A stretch of 64,000 nucleotides of DNA, taken from contig JAGVKG010000040.1 of assembly GCA_020050685.1 (NCBI GenBank), positions 124,001 to 188,000 of the forward strand, in the 5' to 3' direction. This stretch comes from Candidatus Obscuribacterales bacterium (GTDB taxonomy: Bacteria > Cyanobacteriota > Vampirovibrionia > Obscuribacterales > Obscuribacteraceae). The notes beneath the pieces are model-generated. The model ran no database searches, was not told the origin of the DNA, and saw nothing but the letters and a program-made list of their open reading frames with translations. This document shows positions 1 to 64,000 of the stretch, one piece after another (the first letter of the stretch is position 1; each line of letters opens with the position of its first letter). The position numbers were made by a program, and so were the translations under genes.

Positions 1-1140
1 CGCCGCCACCAAAAACTAACGGAAGAGTCGCCCGCACCAAAACTTTCTCAAACCGTGCGCGCCAAACTTTTGGATGCTGCCTGCAAAGCCGCTTCTGCTC
101 TCAAGTACAGATCGGCAGGAACCATTGAATGTTTGGTTTGGGGCGAAGAGTTTTACTTCTTGGAAGTGAATACGCGCGTGCAAGTTGAACATCCGATTAC
201 GGAAATGGTTACCGGTATTGACATTGTCAAAGAACAAATTCGCATTGCCGCAGGACTGCCACTTTCTTTCAAACAAGCGGATGTGGTGGCACGTGGCGTA
301 GCAATTGAATGCCGTATTAACGCCGAAGATCCATTCAAGAGTTTCATGCCGCAACCGGGTAAGGTAACGAAATTTAGTGTTCCCAATATCCCTTGGGTGC
401 GAGTCGATTCGGCTTGTTATGACGGCTATGAAATTCTGCCTTTCTATGATTCTTTGATTGCCAAGCTTGTGGTCTGGGGTCGCGATCGGGATGAAGCAAT
501 TGCCCGTACGGAATTTGCTCTCAAGAATTTGGTAATTGATGGTGTGCAAACAACCATTCCATTCCATGTTTGGTTGTTGCAGCAAGAGGCATTCAAAAAT
601 GGTGATGTTGATACCACTTGGGTGGAAGCACATGCTAAAGATATGGTGGCAGAAAAAGATGCCATCAACGCCAGCTTGGGTGTGAAAGCAGATTTGACTG
701 CCAAGCCGGATTCCGCAAATTCAGATGCGCCACAAATCACTCGGCTTGCCGAAAGACAATTTGAAGTTACAGTCAATCAACGCGTCTTCACTGTCGGTGT
801 CTCTGAGCTTGCCGACAGCGCTCGGATTGAATCAGTCAAGCCAATTACCAAAACTAAATCTCAGCCAACACCAGCTCGTGCGCTGGCTCGTCCGGAGTCA
901 GTCAAGCCTGAAACAAATGGACATTCTGGTAATGTCAAATCGGAAATGCATGGTTTGGTAAAAGAGATTCTGGTTAAACCAGGCGAGAATGTCAAAGTCG
1001 GTCAGCGGCTTTTGATTCTCGAGGCCATGAAGATGGAATCGGAAATTCTCGCTAAACGCGAAGGCAAAATTGCCTCAATCAATGTGAAGGCTGGCGAAAC
1101 AGTTGAAGCAAAAGCTTTGCTTCTTGTGATTTCCGACTAA
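1..1140 (+). CDS. Acyl-CoA carboxylase biotin-containing alpha subunit (5' end missing)
   Basis: This is the C-terminal 379 residues of the biotin carboxylase/carrier subunit of an acetyl-, propionyl- or methylcrotonyl-CoA carboxylase. The open frame runs to base 1, so the N-terminus lies outside the window. The first visible residues (RRHQKLTEESP) and the EVNTRVQVEHPITE signature belong to the ATP-grasp biotin carboxylase core, followed by its C-terminal domain. A Pro/Lys/Ser-rich linker (about residues 275-300) leads to a biotinyl domain. Its EAMKMES motif places the biotin-accepting lysine at visible residue 344. Carrying the carrier domain on the same chain is typical of propionyl/methylcrotonyl-type alpha subunits and differs from the separate AccB/AccC of fatty acid synthesis. 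The acyl substrate cannot be told from this part, and the carboxyltransferase subunit is not in the window. ispF follows after 13 bp on the same strand. Confidence 0.93.
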   Translation, partial: RRHQKLTEESPAPKLSQTVRAKLLDAACKAASALKYRSAGTIECLVWGEEFYFLEVNTRVQVEHPITEMVTGIDIVKEQIRIAAGLPLSFKQADVVARGVAIECRINAEDPFKSFMPQPGKVTKFSVPNIPWVRVDSACYDGYEILPFYDSLIAKLVVWGRDRDEAIARTEFALKNLVIDGVQTTIPFHVWLLQQEAFKNGDVDTTWVEAHAKDMVAEKDAINASLGVKADLTAKPDSANSDAPQITRLAERQFEVTVNQRVFTVGVSELADSARIESVKPITKTKSQPTPARALARPESVKPETNGHSGNVKSEMHGLVKEILVKPGENVKVGQRLLILEAMKMESEILAKREGKIASINVKAGETVEAKALLLVISD

Positions 1141-1153
1141 CAGGGAAAGAACA

Positions 1154-1636
1154 ATGCGCATCGGTAATGGTTTTGATTTGCATCCTTTAGTGCCAGGCAG
1201 AGAATTTGTTTTGGGCGGCGTAAAAATCCCGCACGAAAAAGGTCCTGCTGGTCACTCTGATGGTGACGTACTGTTGCACGCAATAATTGATGCCTTGCTT
1301 GGTGCCGCAGCCCTTGGTGATATTGGTTGCTGGTTCCCACCTGATGATCCTGCCTGCAAGGACATTGATAGTTTGGTGATGTTGCATAAAGTCAGAGCGG
1401 CAATTATTGAGCGCAATTATCAAATCAGCAATATCGACTCAGTGGTTGTTTGCGAAGAGCCAAAACTGTCACCACATTTTGCTAACATACGAGAAACTAT
1501 TTGCAAAGCACTTGAATTGGAAATGGATCAAGTGAGTGTCAAAGCGAAGACTGCCGAAAAGATTGGCGCGATTGGCAAAGGCGAGGCTATCTCTGCCTAT
1601 GCCGTTGTCTTGCTTGAACAATGGGAAAGCTTTTAA
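1154..1636 (+). CDS. ispF: 2-C-methyl-D-erythritol 2,4-cyclodiphosphate synthase
   Basis: IspF catalyses the cyclisation step of the non-mevalonate (MEP) isoprenoid pathway, converting CDP-ME 2-phosphate to MEcPP and CMP in the cytosol. The 160-residue length is normal for the family. The metal-binding Asp and His lie in the N-terminal FDLHP segment. The GHSDGDVLLHAIIDALLGA motif supplies the third ligand, and TAEKIGAIGKGE near the C-terminus matches the CDP-binding TTE-type signature. The gene starts 13 bp after the carboxylase subunit and is probably cotranscribed with it. No other MEP genes are visible nearby. Confidence 0.96.
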   Translation: MRIGNGFDLHPLVPGREFVLGGVKIPHEKGPAGHSDGDVLLHAIIDALLGAAALGDIGCWFPPDDPACKDIDSLVMLHKVRAAIIERNYQISNIDSVVVCEEPKLSPHFANIRETICKALELEMDQVSVKAKTAEKIGAIGKGEAISAYAVVLLEQWESF

Positions 1637-1697
1637 TCTGGGTACAAAATAAAAGCATTCACTAAGTTGTGAGTGGCAAATAAAATCGGTAAATGGC

Positions 1698-2495
1698 ATG
1701 AGAAAGACACTCAGGCAGAAATTTTATCGGCAGCTTTCGGCAGAGGCCTGGCCTGTGCCTGGTCTTTCGCCCTGCAATAAAGTGGTCGCATCTGTAATTA
1801 TCGCGAGTATTGTTATCGTCGTTCTTGAAACTGAACCACGATTTTATTTGGCCTATCAGCGCGAGTTTATTATTGCCGACATAATCATTAGTTGGTTATT
1901 TGCGATTGAATATGCATTTCGACTCTGGGTGATGGGCGAAGATCCCAGATACCGAGGATTTGAAGGGCGCATCAAATACATGTTCACATTGCGCTCAGTT
2001 TTTGACTTGCTGGCAATATTACCGATATTTTTCTATGGTGCTGTTGGCAGTGACATGGTCATATTTCGACTCTTTCGCTTAGTGCGCATCTATACATTGG
2101 CTAAATTGGGAAGTTTTTCGATTGCCCTAAAACATATCAAGCACGCAGTGACCGAAAGATCCAACGAACTGATACTTGCCTTCGCCATGGCTATGATGGT
2201 CTTGCTGGTTGCATCAACAATTATGTATTTGATCGAAGGACCACTTCAACCGGACAAATTCGGCAGCATTCCTCGCTCGCTCTGGTGGGGTATCTCCACA
2301 CTTACCGGAACTGGTGTTGGTGACATTTATCCGATTACTGTTGCCGGAAAGATTTGTTGTTCATTTACTTTGCTTGCCGGCATTGGCTTGATAGCCATGC
2401 CAACTGGTATTCTCGCCGCTGCTTTTAGTGACGCATTTCAGCGCCATAAAAGTTCATTCGCGCATAAGAGTCTTCACCCGCGCCAGAAGCCTTGA
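1698..2495 (+). CDS. Six-TM voltage-gated-type potassium/ion channel
   Basis: A 265-residue inner-membrane protein of the ion-transport (Kv-like) superfamily. Hydrophobic segments begin near residue 30 (S1) and continue to a final helix near 235. An S4-like segment (IFRLFRLVRIYTLAKL) has arginines at three-residue spacing, as in a voltage sensor. The pore helix WWGISTLTG precedes the filter TGVGD at residues 205-209, where most K+ channels have (T)VGYGD. The Tyr-to-Val change makes ion selectivity uncertain. There is no cytosolic RCK/TrkA domain after the last helix, only a short basic tail. ATG 1698 follows ispF by 61 bp. A potassium channel is the likeliest role, but this is inference from the family. 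Confidence 0.85.
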   Translation: MRKTLRQKFYRQLSAEAWPVPGLSPCNKVVASVIIASIVIVVLETEPRFYLAYQREFIIADIIISWLFAIEYAFRLWVMGEDPRYRGFEGRIKYMFTLRSVFDLLAILPIFFYGAVGSDMVIFRLFRLVRIYTLAKLGSFSIALKHIKHAVTERSNELILAFAMAMMVLLVASTIMYLIEGPLQPDKFGSIPRSLWWGISTLTGTGVGDIYPITVAGKICCSFTLLAGIGLIAMPTGILAAAFSDAFQRHKSSFAHKSLHPRQKP

Positions 2496-2546
2496 GATTG
2501 CAATTTACCAAAGGTTTCTTGCCACCACTTTTCGGTTTCTTAGTGA

Positions 2547-3026
2547 CTATTTTTTACCGGACAGGACGTTCTCAATTGTAGTGCCTTCCAATATGTGTTG
2601 CGCATGCAACTTATTGTTGATTGCTTTTACGTCGGATCTGTTTTGAGCGTCTCTATTTGTACCAAGCGAATTCAGACCGTCTATTAATTGCAAATCGGGA
2701 AGGACGTTTTTTGCCCATTTGTCTGTCGTTTTGTGCTGATGCTGTTTGTCCAAATTTTTCTGATCATTAACAGCTTCTTTGGCATCTGCTGTTGTTTTGT
2801 CGATAAGCTTATTTCTGAGCAAAGGGGATAAGTCTTTCAGCTCTTTCAATAGTGGCAGGAATTGATCTGCATTTGGAATTGACCCAGTTTTGTCAAATTC
2901 CGCTTTAAGTTTGAGCAAATGAGCTGCTTCATCGTGCAGCTTCTTATCGAGAGTCTTGTCGTTGGCGAGCTCTCGAACTAGTGGAGCTGCCTGATCCAGC
3001 ATCGTCAAATATTTATCTAGGCCCAT
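2547..3026 (-). CDS. Hypothetical helical charged protein
   Basis: I do not recognise this 159-residue protein. The start MGLDKYLTML at 3026 is chosen because AGGGAG lies just upstream. A longer frame to 3176 has no ribosome binding site and an odd composition. The protein is Lys/Asp/Leu-rich and predicted mostly helical (LVRELANDKTLDKKLHDEAAHLL, LLPLLKELKDLSPLL by composition), with no signal peptide or membrane segment. It converges with the channel gene, separated by 51 bp. No function is assigned. Confidence 0.6.
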   Translation of the reverse strand: MGLDKYLTMLDQAAPLVRELANDKTLDKKLHDEAAHLLKLKAEFDKTGSIPNADQFLPLLKELKDLSPLLRNKLIDKTTADAKEAVNDQKNLDKQHQHKTTDKWAKNVLPDLQLIDGLNSLGTNRDAQNRSDVKAINNKLHAQHILEGTTIENVLSGKK

Positions 3027-3162
3027 AATTTGCTCCCTGATTGCTATCCTGGTCGTTTTGATCGCTAACAGAATCGGATTGTTAATCGAAAAGGGATGCC
3101 AAAGACCTAACGGTCCCTTTCTATGTACCCAAGTCTTGGGTGACTTGAACATTAGACAGCCT

Positions 3163-3197
3163 AGAAAAAGAAACAAGAGACCTTTTCAGATCTCTTG
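3163..3197 (-). terminator. Rho-independent terminator downstream of the 3294-3608 gene
   Basis: Read on the minus strand, CAAGAGA and TCTCTTG form a 7-bp perfect stem around a 10-nt loop. A T-rich tract (TTTCTTTTT) follows immediately. The position fits the end of the transcript from 3294-3608. Confidence 0.6.
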
Positions 3198-3293
3198 CAC
3201 CTCCCCACGCGGCTGGGCGAAGCGTTGCGTGAGCCTTGCTGGACGCCCTTTCTGAGACTAAAGTGGCAGTCCAATATTTTAAGCGATTATCGA

Positions 3294-3608
3294 TTAGACC
3301 GATGATCCAACTTCTAATTCTGCGTATTCATCTTGCAGAATTATTTCTAGTAAGACACAAGAATTAGAACCTCGCGGAAAGGGAATTATGTTCCCTCTTA
3401 CCTGAGGTGGTTCTTCTGGCGTAATACCATCTACTGCATCTGATACGCGAATCCTGACATTTTTCGAGCTTGCCAGATTGAGATTCTTAACTATGGTGTT
3501 AATTGTTTCTGGCGTGCCTGCAATAAAGTATCGTTGGTGACTAAACAAAGTTCTTGCGTACTCTCTAATCACATCGTGCTGTTCTTTCCCTGCCGCGCTT
3601 ACACACAT
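3294..3608 (-). CDS. Hypothetical protein (104 aa)
   Basis: A small cytosolic protein that I do not recognise. Its start at 3608 has a good GGAGGG ribosome binding site 8 nt upstream. The N-terminal half (HDVIREYARTLFSHQRYFIAGTPETINTIVKNL) is helix-rich. The middle carries GNIIPFPRG, a short motif also seen in small bacterial regulatory proteins, and the end is acidic (LQDEYAELEVG). It has its own terminator at 3163-3197, so it appears to be a monocistronic gene between unrelated neighbours. Confidence 0.6.
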   Translation of the reverse strand: MCVSAAGKEQHDVIREYARTLFSHQRYFIAGTPETINTIVKNLNLASSKNVRIRVSDAVDGITPEEPPQVRGNIIPFPRGSNSCVLLEIILQDEYAELEVGSSV

Positions 3609-3694
3609 AAATGTTGCCCTCCGCTGCCTTCCGATTGCTCAAATATAAGGGGCAAATTTGAAAGTTTTGTGAAAAAAACAAGGAAATATTAAAT

Positions 3695-3719
3695 CCAGCC
3701 GGGTCGAAAACCCAGCTGG
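3695..3719 (-). terminator. Hairpin downstream of the tal-pgi/gnd/M24 operon
   Basis: CCAGC and GCTGG, then GGGT and ACCC, pair around a CGAAA-type loop with one internal mismatch. On the minus strand it is followed by ATTTAATATTT and, about 15 nt later, a run of seven T. It lies just after the stop of the M24 peptidase gene, so it is a plausible though imperfect terminator for that operon. Confidence 0.5.
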
Positions 3720-3756
3720 GGCTTGAATAAATTAGTGCCGCGAAATTATAGGGAGA

Positions 3757-4968
3757 TTACAAGGACATTATAGCTATGACTTTGTCTTGAATTGGATCGG
3801 CGGCGACGATCACTTCGCCTTCGCCGACGAAGACGTCGATTTCGCTGCGAACGCCAAATTCTTTGAGGTAAACGCCTGGCTCAATGGAAAAGCAAGTGTT
3901 CGGTAATACGCGGCGTTTGTCCTTGGTTTCGAGATTGTCCATATTGGCTCCGTTGGCATGGACTTCTAAACCAATAGAATGACCGGTGCGGTGGACGAAG
4001 TCGTCTCCGTAACCAGAAGCGGTGATCGAGTTGCGTGCAGCGTCATCGACTTCCCATCCATATAATGTCTTGTCAGCTTTTACGCGTTCTTTGACAAGAT
4101 TGAGAGCAGCATCGAGACCACCTTTAACTACGTTGAAAATCTTAGTGTATTTTTCAGGCACGGCAGTACCGACAAATCCGGTCCAAGTGATATCAGCATA
4201 AACGGCATCATGAGGTTCTTTCAGCTTTGCCCATAGATCTATCAAAACAAAATCGCCTTCCTTAATAGGGGCAAAACTATTTTCGTTTGGTTGATAATGG
4301 GGTTGTCCGCTGTGGGCGTTGACAGCAACTATTGGGCGCGAGTTTGCCGTCATGCCTAATTGTTGGAAGCGCTGCCAAATGAATTCTTGCACTTCGTATT
4401 CGTTGATTGTTTTACCAGCGGAAAGTGTGTCTTTGATCTTTTTGAAAGACTCGAAGACAATGTTTTTCAGATTGGTGCAGGCCTCGATATGTGTTTCTAA
4501 TTGTTTCTTTGTCCAGGTGGCTTCAAAGCGCGAAACTAAATCTGCGGCACTGGCAACTTCTACGCCACAAGCACGGACCATTTCGATAGTTCCGGCATCG
4601 ACTCTGGAAATATAAGGTACGGCGTTGCCTGGAGAATATTGCATGCCAACTTTCTTGCAGCCATCTAAAACCTTGGGCAACAATTCTTCCAGTTGGCGCC
4701 AACCAACATAGACATGTTTTTCGCCGGGCAATGAGTCAAGCGAATTATCCTCAATGCGGTGAACTAACTTTTTCGGACTGCCTTCTTTCGGGATCAAATA
4801 AAACCAGCGGCGGGAAAAGAAATGACCGTCGTCGTGCAATTTGAGAATGCGCAAAGCTAAATCATCATTTGCATGGAAATAGTAGAAAAGCCAACCGTCT
4901 AAATTCTCTTGCTTGAGCGCCTTTTGAATAGCAGCGATATCGAGTTTTAATTCCGTTTCGACTTTCAT
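3757..4968 (-). CDS. M24 family metallopeptidase (Xaa-Pro aminopeptidase/dipeptidase type)
   Basis: A 403-residue cytosolic pita-bread-fold peptidase expected to release an N-terminal residue preceding proline. The N-terminal domain (about 1-150) is creatinase-like and the catalytic domain follows. All five metal ligands of the family are visible: Asp244 (LIDLWAK), Asp259 (ADITWTG), His330 (RTGHSIG), Glu363 (SIEPGVY) and Glu376 (RSEIDVF). The protein is therefore probably an active two-metal enzyme. The start at 4968 lies 45 bp after the stop of gnd on the same strand, making it the last gene of the tal-pgi/gnd operon. A functional link between the peptidase and sugar metabolism is not obvious. 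Xaa-Pro dipeptidase and aminopeptidase P cannot be separated by sequence alone. Confidence 0.88.
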   Translation of the reverse strand: MKVETELKLDIAAIQKALKQENLDGWLFYYFHANDDLALRILKLHDDGHFFSRRWFYLIPKEGSPKKLVHRIEDNSLDSLPGEKHVYVGWRQLEELLPKVLDGCKKVGMQYSPGNAVPYISRVDAGTIEMVRACGVEVASAADLVSRFEATWTKKQLETHIEACTNLKNIVFESFKKIKDTLSAGKTINEYEVQEFIWQRFQQLGMTANSRPIVAVNAHSGQPHYQPNENSFAPIKEGDFVLIDLWAKLKEPHDAVYADITWTGFVGTAVPEKYTKIFNVVKGGLDAALNLVKERVKADKTLYGWEVDDAARNSITASGYGDDFVHRTGHSIGLEVHANGANMDNLETKDKRRVLPNTCFSIEPGVYLKEFGVRSEIDVFVGEGEVIVAADPIQDKVIAIMSL

Positions 4969-5013
4969 AATATCTCCATGTAGTCCAGAACTTTGTTTTG
5001 TAATCGTGATTTT

Positions 5014-5997
5014 CTATTCGCCGGATTTCATTTCGACGTGTCCGCCGAATTGCATGCGCATAGCAGAAAGAAGTTTTTCACCAAATGTGTGATTCTGGCG
5101 TGAGCGGAAGCGCGTGTATAAGGCGGCCGACAAAACTTCTGCCGGAACTGCTTCTTCCAATGCGGCTTGCACTGTCCAGCGCCCTTCGCCTGAATCGTGC
5201 ACGTAACCGGTAAATTGATCCAGGTTGCCATCTTTTGTCAAAGCTTCGGTTGCTAGATCCAAGAGCCATGAACCAACCACTGAGCCGCGTCGCCACACTT
5301 CGCCAATGTCGGCAAGGTCTAGTGAATAGCGCATATTCGCAGGCAATTGCTCCGAATTTGCATTGCGCAAAATATCGAAGCCTTCGGCATAGGCTTGCAT
5401 GATACCGTACTCGATACCATTGTGAATCATCTTAACGAAATGCCCCGAACCAACAGGCCCGCAATGAATATAACCGTCTTCGGCCGTGCCACCAAGTGAG
5501 TCGCGTCCTGGAGTTCTCGGAATTACTCCTGGACCGGGGGCAAGCGATTTAAAAATTGGATCTAAGCGAGTCACAACTCCCTTATCGCCGCCAATCATCA
5601 AACAATAGCCGCGCTCTAATCCCCAGACGCCACCGGATGTGCCGCAATCAACAAAATGAATGCCCTTGGTCTTCAGTATGGTGGCATGGCGAATATCATC
5701 TTTGAAATATGAGTTGCCACCATCGATGACAGCATCGCCAGGCTCCATGAAATCTGACAATCCGAGAATTGTCTCTTCGGTTGGATATCCGGCAGGCACC
5801 ATGATCCAAACTGCCCGAGGTTTACTCATTCTTTGCACAAGCTCGGGCAATGAACCACAAGCTTTCGCGCCATCTGCTTGCAGATCGTGCGTTGCTTGCG
5901 GGTTCATGTCAAAGACAAAACATTCATGACCTTGCTTGATCGGGCGCCGAACCATGTTGGCGCCCATTTTTCCAAGACCAACCATGCCTATTTGCAT
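5014..5997 (-). CDS. gnd: 6-phosphogluconate dehydrogenase, decarboxylating, short form
   Basis: Converts 6-phosphogluconate to ribulose 5-phosphate plus CO2. At 327 residues it is the short type rather than the roughly 470-residue E. coli type. The Rossmann motif GLGKMG is at 8-12. The second strand ends in Asp30-Met-Asn, where NADP-dependent long forms carry Asn-Arg-Thr, which suggests NAD preference (inference). Substrate-binding [19 protein letters not shown] and the catalytic Lys/Asn segment [13 protein letters not shown] are all present. The gene lies 10 bp downstream of the transaldolase-isomerase fusion and is surely cotranscribed with it. No glucose-6-phosphate dehydrogenase gene is in the window. 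Confidence 0.93.
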
Positions 5998-6007
5998 AAT
6001 TTCTTCC

Positions 6008-8890
6008 TTACGAAAGTGCTTTCTCGATTGCCGCTTTGAGAGTGGCGAGACCTTTGGCTACGTCTTTACCCAAATGCACGCGCAAGGCTCTGCGGGAGCG
6101 ATCAACGAGAACTTGGAAGTCGCCGCGAGCTTGTGCCGCTTTGACTATGCCAAAGCTATACTTTTGCTCCGGTACTGCCAGATCTTCCGCATCGTCGCAA
6201 GTTACTTGCAAGAACACGCCAGTGTTTGGTCCACCTTTATAGGCTTGACCAGTTGAGTGCAAGAAGCGTGGACCGAAGCCCAAGCAAGTAGCAATTTTCT
6301 TCTTGTCGAGAATAAGCTGGCGAATTTCTTGCAATGCCTTTTCATGCTTATCGTTCATTCCGATGTAAGCAAGCAGAGCAAAATAATCGCCTGCTTTGAT
6401 GCGATCAAAATGTGCCTTCAAATAGCTTTGCAGATCTTTGGCATTTACTGCCTTGTCCAAAGCATCGCTATTCTTCTTATCGGTGAAGAGTTTGATGTTT
6501 TCCTTGCTATCGTCAAAGATTGGCGTTTCCACTGGCAGAGAACCGGTCTTTTCAAACTCGTCGGTCAACTTGCGTGTGACAATTTTGCTTGCCTCTACGT
6601 CTGGTTGATTGAAAGCATTGATACCAATAATGGAACCGGCTGTCGCGGTAGCTATTTCCCAGCGGAAGAATTCTTGTCCGAGATCGTAAATGTCGGCAAT
6701 GGAAATTCTCACAACTGGTTGACCAGCTGCTTCCAACTCAGCAATTGCTTTGTCTTGGGCGGAATCCGCATCGGTTTCCAATCGCAAGTAAACAAACAAG
6801 CGATCTTTACCATATGTGTCTGGTTTGCTTAACTTTTCTCTGTCGACAGGAATCAATCCTTTGCCGATTTTGCCGGTTGATTCGGCTAAGAGTTGCTCAA
6901 GCCAGGCACCAAGATCGTAAATGGCCGGTGAGGTAACCAAAGTAACTTTGTCCCGACCAGCCTTGGCAAGCACGCCCATAATTGTGCCCAGCACAACTCC
7001 GGGATTTTCTTCTGCCGGCACACAGTTGGAACAGGCTTGCACCATTTCCTCAGTTTGGTTGAGGAATTTGACAATGTCCATACCCATAACGGCAGCTGGC
7101 ACCATGCCAAAATTGGAAAGAGCGGAATAACGTCCACCGATTCCCGGTAGGCCGTAGAAAATATTTCTGAACTTGCCTTCTTCGGCAACCTTTTGCATGT
7201 GGGAATTAGGATCGGTGATGGCAATAAACTGATCGCCAACTTTGCGCGATCCTTTTTGTTGACTGACCCGATCATAAAAGTATTGTTTGAAGATATTTGG
7301 CTCAAGTGTGGAACCAGATTTGCTCGAGACAATGAAGAGAGTGTTTTTCAGATCAATCTCTTTTTCTCTTGCCTTGACCTGCGCTGGGTCTGTGGAATCC
7401 AAGACATGCAATTGGGGGAATCCATTGATCTTGCCAAATGTTTTTGCCAATACTTCTGGACAGAGAGAGGAACCACCCATGCCGAGTAAGAGCACATGCG
7501 TGAAGCCGGCTGTCTTAATATCTTTTGCTAGAGCTTGCAAATTGCCAATGTGGGCAATTTGATCGTTTGTCACATTCAACCAATCAAGCCATTTGCTTTC
7601 ATCTTCGCCGGTCCACAAGGAAGCATCGTGTGACCAAAGTTTTTTTACTTTGTCTTCTGCTTGCCATTGTTTGAGTGAAGCTTGTACGGACTTTTCCAAA
7701 TCGGCTGGCAACTTGTAAGTCATCTTGTCGATTTCGGCTTGACCTGCACCTTGGCGTTGCTTTTCTAAAGTATCGAGAAGTTGACGGAAAGCATCCGCAA
7801 AAAGCACAACACCTTGCTCAACCAATTTGTCGGTCACTTCCTTCATGGAAATTCCCAGTTCGGCAGCGGTCTTCATCACCTTGTCCGCTTCTGCGACATT
7901 CTCTGTCAATGTTTCATGTGGCTTGCCGTGATCGCGGAAAGCATCGAATGTAGCAGGCGGAATTGTGTTGACTGTGTCTTTGCCAATTAATTCGTCGACG
8001 TAAATCGTATCCTTGTAATTAGGATTCTTGGTTGATGTTGATGCCCACAAAAGTCGTTGTGTCTTAGCGCCTTTGGCTTCCAGCTTCTTCCAACGATCGC
8101 TTGTGAAGATGTGCAAATACTTTTGATAGGCTTGTTTGGCATTAGCAATAGCCACTTTGCCCATGATGGAATTTAGTTTGGCTTTTTCTTCGTCTTTTGT
8201 GCTTGTCTTTAAACGATTTTCAATCATGCCATCAATAGCAGAATCAATGCGAGAGACAAAGAAGCTAGCAACGGAGCCGATTTTGCTTACATCGCCACCG
8301 GCAGCCAGTAAATCTTCCAAGCCGGAAATGTAGGCTTCCGCTACTTGCTCATAAACTTCTTGAGCAAACAACAAGGTGACGTTGATGTTTATACCTTTGC
8401 CGATTAAGTGACGAATGGCTGGTAAGCCTTCTTTTGTGCCAGGCACTTTCACCATCAGATTTTCTTTGCCGACAGCTTTCCACAATCTTTCTGCTTCTTC
8501 AATTGTCTTTTTAGTGTCGGAAGCCAAAAGTGGCGAGACTTCTAAACTGACATAACCATCGCGTTTTTTTGTTTCGACATAGACAGGACGCAAAATGTCT
8601 GCAGCGTCTTGAATGTCTTTTATAGCCAAGCGCTCATAAATTTGATTCGCATCAAGCTTCTTATCTTTTTGCGCTGCCTTGATTTCGTCTTTGTAATCGG
8701 TCGAGCCAGCAATCGCCTTCTCAAAAATTGAGGGATTAGAAGTGATACCACGCAGACCATCATCATCCAAAATCTTTTGCAATTCGCCGGATGTGATTAA
8801 GCTTCTGCGGATGTAATCAAGCCACACGGATTGTCCGAAGGACACGAGTTCCTTGAGCGGATTCATCACCTGCGTTGCTTGGCTCTTCAT
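6008..8890 (-). CDS. Bifunctional transaldolase/glucose-6-phosphate isomerase
   Basis: A 960-residue fusion of two sugar phosphate enzymes. Residues 1 to about 375 are a transaldolase with the Schiff-base lysine at K148 ([11 protein letters not shown]), interconverting sedoheptulose 7-P and glyceraldehyde 3-P with erythrose 4-P and fructose 6-P. From about residue 400 to the end is a phosphoglucose isomerase, with LLGMGGSSL and the sugar phosphate binding SSKSGST motif. The fusion couples production of fructose 6-P to its conversion to glucose 6-P, which would allow cycling through the oxidative pentose phosphate route. The start at 8890 has an ideal AAGGAGATACTT ribosome binding site. gnd follows after 10 bp. 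The fusion architecture is known in some bacteria, and no frameshift is visible at the junction. Confidence 0.95.
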
Positions 8891-9328
8891 AAGTATCTCC
8901 TTGCCAGATATCCTGACAATCGCTAATCCTACAATAACAGTTTAATTACTTGGCAGGCGGCGAGCGAAATCCGCCGCCAATTTCTAATGTTTATTCTTTT
9001 GTATGAGCGATGAAGCCAATCATGGATGTCATAAACCCGCCTAAACAAGAGTGAGCCTCGCTGCAAGTCCGCGCAGTTTGGACTACTTGCATGCAGTCTG
9101 GACCAATTGAATCAATTGTCAATTAGTGAGTTAGATACTCAGTGAACCGGACACTGATTGGGTGCTTGAAAATGGTTGACGTCGTATACGCCGTCAAATA
9201 TAACGTATACGCCGTAAATGATAACCTATACGCCGTAAATGATAACGTATACGTTATCACCCGAAAATGAGACACCCGCAAAGCAGCGGATAAGAAGGGG
9301 TCTCGTTCACTTGAGAACGTGGCTAAGC
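8891..9328. other. Gene-free region with upstream signals of tal-pgi and a repeat block
   Basis: No convincing gene lies between the stop of the M20 peptidase and the start of tal-pgi. The stretch holds a 21-bp tandem repeat ending in a palindrome (9183-9258, listed separately). It also has two imperfect copies of GCAGTTTGGACTACTTG / GCAGTCTGGACCAATTG around 9073-9110 and an AT-rich segment before the tal-pgi start. A 92-codon minus-strand frame here merely reads the repeat in phase (period 7 codons) and is not called. Confidence 0.7.
9183..9258. repeat. 21-bp tandem repeat capped by an 18-bp perfect palindrome
   Basis: Three consecutive 21-bp units start at 9183, 9204 and 9225 and share the core TATACGCCGT followed by an AAAT..TAA tail. 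A fourth partial unit follows. The block ends in GATAACGTATACGTTATC (9241-9258), which is exactly self-complementary. Each unit also carries the short self-complementary GTATAC, or CTATAC in unit 3. This looks like a multi-site protein-binding array or a small hairpin element, and no protein is assigned. Confidence 0.8.
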
Positions 9329-10708
9329 TTACTTGGTCATTGCCGAGACGAGCGAGAAGTATTTGATGAACATCTTCATGCCGCCAGAGGCTTGTTGCCA
9401 ATCAAAGTTTTCATTGATTGCGTGGTAGCCATGCTCAGGCAAGGAAAGTCCCATGAAAATAATTGGCACCTTCAACTCATCGTGCATGGAAACAACAGCA
9501 CCAATTGACCCGCCTTCGCGATTGAATGCTGGATCTTTGCCGAAAGCAAACTTCATTGATTCAGCTGCGGCTTTGTTGAAAACATTGTCCGGATCGGAAA
9601 AGAATGGACGCAGTGTTCCTTCTTTGATGATTTCAATGTCTGGACATTTTTCTTTGATGAACTTGGTGACACAGGCAAGCACCTTGTCCGGATCTTGGTC
9701 TGGTACAAGGCGCATGCTGATTTTTACTTCGGCATCGTGTGGAACAATGGTTTTGACGCCAGGTCCTTTGTAGCCGCCAACAATGCCGTGCACTTCAAAT
9801 GTTGGTCTGGCCCAAATGCGTTGAACTGCATCTTTTATGTCTTCGGTCCGCAACGAGTGCAGTTCGTGTGCTTTCTTGAAGCCATCGACCGAGAAACCGG
9901 ACTTGAGGAAATTCGCGAGCTCTGCATCTGAGAGCGGTCTTACATCGTCATAAAATCCGGGGATTTTCACTTCGCCTGTACGAGCGTCATAACATTCGGA
10001 AATTACTTGAGCGAGCTCACCAATCGGATTGCGAGCCAAGCCGCCAGTCAATCCTGAGTGAACGTCCTTGACGCCTGTTTTCAATTTGATCATCAAGCCT
10101 TGCAGTCCGCGCAAACCATATTGAATGGCTGGTCTTTCACGAGAAACCCAAATGGTGTCGGAAATAACTACAGAATTGGTGGCCAATTTACTTTTGTGAT
10201 CTTTCAAAAATTGTTCGTAATGTGGCGAGCCAATTTCTTCTTCAAATTCCCAGAAGAATTTGATGTTTACCGGAATGTTTTGCTCTTTGATATATTTGGC
10301 TGCATACATGACAGTCAATGCCGGTCCCTTATCATCCGTGGTACCGCGACCACGATAAGTTCCGTTTTCAATTGTCATTTCAAATGGTTTGGTTTTCCAT
10401 TCTTCCGCGTCGGCTGGTTGAACATCCAAGTGATTGTAGATAGCGACAGTGGGATATTGACTGCCCTGCTCGAGGTGACCGACAACTACTGGGTTTCCCT
10501 TGGTCTTGATGATTTCTGCTTTGGCGCCAATGCTTTCCAAAAATTTGGCTGCAGTTGCTGCTGCCTTTTCAATATCTTTTTTGCACTCAGGATCCATGCT
10601 GACGGTTGGGATATCAACCAATTCTTTTAATTGAGCCTCATAGCTCTTTCTTGAATCAGAAACATATTTGTCAATGTGAGCAATATCTAGATCCACTTGT
10701 GTTTTCAT
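9329..10708 (-). CDS. M20 family metallopeptidase (CNDP-like dipeptidase)
   Basis: A 459-residue cytosolic zinc dipeptidase of the ArgE/DapE/carnosinase family. Metal ligands are visible in order: His in YNHLDVQPA, Asp in GRGTTDDKGP, the Glu-Glu pair in FWEFEEEIGSP, Asp in VISDTIWVS and His near the end in PEHGYHAINENF. The lid/dimerisation domain lies between about residues 200 and 320 (LKTGVKDVHSGLTGG). The specific peptide substrate is unknown. The gene begins 12 bp after the stop of the PpiC-type lipoprotein gene and is the last of the mfd operon. Confidence 0.9.
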   Translation of the reverse strand: MKTQVDLDIAHIDKYVSDSRKSYEAQLKELVDIPTVSMDPECKKDIEKAAATAAKFLESIGAKAEIIKTKGNPVVVGHLEQGSQYPTVAIYNHLDVQPADAEEWKTKPFEMTIENGTYRGRGTTDDKGPALTVMYAAKYIKEQNIPVNIKFFWEFEEEIGSPHYEQFLKDHKSKLATNSVVISDTIWVSRERPAIQYGLRGLQGLMIKLKTGVKDVHSGLTGGLARNPIGELAQVISECYDARTGEVKIPGFYDDVRPLSDAELANFLKSGFSVDGFKKAHELHSLRTEDIKDAVQRIWARPTFEVHGIVGGYKGPGVKTIVPHDAEVKISMRLVPDQDPDKVLACVTKFIKEKCPDIEIIKEGTLRPFFSDPDNVFNKAAAESMKFAFGKDPAFNREGGSIGAVVSMHDELKVPIIFMGLSLPEHGYHAINENFDWQQASGGMKMFIKYFSLVSAMTK

Positions 10709-10720
10709 TACGATTTCCTT

Positions 10721-12208
10721 TTAGTGTTGCACGCTACTAGAAAGACCAGAAACTGAATTATCGGGGGTGGTGGCACCAGGGGCTGTTACGCCGGGAGTCG
10801 GAGTCGCCGATGTGGCAGTACCTGGCAGGGTGCTTGTACCACCAGCCGGTGTGTTTGCTTGTAACAGTGACTGAAATTGTGGTGCCAATGCTATTTTGGT
10901 TTTTTGACGTTGTTCAACCAGCCAGCTTTCCAAAGCGTGCTGCTTCTTGTTTGCCGCAATGTTTTCCTTCAAGAAATTGCGCACTTCATCCAGCGACATT
11001 GTGCCAGCACCTTCATGTGCAGTGACTTTCATGATGTGGAAACCAATTGGTGTCTTAATTACTTTTGGCACCACTTGTCCTGGCTTGAGCGGCCAAACGA
11101 CATCGGCAAAAGCTTTGACTAATTGATCACGCTGCTGGAAGCCCATGTCGCCGCCAGTTTTATTTGCGCGAACGTTCTTGTCGTCCGAATTTTCATTGGC
11201 CAGCTGAGCAAAATTCTTACCATTAAGAGCCAGTGCCAACACTTCGGTTGCCTTGATCTTTTGGGTGTTCATAAAAAGCTGGACTCTTTTCTCCACTTCT
11301 TCTTTGGAAAGACTAGGATTAGCCTTTTTTAGTTGTGTGGCAATGCCTTGCAAACCAGGTTGATCTGATTCGGGAGCAGCAATGATAATTTGCGAAAGAC
11401 GAATGCGCTCTTTGTGTTTGAAAAGCTGTTTGTTCTTGTTATAGGCTTCGCGAATTTCCGCCTGCGTCACATTCGGGCGATAACGTTTTTGGATTTGCTC
11501 CGCCATTGCTTTTGATAATTCATTGTCAACCAAAACGTCTTTGAGCTCATCGGCAGAAAACCCTGTCAATCGTTGCAGCTCTGAGTAGGTGGGCGAATGT
11601 TTGATCTGAATATATTCATTCATGGCTTTCTTGCCATAGCCATGTGCTTCGCCAGCATTACAAAGAATTGTCCGGTTGACCAGGTTGTTCAAAAGATTCT
11701 GGCTGAGCATGGCATCGGCTGCTTTGAGCGCCAAGCGCACATCGTAAACTTGCTGAGCAAATTCACTTTCTGTCAGCTTGCGGTCTTTGAGAAACTTTTG
11801 GAAATCGGCGCCGGCTGATCTTTTGGAAGCGTCCAGTGCTTTGGCCTTTTCGTCTTCCGAAAGAGACATGCCGGCTTTCTTGGCTTCTTCGACAAGTTTG
11901 GTGCGCGTTTCTTGGTTTTGATCAATGGCGCTGAGGATTTGAATTTCTTGTAGCTTGAAAAAGCGTTTGTAGTCTCCCACCGTGATTGGCGTGCCACCAA
12001 TCGTGCAAATAGTTGTATCGTTTGGATAATCGTTTAAGTTAACAACCTTGTGGGCGTTATCTTCTTTGCCTGTGGTTTGCCCGGCGGAATTTGTCGGAGT
12101 TTCCTTGGATTCTGACTTCTTCGTATCAGGTGCTTGGGAACAAGCAGTCACCAGCCCAAGTGATAGGGCAAGACCAATGGAAAGAAATAAAGAGAGGTTG
12201 TTTTTCAT
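10721..12208 (-). CDS. PpiC/SurA-like peptidyl-prolyl isomerase lipoprotein
   Basis: A 495-residue exported foldase. The signal peptide ends in a lipobox LVTAC with the lipidated cysteine at residue 23, so it should be membrane-anchored and face the periplasm. A SurA-type N-terminal helical domain (about 60-250) precedes a parvulin rotamase domain from about 270 (IRLSQIIIAAP to KTPIGFHIMKV). The C-terminal 45 residues are Pro/Thr/Gly/Ala-rich and probably disordered. The presumed role is folding of outer membrane or exported proteins. It lies 25 bp after mfd and 12 bp before the M20 peptidase on the minus strand, so the three are likely cotranscribed. Confidence 0.88.
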   Translation of the reverse strand: MKNNLSLFLSIGLALSLGLVTACSQAPDTKKSESKETPTNSAGQTTGKEDNAHKVVNLNDYPNDTTICTIGGTPITVGDYKRFFKLQEIQILSAIDQNQETRTKLVEEAKKAGMSLSEDEKAKALDASKRSAGADFQKFLKDRKLTESEFAQQVYDVRLALKAADAMLSQNLLNNLVNRTILCNAGEAHGYGKKAMNEYIQIKHSPTYSELQRLTGFSADELKDVLVDNELSKAMAEQIQKRYRPNVTQAEIREAYNKNKQLFKHKERIRLSQIIIAAPESDQPGLQGIATQLKKANPSLSKEEVEKRVQLFMNTQKIKATEVLALALNGKNFAQLANENSDDKNVRANKTGGDMGFQQRDQLVKAFADVVWPLKPGQVVPKVIKTPIGFHIMKVTAHEGAGTMSLDEVRNFLKENIAANKKQHALESWLVEQRQKTKIALAPQFQSLLQANTPAGGTSTLPGTATSATPTPGVTAPGATTPDNSVSGLSSSVQH

Positions 12209-12233
12209 TAAGCCAAATTCCTAAAAAGATTCC

Positions 12234-15200
12234 CTATTTAAGTGTCCCCGAATTAGCAACCATAGCACTTAACAGATCTTCTAGCAAACTCAGCTGCTCT
12301 TGTGGATTTAGCTCTTGTGCTTTTACCAAAATATACGGAGTATTGCCATGGCCACCCGGTGCGCCTGGTTTATATGTAGTACGCATTGCCAAATGTTTGG
12401 GCAGGCGTGCTTGAATTGGCAGCCATGTTTGCAACCGGAAGTCAACGGATAAGCGTATGCCGACTGGTTCTGGTTTGACTGCAGAAACTTGAGCCTTCTG
12501 GGCGATTAACCTCAGCCTGACCACGCTGACCAATTGCTCGACTTCTTGTGGCAATACGCCAAAGCGATCGCGCCATTCGCCGGTCAAGACCACCAGTTCA
12601 CCTTCTGACTTAACATCTGCTAAGCGTTTGTATTCAATAATTCTTTGTTGCTCGTCGGCAACATACGTTTCTGGAATGAAGGCTGTGATGTTGATATCGA
12701 CTTGGGTTTCGACCAGTGCGGCAGTCGTGTCGCCCTTGAGTTCAGCGACGGATTCTTCCAGAAGCTGGCAATAAAGATCGAAGCCGACAGCAATCATGTG
12801 ACCATGTTGCTCTTGGCCTAAGACATTACCAACGCCGCGAATTTCCATATCGCGTAAAGCAATTTGATAGCCAGAGCCTAAATGCGTGAAATCGCGAATT
12901 GCCTTCAAACGACCTTGGGCAGTTTCGCTCAAGACTTTATTGCCGCGATAGAGACAATATGCGTAAGCTTGCAAGTCGGATCGGCCGACACGACCACGCA
13001 ACTGATACATTTGCGCCAAGCCGAGCTTGTCAGCTTCATCGATAATAATTGTATTGACTGAAGGAATATCCAATCCGGATTCGATAATGGTTGTGCATAC
13101 CAAAATATCGGATTGGTGAGAAAGAAATTCCAGCATCACGCCTTCCAGTGCACGCTCGTCCATTTGTCCGTGACCGATGGAAATGCGCGCTTCCGGCACC
13201 AACTCTTTCAATTCAAATGCGACGTTATCAATTGATTCTACGCGGTTATGCACAAAGTAAATTTGTCCGCCGCGTTCCAGTTCGTGCAGAATGGCGGTGC
13301 GCACAAGAGCCGGTTTGTATTCGCCGACAAAAGTTTTGATTGGGGCGCGATTGACAGGTGGCGTGTTGATCAACGACATGTCGCGGGCGCCGGAGAGTGA
13401 AAGATATAATGTACGGGGAATTGGTGTGGCGGACATGGTCAAAACATCAACCATGACTCGCAGTTGTTTGAGCTTTTCTTTGTTGGCTACACCAAAACGT
13501 TGTTCTTCGTCGATCACCACAAGTCCAAGGTCTTTAAAGGCAATATCCTTTTGCAGAAGTCTATGTGTGCCGACTACGACATCGCATTCACCAACTGCCA
13601 GACGTTGACAAACATCCTTTTGTTCGCGGGCTGTGCGGAAACGGCTGAGCAAGCCAACTCTAATTGGATATGGTGCGAAACGATTTGATAATGTATTGAA
13701 ATGTTGTTGGGCCAAAATTGTGGTTGGCACCAAAATCGCCGCTTGCTTGCCTGCCATCACCGATTTGAAAATGGCGCGGATAGCAACTTCGGTTTTACCA
13801 AATCCGACGTCTCCGCAAATCAGGCGATCCATAGGTTTCGTTGATTCCATATCTTTTTTGGCATCAACAATTGCTTGCCACTGATCCGGTGTTTCATCAT
13901 AGGGAAAGGCTTCTTCCATCTCGAATTGCCATGGCGTATCCGGTGCACAAGCAAAACCTTCTTGCTTGGCGCGCATGGCGTACAAATTCACCAAGTCCTC
14001 GGCAATTTGTTTGGTTGATCGCTTAACTCTGCGCTTGGTTGATTCCCACTCGGCACCACCCATGCGCGAAAGTCTCGGCGCAACACCACCAGCACCGCGA
14101 TAACGGCTGAGGAGATTGATTTGATCAACTGGCACATAAAGTCTGTCGTCACCGGAATATTGAATCGTCAAATATTCACGTTCTTGCTTGTCGACCTTGA
14201 CGCGCTCTGTGCCTAGGAACTGACCGATACCTTGTTTGACGTGAACCACAAAATCGCCAACTTGCAAATCGGAAAGCGACCACAAGCGTTCATATGGTTT
14301 GTCTGAAGCTGGGCGACGATAAGCAGACGGTTTGCGTTTTAAGCCAAATAATTCTGCATCGGTAATCGAAACGAGTTTTACATCTTCCAGGCGAAAGCCG
14401 GTAACGAATCCTTGCCGACAAACCCAAATTTCATTTTGGTCGTGCTTGTAAGTTGCGCCACCAGGTTCATTTTTTTGTTCAACTTCTTGAACAAGATTTG
14501 TCAGCGTGCTTTGTTCGTCCAAGCTGCCTGAATGCGCCAGTGTAATTTCGGCCGCTTCTTGTGCCAGCGGTACATATTTAGCTGGGCAATCCCATTCTTT
14601 TAGTAAGCCGATAATGCGTTGGGCTTGTTCGGTTGTGACAACCACTTTGTAGCCATGATTGCGCCATTCGCGCGCTCTTTCGACAAACTGTGGCATTTGA
14701 TTGTTGAAGCGCTCAATTGCATGGCAATCAAATTGAATCGCACTTGCATCGGTACCGCCTTCTTCGTCAAAGGTTGGCATATGAGCCAGAAATGCTCTTT
14801 GCCGCTCTTTCAAATTATTCATTACTTCTTGAGCGCTGGCATGCAAGGGACGCGGCAAGGGCAAAAGCCGACCAGATGAAAGCCCTTCTTCTTGCGTAGC
14901 ATCAAATTTTTCTTGTGCTGTTTCGAGCACCGAGACAATGCTTTCCCACTCGTCAATAAAAATGAGCGAGTCTTCCGGCATGTAATCACAAATGGTGGCA
15001 AATTGTGGATTGAAATAAGGCGCGTAATATTCCGCCGATTCCGGATATCCGCCCTGGCTAAGCTGCGGCAAATCGCTGTCGATAACAGAGCGTAAAGTTT
15101 CACTGGCTTCTGTCGACATTTTTGTTGCCGCATCTTCGACGATAGCTTCTATTTGTCTGGCCGCGTTTTCCGCTTCGTCAAGCACGACCCAAAAGCGTGG

Positions 15201-15905
15201 CGCTACAGTTACTTCGGCAATTTCTTCGCGCGAGCGCTGGCTGTCGATATTGAATATGCGAATTGATTCAATTTCATCACCAAACAATTCAATACGCACG
15301 GGCGGTCCGCAAGAGCTGAAGATATCCGTGATATCGCCGCGAATACTAAATTCACCACGCAAAGAAACAATGCTCTCGCGGCTGTAACCAAGTTTAGCTA
15401 ATGTTCTGCCCAGTTCCTCCGTGTTGATCGTTTGCCCGACTTTGAGATGGAGAGTGAACTTTTCAATCGACTCTTTGTCGAGCACTCGTTGCATTAAGGC
15501 TTTAGCCGGCAAAACAATGCAAGCACGTTCGTCGGATTTATTTGCCAAATTGTTTGCCAGTTTTTGAATCACCTCCATCTGATTGGCAATTGTGTCCTGC
15601 GAATGCAAGACCTGCTCATAAGGTGAAACTTCCGAGGCAGGATAAAAATAAATTGGCGCGCGCGATAAATTGGAAAGTTCTTGATAGTAGCCGGCGGCTT
15701 GGTGATTGTCGGAAGTGACCAGGAAAAGTGGTCGTTTGACATCAGACAAAAGCATGGCCAAAATAAACGACTTTGCCGAGTCAGATAATCCGACAACGGA
15801 TGTGTCGGCTTGTTGGGCACGAGCAGTCCTAGTCAACAGGCGGGCGTATTGCGCGCAATGTTGAATTCTTTGCTGGAGGGCGAGAGACAGTTGGTTGTCG
15901 TGCAC
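12234..15905 (-). CDS. mfd: Transcription-repair coupling factor
   Basis: Mfd (1223 residues) displaces RNA polymerase stalled at lesions and recruits UvrA. The N-terminal UvrB-homology region (about 40-350) is followed by the RNA polymerase interaction domain, CarD-like, around FVVHVKQGIGQFLG. The superfamily 2 translocase comes next, with Walker A GDVGFGKTEVA near residue 700 and DEEQ near 795, and the later motif GRVGRSDLQAYAY. The TRCF C-terminal domain is intact and the length is typical. ATG 15905 is the natural start. The first gene of a minus-strand operon with the PpiC lipoprotein and M20 peptidase. Confidence 0.97.
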   Translation of the reverse strand: MHDNQLSLALQQRIQHCAQYARLLTRTARAQQADTSVVGLSDSAKSFILAMLLSDVKRPLFLVTSDNHQAAGYYQELSNLSRAPIYFYPASEVSPYEQVLHSQDTIANQMEVIQKLANNLANKSDERACIVLPAKALMQRVLDKESIEKFTLHLKVGQTINTEELGRTLAKLGYSRESIVSLRGEFSIRGDITDIFSSCGPPVRIELFGDEIESIRIFNIDSQRSREEIAEVTVAPRFWVVLDEAENAARQIEAIVEDAATKMSTEASETLRSVIDSDLPQLSQGGYPESAEYYAPYFNPQFATICDYMPEDSLIFIDEWESIVSVLETAQEKFDATQEEGLSSGRLLPLPRPLHASAQEVMNNLKERQRAFLAHMPTFDEEGGTDASAIQFDCHAIERFNNQMPQFVERAREWRNHGYKVVVTTEQAQRIIGLLKEWDCPAKYVPLAQEAAEITLAHSGSLDEQSTLTNLVQEVEQKNEPGGATYKHDQNEIWVCRQGFVTGFRLEDVKLVSITDAELFGLKRKPSAYRRPASDKPYERLWSLSDLQVGDFVVHVKQGIGQFLGTERVKVDKQEREYLTIQYSGDDRLYVPVDQINLLSRYRGAGGVAPRLSRMGGAEWESTKRRVKRSTKQIAEDLVNLYAMRAKQEGFACAPDTPWQFEMEEAFPYDETPDQWQAIVDAKKDMESTKPMDRLICGDVGFGKTEVAIRAIFKSVMAGKQAAILVPTTILAQQHFNTLSNRFAPYPIRVGLLSRFRTAREQKDVCQRLAVGECDVVVGTHRLLQKDIAFKDLGLVVIDEEQRFGVANKEKLKQLRVMVDVLTMSATPIPRTLYLSLSGARDMSLINTPPVNRAPIKTFVGEYKPALVRTAILHELERGGQIYFVHNRVESIDNVAFELKELVPEARISIGHGQMDERALEGVMLEFLSHQSDILVCTTIIESGLDIPSVNTIIIDEADKLGLAQMYQLRGRVGRSDLQAYAYCLYRGNKVLSETAQGRLKAIRDFTHLGSGYQIALRDMEIRGVGNVLGQEQHGHMIAVGFDLYCQLLEESVAELKGDTTAALVETQVDINITAFIPETYVADEQQRIIEYKRLADVKSEGELVVLTGEWRDRFGVLPQEVEQLVSVVRLRLIAQKAQVSAVKPEPVGIRLSVDFRLQTWLPIQARLPKHLAMRTTYKPGAPGGHGNTPYILVKAQELNPQEQLSLLEDLLSAMVANSGTLK

Positions 15906-16128
15906 GAATTAGGTTGCCTGTTTGAGCATTGATGTGACTCTTGCAAAAGAGAGATGACCTCGGACGGCCAATAAAAGCCCTCCCGATTTGCATCGAGCCC
16001 CACCCCTGTTGGTTTGTTGCCCCAGCTCAAAACTGGGGATCTATATATCCTAGCATAGTGACAGTTCATTTTGTCCTGGTACCATTGCCTTATGGTTTTT
16101 AGGCTCGGTTTTACTTGAGACGGTTGCC
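15906..16128. promoter_or_regulatory. Divergent intergenic region between mfd and a TPR gene
   Basis: Must hold the promoters for both directions. The only clear structure is a hairpin at 16020-16038, CCCCAG and CTGGGG around a CTCAAAA loop, followed by an AT-rich stretch (CTATATATCC). I cannot assign a promoter to either gene with confidence. Confidence 0.4.
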
Positions 16129-17529
16129 ATGAGTACGCAAAAATTGAAGGACAATTCATCTAAATACATCTTGGGTTGGTCGGGGGTAGGCAGGTTCTGG
16201 TCGGACAGATTCCTGATTCTTTCTTGTTCGCTTAGCTTGTGCCTGCCATTGACTATGATGACGACCTTCGCGCGTGACTATGCGCCGGCTGTTGTTTTTC
16301 ATTTGAATCGTGGCGATGAGTTGATGGCTCAAGGGAAATTATCTGAAGCCAGACAAGAGTTTAGTGAGGCTTGCAAAATCGACGAGCATTGCACGGAGGC
16401 AATTAACGATATTGGTTATTGCTATTTGCAGGAAGGCTCGCTGGACAACGCGGCATCTTACTTTGGTCGGGCGCTGACTCTCGAGCCTGCTTATATGCCG
16501 GCTCTGAATAACATGGGCTCGGTTGCCTACCGTCAGCACAAATATGCGGATGCGATTGCTTACTACAAGAAGGCACTTAGCCAAGCGAAAAACGAAGATC
16601 CGGAAATTCACACGAATTTGGCCAATGTCTTGCGCGATTCGGGCAAATTCGATCAAGCAATCGATCATTACCGCCAGGCAATCAAACAAAAACCTGATTA
16701 TGCAAATGCGTACAACAATTTGGGTATGACTTTGTATTTGATTGGCAGATTGCCGGACGCATTGGTGGAAGTCACTAAAGCTACTAATTTGCGTGAGGAT
16801 TATGCGGAAGCTTATTACAATCAAGGTTTGATTTACAAAAAAATGGGTCGCAACAAAGAAGCGATAAGAGCTTGTCAGTTGTCGCTCAAATACGAAACCA
16901 ATCCTGTCTATCAAGATGATACGCGCAAACTTATTGCTCAATTGTCTGCTGCATCTCCGGAGTCTGATCATATTGCCGCAGGAATGATCTTTCTTGCCAA
17001 ACAAAAGTGGTCGCAAGCTGAACAGGAATTTCGCCAAGCAGTGAATGGCGGAGCTGGGGCTGATGCAATTGCTTGGAACAATCTTGGTTTGTCGCTGGCA
17101 AAACAATCAAAGTATGAGCAAGCAATTTCTGCTTACAAAAAAGCATTGTCGCTCAAACCACAGTTTGCTCAGGCGCATTACAATCTTGGTCAATCATTGC
17201 GCGTGATTGGTGATTTGCCTTCTGCAAAGAATGCTTTTAAGGCAGCAATATCTGACAGTGCAGGTAAACATGCACTGGCTCACAATGCGTTGGGAATAGT
17301 CTTGAGACAAGAAGGTGATTTGTCTGGTGCTTTATATGAATACAATCTGGCAATTGATTTCTCGCACGATTCATTGCCAGTGGCGCACTTCAATTCGGCA
17401 ATGGCATTGGAAAGTCTGAATCGATCGCGCGAAGCCGTGAATCAATACAAACTCTATCTAGCCAAAGCACCACACGGCCTGAACGTAAACGAAGCACGCC
17501 TAAGGCTGAAGCTCCTCGTCGGTAACTAG
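16129..17529 (+). CDS. Exported TPR-repeat protein
   Basis: A 466-residue protein with a hydrophobic segment near residues 28-45 (FLILSCSLSLCLPLTMM) that looks like a signal peptide or anchor with a long N-region. It is followed by about 11-12 tetratricopeptide repeats of 34 residues (for example YAEAYYNQGLIYKKMGRNKEA and FAQAHYNLGQSLRVIGDLPSA by composition). A break around residues 260-290 separates two TPR blocks. TPR solenoids bind protein partners, and none is indicated. The gene converges with the 1801-residue beta-helical protein with only 6 bp between stops, so a partnership is possible but speculative. Confidence 0.85.
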   Translation: MSTQKLKDNSSKYILGWSGVGRFWSDRFLILSCSLSLCLPLTMMTTFARDYAPAVVFHLNRGDELMAQGKLSEARQEFSEACKIDEHCTEAINDIGYCYLQEGSLDNAASYFGRALTLEPAYMPALNNMGSVAYRQHKYADAIAYYKKALSQAKNEDPEIHTNLANVLRDSGKFDQAIDHYRQAIKQKPDYANAYNNLGMTLYLIGRLPDALVEVTKATNLREDYAEAYYNQGLIYKKMGRNKEAIRACQLSLKYETNPVYQDDTRKLIAQLSAASPESDHIAAGMIFLAKQKWSQAEQEFRQAVNGGAGADAIAWNNLGLSLAKQSKYEQAISAYKKALSLKPQFAQAHYNLGQSLRVIGDLPSAKNAFKAAISDSAGKHALAHNALGIVLRQEGDLSGALYEYNLAIDFSHDSLPVAHFNSAMALESLNRSREAVNQYKLYLAKAPHGLNVNEARLRLKLLVGN

Positions 17530-17535
17530 AGTTCG

Positions 17536-20500
17536 TTATTGTGTGTTTTGTGAGAGCAGGTCTTCTTGCGATTCTTCGAAGCATGCGCCGGTGTCGACTA
17601 TTTGATCTTCTTCCGATGGTTGGGTTTGTGTTTGATCAAAAGAAATTGGACAAGCAGTTGTAAAAGTAGCGCTATCGAGTGTCACATTTCCGGCTCCAAC
17701 TTGTTCGACAAAAACAACTCCGTTGAATGTACTGACCGTCGTGTTTCCATTAGTGTTTAACAAGGTGATGCCAGCGTTGACAAATACGCTGCCTTTGACA
17801 TTTCCTCCAGGAAGAGTATTTACCGTCACACCTGCTGGGACATTTATTGTGGGCGGTGCTGGTCTCGTCTTCACGAGATTAGCAATAGTGCTTGTCGTGG
17901 TGCCGGCAGCAACCTCAATTCCGCCACCACCCTTTGGTCCGGAAACTGCATAAAACGTATTGCCACTTCCGAGACCGGCATCGCCACCAAGAACATCGCC
18001 TAGCGCCAAAATGCTGATGTTTCCTCCTTGTGCGGCATAAATGCTGTTGTTTCCGAGATCGATATTATTGGCAGTTGATACCAAAGAGACATCGCCACCA
18101 AACGAATCGAGCATGCTGTCGCCGGCAACTGTAAGAAGGTTAGTGGCTCTAAGCGTCAACTTGCCGGCCAGAACAACAGCCGTCTTCGGTAGCGGTGCGT
18201 CAGCGGTCAATCTTACTGTCGGATTTAGTGTACCGGCTCTCGCCATGCCGCTAAAGGTGAGGGCATTACCGGAAGTCAAAGTTATATTAGTTCCGGCAAC
18301 TAGATCATTTGTCGAGTTCAATGTTAATTGGGTACCGCTATTCATGATAATCGCACCAATTTGCGAACTCATGTCGATCGCACTGCCGGTAATGCTCGAC
18401 AGTGATGAAACGTTTACATCCTTTTGCGCAAATACAAACAATCCATTTCCGAGAGAAAGGGCGCCTTGGCTGGCTAATGTAAGGCCGGCTGCAGTTGCTA
18501 TATCTGCATTGAATCCAACAAAGAGCATTGCTGGTGCCACCATTGTGATTTGTCCATTGGCAATTATTTGCGCATTGTTGTCGATAAAAATGTCATCGGC
18601 GGAATTTATTGAGACCGTACCTGTTGCTTGTACCTTGCGAATGCTAGAAGTACCGTCGAAGTGTGGTGCTAATGATGTTACTTTGGTGATTGCATTGCCG
18701 GTGCCAACTGCTACGTTGCCACCGAAAAATTCCAAGGCAACATTATTGAAGGAGGCATTGGCTCCGGTCGGTGTCTTGACTGTAATTGTTCCAGCCAAAG
18801 CATTTTCCGGCCCGGTACGGAAGCGAACGACGCCGGGACCGTTAAGGCTTGATCCGTTGTTCATTATCAAAGTGAGATTACCTTTGGCATTCTCGTTGAT
18901 AAAATTCATGCCCTCAAAAGATGCAATTGAGCCGCCGTTGGTTATGGTAGCTGAGCTGGTATTAAATAGAAATGTCAAAGGCACTTCGTCTGGTCCGTTG
19001 ATTTGACCACCAGGCATTACCGTTAGTGGTGTTGAACCTAAATTGATTTGTGCTGTTTTTGGATCTCCACCGACATCGAGATTGACGAATGACAATGATC
19101 CCCAAACCAGCATCGGGGTCTTTAGGGTCATGGCTACGGTCGCGTTGGGAGCATCATCGGCAACCAGCACATTTATTTGGAAGCTGCCTTCTTGCCCGGC
19201 AATTGCAGTTTTCAAATCGAAAGCAGTAAATTGGCCAGGCAACTCATAGGCAGGAACGTTCATAAGATTTGTGCCACCACCAATTTTTTGATCGGAAACC
19301 GCACCTACACCTGTTAAACCGATGGTCTGTGCGCCAATGTCAGAGTCGCGAGAAACTTGGAATAGCGCGAGTGCTTGTCCGACAGTGACAAGTTGGCGTC
19401 CTTGTAAGGGATCATTGTTTTTCGCTGCGAATATTGTCAGGTCGTTGCCGTCCTGATCAATCGTGCGACTTGCATGCAAGGCGCTGACAAATATTGTGCC
19501 CTCTGTCTCGATATCATTGTAAACAATGCTTGGATCAATTCTATCTGGCCCAGCAACAATTGCACCTGCAGTACCATTAGCGCTGGCATTTCCGACTTGG
19601 AACATAGCACCAGGTAAAGCGACAATCTTTTGAGTTGCTAAAGCGGGAGTGAAATCTGATGTAAATGGTTGAGTGCCAAATGTTTCGATGTGGACAGAAC
19701 CACTGGCAACGCCATTGTTTCCACCGGTCGTGATGATACTGCCGGATTTGTTACCCCGTACTTGCAGAGCGCCGGTTCTAAAGTCAACGTCGCCACCAGC
19801 GCCAGCTGTCTTTGTTGTAGGACTGGCAGTAGCGCCACCACGTGCATCGACAATGCCGCTAATATCAATTCCACCAATGCGATCAGCAATTGGTGTAGTA
19901 CCAAAATCATTTTCGCTGGTTTCAATCGTTACGTTGCCTGCATCTCCACCGTTGCCGGCGAAGAAAGTCTTGCCTTTGGCGTAACCACCGCGCGTAATAA
20001 TATCGCCCATTATCTGGACATGTTCGAAGCTGTTTCCGCCAATGTTTACATCACCGCCATTGCCGGCATCGCCAAAGCCCCAATCTGAGGCACTGGTATT
20101 GATGGTACCGCGAAGCATCCATCTATTAGCAAGTCTCCTATTAGGGCTGGTGCCGGCAGTGAAAATCGTGACATCTCCACCATTGCGGCCGGAAGTATTG
20201 ATACCACCAACGTTGCCTGAACCATTCAAAGTAATTATTACGATACCGCCGTTACCGCCGCCAATACCATGCGTATCCAATACTCCATTGACAAACAAGG
20301 ATGAAGGACCGGTAGTAGGACCGCCCATGCCAAAAATACTAATTGATCCGGCTTGGGCATCAGCTGCTGTAAGAATGCCACCATAAACATCTATTGGTCC
20401 ATTAGACTGTAATAAGACGTCTCCTCCGTCCGAGGGAATAGTTTGGTTCAAACTTTGAGAAGTATTGATTTTAAGGGTGCCGATGCCTCTGGGAGCAGTA

Positions 20501-22941
20501 ATGGATAGATCGCCGCCATTTTGATTTGCGGACAAGATAGCATTTCTCAGAGTTACGGTAGTGCCAGCGTTAAAGATAGCGCCCCCGGCATTTCCGCCTG
20601 GTGAGCTAGTGTTCACGTCTCCCTGTATCCATACACCGCCGCCTCCGCCATCCACGGAAACATTGCCACCACCACCAAAACCTTGGGCTGTCAGTCCACC
20701 CATGGTCACATTTTCTCCGGTGAAGGCGATCGCGCCGGCAATTGCATTGACTGTATTGCCGATTGAACTAGTATTTACCTTTGTGGTGTTGGTAAACAGC
20801 CTTACGCCCGCAGGTACGTTATTGAATACAGCCTTTAACCTTGTTCCGTAATCGGCAAGACCGGCAGTGCCACCAACAATCGGTCCGTCGGTGCTATCCA
20901 AAGTCACGCTACCACTACCGGCACCGCCGCTTGTCACAATCGTTCCTGGTGCGAAATACAGTCCGTTGGTTCCAGTTATTGACACATCACCGCCTGTCGA
21001 TGTTGCTGTTTTGCCGCCAGAGGTATTGATGTTGCCGTTCAAAGAAATGGTGTCATCTGAAGTAGCAATAAAACCGCCGCCAGCGATTTTCCCGTTCAGG
21101 TTAACTACACCGTCGACATTTATGGGCGCATCTCCCGTACTAAGCGTGCTGATGCCACCAGTACCATTTGTGCCGGTTGATTTTATGAAGCCCGACCCGG
21201 CTAATGCTTTTTCTAATGCAGATGTTTGCTTGGCTGTCGTGCCGACTGTGATAGGAGTATTCGATGTTGCGCCGGGAGTAATAGTGCCGGAAGTGAGCGC
21301 GCCGCCAGTGAAGGTTGCTGAGTTTGCATTGGCGATTGCTCCTCGAAGCCCGACTGCTCCGCCATTATTGGCGCCACTAGCATCGGCTGATAGAACTATG
21401 AGGCTCGATGTGCCGTTTGCCATAATGTCTATAGCACCACCATTGCCGCCTGCTGCAGTTGTCTTAATTGCGCCGACAGAAAGATGTCCGGTACCGGCAT
21501 CATCCATCATTGCCACCAAAGTGACATTACCGCCATTGTTTGTGGCTACTTTTGATGTGGAGCTCGTGTCAATGTTGACGCCATCCATAAGAATGCTGCC
21601 GCCAGTTGATGACACGCCCGTAACAGTAAAAGGACCACTTACGGGGCCTACTTGTCCGCCCGTGGCAGGAGTGAAAGCGACGCCGGCCATTATATATAAA
21701 TCACCACCGGATCCGGTTGCGTTTGAAAGATCGATTTTGGTTGCATTTCCTTCCAGCCGCACATCTCCGGATGCGAGAATTGCCAGAGGCATTCCGGAAA
21801 ACACAGGTGAAGTTGTGAGAATAACATTGCCGTTGCTGTTGGCAAAAATCGGATCGCCTGTCAGATTTAATGTACCCAATCTCAGATCGCCATTTTGGGT
21901 AACCATGTTGGCAAGTCCAGCATTGACGTTAACTACGCCTGAGACCATGTCGGGATGGAAACTGGCCAGACCATCACCACCATAAAAATCTACACTGTTC
22001 GCTACAAAAGATCCGCCAAATGCAGAAGTGAGATTCTTCGCTTCGAACGATGCATCGCGGAAAATAATTGATCCTGCTTGTGCTTGCACAAGTCCGCCTG
22101 TATTGTTAAGAGTTAGGTCCGTTGTATTGCCTGTGTTGAAGGTGACGTTGCCGGACATGGCGCTGATCAAGCCACTGTTAGTAATTTGACCGGAACCAGC
22201 GAAGATTTCCAAATTGCCTGACGCAGAAATAGTGCCACCATTGAGCACATCGCCAAGCGCATGCAAAGAAAGATCAACAGGTGCCGTGGATGCTTCGGGT
22301 AGGCTCATCAGGTTTTGCGGCACAACTGTGGAAATAGTTCCGTTCTCGCCCACTTGCAGATCGCCTGCCGAAATCGCAAACGGTTTGGCACCGCGACCAC
22401 CGAGTCCAACTAAAAGTCCGTCCACAGAAACCACGCCACCGACGGTAAATGGTTTGTGACTGACTTGACCAATTGCTGTCACTCCTTCCGGAACAACCAG
22501 GCTGGCGATAGGTGCTGCCATCAAATTTGCTAGCGAGAATCTTCCGCCGGTTGCTTGTCCCGCATCACTGAGTTCGAGATGTTGAGTGCCATGTGCTGCC
22601 ATGTCCATCAAGGCTGCATATTCTGCTGGCGTGACGAGATCACCAATGCCGTAAGATTTTGTCGCTGCTCCCAAATTGAGAGTGGCCCCAAGACCATTGG
22701 CAAAGGCTTGCGCCCCTAAAGTCATTGTTGCCTGCGTGCTTGATAAATCCAGAGCAAGGGCAGCGGACGTGACCGGACTATCTGCTTGCCTGCGCGCTTG
22801 AAAGCCGCCCACTTGCGTAGGCTCTTGGTTAGATTCGCCTCGTTCCCATGCCAGAGAAGGCAGAAGGGCTTGAGTGTTTACAAAACTGACCAACAAAATA
22901 CAGCAAAGCCAACGGCTAATACCGACGCTACGCACGCGCAT
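17536..22941 (-). CDS. Large filamentous-haemagglutinin-like beta-helix surface protein
   Basis: An 1801-residue secreted protein. Residues 1-32 form a signal peptide (RWLCCILLVSFVNTQALLPSLAW). The rest is dominated by short Gly/Asn/Thr/Val-rich beta repeats of the type GGDVSIT, GNVTIET and GAIIMNS, as in filamentous haemagglutinin, FhaB-like adhesins and other right-handed beta helices. An N-terminal TPS-like region spans about 45-200. There are very few cysteines until the end, where the tail DTGACFEESQEDLLSQNTQ contains one of the two late Cys residues. A similar tail closes the partial protein at the right edge of the window. Likely an adhesin or matrix protein outside the outer membrane. 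No TpsB partner is visible. The start ATG follows a GGGGGG tract 7 nt upstream. Confidence 0.8.
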   Translation of the reverse strand: MRVRSVGISRWLCCILLVSFVNTQALLPSLAWERGESNQEPTQVGGFQARRQADSPVTSAALALDLSSTQATMTLGAQAFANGLGATLNLGAATKSYGIGDLVTPAEYAALMDMAAHGTQHLELSDAGQATGGRFSLANLMAAPIASLVVPEGVTAIGQVSHKPFTVGGVVSVDGLLVGLGGRGAKPFAISAGDLQVGENGTISTVVPQNLMSLPEASTAPVDLSLHALGDVLNGGTISASGNLEIFAGSGQITNSGLISAMSGNVTFNTGNTTDLTLNNTGGLVQAQAGSIIFRDASFEAKNLTSAFGGSFVANSVDFYGGDGLASFHPDMVSGVVNVNAGLANMVTQNGDLRLGTLNLTGDPIFANSNGNVILTTSPVFSGMPLAILASGDVRLEGNATKIDLSNATGSGGDLYIMAGVAFTPATGGQVGPVSGPFTVTGVSSTGGSILMDGVNIDTSSTSKVATNNGGNVTLVAMMDDAGTGHLSVGAIKTTAAGGNGGAIDIMANGTSSLIVLSADASGANNGGAVGLRGAIANANSATFTGGALTSGTITPGATSNTPITVGTTAKQTSALEKALAGSGFIKSTGTNGTGGISTLSTGDAPINVDGVVNLNGKIAGGGFIATSDDTISLNGNINTSGGKTATSTGGDVSITGTNGLYFAPGTIVTSGGAGSGSVTLDSTDGPIVGGTAGLADYGTRLKAVFNNVPAGVRLFTNTTKVNTSSIGNTVNAIAGAIAFTGENVTMGGLTAQGFGGGGNVSVDGGGGGVWIQGDVNTSSPGGNAGGAIFNAGTTVTLRNAILSANQNGGDLSITAPRGIGTLKINTSQSLNQTIPSDGGDVLLQSNGPIDVYGGILTAADAQAGSISIFGMGGPTTGPSSLFVNGVLDTHGIGGGNGGIVIITLNGSGNVGGINTSGRNGGDVTIFTAGTSPNRRLANRWMLRGTINTSASDWGFGDAGNGGDVNIGGNSFEHVQIMGDIITRGGYAKGKTFFAGNGGDAGNVTIETSENDFGTTPIADRIGGIDISGIVDARGGATASPTTKTAGAGGDVDFRTGALQVRGNKSGSIITTGGNNGVASGSVHIETFGTQPFTSDFTPALATQKIVALPGAMFQVGNASANGTAGAIVAGPDRIDPSIVYNDIETEGTIFVSALHASRTIDQDGNDLTIFAAKNNDPLQGRQLVTVGQALALFQVSRDSDIGAQTIGLTGVGAVSDQKIGGGTNLMNVPAYELPGQFTAFDLKTAIAGQEGSFQINVLVADDAPNATVAMTLKTPMLVWGSLSFVNLDVGGDPKTAQINLGSTPLTVMPGGQINGPDEVPLTFLFNTSSATITNGGSIASFEGMNFINENAKGNLTLIMNNGSSLNGPGVVRFRTGPENALAGTITVKTPTGANASFNNVALEFFGGNVAVGTGNAITKVTSLAPHFDGTSSIRKVQATGTVSINSADDIFIDNNAQIIANGQITMVAPAMLFVGFNADIATAAGLTLASQGALSLGNGLFVFAQKDVNVSSLSSITGSAIDMSSQIGAIIMNSGTQLTLNSTNDLVAGTNITLTSGNALTFSGMARAGTLNPTVRLTADAPLPKTAVVLAGKLTLRATNLLTVAGDSMLDSFGGDVSLVSTANNIDLGNNSIYAAQGGNISILALGDVLGGDAGLGSGNTFYAVSGPKGGGGIEVAAGTTTSTIANLVKTRPAPPTINVPAGVTVNTLPGGNVKGSVFVNAGITLLNTNGNTTVSTFNGVVFVEQVGAGNVTLDSATFTTACPISFDQTQTQPSEEDQIVDTGACFEESQEDLLSQNTQ

Positions 22942-23207
22942 AGTATGACCCCCCAGAGGACTTATACAAAGCCTACCAACCCAATTTGACCCATAACTAT
23001 TATCGATCTTGACGACTTATAAAACTAGGCATTGTTACCGAGGGGTATTGTTAAGTAAATATCATAAGTTCTGGTGATATATCGAGGGGGCAAAAGGCGA
23101 ATTTAATTAGCCATAGAGCGTGTTAGAATTGTTCACTTGAAATCCACCGCATGAAGTCTCGTGCACAGACCGGATTTACTTTTGTGACATGAGAGATTCC
23201 AGGACAT

Positions 23208-24329
23208 TTGCCCGTGAATGAAGTAGAAACATATTGCAATTTCGCGCAAGCGAAAACAGCCACTCCAGTGGTTGCCGGCAAAACGCGCGTCGCTGTGATG
23301 ATGTCTGGCGGAGTGGATAGTTCGGCTACGGCGCTGTTGATGCAACAAGCTGGCTATGACGTTGTTGGTGTAACCGGTTGGTTAATTAAGTCTGGCAGTC
23401 GTTGCTGTGATACCGGCATGATTGATGCGGCGCGAGTTTGCGAGCAATTGGGCATTGAACATCATGCGGTGGATTTGCGTGAACTTTTCAAATTGGAAAT
23501 CATGGATGAGTTTCCCAAATCCTATGCTGAAGCCAAAACACCACTGCCATGTAGTGTTTGCAATACTGTAATCAAATGGGGCGCGCTCTACAATTACAGC
23601 AAAAAACTATTGGGAGCAGAATTCATCGCCTCGGGCCACTACGCTCGTGTCGTGAATACCGAATCGGGACCACGTCTTGCCCGTGCCAAAGATCAAACCA
23701 AAGATCAATCATATGTACTTTGGGGTTTAACTTCTGAGCAATTGGCGTCAACCTTGCTGCCGCTTGGTGAATATACAAAGGATGAGATTCGCCAAATCGC
23801 TAATCGCGCCGATTTAGCATCGGCAAATCGTCCGGATAGCCAAGATTTGTGTTTCATTCCGATTGGCACCACGACGCAAGAATATTTGGCGCAATTTCTG
23901 CCGGAAAAGCCGGGCGCAATTATTCATTGCCAAACTGGCGAAAAACTCGCGGAGCACAAGGGCACACACAATTTCACCATTGGTCAAAGACGCGGAATCG
24001 GAATTGCTTATCCGGAACCGCTATATGTAGTTGACCTCGACCCTGAAACCAGCACGGTCAAAGTCGGACCAAAAGAATGTTTGTTCTCCAGTGAGTTAAC
24101 GGCATCGCAAACCAATTGGATTTTGGCGGCACCGCCGACCGAGGCGTTTAAGGCTCGAGCCAAGATTCGTTACAACAGCCCCACGTGCGAGGCGGAGGTC
24201 ATTCCGCTTGAGGGCGGAAAAGTAAAGGTTGTTTTTGATGAGCCACAAGCCTCGATAACATCCGGTCAGGTCTTGGGTATATATGACTTGACTGATACCT
24301 ATTTATTGGGTGGCGGCTGGATAGATTAG
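23208..24329 (+). CDS. mnmA: tRNA-specific 2-thiouridylase
   Basis: MnmA thiolates U34 of tRNA-Lys, -Glu and -Gln using ATP and persulfide sulfur. The PP-loop SGGVDSS is at 33-39, the catalytic cysteine is in PCSVCN (Cys115/Cys118) and the second active-site cysteine is in RPDSQDLCFIP. The family motif FTIGQRRGIG is present. The length of 373 is normal, but about 25 residues precede the usual start. The TTG at 23208 has AGGA 5 nt upstream, and a GTG at 23214 is an alternative. No in-frame ATG occurs before the PP-loop, so a non-ATG start is required. It is divergent from the 1801-residue protein gene across 266 bp. Confidence 0.95.
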   Translation: MPVNEVETYCNFAQAKTATPVVAGKTRVAVMMSGGVDSSATALLMQQAGYDVVGVTGWLIKSGSRCCDTGMIDAARVCEQLGIEHHAVDLRELFKLEIMDEFPKSYAEAKTPLPCSVCNTVIKWGALYNYSKKLLGAEFIASGHYARVVNTESGPRLARAKDQTKDQSYVLWGLTSEQLASTLLPLGEYTKDEIRQIANRADLASANRPDSQDLCFIPIGTTTQEYLAQFLPEKPGAIIHCQTGEKLAEHKGTHNFTIGQRRGIGIAYPEPLYVVDLDPETSTVKVGPKECLFSSELTASQTNWILAAPPTEAFKARAKIRYNSPTCEAEVIPLEGGKVKVVFDEPQASITSGQVLGIYDLTDTYLLGGGWID

Positions 24330-24512
24330 GCATTGGTGTCTCACGATTTGGTCGATTCAGATTGGTCGTGTGAGATTAATCGCGGCGCCAGCGTGGAATG
24401 AAGTTGATAATGCTCGTAATACAAGTCTGGCGAGCAAAACAACATGCCGCTATAATCGAAATGAGAACTTGGCGGTGGGTTGGTGTCCGGATTGAGTTTG
24501 GCGGGAGAGCCA

Positions 24513-25679
24513 ATGGCAACTAGGCCGATTGTCAATATTAGTCTTTTTGCCATGGCGACCACTGTGTTGCTTTTCTTTGCTGGTGTGGCCGACTTTAGTG
24601 AAGTTGGTCAAGCAAACGCGAAGATGAGTGGTTATGTCAGCAAGCGTACGGGGCGTTCAAGCGGCACAAGCGCGAGAAGCCGAGGACGCAGCACGCGCTC
24701 GTCGTCGCGCCACCGCGGGCGATATCATTCTACATCGCGCCGCAGACGGCATACTGTTGTGCGTCGAGTGCGCTATGCCTATCCTGTGAACTTTTTCCTT
24801 TGGAAAGGACCAGCATTTGATCAAAATATGCTGGCAAATGATTTAGCGCAGAAAGTGAAATACAACTTTCTTGCCGGCAATGCAGATGGATACCTGGCGG
24901 ATACTTTAGTTCGCGCTGGTGTTTTTTCGTACTATCCGTTGCGTGGTGGCATATTCTGGCGCCGCGAACCAGTTAAATATGTGGTTGTACATTCAACGGA
25001 AACTGGCAATATCATGGATGGCAAACGAGTAATCGACAGTTGGGGTGGTGGTGGCAGACGACATGCCGGCGCACACTTTGTTGTTGATCGCGACGGAAGA
25101 ATTTACCAGGCAGTCGATCCGGATTTGGGCGCTGTGCACGTAAATATTTTTAAAACGTTGCCGGGAATTAACAACGACAATTCCGTGGGCATCGAAATGG
25201 TGCATACGCATAGCCAGACCTATACAACTGAGCAACGTGCATCGGTAATTCGACTGGTGTCATTCTTGCAAGATCATTTCCAAGTTGCCGATGAAAACGT
25301 AATTACACATCGTTATGCTCAGCAAGGCGATCATACTGATCCGGTAAATTTTGATTGGGAAGGATTTTTGGCCACGAAAGCGGAATTTCGCAAGCAGGCT
25401 CTGGCAATTAAAATGACTGAACTGGCCGAAGAAGCAAAAACTTGGTGGTCAACTGATGAACCAAGGACGACAGTATTTCTTCAACCGAATGGTCCTTTGC
25501 CATTGCCGACAGACAAGCCACAAAGTGTAAATATCAAGCCAAGCAAGTCTTATGTCGAGAAGAAAAGCAACATGGTGCAAGAGCCGGCATTGCGTGGACC
25601 AATAGAAATGGATCCGGAAGATGCTTCACTGTTGAATAGTCCGAAGACGAATGGTCCATCTTTATCTGGTGTGCGCTAG
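24513..25679 (+). CDS. Exported N-acetylmuramoyl-L-alanine amidase (Amidase_2 type)
   Basis: A zinc amidase cleaving the MurNAc to L-Ala bond of peptidoglycan. ATG 24513 with GGGAG just upstream gives a 388-residue protein; a TTG at 24480 is less likely. A signal or anchor helix (about 8-30) is followed by a strongly basic Arg/Ser-rich stretch (about 45-90, RSSSRHRGRYHSTSRRRR). The amidase domain begins near residue 150. Zinc ligands fit His in VVVHSTETGN, then His and Asp in THRYAQQGDHTDP, with VGIEMVH between. The C-terminal 90 residues are Pro/Lys/Ser-rich without a recognised domain. The basic region could bind anionic wall polymers (inference). Confidence 0.87.
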   Translation: MATRPIVNISLFAMATTVLLFFAGVADFSEVGQANAKMSGYVSKRTGRSSGTSARSRGRSTRSSSRHRGRYHSTSRRRRHTVVRRVRYAYPVNFFLWKGPAFDQNMLANDLAQKVKYNFLAGNADGYLADTLVRAGVFSYYPLRGGIFWRREPVKYVVVHSTETGNIMDGKRVIDSWGGGGRRHAGAHFVVDRDGRIYQAVDPDLGAVHVNIFKTLPGINNDNSVGIEMVHTHSQTYTTEQRASVIRLVSFLQDHFQVADENVITHRYAQQGDHTDPVNFDWEGFLATKAEFRKQALAIKMTELAEEAKTWWSTDEPRTTVFLQPNGPLPLPTDKPQSVNIKPSKSYVEKKSNMVQEPALRGPIEMDPEDASLLNSPKTNGPSLSGVR

Positions 25680-25681
25680 AA

Positions 25682-26146
25682 ATGATCAAAAAGATTTTCT
25701 CGGGTGGGCAAACAGGTGTGGATAGAGCCGCACTTGATGTCGCCTATGAAGTTGGCCTTGAAATTGGTGGCTGGTGTCCAAAAGGACGCCTGGCAGAAGA
25801 CGGCCCAATTCCCGATCGATACGCACTTTGCGAAACTCCAACACCTGAATATGCTGAACGCACGGAATGCAATGTGCGCGATTCCGATGCCACGCTGATT
25901 GTTGATCACGGATTTCTTACCGGCGGCACCGCTTTGACTAGAGATCTGGCTATTGCTATGGCAAGACCTTTCCATGTTGTCGATCTCGCTTACGATCGCA
26001 AAGTACCAGTTGTCCTCGACTGGTTGAAGACACACAGAGTCTCAACCCTAAATATCGCCGGCCCTCGCGAAACAAAATCTCCGGGTATTTATGAAGAAAC
26101 GAAGGAGTTCTTGTCGCAACTACTAAAGTCTGCGAGCAGCTCGTAA
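25682..26146 (+). CDS. Putative molybdenum carrier / YpsA-like nucleotide-binding protein
   Basis: A 154-residue Rossmann-like protein of the family annotated as putative molybdenum carrier. Diagnostic segments are IFSGGQTGVDRAALD near the N-terminus, GGWCPKGRLAEDGPIP and SDATLIVDHG. The fold is shared with SLOG/lysine decarboxylase-like nucleotide binders, and the true ligand of this family is poorly established. The start ATG lies 2 bp after the amidase stop, so the two genes are translationally close. No molybdopterin biosynthesis genes are in the window. Confidence 0.78.
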   Translation: MIKKIFSGGQTGVDRAALDVAYEVGLEIGGWCPKGRLAEDGPIPDRYALCETPTPEYAERTECNVRDSDATLIVDHGFLTGGTALTRDLAIAMARPFHVVDLAYDRKVPVVLDWLKTHRVSTLNIAGPRETKSPGIYEETKEFLSQLLKSASSS

Positions 26147-26150
26147 TTGG

Positions 26151-26249
26151 CTGTCATCCTGAGCAAAGCGAAGGACCCCTCATGTGTTCACGTAGAACCT
26201 TGTCAAAATATGAGAGGTCCTTCGTCGCTAACGCTCCTCAGGATGACAG
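26151..26249. repeat. REP-like long inverted repeat between convergent genes
   Basis: Left arm 26151-26183 and right arm 26210-26249 are imperfect inverted copies. Both ends carry CTGTCATCCTGAG exactly, and both carry GAAGGAC further in. This sequence resembles widespread bacterial repeat elements beginning TGTCATCCTGAG. It sits between two convergent genes and could act as a bidirectional terminator. The right arm overlaps the last codons and stop of thpR. Confidence 0.8.
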
Positions 26250-26849
26250 TGAAGATGTGAGTGGGAAATCTTGCAGGACTTCGTATTCGTCGGCGCCTTT
26301 GCCTAGGTGGCTTTCGATCAAAGAGATGTTTTTGATTTCGTGAATTAGGGGCAATTGTTTTTCGATTGCCAACCAATCGGGAATCGTCAAAGTATTCTTA
26401 TCAGAGAAATTTTGCTCGAGGCGAATCAGAGTCAGGTGGGGACGGAATTGTGGATGGCGTGATTCTTGTTTGGTTGATTGGGTCATAAATTGGCTAAGTG
26501 ACTTGTTGATTTGCAATGCTAAATTTGCAACCGCATCTTCCATTTGGCTTGTTGTCAGGACAAGCACGCGGGCTTTTTTGGCGTTTGGCCAAAATTCGAT
26601 TTGATCAAACTTTACTTGCAAGGCGCTTTGGGCAGATAGAATCGGAGAAAGTTCGGCAATCACATTTGGTATTTCTGTCTTAGCCACACTGCCTAAAAAT
26701 AACCAGGTGAGATGCAATTTCTCCGCCCGGACAAAGCGCAACTTCCGCTGCCAAGCATGATGAAGCCTGCTTTTGCAGTCTGCTAACTTGCCGATTTCTG
26801 TCTTGTGCGCGGGGGAAAGAAAAGTGCCGACAAATAATCTGCTTTGCAC
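26238..26849 (-). CDS. thpR: RNA 2',3'-cyclic phosphodiesterase
   Basis: A 203-residue 2H-phosphoesterase family protein that hydrolyses RNA 2',3'-cyclic phosphodiester ends. Both catalytic HxT motifs are present: HLTWLFLG near residue 45 and HLTLIRLE near residue 137. The start at 26849 lies 3 bp after the fadB-like stop, so it is the last gene of the nadE operon. The last three codons and the TGA stop fall inside the right arm of the REP-like repeat, so the C-terminal Leu-Ser-Ser is repeat-derived. Confidence 0.9.
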   Translation of the reverse strand: MQSRLFVGTFLSPAHKTEIGKLADCKSRLHHAWQRKLRFVRAEKLHLTWLFLGSVAKTEIPNVIAELSPILSAQSALQVKFDQIEFWPNAKKARVLVLTTSQMEDAVANLALQINKSLSQFMTQSTKQESRHPQFRPHLTLIRLEQNFSDKNTLTIPDWLAIEKQLPLIHEIKNISLIESHLGKGADEYEVLQDFPLTSSLSS

Positions 26850-26852
26850 TTT

Positions 26853-29036
26853 CTATGCTTCCACGGCCTGACGATCATCGGCGGTGGTATCACTTGTAGA
26901 TCCACCAAGCGAATAGAATGAACGATCTTGCTCAATCATTTTATAGAGCAAGCCGCAAATTTGGCGCGGTGTGCCCTTGTAAATTTCTTCTAGTTTGTCT
27001 ACCACATTTTTTATGCCAAGCTTGTCGGCATACTTTAGTGGACCGCCGCGAAATGCGGGAAATCCGGTGCCCAGTACCATCGCCATATCAATTTCGCGTG
27101 GACGAAGAACAATTTTTTCTTCCAGGCACCAGGCTGCTTCATCAATCATTGGCAGGACCAGGTGGTCCATAATTCTAGCGGCTGTTTCGGGATCAACTTT
27201 CTCATCACAGATGACTGTATTTGGAGATAAAGGCTGAGTGAATCCCAGACATTTTCCGGCAGGATCCCAACTGTAAATTCCTCTGCCAGTTTTCTTGCCG
27301 ACCATGCCATGTGCTTCTACTGATAGCAGAAGCGGTGGAATAGCCATGCGCTCGCCGCAACCCTTGTGCACTTCGCGCGCCACGGTGAAAGCCAGATCCA
27401 TACCAATTTCATCAAGCAATTCCATTGGACCCATAGGCATGCCAAAAGCAACGGCTGCTTCATCCAGCCAATTGAGAGGCACCGGCTCGCCCATCAAACG
27501 CGCAGATGCTCCGAGATAAGCATAAAGAATGCGATTGACCAAAAATCCTGGACCATCTTTGACCAAAACCGGTGTCTTGTTTAGACGACAGACAAATTCA
27601 CTCGCTTTGGCCAAGAAATCACGATCTGTTTCCGGATGGGAAACAATTTCGACAAGCGGCATTTTCTCAACAGGATGGAAAAAGTGCATGCCCAGAGATC
27701 TTTCCGGTCCATGAATTGGTCTGGATATTTCTGCCAGTGAAAGTGAGGAGGTGTTTGAAGTCAACAGACAATCCGGGCGAACAATTTGTGATAACTTCTC
27801 AAATATCTCTTGTTTGACTTTGAGATTTTCTGAGGCTGTTTCGATAATGATGTCTGCATCAACAAGCAGATTGCTGTCCAAAACCGGATGCACAAGAGCA
27901 ATGTACTCTTCTGCCCTGTCTTTCATCGTCAAATGCAAGATACCGCTAATCTTGCTCATACTCTCTCTTAGTCGTTGTTCGTCACGGCCTTGGATAATTA
28001 CTTTGTATCCCCGCGCAGCAATTAAACAAGCGAGTCTTACTCCCATCATGCCACCACCAACGATACCAACGGTGGAAATGGTTTCGTGTTTTTTGGCGTA
28101 GGAAGTTGCTGATTGTCTAGCAAATTCTTGAGCAAAAAATATTGCACTGACGTTATGTGCTACGTCGGAGAGTGCCAATTGTCCAAAGACATCGGCTTCC
28201 ATTTTAAGACCTTTGTCTATACCGTTTGCCAATCCGTGCGCGATTACCGAGAGTGCAGCTTGCGGTGCCGGGTAATTGCCCTTTGTTTTAATGCGCACTG
28301 AGCGTTCCATCATCTTCAAAAGCGATTGCTGTTTGGCTGGTTCCAAATCCGTAACTGGACCATCGGTTTTGTCTACCAGCTCTTTCAGTAAAGATGGCGG
28401 TGCATCAAGCATCTCAATTGCCAGTTTTTCTGCTTCTGCGAGCAAATTATCCGGGCTGACAATTGCATCAACAAGACCAATTGCTTTGGCGCGTTCGGCA
28501 TCGAGAACGGCAGAACCAATAATAACTTCCAGGGCTGCCCTCAGGCCAATCAAGCGCATAAGCCTTTGTGTGCCGCCCCATCCGGGAATTAAGCCAAGCA
28601 TTACTTCTGGTAAGGCAAAGGCTGTGGTGGCGTCGGCAGTGGCGATGCGTTTGTGGGCGCAAAGAATAAATTCTAGTCCGCCGCCAAGGCAAGGACCGTT
28701 AATAGCTGCCACAGTCGGTATAGGCAATTGCCTAAGCAAATCAAAAATCAATTGTCCGTAGGAAGACATTTCGGCGGCGGAAGCTGGATCATGTAGGCGT
28801 TTGATTTCATGCAAGTCAGCGCCGGAGCAAAACGAATCGGCTTTGCCCGAGGTAACGATCAATGCATCAATTTCTGTATCGTTCATTACATGATCTAAGA
28901 CTCGTTCCAGTTCGTACATCGCCTTGGTCGTCAAAACATTGAGGCGCGATCCACTGTCGAGCATTAGCGTTGCAATTGTTTTGCCAGAGGCCGTTTTCTT
29001 CTTGGTGAGAAGGACTAATTTTTTTGTTGCCACCAT
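26853..29036 (-). CDS. 3-hydroxyacyl-CoA dehydrogenase/enoyl-CoA hydratase fusion (FadB/FadJ-like)
   Basis: A 727-residue multifunctional beta-oxidation enzyme. The N-terminal crotonase domain (about 1-200) has the oxyanion-hole segments CSGADLHEI and GPCLGGGLEF and the glutamate-bearing PEVMLGLIPGWGG. The dehydrogenase domain begins with the NAD-binding VGIVGGGMMGVRL near residue 323. The catalytic His lies in MHFFHPVEKMPLVEI and the C-terminal domain ends with GTGFPAFRGGPLKYAD. It converts enoyl-CoA to 3-ketoacyl-CoA. The thiolase partner (fadA) that usually sits next to it is absent here. Located in the operon nadE, membrane protein, this gene, thpR with gaps of about 30 and 3 bp. Confidence 0.92.
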   Translation of the reverse strand: MVATKKLVLLTKKKTASGKTIATLMLDSGSRLNVLTTKAMYELERVLDHVMNDTEIDALIVTSGKADSFCSGADLHEIKRLHDPASAAEMSSYGQLIFDLLRQLPIPTVAAINGPCLGGGLEFILCAHKRIATADATTAFALPEVMLGLIPGWGGTQRLMRLIGLRAALEVIIGSAVLDAERAKAIGLVDAIVSPDNLLAEAEKLAIEMLDAPPSLLKELVDKTDGPVTDLEPAKQQSLLKMMERSVRIKTKGNYPAPQAALSVIAHGLANGIDKGLKMEADVFGQLALSDVAHNVSAIFFAQEFARQSATSYAKKHETISTVGIVGGGMMGVRLACLIAARGYKVIIQGRDEQRLRESMSKISGILHLTMKDRAEEYIALVHPVLDSNLLVDADIIIETASENLKVKQEIFEKLSQIVRPDCLLTSNTSSLSLAEISRPIHGPERSLGMHFFHPVEKMPLVEIVSHPETDRDFLAKASEFVCRLNKTPVLVKDGPGFLVNRILYAYLGASARLMGEPVPLNWLDEAAVAFGMPMGPMELLDEIGMDLAFTVAREVHKGCGERMAIPPLLLSVEAHGMVGKKTGRGIYSWDPAGKCLGFTQPLSPNTVICDEKVDPETAARIMDHLVLPMIDEAAWCLEEKIVLRPREIDMAMVLGTGFPAFRGGPLKYADKLGIKNVVDKLEEIYKGTPRQICGLLYKMIEQDRSFYSLGGSTSDTTADDRQAVEA

Positions 29037-29067
29037 TTTGTAAAACCCAAATCTTGTAAAACCTAAG

Positions 29068-29550
29068 TTAGGATCGGCGAGTGGAAATGCCTTTGAAAAC
29101 CAGGGCGGTTCCTAAAGCTAACGGTAAGAACATGATTACCAGTCCAAGCAAAGAAGTGGGCGGAAAGCTCATGACGAGCTGCGAGAGCACGGCAAAAAAT
29201 ATTAAGGCACAACTAGCGGCGGTGATAACCCAGCCGACTTTCATCTTGTGGTTGTAAAAGACAAGTCCTAATCCCACTAAGAGCGGAATAATAGTTAAGC
29301 CAAAACCTTGATGACCAAGACCAAGCAGGGCAAGCAAGCTTGTGCCGACTGTGACATGGTTGAAAACCAGGAAAACACCGGTGAGCAAAAGTCCCAGACC
29401 AATCAAAAGCATGAGATCGGCGGACAAACCCTGCTCGTCCACTCTTAACTCGGTCTTACCGGAAACTTTGGAAACTGGCTGTGGCTCTTCGACAATGCGA
29501 GCCTCGATTTCTGCCAATTTGCGTTGAATTTCGTCTTCCGGTTTGTTCAT
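29068..29550 (-). CDS. Hypothetical membrane protein (160 aa)
   Basis: A cytosolic N-terminal region of about 45 residues (Glu/Lys-rich, possibly coiled coil, EIQRKLAEIEARIVEE) precedes four to five hydrophobic helices from LMLLIGLGLLLTGVFLVF to FLPLALGTALVF. I do not recognise the family. The gene is embedded between nadE (32 bp upstream) and the fadB-like gene (31 bp downstream), so it is probably expressed with them. Nothing in the sequence points to a transported substrate or enzymatic motif. Confidence 0.7.
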   Translation of the reverse strand: MNKPEDEIQRKLAEIEARIVEEPQPVSKVSGKTELRVDEQGLSADLMLLIGLGLLLTGVFLVFNHVTVGTSLLALLGLGHQGFGLTIIPLLVGLGLVFYNHKMKVGWVITAASCALIFFAVLSQLVMSFPPTSLLGLVIMFLPLALGTALVFKGISTRRS

Positions 29551-29582
29551 GACATCCTCGTATCAATCTCTAAGGTGTTAAT

Positions 29583-31271
29583 TTAGCAAGAAGCTTTGTC
29601 GGGAGCAAATGCTTGACGTTCCTTGAACTTCTGGGCAATGGGCATGCGCCAGCCAAATCCGAACGACTGCGAGCTGACTTTTAGTCCTGGTGCGGCTTGG
29701 TAGCGCTTGTACTCGTTGTGGTCAATGCGGTTGATTACGTCTGCAACCACTTCACGTTTGTAGCCCATGCGAATGATAGCTTCGACGCTTTTGCGCTGCT
29801 CGACATATGCAAACAATATGCCGTCTAGTATCACATATGGTGGCAGAGTGTCTTGGTCCAACTGATTTGGTCTGAGTTCTGCCGATGGTGGCTTTTCAAT
29901 TGTCGATATGGGAATAATCGTTTTATTGGCATGCTCATTTATATAATTGGCCAAGTCGTAAACCATCATTTTGGGTACATCGGAAATTACTGCCAATCCG
30001 CCGCACATGTCGCCATAAAGCGTGCAATATCCGACCGCCAATTCCGATTTGTTTCCGGTGGTCAAAACCAGATGACCGAACTTGTTGGAAATAGCCATCA
30101 ATATATTTCCGCGAATCCGGGCTTGGATATTTTCTTCGGCAACATTCGTTGGTTGATCGGCAAATGTCGGTTTGAGAATTTCGCCGTAAGCTTTCATCGC
30201 CGGTTCAATGGGAACTAGTTTGAATTCGATTTCCAAGTTTTCTGCCAAGCGGCGCGAATCGTCGACGCTGTGATTGGACGAATATGGTGATGGCATTGCC
30301 ACACCCAAAACATTTTCTGCGCCAACTGCTTGGACGGCAATGGCGCAAGTTACTGCCGAATCAATACCTCCTGATAAGCCAACCACAGCCTTTTTAAATC
30401 CGCACTTGCGCATGTAATCGCGCGTGCCCAAAACTAAGGCTTGGTGAATGTTGATTGTGGTATCTTCCGGTGAAGGTCTAATTTCTTGTACCGCTTGTTC
30501 AAGCCCAGTGGAATTCAATTCCACAACCAGCAAATCTTCCTCGAAGGCTTTGGCTTGGGCAATTAATTGTCCGGTGCCGTCGACAACAATTGAACGGCCA
30601 TCAAAAATTAGTTCGTCATTGCCGCCAACTTGATTGACATAGATAACCGGAATGCCGAAACGTGTGGCTTGCCCGCGCACTAATTCGTGGCGCAGGTGTT
30701 GTTTGCCGGCAGTAAATGGTGAAGCAGAAATGTTGATCAAAAGATTGCAACCGCCAACGGCAATCTTTTCAATTGGATCAATGTCGTAACGTGCCTTTTG
30801 AAAAAGTTCCTTGAAATTCCAAATGTCTTCGCAAATGGAAAGTCCAATATGCCAATTCTCCAAATGCGCTTGCGCATATTCCTTAGCCGGTTCGAAATAT
30901 CGATCTTCATCAAAAACGTCATACGTCGGCAGAAGTGTTTTGTACTGCACGGACTTTACTTGTCCGCCTTCGATAAAAGCACAAGCATTGAAAGCTCGGC
31001 TGCCCGGACCTTCATTTATGTCGGCAAAGCCGACCAAGCAAGCAATGTCTTTCAGCTCGGCGCAAATTCTTTCCAAGCCGGCGCGATTGGCTTTGAGAAA
31101 AGATTCTTTGAGCAAAAGATCTTGCGGTGGATAACCACAGACAGCCAGCTCGGAAAAAATCACGAGTGCTGCGCCACGTTTTTTTGCTTCGTTGCCGTAC
31201 TCAATTATTTTTCTGACATTGCCGTCGATATCCCCGACGGTAGGATTTATTTGCGCAAGGGCAATTTTCAT
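29583..31271 (-). CDS. nadE: Glutamine-dependent NAD+ synthetase
   Basis: Makes NAD from deamido-NAD, ATP and glutamine. The N-terminal nitrilase-type amidase has the triad Glu41 (FSELAVCG), Lys111 (YKTLLPTYDVFDE) and Cys147 (SICEDIW). The C-terminal synthetase carries the PP-loop VGLSGGIDSAVT near residue 293, together with LTTGNKSELAVGYCTLYGD. At 562 residues the length is typical of the glutaminase-fused form. It is the first gene of a four-gene minus-strand operon. Confidence 0.96.
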   Translation of the reverse strand: MKIALAQINPTVGDIDGNVRKIIEYGNEAKKRGAALVIFSELAVCGYPPQDLLLKESFLKANRAGLERICAELKDIACLVGFADINEGPGSRAFNACAFIEGGQVKSVQYKTLLPTYDVFDEDRYFEPAKEYAQAHLENWHIGLSICEDIWNFKELFQKARYDIDPIEKIAVGGCNLLINISASPFTAGKQHLRHELVRGQATRFGIPVIYVNQVGGNDELIFDGRSIVVDGTGQLIAQAKAFEEDLLVVELNSTGLEQAVQEIRPSPEDTTINIHQALVLGTRDYMRKCGFKKAVVGLSGGIDSAVTCAIAVQAVGAENVLGVAMPSPYSSNHSVDDSRRLAENLEIEFKLVPIEPAMKAYGEILKPTFADQPTNVAEENIQARIRGNILMAISNKFGHLVLTTGNKSELAVGYCTLYGDMCGGLAVISDVPKMMVYDLANYINEHANKTIIPISTIEKPPSAELRPNQLDQDTLPPYVILDGILFAYVEQRKSVEAIIRMGYKREVVADVINRIDHNEYKRYQAAPGLKVSSQSFGFGWRMPIAQKFKERQAFAPDKASC

Positions 31272-31461
31272 TTTTGCTTCTCGAGGCTGACAGGGAAATT
31301 ATCGCACTTTGTTAGCTTAATGGTTGTCAATAAAGGCGCACGAGCTGTTGTCATTGGATATAATGGTCATATCCTGATGGCGGTTTTTTGCCAAGTCGCT
31401 AGCGCAAGACCGATGCCGGAAGGATTTTTTGATCGGATGGCGGCTAGGAAGCAAGGTAACA

Positions 31462-32937
31462 ATGGGGACGGCTACTAAGAAGAAAGCTACCAAAGCATTG
31501 GCAGCCGGTGCACTCTCCGTTGCACTCGGATTTTCTGCTTGTTTGCCAGCGTTAGCCGGCAACGCCACCACTTGGAAGCAATCAATCATCAACAAAGGTA
31601 AAGCCTTGTTTGAGCCACGTCCAAAACAATATGGACCGGGCTCCGGTATTGCGGATGGCCCTGGTGTTTGGATGAACATTTGGAACTATCCCAAGGTAGA
31701 AACACCTGGCGAAGTCGAGTCTTATGTTAAGACTTTAGTGCAATACAAAATTCGCAACGTATTTGTGCAAACTTCTCGCTCGAACACCGATGCAATTGTT
31801 AATCGCGCAGGCCTCTCCGCCTTGATTGACACATGTCATCGCAATCACATTCGCGTGATTGCTTGGTCCTTTGCTGAGCTGGTTAATCCCGAGCAGGACG
31901 CAGACAAATTAATTGCCGCCGGACTTTTTGAGTCGACAACCGGGCAGAAAGTTGATGCTGTGGCAGGCGACCTGGAAGGCAATCTCAAGCCAACAAAAAT
32001 TGAAGCTTATGCGGCGCGTTTGCGCGCAAAACTCGGGGCAAAATACCCGCTGATTGCTGTGGTTTACAGTCCGCTTAATCGCTCGCAACAAGCCTTGATT
32101 ACACCATGGAAAGTGATAGCCAATAATTTTGACGTGATTGCGCCAATGACATATTGGGCAGGCAAACACCACAAATTCTCCGATGCCTATAACTACACAT
32201 ACACGACCGTGCAAAAAATTCGCGAACTTTGCGGCAAGCCGGACCTGGAAATTCACGTGGTCGGTGACGGCATGGGCTCAAGCATTGCCGAGCTGGAACA
32301 GTTCTTGAAAGGCTGCCAGGCCGTTGAAGCCACGAGCGCCAGCCTTTATCCCAACTGTAAAGCAACCACGAATCAATTGGCTTGCATGTCGCACTATCAC
32401 GATCATCTTCCAGTTAATGCCCGTTTCCGTTTAGAGGCCTATCGCCAGTTTAAACAAAAAGGGTCGCTGGCTGACACGCGCGATCCCAGCCAATCTATAA
32501 CGCGGGGCAAGTTTTACAAACTTATGGCCGATGAGCTCTTAGTGCCGTCATTAATCAAGCCCAAATCTCAATTGGAAATTGAGGCTAAGCCAGTCACCGA
32601 ATTCGAAGCTATGCAAATGCTGATTAATGCCGGACTGATTTCCGCGCCTGCCCAAACAAATTCTTCCGCGGATCTTTTGAGCCTGCCTGTATATCCAAAA
32701 GAAGCATTAAGCATTATTGCTGGAATTTTGGAAAACCAAATCACCAATCGTGCCGACGGCAAGTTGCTAGCCGGCGGGCACAAATTGACGAGCCAGACGA
32801 AGCGCCGGGCGCCAACGCACTGGTTTATTCAGCCTGCTTATGCCGAATCGAAAGCCGAGACCAAGGGTCAATCTCACCCGATGAATTACCTCGACGCAGC
32901 CCAAATGGTGCTTGAGGCACGTGCTGGTCTGAAATAA
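31462..32937 (+). CDS. Exported TIM-barrel glycoside-hydrolase-like protein
   Basis: A 491-residue exported protein. ATG 31462 has AAGG upstream and gives a compact signal peptide (KKKATKALAAGALSVALG... PALAG); a TTG at 31429 is less likely. Residues about 65-300 read as a beta/alpha barrel with alternating strands IRNVFVQTS, HIRVIAWSF, VDAVAGDLEGN, PLIAVVYSP and FDVIAPMTYW. The last strand, APMTYW, is typical of putative glycoside hydrolase barrels of the DUF4015 type. The C-terminal 130 residues are helical and SLH-like in rhythm without a clear match. A sugar substrate is not known. No partners nearby except its position upstream of hpf. Confidence 0.7.
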   Translation: MGTATKKKATKALAAGALSVALGFSACLPALAGNATTWKQSIINKGKALFEPRPKQYGPGSGIADGPGVWMNIWNYPKVETPGEVESYVKTLVQYKIRNVFVQTSRSNTDAIVNRAGLSALIDTCHRNHIRVIAWSFAELVNPEQDADKLIAAGLFESTTGQKVDAVAGDLEGNLKPTKIEAYAARLRAKLGAKYPLIAVVYSPLNRSQQALITPWKVIANNFDVIAPMTYWAGKHHKFSDAYNYTYTTVQKIRELCGKPDLEIHVVGDGMGSSIAELEQFLKGCQAVEATSASLYPNCKATTNQLACMSHYHDHLPVNARFRLEAYRQFKQKGSLADTRDPSQSITRGKFYKLMADELLVPSLIKPKSQLEIEAKPVTEFEAMQMLINAGLISAPAQTNSSADLLSLPVYPKEALSIIAGILENQITNRADGKLLAGGHKLTSQTKRRAPTHWFIQPAYAESKAETKGQSHPMNYLDAAQMVLEARAGLK

Positions 32938-33251
32938 ATTGTCAGACTGGTAATAAAGGGGTTGGATCGCCTTTTTTAGGGTAAATTGAGAATAGACAGA
33001 TAAATATATAAGCGAAAGCAGTGAGAGGAGTGAGATTAAATCTAGGGCCCAACTAACTTTCCAGGTGCTATTGTATTGGCACTGAAAAAATTGATATAAA
33101 TGACGCCCGCCCGAGGGCGGTGCCAAAAATCCAGTAATGTCCGCAGGACAGATTGGAAGAGTCCGTGAATAACTTTATGACCCGCTATATTTTCCCGAAC
33201 CCTGGTCTTAATTGGTCAGAGTGGTTTGTGCCACGCCGCAGGAGGTAGACC
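32938..33251. other. Gene-free leader region of hpf
   Basis: No gene is seen in these 314 bp. It holds a candidate promoter (33071-33100) and a GC-rich hairpin around 33104-33121 (CCGCCC and GGGCGG), followed by about 130 nt of leader to the hpf ribosome binding site AGGAGGTAG. The long structured leader could carry post-transcriptional control. Confidence 0.5.
33071..33100 (+). promoter_or_regulatory. Candidate sigma70-type promoter for hpf
   Basis: TTGTAT (33071) and TATAAA (33095) are separated by 18 bp. The -10 is good and the -35 weak. A promoter here would give a leader of about 145 nt before hpf. Confidence 0.35.
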
Positions 33252-33848
33252 ATGCATGTTGTCGTTACAGGACGTAATATCGAACTTACACCAGCGCTCA
33301 AGGATTACTTGTTGGATAAGCTCCAGAGAGCGCAAAAGCACTTTGATCATCCGCTCGATGTGCAGGCGCTTTTGAGTGTGGCTAAAAATCCGTCCATTGC
33401 TCTTAATCAAACGGCAGAAGTAACCATCAAGGTCAATGGCTCGATCATTCGAGGTGAAGAATCAACGGAAAATATGTACGCGTCCATCGATTTGGTGGCA
33501 AATAAAATTGAACGCCAGTTGCGCAAGTTTAAGACACGCTACTATCACAAGTCAGCCAAACTGAGAGAGCGCGAAAAGGGAGTTTTCCGTGGTGAGGCAG
33601 TCGATGTTTCGGCCGAGCTGGATACGGATGAAGAGGTGAGAAGAGAACTGACGTTTGAGGAGATTCGGCCAAAAATCGTGCGTTCCAAAAAGTTTCCTCT
33701 TAAGCCAATGCTGCCGGAAGAAGCCTGTAGCCAGATGGATCTTCTGGGACATGACTTTTTCATGTTCATCAATTCGGAAACAAATCACGTTAATACCGTG
33801 TATCACCGCCGCGACAAGAATTACGGCTTAATCGAACCGGAAGCTTAA
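33252..33848 (+). CDS. hpf: Ribosome hibernation promoting factor, long form
   Basis: Long HPF (198 residues) dimerises 70S ribosomes into 100S particles in stationary phase. The N-terminal S30AE domain (1 to about 105) starts VVVTGRNIELTPALKDYLL. The C-terminal ribosome-associated domain (about 135-198) contains the conserved KFPLKPMLPEEACSQMDLLGHDFFMF and YHRRDKNYGLI segments by composition, with a charged linker between. The ribosome binding site GGAGG lies 9 nt before ATG 33252. Preceded by a 314-bp structured leader. Confidence 0.95.
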   Translation: MHVVVTGRNIELTPALKDYLLDKLQRAQKHFDHPLDVQALLSVAKNPSIALNQTAEVTIKVNGSIIRGEESTENMYASIDLVANKIERQLRKFKTRYYHKSAKLREREKGVFRGEAVDVSAELDTDEEVRRELTFEEIRPKIVRSKKFPLKPMLPEEACSQMDLLGHDFFMFINSETNHVNTVYHRRDKNYGLIEPEA

Positions 33849-34108
33849 GTTGATTTGCCGGTAAACGCTAGGATTTTGATCGTCTGGTCACGAATTCTTG
33901 AAATTCTAGAAATTCTCGGGTTTATCCTGGTCCAACTTACGATTTGTTATGTCAAGATGCCGGTGAGCAATTTCCCGATTGAATTATGGGAACATTCGGC
34001 AAAAATTTGTCATCTTTTCCAATAGGATAGTTAGAATCAATGGTGTAGATTTGAGTAGGTGATTTTTGGTTGGGTCTCGGGAGAAGATAAAAGGAAGGAT
34101 TAGGCAAA

Positions 34109-37100
34109 GTGGTTAAGGGCAAGAAATTATCTCTAGCAGGTAGTTGGGCTAGCCAAATTTTGCCAATTGCTTTGAGCGTAAATTTGGCACCGGTGAATTA
34201 TTTGCCGTGGGTTGTGCCGGGTTTAATGGCTGCCACTTTTACTTTTTCTGCCTCGATGATGCCGGCTTTGGCTGCTTCCTCGCAAGAAATTGCTCTGAAT
34301 AATGAAGGGGTTAAAGCATTGCAAGCTGAAAATTATCAACTTGCAATTCAGAAATTTCGCGAAGCCTTGAAAATTGATCCAAAGCATCCTTATGGACTGG
34401 CCAAAGAGAATTTGGCGATTGCTTATAACAACTATGGCTTGAAGTTGCAAGACAATCCCAAGGAAGCAATTAAGCAATTTCATCAAGCTTTGATTCTTAA
34501 TCCGACAAATCCGACAACGCTGGCCAACTTGGATGCGATCATCAGCATCATGAACAAGAACCCGCGGGCTTTCAAAGATCGCGTTGAGCTTGGCGATCAG
34601 TCACGCTTATCCGGGGACTTAGTTGGTGCGGCCATTGAATATGGCGAAGCCTTGAAACTGAAAGACGATGCAAAAATCCACTTTAAACTGGGTGAAGTAT
34701 ATCGTGTACTAAATGACAACGACAAGGCGATTCAAGCCTATCAGGCAGCGGCACGTTCTGGTGATAGTGGCGAAATTGAAGTTGGTCTTGGTCAAACTTA
34801 TCAAGCAAAGGGCGATTTGCCCGCGGCACTGGCGGCCTTTGACCGGGCGCTGGCGTTGAAACCAGACGATTCGGATGTATTGGACGCGCTGGTCACTGGC
34901 TGGGAAGAAGCCTTGAAGGCCGATCCGGTTGCGCCACAAAACCATATTGGTTTAGGTAAGGCTTTGCAATATCGTGGTGATTATGATCAAGCAGCCGCCG
35001 AATACAAGCAAGCCTTGATGTTTGATCGCGGCAACCAAATGGCTAAGCAGCTGCTGGACGGAATTGGTGAAGCTAAAAAAGGTGCAGCATTTAAAAAACA
35101 TGCTGACGCTGGTGTGGATTTGCAGACCCGCAAATTGTATGACGCGGCTTTAGAAGAGTACAAGCGAGCCTTGGATTTGAATCCGCGTTCGGTGGAAGTG
35201 TTAGTTGATATTGGTACTGTTTATCAAGCAAAAGAAGATTTCGATGGTGCGGTACAGTTTTATAACAAGGCTTTAGCAATTGAGCCAAGTAATGCACTGG
35301 CTCAACAGGGCATCAAAGCGGCATCTGAATCGAAAGCACACAAGGCAATTGAAAATGCTGTGGCCGAAGCAATGGATTTGTTCAAGCTTGGTAAGTATGA
35401 CGAAGCAATTGCCAAATACCAATTCATTTTGCAGGCTCATCCAAAAGATGCCGTGACGCACTTCAATCTTGGTGCTACTTATCAGGCTAAGAAGGATATC
35501 GATCAGGCGATTACGGAATACAAGCAAGCGACTTTCTTCGATCCGAAAAGCGAAGAGTACAAGCGTGCCTTGGAAGTGGCGCTTGATGCAAAGGCTCAAC
35601 CTTTAATTGACGCTGGTGTGAAGAAGCACGAACAAAAGGATTACACAGCGGCAATTGATTATTATCAACAGGCGCTCGCGATTCGTCCAAAAAACGCCAG
35701 CCTTTGGTTCAACTTGGCTGGTGCTTTGTACCAGCGCGAAGATTACGTCAAGGCACAAGATGCTTATGAAAGGGCGATGGAAATTGATCCCAAAGGTCAA
35801 GCTGACGATCGCTATTTGGTGGCAGTGATTGACGAACACTTCGGCCGCGGTCAACAAGCTTTGACTCAGTATATGAAGTACATCGCGGAGAATTCGCAAG
35901 GTAAATACGCGCAAGCCGCCCGTGAACGCATCAAGGCTTTGCAAATCAATATTGCCGACACGCTTAAGATCAAGTCTGAAAAAGAAATGGCAATGGACAA
36001 GGACGCGATTGATTCATATCAAAAAGCGCTTGAGCTGCAGAAAAACAAACAGTGGGATGAAGCACTGGCTTTGTACAAGAGAGCGATGCAGATCCATACA
36101 AAAGATGCCGACATTCCATTTGCCATTGGTACATTGTTCCAGCAAAAGGGCGATATCGATTTAGCTCTCAACTGGTATCAGAAAGCCATTGATCTTGATC
36201 CGAAAAACAAAACCTATCAGTTGGCGCAACAACAAAGTTTTGAATTAAAGGCTGCTCCCTTAATTGAACAAGCGGTGCAAAAACAGCAAGCCGGTGAGAT
36301 TCCGCAAGCTATTGATCTTTACCAAAAGGCTTTGTCTGTGCTGCCAAATCGTGCCATGATTTGGCGCAATCTTGGTACGGCTTATCAGCATGGTGATGAT
36401 TTTGGCAATGCACGTGCTGCATATCAGAAGGCTTGGGATCTCGATCCAAAAGCAGAACAAGCCAACTTGTATTTTATGGCAGCGATTGACGAACATTATG
36501 GTCAAGGCGCAAAGGCCTTAGAAGAGTACAGGAAATATTTGAGCCTCTTGCCGGCCGGTGAATTGGCGGGACAAGCGAAAGAACGAGTTTCTGCACTTAC
36601 TGCCAACATCAATGACACCAAGAAATTATTGACGCGCGGTGAAGCCAGCAAAATTAAAGAATCAAGCGATGCTTTCGAGCAAGCGGTCAAGTTGCAAGGA
36701 TCTGGTCAGTACGATGCGGCTATTCCTTTATATAAGAAAGCCATTGAAGGCATGCCGACAGAATCGTCATTCCCTTACTCACTGGGAACGGCATATCAGG
36801 CAAAGAACGATCTTGATTCGGCAATTGAATGGTACAAGAAGGCACTGCAACTCGATCCGAAAAACAAAGATTATCACAAGGTTTTGACCACTGCTTATGA
36901 ATTGAAGGCTGGACCAATTATTGATCAAGCCATCGCTAAACATGGAGCAGGCGATCTGGCTGGTGCCGTGGCTCTTTATCGGCAAGGTCTGGAGGTAATG
37001 CCAGAAAATGCGCGTACATGGACCAACCTTGGTGGTGCCTTGCAATCAATGGATGATTTTGCCAAGGCACGTGATGCATATCAGAAAGCCTTGGATCTTG

Positions 37101-38596
37101 ATGCTAAAGGCGAAATCGATGATTGGTTCTTCATCGGTAATATCGATGAACACTATGGACTTGGTGGCAAAGCCTTAACCGAATATCAAAAGTATGTCAT
37201 GGCTGCACCAAAAGGCAAATATATAAAGGAAGCCAACGATCGCATTCATGCTCTTTCCATCAATCCAAACCAAACCCAAAAGTTGCTCACTTCCCATGAG
37301 CAAAAGAATTTGTCTGCCATAAATGATCTTTTCCAAAATGCAGTTAAGCTGCAGCAAGAAGGAAAGCATGATGAGGCAATTGCCCAGTACAAGAAATTAG
37401 TCGGCATGGCGCCAAATGAAGCATCCTATTGGTACAGCATGGGAACTTGCTACCAAGCCAATAACGACATCGACAATGCAATCGATTGTTATGTTCATGC
37501 ATCAAGTCTCAATCCGAAAGAACCTTCTTACAAACAATATGTTGAACAATTGAAGGCAGCCAAAGCCGATCCGCTAATCAATGATGCAATCAAGAAGCAT
37601 AGTGAAGGCGATTACGCGACTGCCATTTCTCTTTATCAAAAGGCTTTGACCCTGGTGCCGAAGAACGCTCGTACCTGGACAAATTTAGCTGCTGCGTACC
37701 AGGCATCAGATGATTTTGCTCGTGCACGTGAGAACTATCAAAAAGCATTAGATATGGATGCAAAAGGTGAAGTAGATAACTGGTATTACCTGGCTGCATT
37801 GGATGAGCATTCAGGTCAGGGCAAGAAAGCATTTTCCGAATACGAAAAATATTTGCAATTTGCACCAAAGGGTAATTTCTACCAGTTGGCCTATCAACGC
37901 TACCAAGCACTTTATCAAAATCCCAACGCCGTGCAAAAGTTAGTCACTGCCGCACAACAAAAGCAATCGGCTGCGGCCAGTGGTGCGTTTGACGAAGCAG
38001 TGAAACTGCAAACCGAAAATAAATTTGACGAGGCATTGGCAAAGTATAAAGAAGCAATTGCCGTCAATGCAAATGAGCCTTCTTATTGGTACAGCATCGG
38101 GACTTGTTATCAGGCAAAAGGTGATGTTGACTCAGCACTTTCCAGTTACCAAAAGGCTGTGCAACTAAATCCGAAAGAGGCCCAATACAAGCAAGTGCTT
38201 AATCAGTTGAAGCAAGCTAAGGCTGGTCCATATCTAGAGTCGGCATTCAAGAAACAGACAACTAAAAATGAAGCTGGCAATTACGATTTGGCTGGAGCAA
38301 TTGCCGACTATGAAGCAGCTCTAAGATTGTATGAGGATGGAACGACACGTTTGAACCTTGGTACTGCCTATCAAGCAAATGCCAATTTGCCGCAGGCGCT
38401 ATCGTGCTACCAGCGTGCCGTACAACTTGATCCTAAGCAAGTCGATGCCTACTACTACATGGGCACGGTTTACGAGGGAATGAAACAGCCCGGATTGGCT
38501 TTGCAGCAATACAGAAAGTACCTGCAAGTGGCAGCTGGCGGGCAAAACGCCGCCGATGCCAAAGAGCGCATCAAAATCTTGGGTTCGGCGAAATAA
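34109..38596 (+). CDS. Giant exported TPR protein with 219-residue super-repeat
   Basis: A 1495-residue protein starting at GTG 34109 (AAGGAAGG upstream). A signal-like hydrophobic segment at about 35-55 is followed by roughly 35 TPR units of 34 residues. From about residue 500 the TPRs are organised in a higher-order repeat. The signature [IL]DEH[FYS]GxG appears with its Asp at residues 575, 794, 1013 and 1232, exactly 219 residues (657 bp) apart, and a degenerate fifth copy (TVYEGMKQ) sits at 1455. Each signature is followed by ALxxYxKYL and a short spacer with an Asn/Thr-rich linker (NINDTKKLL, NPNQTQKLL). The repeats arose by tandem duplication. Function is unknown, and a long extracytoplasmic protein scaffold is likely. 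Confidence 0.88.
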   Translation: MVKGKKLSLAGSWASQILPIALSVNLAPVNYLPWVVPGLMAATFTFSASMMPALAASSQEIALNNEGVKALQAENYQLAIQKFREALKIDPKHPYGLAKENLAIAYNNYGLKLQDNPKEAIKQFHQALILNPTNPTTLANLDAIISIMNKNPRAFKDRVELGDQSRLSGDLVGAAIEYGEALKLKDDAKIHFKLGEVYRVLNDNDKAIQAYQAAARSGDSGEIEVGLGQTYQAKGDLPAALAAFDRALALKPDDSDVLDALVTGWEEALKADPVAPQNHIGLGKALQYRGDYDQAAAEYKQALMFDRGNQMAKQLLDGIGEAKKGAAFKKHADAGVDLQTRKLYDAALEEYKRALDLNPRSVEVLVDIGTVYQAKEDFDGAVQFYNKALAIEPSNALAQQGIKAASESKAHKAIENAVAEAMDLFKLGKYDEAIAKYQFILQAHPKDAVTHFNLGATYQAKKDIDQAITEYKQATFFDPKSEEYKRALEVALDAKAQPLIDAGVKKHEQKDYTAAIDYYQQALAIRPKNASLWFNLAGALYQREDYVKAQDAYERAMEIDPKGQADDRYLVAVIDEHFGRGQQALTQYMKYIAENSQGKYAQAARERIKALQINIADTLKIKSEKEMAMDKDAIDSYQKALELQKNKQWDEALALYKRAMQIHTKDADIPFAIGTLFQQKGDIDLALNWYQKAIDLDPKNKTYQLAQQQSFELKAAPLIEQAVQKQQAGEIPQAIDLYQKALSVLPNRAMIWRNLGTAYQHGDDFGNARAAYQKAWDLDPKAEQANLYFMAAIDEHYGQGAKALEEYRKYLSLLPAGELAGQAKERVSALTANINDTKKLLTRGEASKIKESSDAFEQAVKLQGSGQYDAAIPLYKKAIEGMPTESSFPYSLGTAYQAKNDLDSAIEWYKKALQLDPKNKDYHKVLTTAYELKAGPIIDQAIAKHGAGDLAGAVALYRQGLEVMPENARTWTNLGGALQSMDDFAKARDAYQKALDLDAKGEIDDWFFIGNIDEHYGLGGKALTEYQKYVMAAPKGKYIKEANDRIHALSINPNQTQKLLTSHEQKNLSAINDLFQNAVKLQQEGKHDEAIAQYKKLVGMAPNEASYWYSMGTCYQANNDIDNAIDCYVHASSLNPKEPSYKQYVEQLKAAKADPLINDAIKKHSEGDYATAISLYQKALTLVPKNARTWTNLAAAYQASDDFARARENYQKALDMDAKGEVDNWYYLAALDEHSGQGKKAFSEYEKYLQFAPKGNFYQLAYQRYQALYQNPNAVQKLVTAAQQKQSAAASGAFDEAVKLQTENKFDEALAKYKEAIAVNANEPSYWYSIGTCYQAKGDVDSALSSYQKAVQLNPKEAQYKQVLNQLKQAKAGPYLESAFKKQTTKNEAGNYDLAGAIADYEAALRLYEDGTTRLNLGTAYQANANLPQALSCYQRAVQLDPKQVDAYYYMGTVYEGMKQPGLALQQYRKYLQVAAGGQNAADAKERIKILGSAK

Positions 38597-38674
38597 TGCT
38601 GCTCATAAATTCGGCTAATTTGGCTCGTATTTTACAGATTATCAAGAGCTAAATAAGTGTTCGTTAAGGTATAC

Positions 38675-38689
38675 AAGCAGGGGCTGCTT
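38675..38689. repeat. Short hairpin upstream of the alpha/beta hydrolase
   Basis: AAGCAG and CTGCTT pair around GGG, just before GGCATGCTATAAATTT. The TATAAA could be a -10 for the hydrolase gene at 38743. A regulatory role is uncertain. Confidence 0.3.
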
Positions 38690-38742
38690 GGCATGCTATA
38701 AATTTTGATTCCTAAAACCTGCCTGGCAATTCCGCTAGTACC

Positions 38743-39720
38743 ATGCGTTCCTTCCTTGCAAAATTTGTCTGCCTGCTGGCATTTTTGTTTGTGGTTTCTT
38801 GCCACTGCCAGACAGTTTCTGCTGAAGTAATTAGACAAGATCAAAACTTCTTGAGCTTGCAGCTGGGAATACCTGTGTATATTTGGACGGACACGCAGAA
38901 TCGCCCGGGTACAATTGTCATCGCCTTGCAGGGCGCAGTGCTGCATGGGCGCGCTTATGACACAATTGCCCGCAAGTTGGCAGGCGAAGGTGTAATGGTG
39001 GTGGCACCGGACTTTCGTGGCTTCGGTGCTTGGTATTACGGCTTGAATGGTTTTCCGCAAAATCGAAAAATTGATTTGAAGAAAACGGAAGCCGATCTAA
39101 AAGAGATTTACGACAAACTGGAAGATACCTATCACTTGCCGATTGTTTGGATGGGTGAAAGCTTTGGTGCTAACTGCGCTTTGCGTATGTCGACGAAAAA
39201 AGGTGGCGGCTTGATTTTGGCAAGCTATGCGCCCAAGCAGCGATTGTTCTTTCAGCCGCGCATGGTCGGTCATGGTCTTTTATGGTTTACCAATCCCAGA
39301 CGCAACATGAATATTTCTCCCTATTTGAAATCTCGCATTTCAGAAAGTCCGCATATTGCCAAAGAGATGCGCGATGATCCGCTCAACAGATTCATCTTTC
39401 GGGCAGGCGAGCTTTATTCCATGGCCAAGTTCACGGGCGATGGCATCCGGATGGCCAAGAAACTTGATCCGGATACACCGGTGCTCTTTATTCATGGCAA
39501 ACAAGATCGTTTGATTCGCGCAGATGACGTGGAAAAATTTTACGCTAATCTGAAATGCAACGACAAGCACATGCTCATGCTAGAGAACAGCGGGCACATG
39601 CATTTGGAAGTAGCCAATCCCGATCCGAAAGTTGTCGAAGCCGTCACCGACTGGACAATTGATCACACGCAACCAACCGCAATCGTAAAAACCAACCGCA
39701 CCGGTGAAACGATACAGTAA
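38743..39720 (+). CDS. Exported alpha/beta hydrolase (lysophospholipase-like)
   Basis: A 325-residue exported serine hydrolase. The N-terminal segment LLAFLFVVSCHCQTVSA is a signal peptide. The VVSC motif could be a lipobox, which would make it a lipoprotein; cleavage after VSA is the alternative. The nucleophile elbow GESFG lies near residue 142, preceded by PIVWM. The acid is likely Asp in FIHGKQDRLI (about 253) and the His lies in ENSGHMHLE (about 285). A short lid region (about 165-215) contains QRLFFQPRMVGHGLLWF. The true substrate is unknown, and esterase and lysophospholipase fit equally. No operon partner: the TPR gene lies 146 bp upstream. Confidence 0.85.
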   Translation: MRSFLAKFVCLLAFLFVVSCHCQTVSAEVIRQDQNFLSLQLGIPVYIWTDTQNRPGTIVIALQGAVLHGRAYDTIARKLAGEGVMVVAPDFRGFGAWYYGLNGFPQNRKIDLKKTEADLKEIYDKLEDTYHLPIVWMGESFGANCALRMSTKKGGGLILASYAPKQRLFFQPRMVGHGLLWFTNPRRNMNISPYLKSRISESPHIAKEMRDDPLNRFIFRAGELYSMAKFTGDGIRMAKKLDPDTPVLFIHGKQDRLIRADDVEKFYANLKCNDKHMLMLENSGHMHLEVANPDPKVVEAVTDWTIDHTQPTAIVKTNRTGETIQ

Positions 39721-39722
39721 GG

Positions 39723-42225
<2,503 letters not shown>

Positions 42226-42313
42226 ATTAATCCGTCTCTTTCTTCACTTCAATGCCCATTCCAAATTCCCGACCAAGTACGATTCTAGAATATAACACCT
42301 GAGATAATAAGAC

Positions 42314-44182
42314 ATGTCACAAACGAGCCTAACAATGGAAAGACCGGAAACCACAAGCCAAGCCGAATTAGAAAGTCAATTGACTGCTAAGGACGCAGCA
42401 CGCGTGCAGAACATTCGCAACGTGGCGATTATTGCCCACGTTGACCACGGCAAGACTACTCTTGTCGATGGATTTTTGCACCAGACCGGTGTGTTCCGCG
42501 AAAATCAGGACGTGGTCGAATGCGTCATGGACTCAAACGATCTGGAACGTGAGCGTGGTATCACAATTCTGGCAAAGAATACGGCAGTCAAATACAAAGA
42601 TCATTTGATCAACATTGTCGACACACCTGGTCACGCTGACTTTGGTGGTGAAGTGGAACGTATTTTGGGCATGGTTGATTCTTGCTTGCTCGTGGTCGAC
42701 TGCGGCGAAGGACCAATGCCGCAAACGCGCTTTGTTTTGCGTAAAGCGCTTGAGCGCGGACTTTGCCCGATTGTGGTAATCAATAAAATTGATAGACCAA
42801 ACATCGATCCGCATGTGGCTGTGGACAAAGTTTTTGATCTTTTCGTTGAGCTTGGTGCCAACGATAAGCAATTAGACTTCCCTTATTTGTTTGCGGCTGG
42901 TGCCAAAGGCTACGCTGTTGCGAAGCCAGAAGACGAAGGCAAAGACTTGCGTCCATTGTTGGATCTAATTGTTGATCATTGCCCGCCACCACATGGTGAT
43001 TCAGAGGCAGACTTGCAAATGCAAGTGACGATTCTCGATTACAGCGATTACTTAGGCAGAATTGCCATTGGTCGTGTTTACAACGGCAAGATTGCGGATG
43101 GCTCGCAAGTTGTCTTGCTCAAGGAAGATGGCACGCAGATCAAAGGCAAGATTTCTAAATTGTTTGCCTTCCACGGCTTGAAGCGTTTGGAAGTGAAGGA
43201 AGCATCGGCTGGTCAGATTGTGGCCATTGCTGGATTTGCTACGGCAAACGTCGGTGATACCATTTGTTTGCCGGATGCACCAAAAGCACTTGTACGCACT
43301 AAAGTGGATGAGCCGACTATGAAGATGGCCTTCATGGTGAACGACAGTCCTTTTGCTGGACAAGAAGGCAAGTTTGTTACATCACGACAATTACGAGAGC
43401 GCCTCATGCGCGAACTGGAAACAAATGTTTCCTTGCGCGTAGAAGAAACAGACAGCACGGATACATTTATGGTGTCCGGTCGCGGTGAATTGCACTTGGG
43501 CATTTTGATTGAAACGATGCGACGCGAAGGCTATGAATTTCAAGTCTCACGTCCGGAAGTGATTCTCAAAAATATCAACAATGTAGAAAGCGAACCGTTT
43601 GAAAAACTTTTGATTGATGTGCCGGAAGAATATCTTGGTGCAGTCATGGAAGCACTCGGACCGCGCCGCGCGGAATTGCAAAATATGCACATTGATGGCA
43701 CGCAAGCTTTGCTTGAATTTGTTGTGCCGACACGCGGACTAATCGGTTTCCGCTCGCTGTTTCTGCGCCTGACGCGCGGCAATGGCGTGATGAACCATGC
43801 CTTCTTGGAATATCGTGCTTGGTCCGGCGAAATCGGCCGCCAGCGTAATGGTGTCTTGATAGCCTGGGAAGCTGGTGAAACTACTGCCTACGCTCTGCAA
43901 GGTGCAGAGGATCGCGGTGTCTTTTTCGTCACGCCGCAAACTCGCGTTTATGCCGGCATGATTGTTGGTGAAAATAGCCGCACGCAGGATTTAGATATAA
44001 ATGTATGCAAGACCAAGAAATTGACCAACATGCGTTCGTCAACCGGTGAGGTTTTGGTCACGCTGCAGGCACCCATGGAAATGGGTCTGGAAAAATGCCT
44101 GGAGTACATTGAAGCTGACGAGCTGGTGGAAGTAACGCCTAAGTCCATTCGTATGCGCAAGCGCGAACTGCCCAGACGCTAA
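42314..44182 (+). CDS. typA: Translational GTPase TypA/BipA
   Basis: A 622-residue ribosome-associated GTPase. The G domain carries [10 protein letters not shown] near residue 40, RERGITI and [14 protein letters not shown], and NKIDR. An EF-G-like beta barrel, domain III/V and the TypA-specific C-terminal domain follow ([23 protein letters not shown] by composition, ending [12 protein letters not shown]). The length is typical. ATG 42314 has only a weak ribosome binding site. The gene faces away from rsgA, about 88 bp between starts. Confidence 0.97.
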
Positions 44183-44216
44183 GCTAACGGTTCATCCAGA
44201 ATTAAAAACCACAGCG

Positions 44217-44253
44217 TTTGTTTAAATCTTTTGATTAAATCGGTTTAAACAAA
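44217..44253. repeat. 10-bp perfect inverted repeat between typA and the TadG-like gene
   Basis: TTTGTTTAAA (44217-44226) and TTTAAACAAA (44244-44253) are exact inverted copies. Nested inside, AATC and GATT add pairing around TTTT. Being AT-rich and lacking a T-run end, it fits an operator or weak terminator after typA. Confidence 0.5.
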
Positions 44254-44370
44254 GTAGTCAAGTGGCATAATTGGGATGGTATCCCACAAAAAATCCAAAG
44301 CGGTGCAAATATCGGGTTTTGCAGCCGTGTTTGGGTTGGGCAATCTCTAACGTAGGGAGCTTGGATAACA

Positions 44371-47300
44371 ATGCGTACAAGAAATTCGCAAGAGGGCAAT
44401 ACTCTTGCTCTCGTTTTGATTGTGGTTATGGCAGTTCTTGTAATTGCCTACTTTGTAATCAACTTTGGCCAATTGTTAGGCACGCACAAGGAAGCTCAAA
44501 CCGCAATTGATGCAGCAGCACTTGCGGCTGCCAAAGATATTTCCAAAGTTGTGATTGACGAGAAAGACGGCTCTCATTTCGGTGTGGTGGCATTGGTGGA
44601 CGATGTTCCACGCAAAAAGGACAATCGCCCCGTGCTTGGTATCAACACAGTGATGGCGACAATTCGCTTGGATGCAATTATTGCTAACAAGTTAAATAGC
44701 TCAACCATGTTGGTTCTAGTGGCACATGATTTGGAAAGAGCTCAAGCGGATAGTTTGACTTTAAGAAAAAAGATTTTACAGGCAATGACAGATGGTCAAT
44801 TTGCAGATAAAGACGGAAACAAGATCAATTTATTGCAAGACGTGACGGAGACGTTCGATGCTAATTCGATTCGCTTAAGCCAAGGTGAAAGACAAGGAAA
44901 CATAATTATTACCGCTGGTGAATACACATCGGCGCATGGCACAACAAACATTCCTGTTCCCACTCCCCAAGCCTGGGCGCAAGTCGACAATACCAATTCC
45001 GCGCAACAGGGTGCCACAAGTTTCTATCAACCATTAGTAGATGCGCCAGTGAATTTTACCGCCAATGGAAATTCGGGCAAGTTGGTTTTCAAATTCATAC
45101 CAGTTTCCGATCGCATTGCCATATCCGATGCAACGGCAAGTGGATTTACGCCCACGCAAAATAATTCGCCTGGCTATTTCCCGCCATATTTGGTCAAAGT
45201 GGAAGCCGATATGAAAGTGGTGGCAGCCTCGCAAATTGGTGCAGGTTCAAATCAAAAGAACGGACAGAATCAACAGACAAATTCGGGAGACTCCACCAAA
45301 ATTGAAAGAGCCAGCGTCATGCATGTTGCGGCGGTGGCACACTGTGGTGCTCCACGTCAAACATTTGGCACAGGTCTTTTGCAATTAGCATTTCCTGGTG
45401 GTGTGCCACCAAAAGGGCAAGGACCAGATTGCACATCGGTAAAAACCATGATCACTGCAACGCAAATCAAACTTACGCATGTGCCACCAGAAATAAATGC
45501 TGGTAACAACAATATTATTGGTGCAGAAATACTAGGAACGCCGAGCACTTATAAGCCGGCATGGAATATCCTCAATAAAGGTGCTTGGTTGAAAGCACAA
45601 GGTGGTGCGGTTCCGGCAAACGCATCGGCAACGCTTGCTCCCAATGCTGCTTATCGCGCCCGCGTGACCGATGACCCGAGTGTAGTTTTGTCCTATTGTG
45701 TTTATGATTGGCTGCATGCAATGTATTTGAGACCGAATGCCGAAGCCATGGTCAATGGTTTGAGCGGTGATCTTGGTCTTTATGGTGCCACGGTTTCTGG
45801 TCGTTTGTTTGATCAAAATTCGCCCTTTGTGCCGGCGGCTTATGCCAGCGTCACACCGAAATTTCCGGTTACGTTCGGGCTTTTCAAAGTACCTGAAGAT
45901 GGTCAAGGCGATCCTCGGGACTTGAGAAATTTTGCCGACGATCCAAGTGCTTATCGCCGTCAACTGCCAAATGTTTTTGGTTATCTAGCAGCAGAAGCAA
46001 CATTGCCGGATCAATCCTTGGTTGTGGCCATGGATGGAAACAGCAATGTGGTGACAACCAATGGTGAACCGGCCAGTACTTTGGTGGATTTTTTCCATGC
46101 CTTAATTGATACCAATAAGCTTGCTATTGAAACTTTCAAGAACGGGCAAGCGGCTATGAGAAAGTTAGCCGAGGAAATTAAGGTTGCAGATAAGGAGCAC
46201 CAGACAGCTCTTAAATCCGGCAATAAGGAAAGAATTGCCGAGACCAAGAAAAAATTAGAAGCGTTGGAAAATAAAGTGCAAAGACCTTTGATAGCGGTTA
46301 AAAATGCTTATTACGTAAATACGCTAGCACTTGCGGTGCTAAATGATCGCAAGGCACTTAGCGGTCTTGGTGTTACCAAGGTGAACAAAAGCAAGTTTGA
46401 AATTATTAGTGGTGCGTTCTATCCTCCTACTAAAGCAGGTACACTGGAAGAAATCCTGGGCGATGGACCGGTAGCGACCGGACAAGATAGTGGGGTGCAA
46501 AAGCCGGACTGGCTAGTGCCGACCAAGGAAGGCATTCCACAGCTGCAAATTTTTGTGGATAGCGAGAAACCAGCAATTGGTGTGCGACGCGAGCGCGACT
46601 CTTGGTTTGACACTGGATTGCAACCGGTATTGGCTGCGACAAGCGTGCCACAATCGCAAAATAATATTCGAGATATTTTTATAACCGGTGATGTGACGGC
46701 CGGTGATCACACTGGTGGCACTGTGACAGTCAACAATCCGGCGACGACTACGTCTGGTGTAAATGTGATTGAAGGACAACTGATTTATCAAAATACTTCG
46801 TCATTGATAACAACTTCGCCAAATAGTTCAGATGTTTATGAATCGTGGAATTGTATCTCGCGCGACAACGGCGCCAACTATGCGGCGAACACATCGTTTT
46901 TTGGTAATTCCAACGATGCTGGTTACAACGGTATTTCTTCCTCTGGAAATAATCCACCCTTGATTGCGGAATGGAGCCTGCGTTGTCCGGCCCCCAGTGG
47001 TCCGAACTTCTGCACCAATCCCGATGGCTCAGCAGCACCAGTAATCTGGATCACTACTGGTGCCGATACTGGACTGCACAATAACCTGACGGATATTACT
47101 TACACGACGGATGCTGCCGGCAACTTGAGCTATTTCTTCCAGGGCAAACCGATGCACTTTGCGCAAGATTACAATACCTGGATATCGGCCAACAACACAT
47201 TCTTTACTGGCACCGGTCCTTTAGGTGGTGGCAAGATTGGCAGAGACTATGGAAATGTACAAGCAACCTGGACAGGATATATGACCGACTATTACCCGAA

Positions 47301-47469
47301 TTTTGCCACGCACTTTGGCAACTCTCTGGTTTCTTACTTCTACAACATGGCGCAAGTGCCAAGCAAAGCTGGCAATAGCTATCTATACAATATCTGGGCA
47401 GTTTACAACGCCGATATTTTCTGGACCAATACAGGTAGCTGCGCCCAATTGTACAAATGGTCGAGTTGA
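44371..47469 (+). CDS. TadG-like pilus assembly protein, large
   Basis: A 1032-residue protein whose N-terminus matches the TadE/TadG-like putative Flp pilus-assembly type. NSQEGNTLALVLIVVMAVLVIAYF forms a membrane anchor, followed directly by GQLLGTHKEAQTAIDAAALAAAKD, the typical Ala-rich helix after the anchor (quoted by composition). The remainder is a large, Gly/Asn/Thr-rich extracytoplasmic region with no domain I recognise; residues about 590-640 form a charged coiled coil (KLAEEIKVADKEHQTALKSG). No other tad/flp genes (TadA ATPase, TadB/C, prepilin) are visible, so the protein may be an orphan surface protein with a TadG-type anchor. Confidence 0.7.
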   Translation: MRTRNSQEGNTLALVLIVVMAVLVIAYFVINFGQLLGTHKEAQTAIDAAALAAAKDISKVVIDEKDGSHFGVVALVDDVPRKKDNRPVLGINTVMATIRLDAIIANKLNSSTMLVLVAHDLERAQADSLTLRKKILQAMTDGQFADKDGNKINLLQDVTETFDANSIRLSQGERQGNIIITAGEYTSAHGTTNIPVPTPQAWAQVDNTNSAQQGATSFYQPLVDAPVNFTANGNSGKLVFKFIPVSDRIAISDATASGFTPTQNNSPGYFPPYLVKVEADMKVVAASQIGAGSNQKNGQNQQTNSGDSTKIERASVMHVAAVAHCGAPRQTFGTGLLQLAFPGGVPPKGQGPDCTSVKTMITATQIKLTHVPPEINAGNNNIIGAEILGTPSTYKPAWNILNKGAWLKAQGGAVPANASATLAPNAAYRARVTDDPSVVLSYCVYDWLHAMYLRPNAEAMVNGLSGDLGLYGATVSGRLFDQNSPFVPAAYASVTPKFPVTFGLFKVPEDGQGDPRDLRNFADDPSAYRRQLPNVFGYLAAEATLPDQSLVVAMDGNSNVVTTNGEPASTLVDFFHALIDTNKLAIETFKNGQAAMRKLAEEIKVADKEHQTALKSGNKERIAETKKKLEALENKVQRPLIAVKNAYYVNTLALAVLNDRKALSGLGVTKVNKSKFEIISGAFYPPTKAGTLEEILGDGPVATGQDSGVQKPDWLVPTKEGIPQLQIFVDSEKPAIGVRRERDSWFDTGLQPVLAATSVPQSQNNIRDIFITGDVTAGDHTGGTVTVNNPATTTSGVNVIEGQLIYQNTSSLITTSPNSSDVYESWNCISRDNGANYAANTSFFGNSNDAGYNGISSSGNNPPLIAEWSLRCPAPSGPNFCTNPDGSAAPVIWITTGADTGLHNNLTDITYTTDAAGNLSYFFQGKPMHFAQDYNTWISANNTFFTGTGPLGGGKIGRDYGNVQATWTGYMTDYYPNFATHFGNSLVSYFYNMAQVPSKAGNSYLYNIWAVYNADIFWTNTGSCAQLYKWSS

Positions 47470-47585
47470 TTCCTGAGGAATTAATCTAACTTCTCGAAAT
47501 ATAGTAGCAAATCAATATTGTTACTTGCGTCTTAGTCACGCTATGATGATCTCCTTTCTCAGAAGCTTTGGCAAAGGAGTTCGTT

Positions 47586-47804
47586 ATGGCAGATAAGGGT
47601 GTTCGCGATGAAACCGCGCCAGGAGCGGTAAATTTGGAAGTTCGCACGCCGGAGGGCGAGCTCTGGGGAACGATTATTGCCTCAGCTCGCGAATTCAAGA
47701 CCGGTTCTGTCGGATTTTACGCTCATGGCAAAGTAACCAATCCAAAGAGCGGCTTGAAATATCAGGTTGGCGCTAATATCACCCTGATTGGCAGTAAGAC
47801 CTAG
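47586..47804 (+). CDS. Small hypothetical beta-rich protein (72 aa)
   Basis: ATG 47586 has a strong AAAGGAG 6 nt upstream. The sequence is beta-rich, with LEVRTPEGELWGTIIASAR followed by a Gly-rich turn and VTNPKSGLKYQVGANITLI; it looks like a small beta barrel. No signal peptide or membrane segment is present. No family recognised. Confidence 0.6.
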   Translation: MADKGVRDETAPGAVNLEVRTPEGELWGTIIASAREFKTGSVGFYAHGKVTNPKSGLKYQVGANITLIGSKT

Positions 47805-47869
47805 TTTAAACCTGAGAAATCACGAGCGAATTATTGCTCTTGGTAATAATGATTTGCTAGTCCGAGATT

Positions 47870-49222
47870 TTAGGTAATCTCGACGCCTATATCCATGCTG
47901 CCAGTAGCTGGATTTGATTTTTCTCTTATATGCATCACCTTCTTAGGATCAGATCCGGTGATGGTGATCTCTTTAGTCACCGGTCCACCCAAAGTAAGTG
48001 GGCCCTCTTTTACATCGACCTTATAACCAAGTACCTTCAGGCTCTTAATCATTGCTTCTTCCTCTGCTGGTGAAGCGTGTTTTAAAAAGTTTTGCAATGC
48101 CTCTTTGTCAGTCTTCATAGCAGCTTCTACACTTGCTTGCACTGCTTTCACTTCCTCGGGTTTTAGATGCATGTCTTTGGTAGAATCAGCAACGGCTTGT
48201 CCGACCTTGCCAGCCTCAGACCCTGCCGGCTCTCCTTTTGGTTTTTCCTTTTCGTCGACCGGCTTGGCTGTTTCAAATTCTTTGGTCTCGACTCGCTTTC
48301 CATCAGCACTTACCGTCGTTGAATGAGCCTCCTGTCCCTTCATATGGTGGTTCTTGATGGTCAAATTTCCAGCTGCGTCGACTGACATGTCACCATACAT
48401 AACATTCTTGTTGTCGTCTGTCGGCTTTTGCGGCTGTCCATCTTTTCCTAATTTCTGCCAATGATCACCATCTTTCTTCCAGTGTGAGCCGTTAGGTGCC
48501 GTGTATTCAGTAATGTTCCCTTGATCGTCATGCTTATAGTGCCGCTTACCGTCGCCACCACTTTTCAGATCATTAGGATCTTTGTTCAAGTAATCAACTT
48601 CTGTGACTCGCCCCTTGCTGTCACGCTCGACAGAATGCCCGTCTGCATATTCTTCGCGGCTTGTATTATTGGTTTTGTCTTCAATTTTTACGTTGCCTTT
48701 ATCGTCGGCGCTTACATTGTACTCGCGCGGATCAAGTTCCCTGGCTCCTGCTTTAGGATTTCTATGCCACTTTCCGTCTCCTCCTTTTTCGTAAGAGGAT
48801 CCGTCTGGCTCGGTGACCTTTGTCACTTTGCCTTCCTTGTCACGATCAATGGTACGGCTGCCGCCCGGCTGGCCTTCGTGAGCCGGAAAATCAACTCGAA
48901 AGACCTTTCCCGGGTGCAGGGTATTATCCTTGGTTTCGGTTTTGTTATGCGGCTTTACTTCCCAGTCGTCCTTTATTGGCAGGGCGATTTTTTTACCATC
49001 TTTTCCGCTGTCGACAATTTCAGGAGACTTTTGCTCAAACGGTATCTTGCCAACCGTGTCTGATAGCTTCTTGAAGGCATCGACTGTATGCATACCCTCC
49101 TTCAAAACGTCAGCAACATATTGGCCAAGCCGATCTTCGGCTTTCTGGGTAACTTTTTCCCCTGGTTTTTCTGGCTGTTCCGGACCTTTGGGAAGGTCTT
49201 GTTCTCCCGATTTACCACCCAT
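47870..49222 (-). CDS. YD-like repeat protein without signal peptide
   Basis: A 450-residue protein. ATG 49222 follows a strong AGGAGG 7 nt upstream. The N-terminus is Pro/Lys/Glu-rich. Between about 110 and 320 are repeated motifs DxxGxVTxVxxPDGSxY, DSKGRVTEVDY, DDQGNITEYTAPNG and DAAGNLTIKN, like the YD repeats of Rhs proteins but fewer and degenerate, alternating with GDGKWHRN / GDGKRHYKH / GDHWQKLG segments. The last 110 residues are helical and lysine-rich (EEVKAVQASVEAAMKTDKEALQNFLKH by composition). There is no signal peptide and no toxin domain I can name. Rhs-like polymorphic proteins are usually secreted and toxic, which is not shown here. Confidence 0.65.
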   Translation of the reverse strand: MGGKSGEQDLPKGPEQPEKPGEKVTQKAEDRLGQYVADVLKEGMHTVDAFKKLSDTVGKIPFEQKSPEIVDSGKDGKKIALPIKDDWEVKPHNKTETKDNTLHPGKVFRVDFPAHEGQPGGSRTIDRDKEGKVTKVTEPDGSSYEKGGDGKWHRNPKAGARELDPREYNVSADDKGNVKIEDKTNNTSREEYADGHSVERDSKGRVTEVDYLNKDPNDLKSGGDGKRHYKHDDQGNITEYTAPNGSHWKKDGDHWQKLGKDGQPQKPTDDNKNVMYGDMSVDAAGNLTIKNHHMKGQEAHSTTVSADGKRVETKEFETAKPVDEKEKPKGEPAGSEAGKVGQAVADSTKDMHLKPEEVKAVQASVEAAMKTDKEALQNFLKHASPAEEEAMIKSLKVLGYKVDVKEGPLTLGGPVTKEITITGSDPKKVMHIREKSNPATGSMDIGVEIT

Positions 49223-49399
49223 AGCGAAACCTCCTGCAGGCAAGTCTGAATTGCTAAGTCTTAATTCGATCCTACCCATCAAACGTCAGGACGATATTAA
49301 TTTGAGGCGTTTTCATGGGGGTTATTCCCCCTTTTAATCTTAGGGTTCAAGACTCCCGAATGGCTGATATTGCGCAGATGAGTTAAATGGGGAGTGCCC

Positions 49400-51004
49400 T
49401 CAATTTACTGGGATTAGTTTCAAGCGAACCAAATAAAGTACGCCAACGTTATCCATTGGTTTGACTTCGAGATTGAGATCGTTCACCAAATGTTGACGCA
49501 TTTGATCTGTGGGCATGTACAAAAAAATGTCACTGAAGTTGCCGGAGAAATCGGCTTGTTCCGGCTGTTTCAACATTTTGATTTTTACTTTTGGATCAAC
49601 TAAATAACTCAAAGTCAGAACATCGGCAAGATCCGAAAGCTGTCCGTTGTAGCAATAAACCACAAGGGGAACATGAGCTTGACTGATTGTTTTTGCAACT
49701 GATGGTGTGAATCGGTTGGCCGCCTTTGACCACCAATGAGTTGCATTGGTTTGGTGGCAAAGCGAAATGAATTGACCAAAGATAAGCAAACCAAGCAAAA
49801 TACCCCAGGTGATCTTTTGACGAATATTGCCCGATTGGAATTTGCTGGCAAAAAAATAGGCGCAAGTAGCAATGATGCCCATGTAACTGGCAAGGAAATA
49901 GCGGGCAACTATGGCGCGCACTCCACCGAAGCCAAGATCACCAATCATTAAAGCAAGTGAATTGACAGCAATTAGCGGAATCAAAAAGAGGCGAAGGCGC
50001 TCTTCTTTCGCTTTGAAAATCGCGACGATACTGGCAAGCTCCATCAAAACAACCAGGGGAACTGCAAAGTAAGTGAAAATGAAAGTATGCTCCGGTGCGA
50101 AGTCCCAAAAGATGCGGCAGAAATTCATGGCTACAATCTTGAACCAAGTGGCAGTGGCAATTGTCGAATTGACAAATGCCATGTTGTTGGCAATTTCTCT
50201 TGCCCCAGTGAGAATCACAAATAGCCACGGACTAAAGATAATCGCAGTGCCAAGTGCTGCCAACATGAATGGCTTGATTTGCGCTTTGTCCAATTTCTTT
50301 TGCGCTAGCAAGAAAACATACATGCCGTGAGCAATAATCACATACGTGAAAAATGGCTGGCAATACAATCCAAACGCAGAAGCGATGGCGTAAAGTGTCC
50401 AGCAAATAAATTTACCTTGCTTGGTCTTCTGCTTGATAGCTCGCAGAAGAAGTGCCGAAGCAGTTAAGACTACCGTTGTGTAAAGACTGTAAGTGCGTGC
50501 TTCTTGCGCATAAAGAACATTGACAGGAGAAAGCGCGGCAAAGAGGAGAGCGAGCGCGGCAATGTATCTATTGGCAAATAATTCCCAACAAAACCAAAAC
50601 ATTGCCGGCAGCACAAAGCAGGATGCAACTGCGGAGAAGGCTCTGATTTGCCCTGGACCGGAGCCAAATGCTTGCGCCCAATAGTGCACAAGCAAATAAT
50701 AAAGCGGAGGAATGTGGGGGTCTTCAACCTTTGCCGTTTCAATTATGTCCTCTGCGGTTTTTGCAGCATTTGGTGTCTGAAAGCAGAGAAAATCTTTTGG
50801 GGTCAATTCCTTTCTATCTATTTGATCGATTACTTCTTGCGCGCTGTATCCAGACACGCGCAAGGAAGTGATGACCTCATCGTTCCAATAGGTCTTCTTA
50901 TCTAAATTGTGGAAGCGAAAGAAAACGCCAAAAACAACAGCAAGCAATACCAATAACCAAAGTAAGCTGTTTGGACCCTTAAGGTCATTGAGTATTGCTT
51001 GCAT
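49400..51004 (-). CDS. Membrane glycosyltransferase of the GT-C (PMT/ArnT, GT39-like) superfamily
   Basis: A 534-residue polytopic membrane protein with about 10-12 hydrophobic helices. The first periplasmic loop carries the GT-C signature: an Asp-Glu pair in YWNDEVITSLR, after the first helix LLWLLVLLAVVFGVFF. Such enzymes transfer a sugar from a lipid-linked donor to a protein or lipid A-type acceptor on the outer face of the inner membrane. The donor and acceptor cannot be read. ATG 51004 begins 7 bp after the stop of glnN on the same strand, so the two are probably cotranscribed. Confidence 0.75.
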   Translation of the reverse strand: MQAILNDLKGPNSLLWLLVLLAVVFGVFFRFHNLDKKTYWNDEVITSLRVSGYSAQEVIDQIDRKELTPKDFLCFQTPNAAKTAEDIIETAKVEDPHIPPLYYLLVHYWAQAFGSGPGQIRAFSAVASCFVLPAMFWFCWELFANRYIAALALLFAALSPVNVLYAQEARTYSLYTTVVLTASALLLRAIKQKTKQGKFICWTLYAIASAFGLYCQPFFTYVIIAHGMYVFLLAQKKLDKAQIKPFMLAALGTAIIFSPWLFVILTGAREIANNMAFVNSTIATATWFKIVAMNFCRIFWDFAPEHTFIFTYFAVPLVVLMELASIVAIFKAKEERLRLFLIPLIAVNSLALMIGDLGFGGVRAIVARYFLASYMGIIATCAYFFASKFQSGNIRQKITWGILLGLLIFGQFISLCHQTNATHWWSKAANRFTPSVAKTISQAHVPLVVYCYNGQLSDLADVLTLSYLVDPKVKIKMLKQPEQADFSGNFSDIFLYMPTDQMRQHLVNDLNLEVKPMDNVGVLYLVRLKLIPVN

Positions 51005-51011
51005 TTTGTTC

Positions 51012-53258
51012 TTAGTAGATGTAGAGCATCTCCCGGAATTTTGGCAGCGGCCAAACATCATCATCAACGATTGTCTCGAGGTGATCAGCAATTGTCCGGA
51101 CATTATTCATGGCCGGAATCACTTTGCTTTGATAATACTTAGCATGCTCATAGAGATCGTGGATATCATCCTGTTCACTCAAATGTGCGAGATCGTCAAT
51201 TGCTAGTTTTAGCTTCGATGCTTTCTCGCACACTTCATGCAGCAGCTTTTCTTGTCCGCTCAGATCGATGTTGCTGACAGCATTTTTTGTTGAGACAATT
51301 GTTGATGCCAGACGTCCTTGGAATTCAATCACAGCCGGCAGAATCATTGTCGATGCCATGTTGATTGTCAGCAAGGCTTCGATGTTGATGGTCTTGCAAT
51401 AGTTTTCGAACATGATGTTGTAACGGCTAATCAACTCTTCTTCGTTCAACACGCTGTATTTGGTGAAGAGTTTGCGCGACTCATCGTCGACAATTACCGG
51501 CAACGCTTCCACTGTGTTTTTCAAATTTGGCAAGCCGCGGCGTTCAGCTTCCTTGTGCCAGTCTTCCGAATAATTGTCGCCGTGGAAGAGAATGCGTTGA
51601 TTGTCTGCCAGCGTTTTTTGCACCACTGTTTGAATGGCGGAATTGAGATCTTTCCCGGATTTGACAGCTTTCTCAATTTCGCTTGCCAGGTAATCAATTG
51701 ATTCTGCCACAATTGTGTTGAGAACTGTATTTGGGAAAGCCAAGGATTGGCTTGAGCCAACAGCTCTGAACTCAAACTTATTGCCGGTAAAAGCAAATGG
51801 TGAGGTGCGATTGCGATCGGAATCGTCTTTTGGCAGATCGGGTAATGTGGATACGCCAATCTGAATGGAGCCGGCCTTGCTGTTTGCCTTCATGGTTCCA
51901 GAGATCAAGCCTTCAACTACTTCTGTAAGTTTTTCTCCCAGGTAAACACTCATGATTGCCGGTGGTGCTTCGTTTGCACCAAGTCTGTGATCGTTGCCGG
52001 CAGATGCAATCGCAGCGCGCAGCAACTTACCGTGCACGTTAATGGCGCGAATCACTGCTGTCAGGAACACCAGGAATTGCGTATTCTCGTGCGGAGTGTG
52101 TCCCGGCTCGAGCAAGTTGTTGCCTTGATCGTCTGCCAAGGACCAGTTGTTGTGTTTGCCGGAACCATTGATACCAGTGAATGGTTTTTCGTGGAACAAG
52201 CAGCGCAAGCCGTGTCTTTGAGCAGTTTTGCGGAAGACTTCCATCAAAAGCATATTGTGATCAATTGCTACGTTGGAATTTTCAAAAACCGGTGCTACTT
52301 CAAATTGTGCCGGTGCCACTTCGTTGTGTCTGGTTTTTACTGGCACGCCGAGTTTGTAGAGCTCGTATTCGCAATCCATCATGAAGGCTAAGACGCGTTC
52401 TTTAATGGAACCCCAGTAATGGTCTTCCATTTCTTGCCCCTTTGGTGGCTTAGCACCAAAGAGTGCGCGACCGGCATTGATGAGGTCTTGTCTTTGCAGA
52501 TAGAAAGCTTCGTCAATCAAGAAATACTCTTGCTCTGGTCCAACGGTGCAAATCACTCGTTTGACTTGTTTGTTACCGAGCAAGTTGATCAAGCGAACTG
52601 CTTGTTTGTTGATTGCTTCAATTGAACGGAGAAGAGGTGTCTTCTTGTCTAAGGCGTGTCCACTATAAGAACAAAACACGGTTGGAATGCAAAGTGTTTT
52701 GCCGTTTATGCTTTCCATGATGAAAGCAGGGCTGGTTGGATCCCAGCCTGTATAGCCGCGTGCTTCAAATGTAGAACGAATGCCACCAGAAGGAAAACTC
52801 GATGCATCGGGTTCGCCTTGCAAAAGCAATTTGCCGGAAAATTCTACAACCGCTTGTGTATCGCCTGCCGGAGTGAGGAATGAATCATGTTTTTCTGCGG
52901 TAAAGCCGGTCATCGGTTGAAACCAATGAGTAAAGTGAGAAGCACCTTTGCCGACCGCCCAGTCTTTCATGGCATTGGCGACAATGTCGGCAACAGCCGG
53001 ATCTAGTGGCTCGCTTTCGTCAAGAGACTTGACGACTGCCTTGTAAGCACTCTTTGGCAACAGTGCACGCATGACCTGTCGGCTGAAAACATTTTGTCCA
53101 AATAGTTCATACACGGGGACATCGGCATAATCAATTGTGGTTCTTGTTGGCTCGCGATCTTGAATTGCTTCGATTGCTTGCTTGCGAAGAGATGATGTTT
53201 TCATGGAATTTTTGGTCTCGCTCAAACGATGCGTTGTTGCAGGAGTGGTCTTGGGCAT
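51012..53258 (-). CDS. glnN: Type III glutamine synthetase
   Basis: A 748-residue GSIII, the large form found in Bacteroidetes, cyanobacteria and relatives. It makes glutamine from glutamate, ammonia and ATP. The GSIII core includes EVAPAQFEVAPVFENSNVAID, the active-site NGSGKHNNWS near residue 365 (quoted by composition) and FAFTGNKFEFRAVGSSQS. The C-terminal helical region (about 610-740) is specific to GSIII. The start at 53258 has GAGGAG 8 nt upstream. The gene is followed after 7 bp by the GT-C glycosyltransferase. No adjacent regulator is visible. Confidence 0.95.
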   Translation of the reverse strand: MPKTTPATTHRLSETKNSMKTSSLRKQAIEAIQDREPTRTTIDYADVPVYELFGQNVFSRQVMRALLPKSAYKAVVKSLDESEPLDPAVADIVANAMKDWAVGKGASHFTHWFQPMTGFTAEKHDSFLTPAGDTQAVVEFSGKLLLQGEPDASSFPSGGIRSTFEARGYTGWDPTSPAFIMESINGKTLCIPTVFCSYSGHALDKKTPLLRSIEAINKQAVRLINLLGNKQVKRVICTVGPEQEYFLIDEAFYLQRQDLINAGRALFGAKPPKGQEMEDHYWGSIKERVLAFMMDCEYELYKLGVPVKTRHNEVAPAQFEVAPVFENSNVAIDHNMLLMEVFRKTAQRHGLRCLFHEKPFTGINGSGKHNNWSLADDQGNNLLEPGHTPHENTQFLVFLTAVIRAINVHGKLLRAAIASAGNDHRLGANEAPPAIMSVYLGEKLTEVVEGLISGTMKANSKAGSIQIGVSTLPDLPKDDSDRNRTSPFAFTGNKFEFRAVGSSQSLAFPNTVLNTIVAESIDYLASEIEKAVKSGKDLNSAIQTVVQKTLADNQRILFHGDNYSEDWHKEAERRGLPNLKNTVEALPVIVDDESRKLFTKYSVLNEEELISRYNIMFENYCKTINIEALLTINMASTMILPAVIEFQGRLASTIVSTKNAVSNIDLSGQEKLLHEVCEKASKLKLAIDDLAHLSEQDDIHDLYEHAKYYQSKVIPAMNNVRTIADHLETIVDDDVWPLPKFREMLYIY

Positions 53259-53345
53259 GTGCAAAACTCCTCTATTGGTGATTTGATTACATTATTGATC
53301 TAAATCGCTCTGACGCTAAGTTAAATCAGGACATTGTAAAGCTAT

Positions 53346-53759
53346 CTAGATCCCAAGCGCTTTGAGGATGACGCGTTTTTTGCGTTGGCCGTCGAATTCG
53401 GCGTAGAAGATTTGTTCCCATGGACCGAGATCCAGCTTGCCATCGGTTACGGGTACTGTGACTTGATGACCGATGAGAAGCCGCTTGAGATGTGCATCTC
53501 CGTTGTCTTCACCAGTTTGATGGTGCTTGTAATTCGGATTGACCGGCGCTAGCTCTTCGACCCACTTTTCGATATCTGAAATGAGTCCCGACTCCCAGTC
53601 GTTGATATACACGCCGGCGGTAATATGCATAGCCGAGATGAGAATGAAGCCATCTTTGATATCAGACTCCTGACAAAATGTCTCGACTTCATCTGTGATG
53701 CGTACGATGTCGAAGCGCTTTTCTGTGTTGAAAGTTAGATATTTTGTGTTTGCCTTCAT
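53346..53759 (-). CDS. YjbQ/UPF0047 family protein (secondary thiamine phosphate synthase-like)
   Basis: A small (about 137-residue) protein of the YjbQ family, which has weak thiamine phosphate synthase activity in E. coli; the true role is unclear. Conserved segments are [35 protein letters not shown] and [16 protein letters not shown]. The start at 53759 lies inside the preceding TPR gene, whose reading frame continues 71 bp further. Last gene of the operon lpxI, nudix, TPR, yjbQ. Confidence 0.87.
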
Positions 53760-54834
53760 TTGCTTTTGCATTTATGGCTACCTTGTCTTTCGCGGTGTCT
53801 TCTTTCGGTTCCTCTGCCTTTTGTCCCTTAAGTTCTTCGAGCTTTGTTTTGAACTCAGGTTCAGTTGGACTAATTTCCACGGCTTTGGAATATGCCGCAA
53901 TTGCTTCGGGAATCTTTTTTTCTTGTTCGAGAACTTTTCCCAAATGCGCCCAGAGTCCAGCGTGGTTCGGGCTCAGTTTTATTGCTTCGCTAAACTCGCG
54001 CTCTGCATCGGCTAAGTTTCCGTGCGCTTCTGCCAACCAACCAAGATCGACATGCAAGGCAGCAGTGTTCGGTGAAAGTTCAACAGCTTTAGTCATTTGT
54101 GCAATTGCCAGTTCTTGCGAGCCTTTGTCTGACAGCAAGAAAGCCAGGTCTGCATGCGCGTATGGATCTTGTGGGTTGAGATCAAATGTCGTTTGATACT
54201 GTGCTTCTGCTTTGTCGAAATTCCCGGTGTTGGCAAAAGCAAATGCGAGTGAATGGCTGATGGCACTATTTTGCGGTGCATATTTCAATGCCCATTGGTA
54301 TTCGAAAACGGCTTGCTGCCACTTAGCTTTCGATCCGTATTCTAATCCTTGTTTGTAATGCAACTTCGCCGCTTTCTTATTCAGCTCGACAATTTCGGCC
54401 TCGTTTAACGGCAGGGGCTCAGCCAAGCCAACAACAACGGAGAACTCGGCAATTGCGCGCAAGAAATTTCCCTGGAGAAAACTGGTTATGCAGAGATCAC
54501 GGTGAGCGATCTTGAGAGTTGGCCAATAAGCAATGCTTTCTTCCAGTTCCACTTCCGCAAGTTTCAATTTCCAGCGGTGTAAATAAAAACTGGCAAGGTT
54601 GAAGTGCGTTGTTGCCTCACCTTCTTTGTATGCTTTGGTGTCAGTGGCTTTGACGGTGACTGCGGAAGACGTTTCAACTTTTTCTGCTTGCTCTTCCTTC
54701 GGGCTGTAGGCAGGCAAATTGGATTCTTCCTGTTGCTCTTGAGCGGAAGAAATGGAAATGCATATGTTAGTTGCCAGTGCCATTGAAAGCACTACCATCA
54801 ACGTCAAAAGCAGTCGGCGCATCATCAGGTCCAT
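53689..54834 (-). CDS. Exported TPR protein
   Basis: A 381-residue protein starting at 54834, after the nudix gene (8 bp gap). A signal peptide ([27 protein letters not shown]) precedes a Gln/Glu-rich linker and about six TPR units ([47 protein letters not shown] and others by composition). The C-terminal 30 residues are Lys/Glu-rich, then basic ([12 protein letters not shown]), read from the overlap with yjbQ. Partner unknown, and its place after lpxI and nudix hints at envelope work, but this is inference. Confidence 0.8.
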
Positions 54835-54842
54835 AGTGTCAC

Positions 54843-55463
54843 TTATCTTTTTGTTGAGTCTAGTTTCAAAATTGCAGTTAGTTTTACTGCGGTGCGTTGC
54901 AGTCTTGTTCCGTATTCGCCAGTGGCGAGCTCGGAAAGTGGTGCCCATTTGAATTGCGACACTTCTTCCTCTTGCAGCGTAACAATATCTACTTTCGCGC
55001 TTTCCGGCATAGCGAAGACGTATTGGAAATCGTGATGGGTGTGCTCGGGCTCACCTTTATTCGGATTGGCAGGAATGGCGTGGGAGGAAATATCAATCGG
55101 CAGCATATGTGACTTGTGCCACGACAAAAGATCGCAGCCGGTTATACCTGCTTCCTCCGCCAGCTCGCGCGTGGCAGATTCAAATGGTGTTTCACCGGCG
55201 TCCATGTGACCGCCCGGTTGCAACCAGCGATTGAGAAAGTTGTGGTGAATCAGAAGCGCGGCGTTTTTTTCTTTGTTCAAAAGAAATGCAGAGCCGGTCA
55301 AATGCCCAGGCGAATGTTTGCGTGAACCAACATCGCCGCCTTCAGTAAGCAATTGCAAAAGTGAATCGAGTTTGCCTTTTTCTTCCGTAAAAATTTCGAG
55401 ATAATCCAAGAGCATGTGTTTGCTCAAGGTGGACAAAGATTCTTTTGTATCTGTGTGCGACAT
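54843..55463 (-). CDS. NUDIX hydrolase
   Basis: A 206-residue pyrophosphohydrolase. The Nudix box GGHMDAGETPFESATRELAEEAGI has all catalytic residues of GX5EX7REUXEEXGU (quoted as the motif). ATG 55463 lies 12 bp after lpxI; the long N-terminus is helical. The substrate is not determined by the sequence. Second gene of the lpxI operon. Confidence 0.88.
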   Translation of the reverse strand: MSHTDTKESLSTLSKHMLLDYLEIFTEEKGKLDSLLQLLTEGGDVGSRKHSPGHLTGSAFLLNKEKNAALLIHHNFLNRWLQPGGHMDAGETPFESATRELAEEAGITGCDLLSWHKSHMLPIDISSHAIPANPNKGEPEHTHHDFQYVFAMPESAKVDIVTLQEEEVSQFKWAPLSELATGEYGTRLQRTAVKLTAILKLDSTKR

Positions 55464-55475
55464 TACCAATTCCAA

Positions 55476-56345
55476 TTAAACTGCCACCAAGGCAATATTG
55501 TGTTCGTCGCAGAAGCTAATCATTTCTTCCTTCTCAACGACCATGGTTTCGTTTGCTTCAATGGCAAGCACGCCACCAAACTCTTTGATGCTCATCGCAT
55601 TGAGAGTGCGCATGCCGACTGTGGGAATATCAAAGCGCTGGTCTTGATTGGGTTTGGATACTTTCACCACAACAACCGGTTTGTTGGCCAATTGTGCACC
55701 ACGGCGAATCGCTTCGTCTGTGCCTTCGATGGCTTCGATTGCCAGAATCATTTGATCTTTAACAACGACAGTTTGTCCGATGTCCAAGCGCGCAATTTCT
55801 TTGGCGACCTTAAAACCAAACTGAATATCCATATATTCTTCCACGGTCGGTTCGCGCTTGCTCATCACTCCGATATTAGGAAAGAGATGGCGCAAGAAAT
55901 GCGATTGCGAGAGCACGCGGATGTTGTGCGTCTTGAGGAAATCGCCCATAGCAAACTGAATGGTGTCATCGTTGAAATTCGGCAAGCGAGTTAGCTCGCG
56001 CACCGCAGCCCAATCGAGTTTGTGGACGTTGCGCAAAAGTTCCATTTTCGGAATTTTGCCGATGAAAATTACTTCGTGAATTTTTTCGTCGTTAACCAGT
56101 TTGAGATTGCGCGTTAACTGACCGGGTGCCACCACATAGGTTTTTTCGCAATACGGCGCGACGTGTTCTTCCGCCATGCGCGAAAGCGCCATCGCGACAA
56201 TTTGATAACCTTTTTCCTTGGCGGATTTGGCGAGCAATGCCGGCAACTTGCCTTCACCTGCGACAAGCCCGATGCGGTTGCCTGTGGGAAGGTGCATATT
56301 GCGTGGTGCTGTTTCAGCTTGATTTTCTGCTATTTGATTCGTCAT
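55476..56345 (-). CDS. lpxI: UDP-2,3-diacylglucosamine pyrophosphatase LpxI
   Basis: LpxI (DUF1009) releases UMP from UDP-2,3-diacylglucosamine to form lipid X in lipid A synthesis. At 289 residues the length is typical. NRIGLVAGEGKLPALLAKSA opens the N-terminal Rossmann-like domain (quoted by composition). The C-terminal domain has VVVKDQMILAIEAIEGTDEAI and DIPTVGMRTLNAM, as in characterised LpxI. Its presence shows the organism makes lipid A and has an outer membrane. First gene of a four-gene minus-strand operon. Confidence 0.93.
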   Translation of the reverse strand: MTNQIAENQAETAPRNMHLPTGNRIGLVAGEGKLPALLAKSAKEKGYQIVAMALSRMAEEHVAPYCEKTYVVAPGQLTRNLKLVNDEKIHEVIFIGKIPKMELLRNVHKLDWAAVRELTRLPNFNDDTIQFAMGDFLKTHNIRVLSQSHFLRHLFPNIGVMSKREPTVEEYMDIQFGFKVAKEIARLDIGQTVVVKDQMILAIEAIEGTDEAIRRGAQLANKPVVVVKVSKPNQDQRFDIPTVGMRTLNAMSIKEFGGVLAIEANETMVVEKEEMISFCDEHNIALVAV

Positions 56346-56525
56346 TTTTGCCTGTGGGAAATGGTCGTAAAAGCGTTGTCAGTTTATCATTTCGGGTCAT
56401 CGCCAGGATCTACTTGATATCTGCTTGACATCAGTCTCGCCGTCGGATTAAACTGACTTCAGGCTGACCCTATTATCTATATAAAAGGAAATGGTATCAG
56501 TCAGAAGAGATTCGTGGAGTTATTA

Positions 56526-57080
56526 ATGACTAAAAATCAGATTGCGTTGTGCTTGGTGCTGGGTGGCAGTGTTCTCGCGAGTGGGCTGATAGGTGCGAGT
56601 AGTCCCGCTTTCGCGCAGGGAGGTTACCGGACGGACAATCCGAACCTTAGGAACTTTTATATGGCGCGGCAACAGATACAAATTATTGATGACAGCCCGA
56701 TAATCAACAATCAGACGGGCGATCCGGCAGCACAGGCAGGGATGAATCAGCGGCAAGCGTTGCCGAAAGCCGGATTCGGTACTTTTATTCCCGCGCGTCC
56801 GACGAATATGGGTCCGTTGCCTAAGGTGGAAAACGGTGTGCCTAGAGCACCGCTGCCATCTGCGTCCACTGTGTCCGGCATGAAAGCAAACGCCGGCAAA
56901 TTGAAGACTAAATCCGCTCCTAAAGCCGCTGCCAAACCGGCTGCACCGAAAGCTTACAAGCCCTATCAAGGCTACGGCGGTGCCCCGACCGGCGCTGCTG
57001 TGTCTTCCGGTGGGTCCCAAACGACCACAAACGTAAAAGGCAACATCTTGCACTGGGCTCGCAGCAAGAAAGCGTATTAA
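56526..57080 (+). CDS. Small exported Ala/Lys-rich protein
   Basis: A 184-residue exported protein. ATG 56526 with GTGGAG 6-7 nt upstream; a GTG at 56514 is less likely. The signal peptide ends near SSPAFA. The mature part is low-complexity: Asn/Gln-rich to residue 75, then Pro/Lys/Ala-rich (KSAPKAAAKPAAPKAY) and Gly/Ser/Thr-rich at the end. A 250-codon frame on the other strand is a shadow. Function unknown, possibly an envelope protein with flexible basic tail. Confidence 0.65.
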   Translation: MTKNQIALCLVLGGSVLASGLIGASSPAFAQGGYRTDNPNLRNFYMARQQIQIIDDSPIINNQTGDPAAQAGMNQRQALPKAGFGTFIPARPTNMGPLPKVENGVPRAPLPSASTVSGMKANAGKLKTKSAPKAAAKPAAPKAYKPYQGYGGAPTGAAVSSGGSQTTTNVKGNILHWARSKKAY

Positions 57081-57245
57081 AAACTTTTTCTCATTCGCGT
57101 TTTGTATGTCAAACGCCTCATGTGATTCTGCGCACCGCGAGGAATCAGTACAAAATCGCCCGAGTTGTTGTCGCGCAACAAGTCGTAACCCCTTTCCCTT
57201 GACCACCGCTTGATCACCCCTCGATATGCTAATATTAAAAACCTT

Positions 57246-57319
57246 CTGCCCGTAGCCCAGCTGGATAGAGCGCATGGCTACGAACCATGAGGTCGTAGGT
57301 TCGAATCCTACCGGGCAGG
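57246..57319 (+). tRNA. tRNA-Arg (anticodon ACG)
   Basis: A full cloverleaf can be drawn. Acceptor CTGCCCG pairs with CGGGCAG. The D-arm is GCCC / GAGC with one C-A mismatch. The anticodon arm CATGG/CCATG is perfect, with loop CTACGAA and anticodon ACG at 57280-57282, reading CGN with A34 probably deaminated to inosine. The T-arm is GTAGG/CCTAC with loop TTCGAAT. No CCA is encoded. A tRNA gene here marks the left border of the accessory region and could be an integration site. Confidence 0.95.
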
Positions 57320-57367
57320 AATCTTTTAGTCTGAGTGCACTTTGTCTCCTTACTTCACAGGTAAGGT

Positions 57368-57394
57368 GTCCCTTATACTGTTAATTAAAGGGAC
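57368..57394. promoter_or_regulatory. Inverted repeat over a candidate -10, operator for the DUF433 module
   Basis: GTCCCTT (57368-57374) and AAGGGAC (57388-57394) are exact inverted copies. TATACT at 57374-57379, a good -10, sits between them, nine bp before the start ATG 57403 region. Such a layout suits autorepression by a DNA-binding antitoxin. Confidence 0.5.
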
Positions 57395-57402
57395 CGAAGA
57401 AC

Positions 57403-57633
57403 ATGAATAGAGACGAGCTACTAGCGAGAATTTCAGTTGATCCGAAGATTTGCTTTGGCAAACCATGCATCAAGGGGCATCGGATCTGGGTATCTTTAAT
57501 TCTGGACTTGCTTGCCAGCGGCAAGACTGCAGAAGAGGTAATGGCTGACTATCCCGGATTGGATCGTGACGATATCTTAGCTTGCATTGCGTATGGGGCT
57601 GAGCTAAGTAATGATCGTGTTTTAGAGATTTAG
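57403..57633 (+). CDS. DUF433 protein, likely antitoxin
   Basis: A 76-residue DUF433 protein. ISVDPKICFGKPCIKGHRIWVSLIL and ASGKTAEEVMADYPGLDRDDILACIAYGAEL are the family's helical-repeat signature (quoted by composition). DUF433 proteins are commonly encoded upstream of DUF5615 PIN-like proteins and are taken to be antitoxins with a winged or ribbon-helix DNA-binding role. The next gene is 24 bp downstream. Regulated, probably, by the inverted repeat just upstream. Confidence 0.9.
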   Translation: MNRDELLARISVDPKICFGKPCIKGHRIWVSLILDLLASGKTAEEVMADYPGLDRDDILACIAYGAELSNDRVLEI

Positions 57634-57657
57634 TAATCTACTTCGGATTTGCGCTCG

Positions 57658-58023
57658 GTGAAAATCAAACTTGATGAAAACCTGGGAAGCCGCGGAGTTC
57701 AATTGCTTAGGCAGTTTGGTCATGATGTGGCCACGGTGGCCGAACAACAACTGTGCTCAACAAATGATCGTGATTTGATTGAAATATGCACAAGAGAGGG
57801 GCGATGCTTAGTCACCCTCGATATGGGTTTTGCAAATCCAATTGCGTTTGTTCCTGCTGATTACAGCGGGATTGCAGTTATTCGCTTGCCGCAACAATTT
57901 GTTGTTGAGCAAATTGACGATGCCATGAAAACGTTGATAGCTGGACTTGAGCAAAGTGAAGTGAGAGGTAAATTGTGGGTTGTTCAGCGGGGCAAGATTC
58001 GTGAATACGGTCAGCGAAAGTGA
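57658..58023 (+). CDS. DUF5615 PIN-like protein, likely toxin
   Basis: A PIN-like nuclease-fold protein of 121 residues if GTG 57658 is the start (MKIKLDENL after initiation) or 124 from TTG 57649. KIKLDENL with the first acidic residue, STNDRDLIEIC and RCLVTLDMGFANP supply the acidic cluster typical of PIN-fold active sites. The probable role is an RNase toxin of the DUF433/DUF5615 pair. Follows the DUF433 gene by 24 bp, precedes a third small gene by 1 bp. Confidence 0.85.
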   Translation: MKIKLDENLGSRGVQLLRQFGHDVATVAEQQLCSTNDRDLIEICTREGRCLVTLDMGFANPIAFVPADYSGIAVIRLPQQFVVEQIDDAMKTLIAGLEQSEVRGKLWVVQRGKIREYGQRK

Positions 58024-58024
58024 T

Positions 58025-58306
58025 ATGAGCAAGATTCTTAAATCATCAGACCTTTGTGGACTTAGCAAAGCCGAAAAGAAGAAAGCCTTCATGCGCTGTC
58101 TCGATGCTGCTCAGCCAGTTAGTTCAGAGAAAAGAATGAAAGAACTAAGCAAAGAAATTGCAGGATTTGAGAAGCACTTCAATATGTCTACAAACAAGAT
58201 GTTTGATCTTGTTTGTTTGGGGGAACTCGCCGACAGGGGTGATATTGCTGACTGGCGCAAAGCCTACATGATGCTGCGCACACATAAAGCCAATATCCGC
58301 GCGTAA
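58025..58306 (+). CDS. Small helical protein, third gene of the DUF433/DUF5615 module
   Basis: A 93-residue protein beginning 1 bp after the DUF5615 stop. Rich in Lys/Glu, predicted helical, with a segment MKELSKEIAGFEKHFNMS followed by KMFDLVCLGELADRGD and a conserved-looking WRKAYMML. The pattern FEKxxxMS ... GELAD ... DWxxxY is reminiscent of small antitoxin-like proteins found next to RelE/DUF6516-type toxins, from memory of the pattern, not from a search. Together with the two genes upstream it may form a three-gene toxin-antitoxin operon. Its own function is unknown. Confidence 0.6.
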   Translation: MSKILKSSDLCGLSKAEKKKAFMRCLDAAQPVSSEKRMKELSKEIAGFEKHFNMSTNKMFDLVCLGELADRGDIADWRKAYMMLRTHKANIRA

Positions 58307-58468
58307 ATCCAAGCGGCACAGAAGTGCACATCACTGTCACCGATTTGATCCGCCCGGTCGCGAAATTCTAAGTTCTGAATTGGATCAGAAGATGTTCCAA
58401 CTCCTGGGACAGTCATTGAGGAAGCTTATGCATACTATAATGAACGGGCGGATCAAAGCTCTGATCGG
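58307..58468. other. Gap with a possible gene remnant
   Basis: No intact gene. A short open plus-strand frame (TPGTVIEEAYAYYNERADQ from about 58408) is cut by a stop just upstream, and looks like the end of a degraded gene, though this is weak. Confidence 0.3.
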
Positions 58469-58786
58469 CTAGGCTTCATTGCGGCGGGACCAATATTCTA
58501 GGAATGAGACAAAAAAGTAGCAGGAGCCTATGAAAATGGCGAACATACCAAATGCGGATAAAATAGTCATTGCACTCGGGATTGAATCACCGGGAACTGT
58601 TAAACAAACAGTGAGAGCGAACAATATAGCGGCGCAAGAATATGCAATTAAGAAAGGGCTTGCTAAGTTGAAATCCGTGATCGCTTTGTATAGCACGCCA
58701 AATATCACTGCACCCGTGAGTGCGTAAAAGTTGACAATTCTAACGCAATATATTGGCGTACAGGCGCCAGCAAAATCAGAATACAC
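58469..58786 (-). CDS. Hypothetical small membrane protein
   Basis: A 105-residue protein with three hydrophobic helices (FYALTGAVIFGVLYKAI; FLIAYSCAAILFALTV; ILSAFGMFAIFIGSCYFFV). The start is GTG 58786, poor ribosome binding site. It begins 13 bp after the stop of another small membrane protein on the same strand, which supports it as real. A plus-strand 65-codon frame with a better ribosome binding site overlaps here (58530-58727) and was rejected. Confidence 0.45.
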   Translation of the reverse strand: MYSDFAGACTPIYCVRIVNFYALTGAVIFGVLYKAITDFNLASPFLIAYSCAAILFALTVCLTVPGDSIPSAMTILSAFGMFAIFIGSCYFFVSFLEYWSRRNEA

Positions 58787-58798
58787 TGGCTGAGTAGC

Positions 58799-59089
58799 TC
58801 AAAGCCCCAGAACAAATAACACGAACCAGGCCGTCAAGTACGAATGAACAAAACTTGCGTAGGGTTTGCGACCATTCGTGCGCTGGCGCGCAAGCGTCAG
58901 AATGAGACCTAAGATGGCAAAGGGTACTGATGTGGCCAATGCATGCGGTAGCAAAAGTTCAATGGCGATAGCGCTTTTCTGGTAGGCATATTCAGCCCAA
59001 GTGAGGCAAATGAATGACGCACAAATTGGGATAAGAAATGCACCGATTACCTTAGCGTGCTTGTGGAATGGAGACATAAACGAGCTCAT
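58799..59089 (-). CDS. Hypothetical small membrane protein
   Basis: A 96-residue protein with three hydrophobic helices (VIGAFLIPICASFICLTW; HALATSVPFAILGLILTL; YLTAWFVLFVLGL). ATG 59089 has AGG 10 nt upstream; no family recognised. Followed by the second membrane ORF, making a likely bicistronic unit divergent from higA. Confidence 0.5.
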   Translation of the reverse strand: MSSFMSPFHKHAKVIGAFLIPICASFICLTWAEYAYQKSAIAIELLLPHALATSVPFAILGLILTLARQRTNGRKPYASFVHSYLTAWFVLFVLGL

Positions 59090-59192
59090 GGCATATGAAC
59101 CTAGAGAGTGTTCATTGATAAATATTCCCTACCTTGATGATTTTTCACGGGCTGTTTTGAGCAGGTGATGAGTGAGGGCTCCTGTTCTGCGC

Positions 59193-59221
59193 TTGACGTA
59201 CTACGCGAGACGTAGTATATT
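59193..59221 (+). promoter_or_regulatory. Promoter and operator of the higA module
   Basis: TTGACG (59193-59198) and TATATT (59216-59221) are 17 bp apart, an ideal sigma70-type layout. TACTACG (59199-59205) and CGTAGTA (59211-59217) form a perfect inverted repeat with a 5-nt centre lying in the spacer, so a bound repressor would block the polymerase. The natural candidate is HigA itself. Confidence 0.7.
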
Positions 59222-59227
59222 GAACGT

Positions 59228-59278
59228 ATGATAAAGTCTTTTCGAAAAGGTTGTTTGATACGCAGGAGTGACAGATGA
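59228..59278 (+). pseudogene. Vestigial higB
   Basis: A 16-codon frame MIKSFRKGCLIRRSDR begins 7 bp after the -10. Its first six residues match the start of HigB toxins (MIKSFR-K/H-G). The frame ends in TGA overlapping the higA start as ATGA. HigB toxins are about 92 residues, so nearly the whole toxin has been lost, most likely by internal deletion. The coupled reading frame may now serve as a leader for higA. Read as a remnant; a functional short leader peptide is the alternative. Confidence 0.55.
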
Positions 59279-59592
59279 AGAGTAATAGAAAAAGAGAGAT
59301 AGCGCCTATGCATCCAGGTGAAATTCTGAAGGAAGAATTCATGGTTCCTTTGGAGATGTCTGCTAATCGCCTTAGTTTGTTGTTGGGCGTTCCTTCTGGT
59401 CGGATCACGCAAATTATCAATGGACAACGAGCAATAAGTATCGACACGTCATTGCGATTGTCGCGTTTATTTGGAACGACTCCTGAATTTTGGATGAATC
59501 TACAAAATTTATATGACCTGCAGATGGCTGAAGGTGATTTGGTTGCAGAGATCAACCAGCAGGTGAGGCCGCTTAAAAAGACAGCTGTATGA
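59275..59592 (+). CDS. higA: HigA family antitoxin, apparently without its toxin
   Basis: A 105-residue XRE-type helix-turn-helix protein of the HigA family: MHPGEILKEEFMVPLEMSANRLSLLLGVPSGRITQIINGQRAISIDTSLRLSRLFGTTPEFWMNLQ comprises all family elements (HPGEIL, GVP, INGxRxIS, FGTTPEFWMNLQ are the diagnostic pieces). GGAG lies 8 nt before ATG. HigA normally follows higB by a few bases, and here only a 16-codon remnant precedes it. It should still bind DNA and repress its own promoter. Alternatively it controls other genes. Confidence 0.9.
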   Translation: MKSNRKREIAPMHPGEILKEEFMVPLEMSANRLSLLLGVPSGRITQIINGQRAISIDTSLRLSRLFGTTPEFWMNLQNLYDLQMAEGDLVAEINQQVRPLKKTAV

Positions 59593-59711
59593 GAGCTAGT
59601 GCCGACCTGCGCAGAACGGGCAGCCGTATCCCATCGTTGTCCGTGTGCAAACTTTGGCTGCCTGGGTACATAAGCGTCTGAGAAGAGCGAGATACGTCCA
59701 GCCGCAAGCGC

Positions 59712-60965
59712 TTAACTGAGTGCGTCCTTTAGATCTCTATGATCAAATGCAGATGCCATCCGTTCGATTTCAGCGTTTGTAAGTCCACAGTTTTTTGCAA
59801 CGGTGCGCCATGAAGAAACTGCATTTCCAACTTCTTTTGCCATTCGGCTCGCATCTTTTGCCGCAAGTTCAAAATATTCAGCAACTTCTAGCGCAAGGTC
59901 TAATGAAGCGGTGCTATCGTCAAGATTGATGGAAGTGCTCAACACGCGAGGACCTATATCAATCGGCACCGGATTTAAATCATATGCCGGTGATAACCGC
60001 CATCCTGATTGTCCTGCATAAATAAATCCATGGTTGCGCAAATGGTCATCTGTATTTGAGATCAGTATATTGAAGACAATTCGCCGCCAAAGCGCATGCA
60101 TGTCTTCTTTGGATGCCGCACCATATTGACGAAGAATGTCAACGAATTCCAGATAACTGTGTTGTTCATTGTCTTTCGCATCAAGCATGCTCATTGCTGA
60201 CAAGAAGGGAATCCTCATACCGTCTTTCCGATCGAATCGAGCAAGCAAAAGCACTGGTTTGTTACCGATGACTTCTAATCTCCAGGCTGGAACGAGGATC
60301 TTTGCTTTTTTCGCAAGTGTAAGCGCAACTGCCTCCCAGCGCACCGTGTTGTGCTCATCGGTTTTGCACGGAAATTTGGCTATTGCAAGTTGTCCATTGT
60401 GATCTCGCACAGATGTCTTTGGTCTGCCACCACCAAGGGATGAGCCGGGAGCGAGAAGCAAACGTAAATCTTCATCCGAATCGGTATCATCCAATACATG
60501 CTCAGCTGCTGAAAGCAAACGAGGCAATTCGATTAGCGGCGGTATTTTCATTTTTCCTGACTCAGCAAGAAAGGGTCCGCCCTCCTTTTCAGTAAAGCGT
60601 AATGCGCCAGCACGCGCTTCATCGTCTACCATCAGTAAAAAGTCTATTTCAAAAAGTGTGCGCGGCGTTTGATCTTCGATCTTTGCCCGCCGCCGCTCTG
60701 CCCGGCGCATCAAAATTCGACCCCAGCGATCTGGTGCCGAATCGCCAATGGCTCCAAATAATGGTTTGTCCGATCGAGTGTGATAGGGTCCGGGGGTAAG
60801 TTTGAGCGCAGGCTCAAGGGCAAAGCGATTTGTACGTGCCAACCAGCTCTTGTCGTATTCAAAGGTAGCGCTTTCGGCTCCCTTCCGCACGCGTGTCCAA
60901 AGTTTTCCGACTAGATACGCAACGCCGGAAAGATCTACGTAGACAAATACGGATCGCTCCATCAT
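59712..60965 (-). CDS. hipA: HipA-like toxin kinase
   Basis: A 417-residue HipA-family Ser/Thr kinase toxin. The N-terminal domain (about 1-100) has GxL/W-type FVYVDLSGVAYLVGKLW and the kinase segment begins with GSSLGGGRPKTS, a Gly-rich loop. Catalytic NTDDHLRNHGF and metal-binding YDLNP are intact. E. coli HipA phosphorylates glutamyl-tRNA synthetase; here the target is unknown. The start overlaps the end of hipB by 4 bp, as is typical. Confidence 0.92.
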   Translation of the reverse strand: MMERSVFVYVDLSGVAYLVGKLWTRVRKGAESATFEYDKSWLARTNRFALEPALKLTPGPYHTRSDKPLFGAIGDSAPDRWGRILMRRAERRRAKIEDQTPRTLFEIDFLLMVDDEARAGALRFTEKEGGPFLAESGKMKIPPLIELPRLLSAAEHVLDDTDSDEDLRLLLAPGSSLGGGRPKTSVRDHNGQLAIAKFPCKTDEHNTVRWEAVALTLAKKAKILVPAWRLEVIGNKPVLLLARFDRKDGMRIPFLSAMSMLDAKDNEQHSYLEFVDILRQYGAASKEDMHALWRRIVFNILISNTDDHLRNHGFIYAGQSGWRLSPAYDLNPVPIDIGPRVLSTSINLDDSTASLDLALEVAEYFELAAKDASRMAKEVGNAVSSWRTVAKNCGLTNAEIERMASAFDHRDLKDALS

Positions 60966-61315
60966 GCCTCACTTCTATTGTCTGCCTGAGCAGACTCTTG
61001 TTGTCTCGGGAGCCGGATGCGCTTAGGTAGACGTTCTTCTTCTAGTCTCAGGCCGAGTCGGTCGTGCCTTGGATCGGCTAGATCAGCCAACCGGTCTGCC
61101 AGTCCCATTACGAAGAGAACTCGAGCATAAATACCAAACGACACGCCCGGATCGCCCTTCTCAATCTTGTTTACGGTCGTGCGGCTAATCGATGCCCGCT
61201 CCGCTACCACGGCGATAGGTAGGCGCCGCCTAAGACGAGCATCTCGAATATCGTGGCCGAACTTCCGCATTATCCGAAGCAATGGGATTGGTACTGATGA
61301 ATAGGTGTTTTCCAT
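60962..61315 (-). CDS. hipB: HipB-like antitoxin / XRE regulator
   Basis: A 117-residue HTH protein that should bind and restrain HipA. The helix-turn-helix is at about 35-65 (IAVVAERASISRTTVNKIEKGD). The C-terminal 35 residues are charged and may contact HipA. The start at 61315 is close to a possible -10 (TATAAT, 61330-61325 on the minus strand); an internal ATG at 61270 is an alternative. Translationally coupled with hipA. Confidence 0.85.
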   Translation of the reverse strand: MENTYSSVPIPLLRIMRKFGHDIRDARLRRRLPIAVVAERASISRTTVNKIEKGDPGVSFGIYARVLFVMGLADRLADLADPRHDRLGLRLEEERLPKRIRLPRQQESAQADNRSEA

Positions 61316-61323
61316 ATAAAGCT

Positions 61324-61464
61324 CATTATAGTGGTCGTTATATTGATTAGCGTATAGAATTATGAACGATAAGTCAATTTTGAATAATCCTTTGATTGCG
61401 GATGCTTAATGATCACAATCATAGACTTAAGTAACTTTAACAACCACAATAATGAACGCTAAGT
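61324..61464. promoter_or_regulatory. Operator cluster upstream of hipBA
   Basis: Two inverted copies of a 17-bp element, 61324-61340 and 61438-61454, match at 15 of 17 positions. The direct repeat ATGAACGATAAGT (61362-61374) and ATGAACGCTAAGT (61452-61464) matches at 12 of 13, 90 bp apart. A minus-strand promoter TTGACT (61377-61372), 17 bp, TACGCT (61354-61349) overlaps the first direct repeat. This fits cooperative binding by HipB with a DNA loop, but is inference. Confidence 0.55.
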
Positions 61465-61527
61465 TTTTTGGTCAAGTACGTCTATTGATTGTTGACGGCT
61501 GTACGAGAGCTCAATGTTTTTCTACGA

Positions 61528-62235
61528 TTATTTCCCTGCCAATATATTGGAGGCGAGTGTTTGAAGATCGCGATTGGCGATTGCTTTGAGTCGGTGTTTG
61601 ATGACACGCGAATAATATTCCCTCTCTGTTTTTGTTAAGGGCTTTCCGCCGATGATTTTTTCTATTATGTCGACTTGTTTAATTGAGAAGATCTGATTGA
61701 GGGCTTCTCGCAAAGTTTGATCGCGCTCGCGTTCCAACTGCCGCGCAAGGCTTTCTTCCTTTTTGATTTGAGAATTTACAATATAGTTGGTAAACGTTTT
61801 TATCAAACGATCTGGGCTGAGTTTGATGCTACCAATATTGATATCAACACGCTTTTGGAATGATTCGGCAATCTTTTCGGATAATCCAGGCTCTTGTCCT
61901 CGCAAGTAACTAGCAAGTTTGAATTTGGATTGCGCGCTTTCCGGTATTAAGGCAAGAAGGTAAAGCGTGACAGCCAGCAGGAGTCGAAAGCGTTTGCGAA
62001 GCGTGGCTGATGGTAACTGTTTTTCGAGTATGTCTAAGTCAAAGCGCGATGATAATTCTTTGTTCTGGAGACAGGTAGTTAGAACAATTGGAAATCCCTC
62101 CAGCAATCTTATATCGCCAGTCTTGATCAATTCCGATAGCGTGGTAGCCGGATCTTCCGTGCCGGATTGTTCAAGCAGTGGATATCCAAATGATGCAAGA
62201 TCGTTAAGTAGGATGCGCTTTTTTATGGTATCCAT
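61528..62235 (-). CDS. Uncharacterised helical protein with HTH-like C-terminus
   Basis: A 235-residue protein I cannot assign. It overlaps the end of the nucleotidyltransferase gene by 13 bp. Predicted mostly helical; a hydrophobic stretch (RFRLLLAVTLYLLALIP) lies near residue 90. The C-terminal 75 residues include a heptad-like ESLARQLERERDQTL, then GKPLTKTEREYYSRVIKHRL, a pattern like sigma70 region 4 or a DNA-binding HTH and recalled, without a search, in proteins paired with nucleotidyltransferases. It may act as the target or antitoxin of the partner. Confidence 0.65.
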   Translation of the reverse strand: MDTIKKRILLNDLASFGYPLLEQSGTEDPATTLSELIKTGDIRLLEGFPIVLTTCLQNKELSSRFDLDILEKQLPSATLRKRFRLLLAVTLYLLALIPESAQSKFKLASYLRGQEPGLSEKIAESFQKRVDINIGSIKLSPDRLIKTFTNYIVNSQIKKEESLARQLERERDQTLREALNQIFSIKQVDIIEKIIGGKPLTKTEREYYSRVIKHRLKAIANRDLQTLASNILAGK

Positions 62236-62855
62236 TTTTCAAGTTCCTTTGTGGCTTTTGTTGTGTCGAAATCTTCGCGGTTCATTTCTTCTAGGAAATA
62301 TTTGAAATTCTTTTTGCATTTTTCAGGGTTGGTATCGTAACCGGCAGTATCAATGTATCGTCTGGTTAGGTGAAGCAAGTCGAGGTCGTTTTTCTCAGCC
62401 CTCAGAAGGCACAGGCAATCTTGCACATCTACTCCACTTCCTCGAAACATTTTGGAAATGATTAGATCGTATGAATTCAACACACCCAATTGAAAGTATT
62501 TGAATTTGCGAATAAGCGTATGCATTGAGGGAAGGTGAGGTGAATCCAGTAGGGCTGTGCAGTAAATTTGACTACCGGGAAATAAGTCGAAGATAAATGT
62601 GTTATCCGGGTGCTTCCATCCATACTGGGTTGCTTGCTTGTAGCCGAGCCGCTGTAATGTTTGAATCAGTGCTTTGTGATGGTTGGGATCCGGTATCAAT
62701 AGATCAATGTCTTTTGTCGATTCCTTGTAACCCTTCAATGTAAGTGCCGTTCCACCACAAGCAACTGCTAGGATTTTTGTTCTGAGAGACCTGTCCCAAT
62801 CCTCCAGAACTGAAAAAAGCCGGGTTGAATTTATTCGATATTCATTAGATTGCAT
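62223..62855 (-). CDS. Nucleotidyltransferase-fold protein (DUF6036-like), possible toxin
   Basis: A 210-residue protein of the nucleotidyltransferase superfamily. CGGTALTLKGYKESTKDIDLL gives the Gly-Gly helix followed by the D-x-D metal-binding pair (quoted by composition); the third acidic residue is likely in NTFIFDLFPG. This pattern is found in DUF6036 and AbiEii-type proteins, many of which modify tRNA or proteins as toxins. Start at 62855 (GAG 7 nt upstream); ATG 62894 lacks a ribosome binding site. Coupled to the helical protein by a 13-bp overlap. Confidence 0.75.
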   Translation of the reverse strand: MQSNEYRINSTRLFSVLEDWDRSLRTKILAVACGGTALTLKGYKESTKDIDLLIPDPNHHKALIQTLQRLGYKQATQYGWKHPDNTFIFDLFPGSQIYCTALLDSPHLPSMHTLIRKFKYFQLGVLNSYDLIISKMFRGSGVDVQDCLCLLRAEKNDLDLLHLTRRYIDTAGYDTNPEKCKKNFKYFLEEMNREDFDTTKATKELEKWIP

Positions 62856-62883
62856 AAGAAAGCTCAATAAATGTATAAAAACG

Positions 62884-62959
62884 TACAATTTCATTTTAAC
62901 ATATGATTTGCAATTGTATGATTTTATGCTAATATTGTACTTTTATATACAATATTGTA
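62884..62959. promoter_or_regulatory. AT-rich region with repeated TACAAT sites and a 12-bp palindrome
   Basis: TACAATATTGTA (62948-62959) is a perfect palindrome. Half-sites TACAATT (62884), CAATTGTA (62911-62918) and AATATTGTA (62931-62939 region) occur beside it. It lies just upstream of the nucleotidyltransferase gene and probably contains its promoter and operators. Confidence 0.5.
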
Positions 62960-63136
62960 AATATTGCCTTGTCTTATATGTGTCATCGGCGATTGAGAAC
63001 CGCGGAAATCCGGCGATGCTTGCTCCAGCTAAACATCACCGGTTAGCGGTGCGCGAACTGACATCAGCCCAATTCTATAGTACCCGTCCGGGTACCTTAC
63101 ATTACACTATAAGGTACTCGTCTATCGCTAGCAAAA
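62960..63136. other. Gene-free stretch with a GTACCCG palindrome
   Basis: GTACCCG and CGGGTAC lie 2 bp apart near 63081-63096, followed by a variant GGTACTCG about 20 bp on. It is downstream of the right-edge surface protein, so it could be its terminator, but no T-run follows. Nothing else is seen. Confidence 0.35.
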
Positions 63137-64000
63137 TTACTGACTATTTTGGGCAATTGGTCCAGATTCGGACTCTTCATCGCATGTATCGCCGGTGTCT
63201 ATATAAATATCTAAGTCTGATTGATTGACTTCATAGCCAATATTTTGCGAGGTCGCTGTGGTTGTAATGTCGTTTTCGAAGATGATTGCTGATGCCGGGA
63301 GCCTGCCGGTTGAAAATATGAGCTTGCGTCCGTCGGCCGTAAAGGAATTGTCTGTGGATGTTATGCCTGATTTACCGAAATAAACTTTTCCTTCATTGAG
63401 GAGGGTAACGGTATTTCCGGCAAGACTACCGACCACTGGCATCCCTGGGACCGGACCAATGACTATTGCCATCAGGTGCTTGCTTCCCATGCCAGTTCCC
63501 AGAAGCGCAACATCACTTGCAATTGAAATGGATCCAAACCTTTGGTCAGTATTCTGAATCGTCAGGCTGCCGCCAATTGATTTGACCTCGGAGCCGGCTG
63601 CCACTTGCAAGACTCCACCCTTGGACACAAGATCCATTGGACCGCCAGTTGAATGTACATTGTGTACCGTCAAGCCGCCCACCGCTGAAACCAATAAACT
63701 GGAAGCCGTTGAGTCCAACAAATTCAATGCTTTTGTATTTGCAATGTTGACGATACCACCGGTAGTGGCAGCAAGATTCTCCGTCTCAACTTTAATGGCG
63801 GACTTAGCCGAACCGAAATTTCCATTTGATCCTACTAGTGTCAGCGTGCTTGCTCTCAGAACTTTGCCCGCCATCTGAGTTACACTGCCTGTGCCATTCA
63901 ATGTAATTGAAAACGGTTTGTCAGCAGAACCTATATTTTCATTGAGAATAATAGAGCCCGTTGTGGAAAGTGATACTTCACCAACCAGTCCACCAGCAAT
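63137..64000 (-). CDS. Beta-helix surface protein, C-terminal part (cut by window edge)
   Basis: The C-terminal 287 residues of a large exported protein whose frame stays open to base 64000. The sequence is made of Gly/Asn/Thr/Val-rich beta repeats (GSIIL, AGKVLRASTLTLVGSNGNFG, GGLTVHNVHSTGG) as in filamentous haemagglutinins. The C-terminal tail DTGDTCDEESESGPIAQNSQ aligns with that of the 1801-residue protein at 17536 (DTG-x-C-x-EES, ending N-[ST]-Q), which marks a common family or a common C-terminal processing signal. An internal ATG at 63901 should not be taken as the start. Confidence 0.75.
   Translation of the reverse strand: MAGGLVGEVSLSTTGSIILNENIGSADKPFSITLNGTGSVTQMAGKVLRASTLTLVGSNGNFGSAKSAIKVETENLAATTGGIVNIANTKALNLLDSTASSLLVSAVGGLTVHNVHSTGGPMDLVSKGGVLQVAAGSEVKSIGGSLTIQNTDQRFGSISIASDVALLGTGMGSKHLMAIVIGPVPGMPVVGSLAGNTVTLLNEGKVYFGKSGITSTDNSFTADGRKLIFSTGRLPASAIIFENDITTTATSQNIGYEVNQSDLDIYIDTGDTCDEESESGPIAQNSQ

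Follow-up and report, generated by a model that had tools for sequence, protein, structure and literature searches.

A cysteine-bearing C-terminal tail shared by two beta-helix surface proteins of an Obscuribacterales bacterium

Two beta-helix surface proteins, here called 17536 and 63137 after the positions of their genes, share a 38-residue acidic, Cys-bearing C-terminal tail, IVDTGACFEESQEDLLSQNTQ and YIDTGDTCDEESESGPIAQNSQ, each ending at the stop codon. Both are encoded in a 64,000-nucleotide stretch (the window; contig JAGVKG010000040.1, positions 124,001 to 188,000) of a Candidatus Obscuribacterales bacterium, a non-photosynthetic, uncultured relative of the cyanobacteria. Their architecture is well supported: the helix ends and the 38-aa tail follows at the place where a linker and an end domain are usual. 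We tentatively read the tail, with a probability of about 0.4, as a soluble end-piece specific to the lineage and maintained by selection, with a thiol at its tip that may serve retention or cross-linking.

Sequence and conservation of the tail

The 17536 gene (17536..22941, minus strand) encodes an 1801-aa beta-helix surface protein with a signal peptide recognized by inspection and without the C-terminal end domain, while the window holds the C-terminal 287 aa of the 63137 protein (63137..64000, minus strand), the 5' part of its gene lying outside. In the 63137 protein, a terminal beta-helix block (GKVYFGKSGITS to FSTGRLPASAIIFENDITTTA; 63254..63475, minus strand) is homologous to the block that precedes the linker and end domain in its relatives, and residues 176-249 match the block profile of these relatives with 52.3 bits (E 1e-14). 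The corresponding block of the 17536 protein (PAGVTVNTLPGG to NVTLDSATFTTA; 17653..17838, minus strand) has strongly diverged and is missed by the same profile, its one line of support being the pairwise match to the 63137 protein (30% identity and E 0.002 by BLASTP across the last 111 aa, tail included). A structure model of the 287-aa fragment, made without an alignment, was uninformative (mean pLDDT 41.5).

Directly after the terminal block, the 63137 protein continues into the tail TSQNIGYEVNQSDLDIYIDTGDTCDEESESGPIAQNSQ and its stop codon (63137..63253, minus strand); the tail CPISFDQTQTQPSEEDQIVDTGACFEESQEDLLSQNTQ with its stop (17536..17652, minus strand) forms the C-terminus of the 1801-aa protein. 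The last residues before the stop codon, TAA in both genes, are QTQPSEEDQIVDTGACFEESQEDLLSQNTQ in the 17536 protein and VNQSDLDIYIDTGDTCDEESESGPIAQNSQ in the 63137 protein. Both tails extend 38 residues past the last helix strand and carry nine acidic and no basic residues, with two Cys in the 17536 and one in the 63137 tail. Neither contains a membrane segment (maximum 15-residue Kyte-Doolittle mean of -0.22). The conserved motif can be written D-T-G-x(1,2)-C-x-E-E-S-x(6)-Q-N-[ST]-Q, and both termini are as the first-pass annotation had described them, D-T-G...C-x-E-E-S...Q-N-[ST]-Q. Its remark that Cys is scarce also holds: the 1801-aa protein has four, of which one opens the tail, one belongs to the motif, and two lie in the signal peptide as judged by inspection, and the visible 287 aa of the 63137 protein have one. 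The two genes, however, lie 45.6 kb apart and not 40 kb.

The last 30 residues of the two proteins align with a score of 52 (BLOSUM62, 11/1), which was reached by 2 of 200,000 shuffles, while the best score among 1,190 other real C-termini of open reading frames was 29; the acidic composition inflates such tail scores. Four of the ten conserved motif codons differ synonymously between the tails, placing the likeness at the protein level and arguing against a recent DNA copy. In the window pair, the tail scores higher (53) than the terminal block (34). The opposite holds for the linkers of relatives: when their blocks are less than 45% identical, only 1 of 325 pairs reaches a score of at least 52 over the 60 residues past the block. 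The contrast speaks for selection on the tail, which we consider likely, and against a mere decayed linker, within the bounds set by the acidity of the tails and by having just two copies from one genome, one of them in a gene cut by the window edge.

The giant beta-helix family and its usual C-terminal end

By sequence comparison, the 17536 protein and, through its helix block, the 63137 protein are members of an order-specific family of giant beta-helix proteins, which no Pfam or NCBIfam family covers. The family N-terminal domain of the 1801-aa protein (22045..22704, minus strand) was detected with a profile built from three proteins of one Obscuribacterales genome (G001; E 1.3e-16), a match hidden by the default HMMER filters and seen with the filters off, and residues 58-478 gave a tblastn match with 36% identity (E 7.6e-44). 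The full 1801-aa protein as a query retrieved no relative from the genome-contig collection searched. At E <= 1e-6, its N-terminal domain was found in 37 of the 52 Obscuribacterales genomes, a single genome having as many as 45 copies; the remaining 385 genomes of the phylum sample gave none at E <= 1e-10. Relatives of the 63137 protein were found in 21 of the 52 order genomes, with E-values down to 5.8e-26, and these matches stop before the tail motif. Many family proteins exceed 5,000 aa; two open reading frames of one genome (G030) span 15,561 and 15,075 aa, and a 25,007-aa open frame with the family terminal block and end domain lies around 174658-221832 of another contig (G051:C2).

Family members share the N-terminal domain, the helix repeats, and a terminal block homologous to that of the window proteins. 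In the usual members, 215-518 residues come after this block, made up of a linker that varies and a conserved ~190-aa C-terminal domain; the window proteins carry the 38-aa Cys tail instead. We found this end domain on about 100 distinct family members longer than 400 aa (e.g. the ORF ends of L107, L125, L145, and L171). It is absent from Pfam and NCBIfam, and no relative of solved structure was found. The Pfam family FecR matches only 1 of 32 end-domain members (E 7e-4), so that "FecR-like" is a mere label for it. The domain is also present on stand-alone proteins of ~220-300 aa with signal-peptide-like starts (L306-L316; L096:11417-12076).

A search of all open reading frames and all frames of the window with HMMER filters off found no end domain. 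Thus, both window proteins are members that lack the C-terminal domain and have an added 38-residue tail. Truncated pseudogenes or assembly errors that deleted the end domain could produce such a picture, and the region downstream of the 63137 gene is rich in toxin-antitoxin-like genes (HipA, DUF6036). However, the same tail ends two separate genes and no remnant of the end domain lies downstream in any frame, so that we regard an artefact as scarcely credible. Thirteen short relatives end 0-4 residues past the block with neither tail nor end domain, indicating that ending without the domain is a natural form. All but one of these 13 come from three genomes (G018, G019, and G020), with lengths of ~900-1,130 aa (e.g. 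L246, L250, L258, L268, L270, L277, L281, and L292). Two more open reading frames lacking the domain end 43 and 120 residues past the block in unrelated tails (L295, L247).

The tail occurs in no surveyed relative, neither in the ~100 proteins with the end domain nor in the 13 short ones, which speaks against a general signal. A tail-only profile found nothing significant in the 52 order genomes or the 386-genome phylum sample, and searches of viral contigs and plasmids gave no match. Exact motif patterns brought up nothing from the order genomes but a chance match and an unrelated DTGxxCPEEC protein. Since phmmer with one tail as the query did not retrieve the other, profile searches have low power for copies that have diverged further. 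The Mfd protein of the window (12234-15905) shares 69-71% identity with Candidatus Obscuribacterales genomes and about 42-48% with Gastranaerophilales and other Melainabacteria; even the nearest genomes compared (G050, G051, G001, G007, and G052) reach about 71% at most in this protein.

Candidate roles of the tail

In being a short and conserved stretch at the very end of surface proteins, the tail resembles the LPXTG, PEP-CTERM, GlyGly-CTERM, and MYXO-CTERM sorting tails, in which a hydrophobic helix is followed by a basic end. In contrast to these, the window tail has neither a hydrophobic segment nor a basic residue. The C-terminal domain of type IX secretion (Por) is likewise a C-terminal element on surface proteins, but there the signal folds into a beta-sandwich of some 80 aa, whereas the window proteins carry a 38-aa acidic tail. 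The tail matched no NCBIfam or Pfam family and no catalogued sorting signal was found in it, in agreement with the earlier statement that it differs from LPXTG, PEP-CTERM, and Por.

It was also proposed that the tail represents a novel type of C-terminal signal, for sorting or covalent attachment, that a dedicated enzyme reads. The conserved extreme C-terminus, the invariant Cys in two diverged exported proteins, and the lack of any known signal in the tail would fit this idea. On the other hand, no third tailed protein turned up in the 52 order or 386 phylum genomes, and the tripartite layout of motif, hydrophobic helix, and basic end is absent. Furthermore, the suggested check for a processing enzyme yielded no obvious candidate among the 20 window proteins scanned, including TPR, mnmA, amidase, PPIC-type isomerase, glutamine synthetase III, LpxI, HipA, and DUF6036 neighbours. 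What stands of the proposal is that the tail is real, lies at the extreme C-terminus, and is more conserved than the helix rung. As two paralogues in one genome make a signal indistinguishable from a subfamily trait, we rate a dedicated-enzyme signal as unlikely and a sorting or attachment role in general, predicted from the two copies, as possible. A C-terminal sorting module may more plausibly be sought in the order-wide end domain than in the tail, and this domain is a candidate order-specific module for sorting, anchoring, or processing.

A disulfide anchor would be a further way of holding such proteins at the surface. In the HMW subfamily of two-partner secretion, the C-terminus forms a disulfide loop (PMC4873976, PMC5422565), and the TpsA adhesins HMW1 and HxuA resemble the window proteins in being exported beta-helices with Cys near the C-terminus (PMC4873976, PMC5422565); two Cys even fall within the last 38 residues of the 1801-aa protein. 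The HMW type, however, requires a loop-forming Cys pair and a TpsB partner. The pair in HxuA lies at 855 and 861 of 884, six residues apart (PMC4873976), whereas the two Cys of the 17536 tail are 23 residues apart and the 63137 tail has a single one, so that the disulfide-loop mechanism does not fit. In addition, the 17536 protein has no match to the Pfam TPS (haemagglutination activity) domain. We therefore rejected an anchor of this type as very improbable.

The tail could also be an inert leftover, the first part of the linker kept after loss of an ancestral end domain and shared by the two paralogues through descent, with no function. Its position is exactly that of the linker in relatives. 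Many of these linkers are acidic and contain, ~200 residues from the C-terminus, a P-I-[AS]-Y step; one of the tails contains DEESESGPIAQNSQ. Yet equating the tail with this family linker motif, an acidic stretch with PI[AS]Y, failed a shuffle test, with the match not significant for either tail (521 of 5000 shuffles for one and 4539 of 5000 for the other), and at such divergence the linkers of relatives cannot be aligned, whereas the tails can. On balance, we think a functionless remnant somewhat unlikely.

The preferred reading, a selected soluble end-piece, would work as follows. The 38-residue tail begins at the end of the last helix strand and replaces both the linker and the ~190-aa end domain, and selection would keep it as the lineage-specific end-piece of a tailed subfamily. 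At the distal end of the exported helix it would expose a single thiol, which may pair with another tail or with a partner protein; by this route, independent of the end domain, the tailed proteins would be retained or cross-linked. We infer this role of the thiol from the conserved Cys alone. A bolder version, in which the family has three exchangeable ends (the conserved end domain, a bare helix end, and the Cys tail) and the Cys tail is a new membrane-free attachment or cross-linking signal that acts through its Cys and stands in for the end domain, appears distinctly unlikely.

Genomic setting and implications

The 17536 gene is flanked by a TPR gene and mnmA. These two adjoin directly at the loci L001, L002, and L004, so that the position of the 17536 gene is lineage-specific among the genomes compared. 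Its stop codon converges with that of the neighbouring gene (16129-17529), only 6 bases away. Beside the 63137 gene lies a cluster of toxin-antitoxin-like genes (57637-62894) with HipA and an HTH partner, a DUF6036 nucleotidyltransferase and its partner, and, by inspection, HigBA-like pairs.

If the tail were a true attachment signal, a short tail with a thiol would have taken the place of a folded end domain in a bacterium that has giant surface proteins by the dozen, and we know of no catalogued signal that does so. To our knowledge, almost nothing has been established about the surface biology of this group. Even if the tail is no signal, the survey singles out the end domain found across the order as the likely, and testable, sorting or anchoring module of these proteins.
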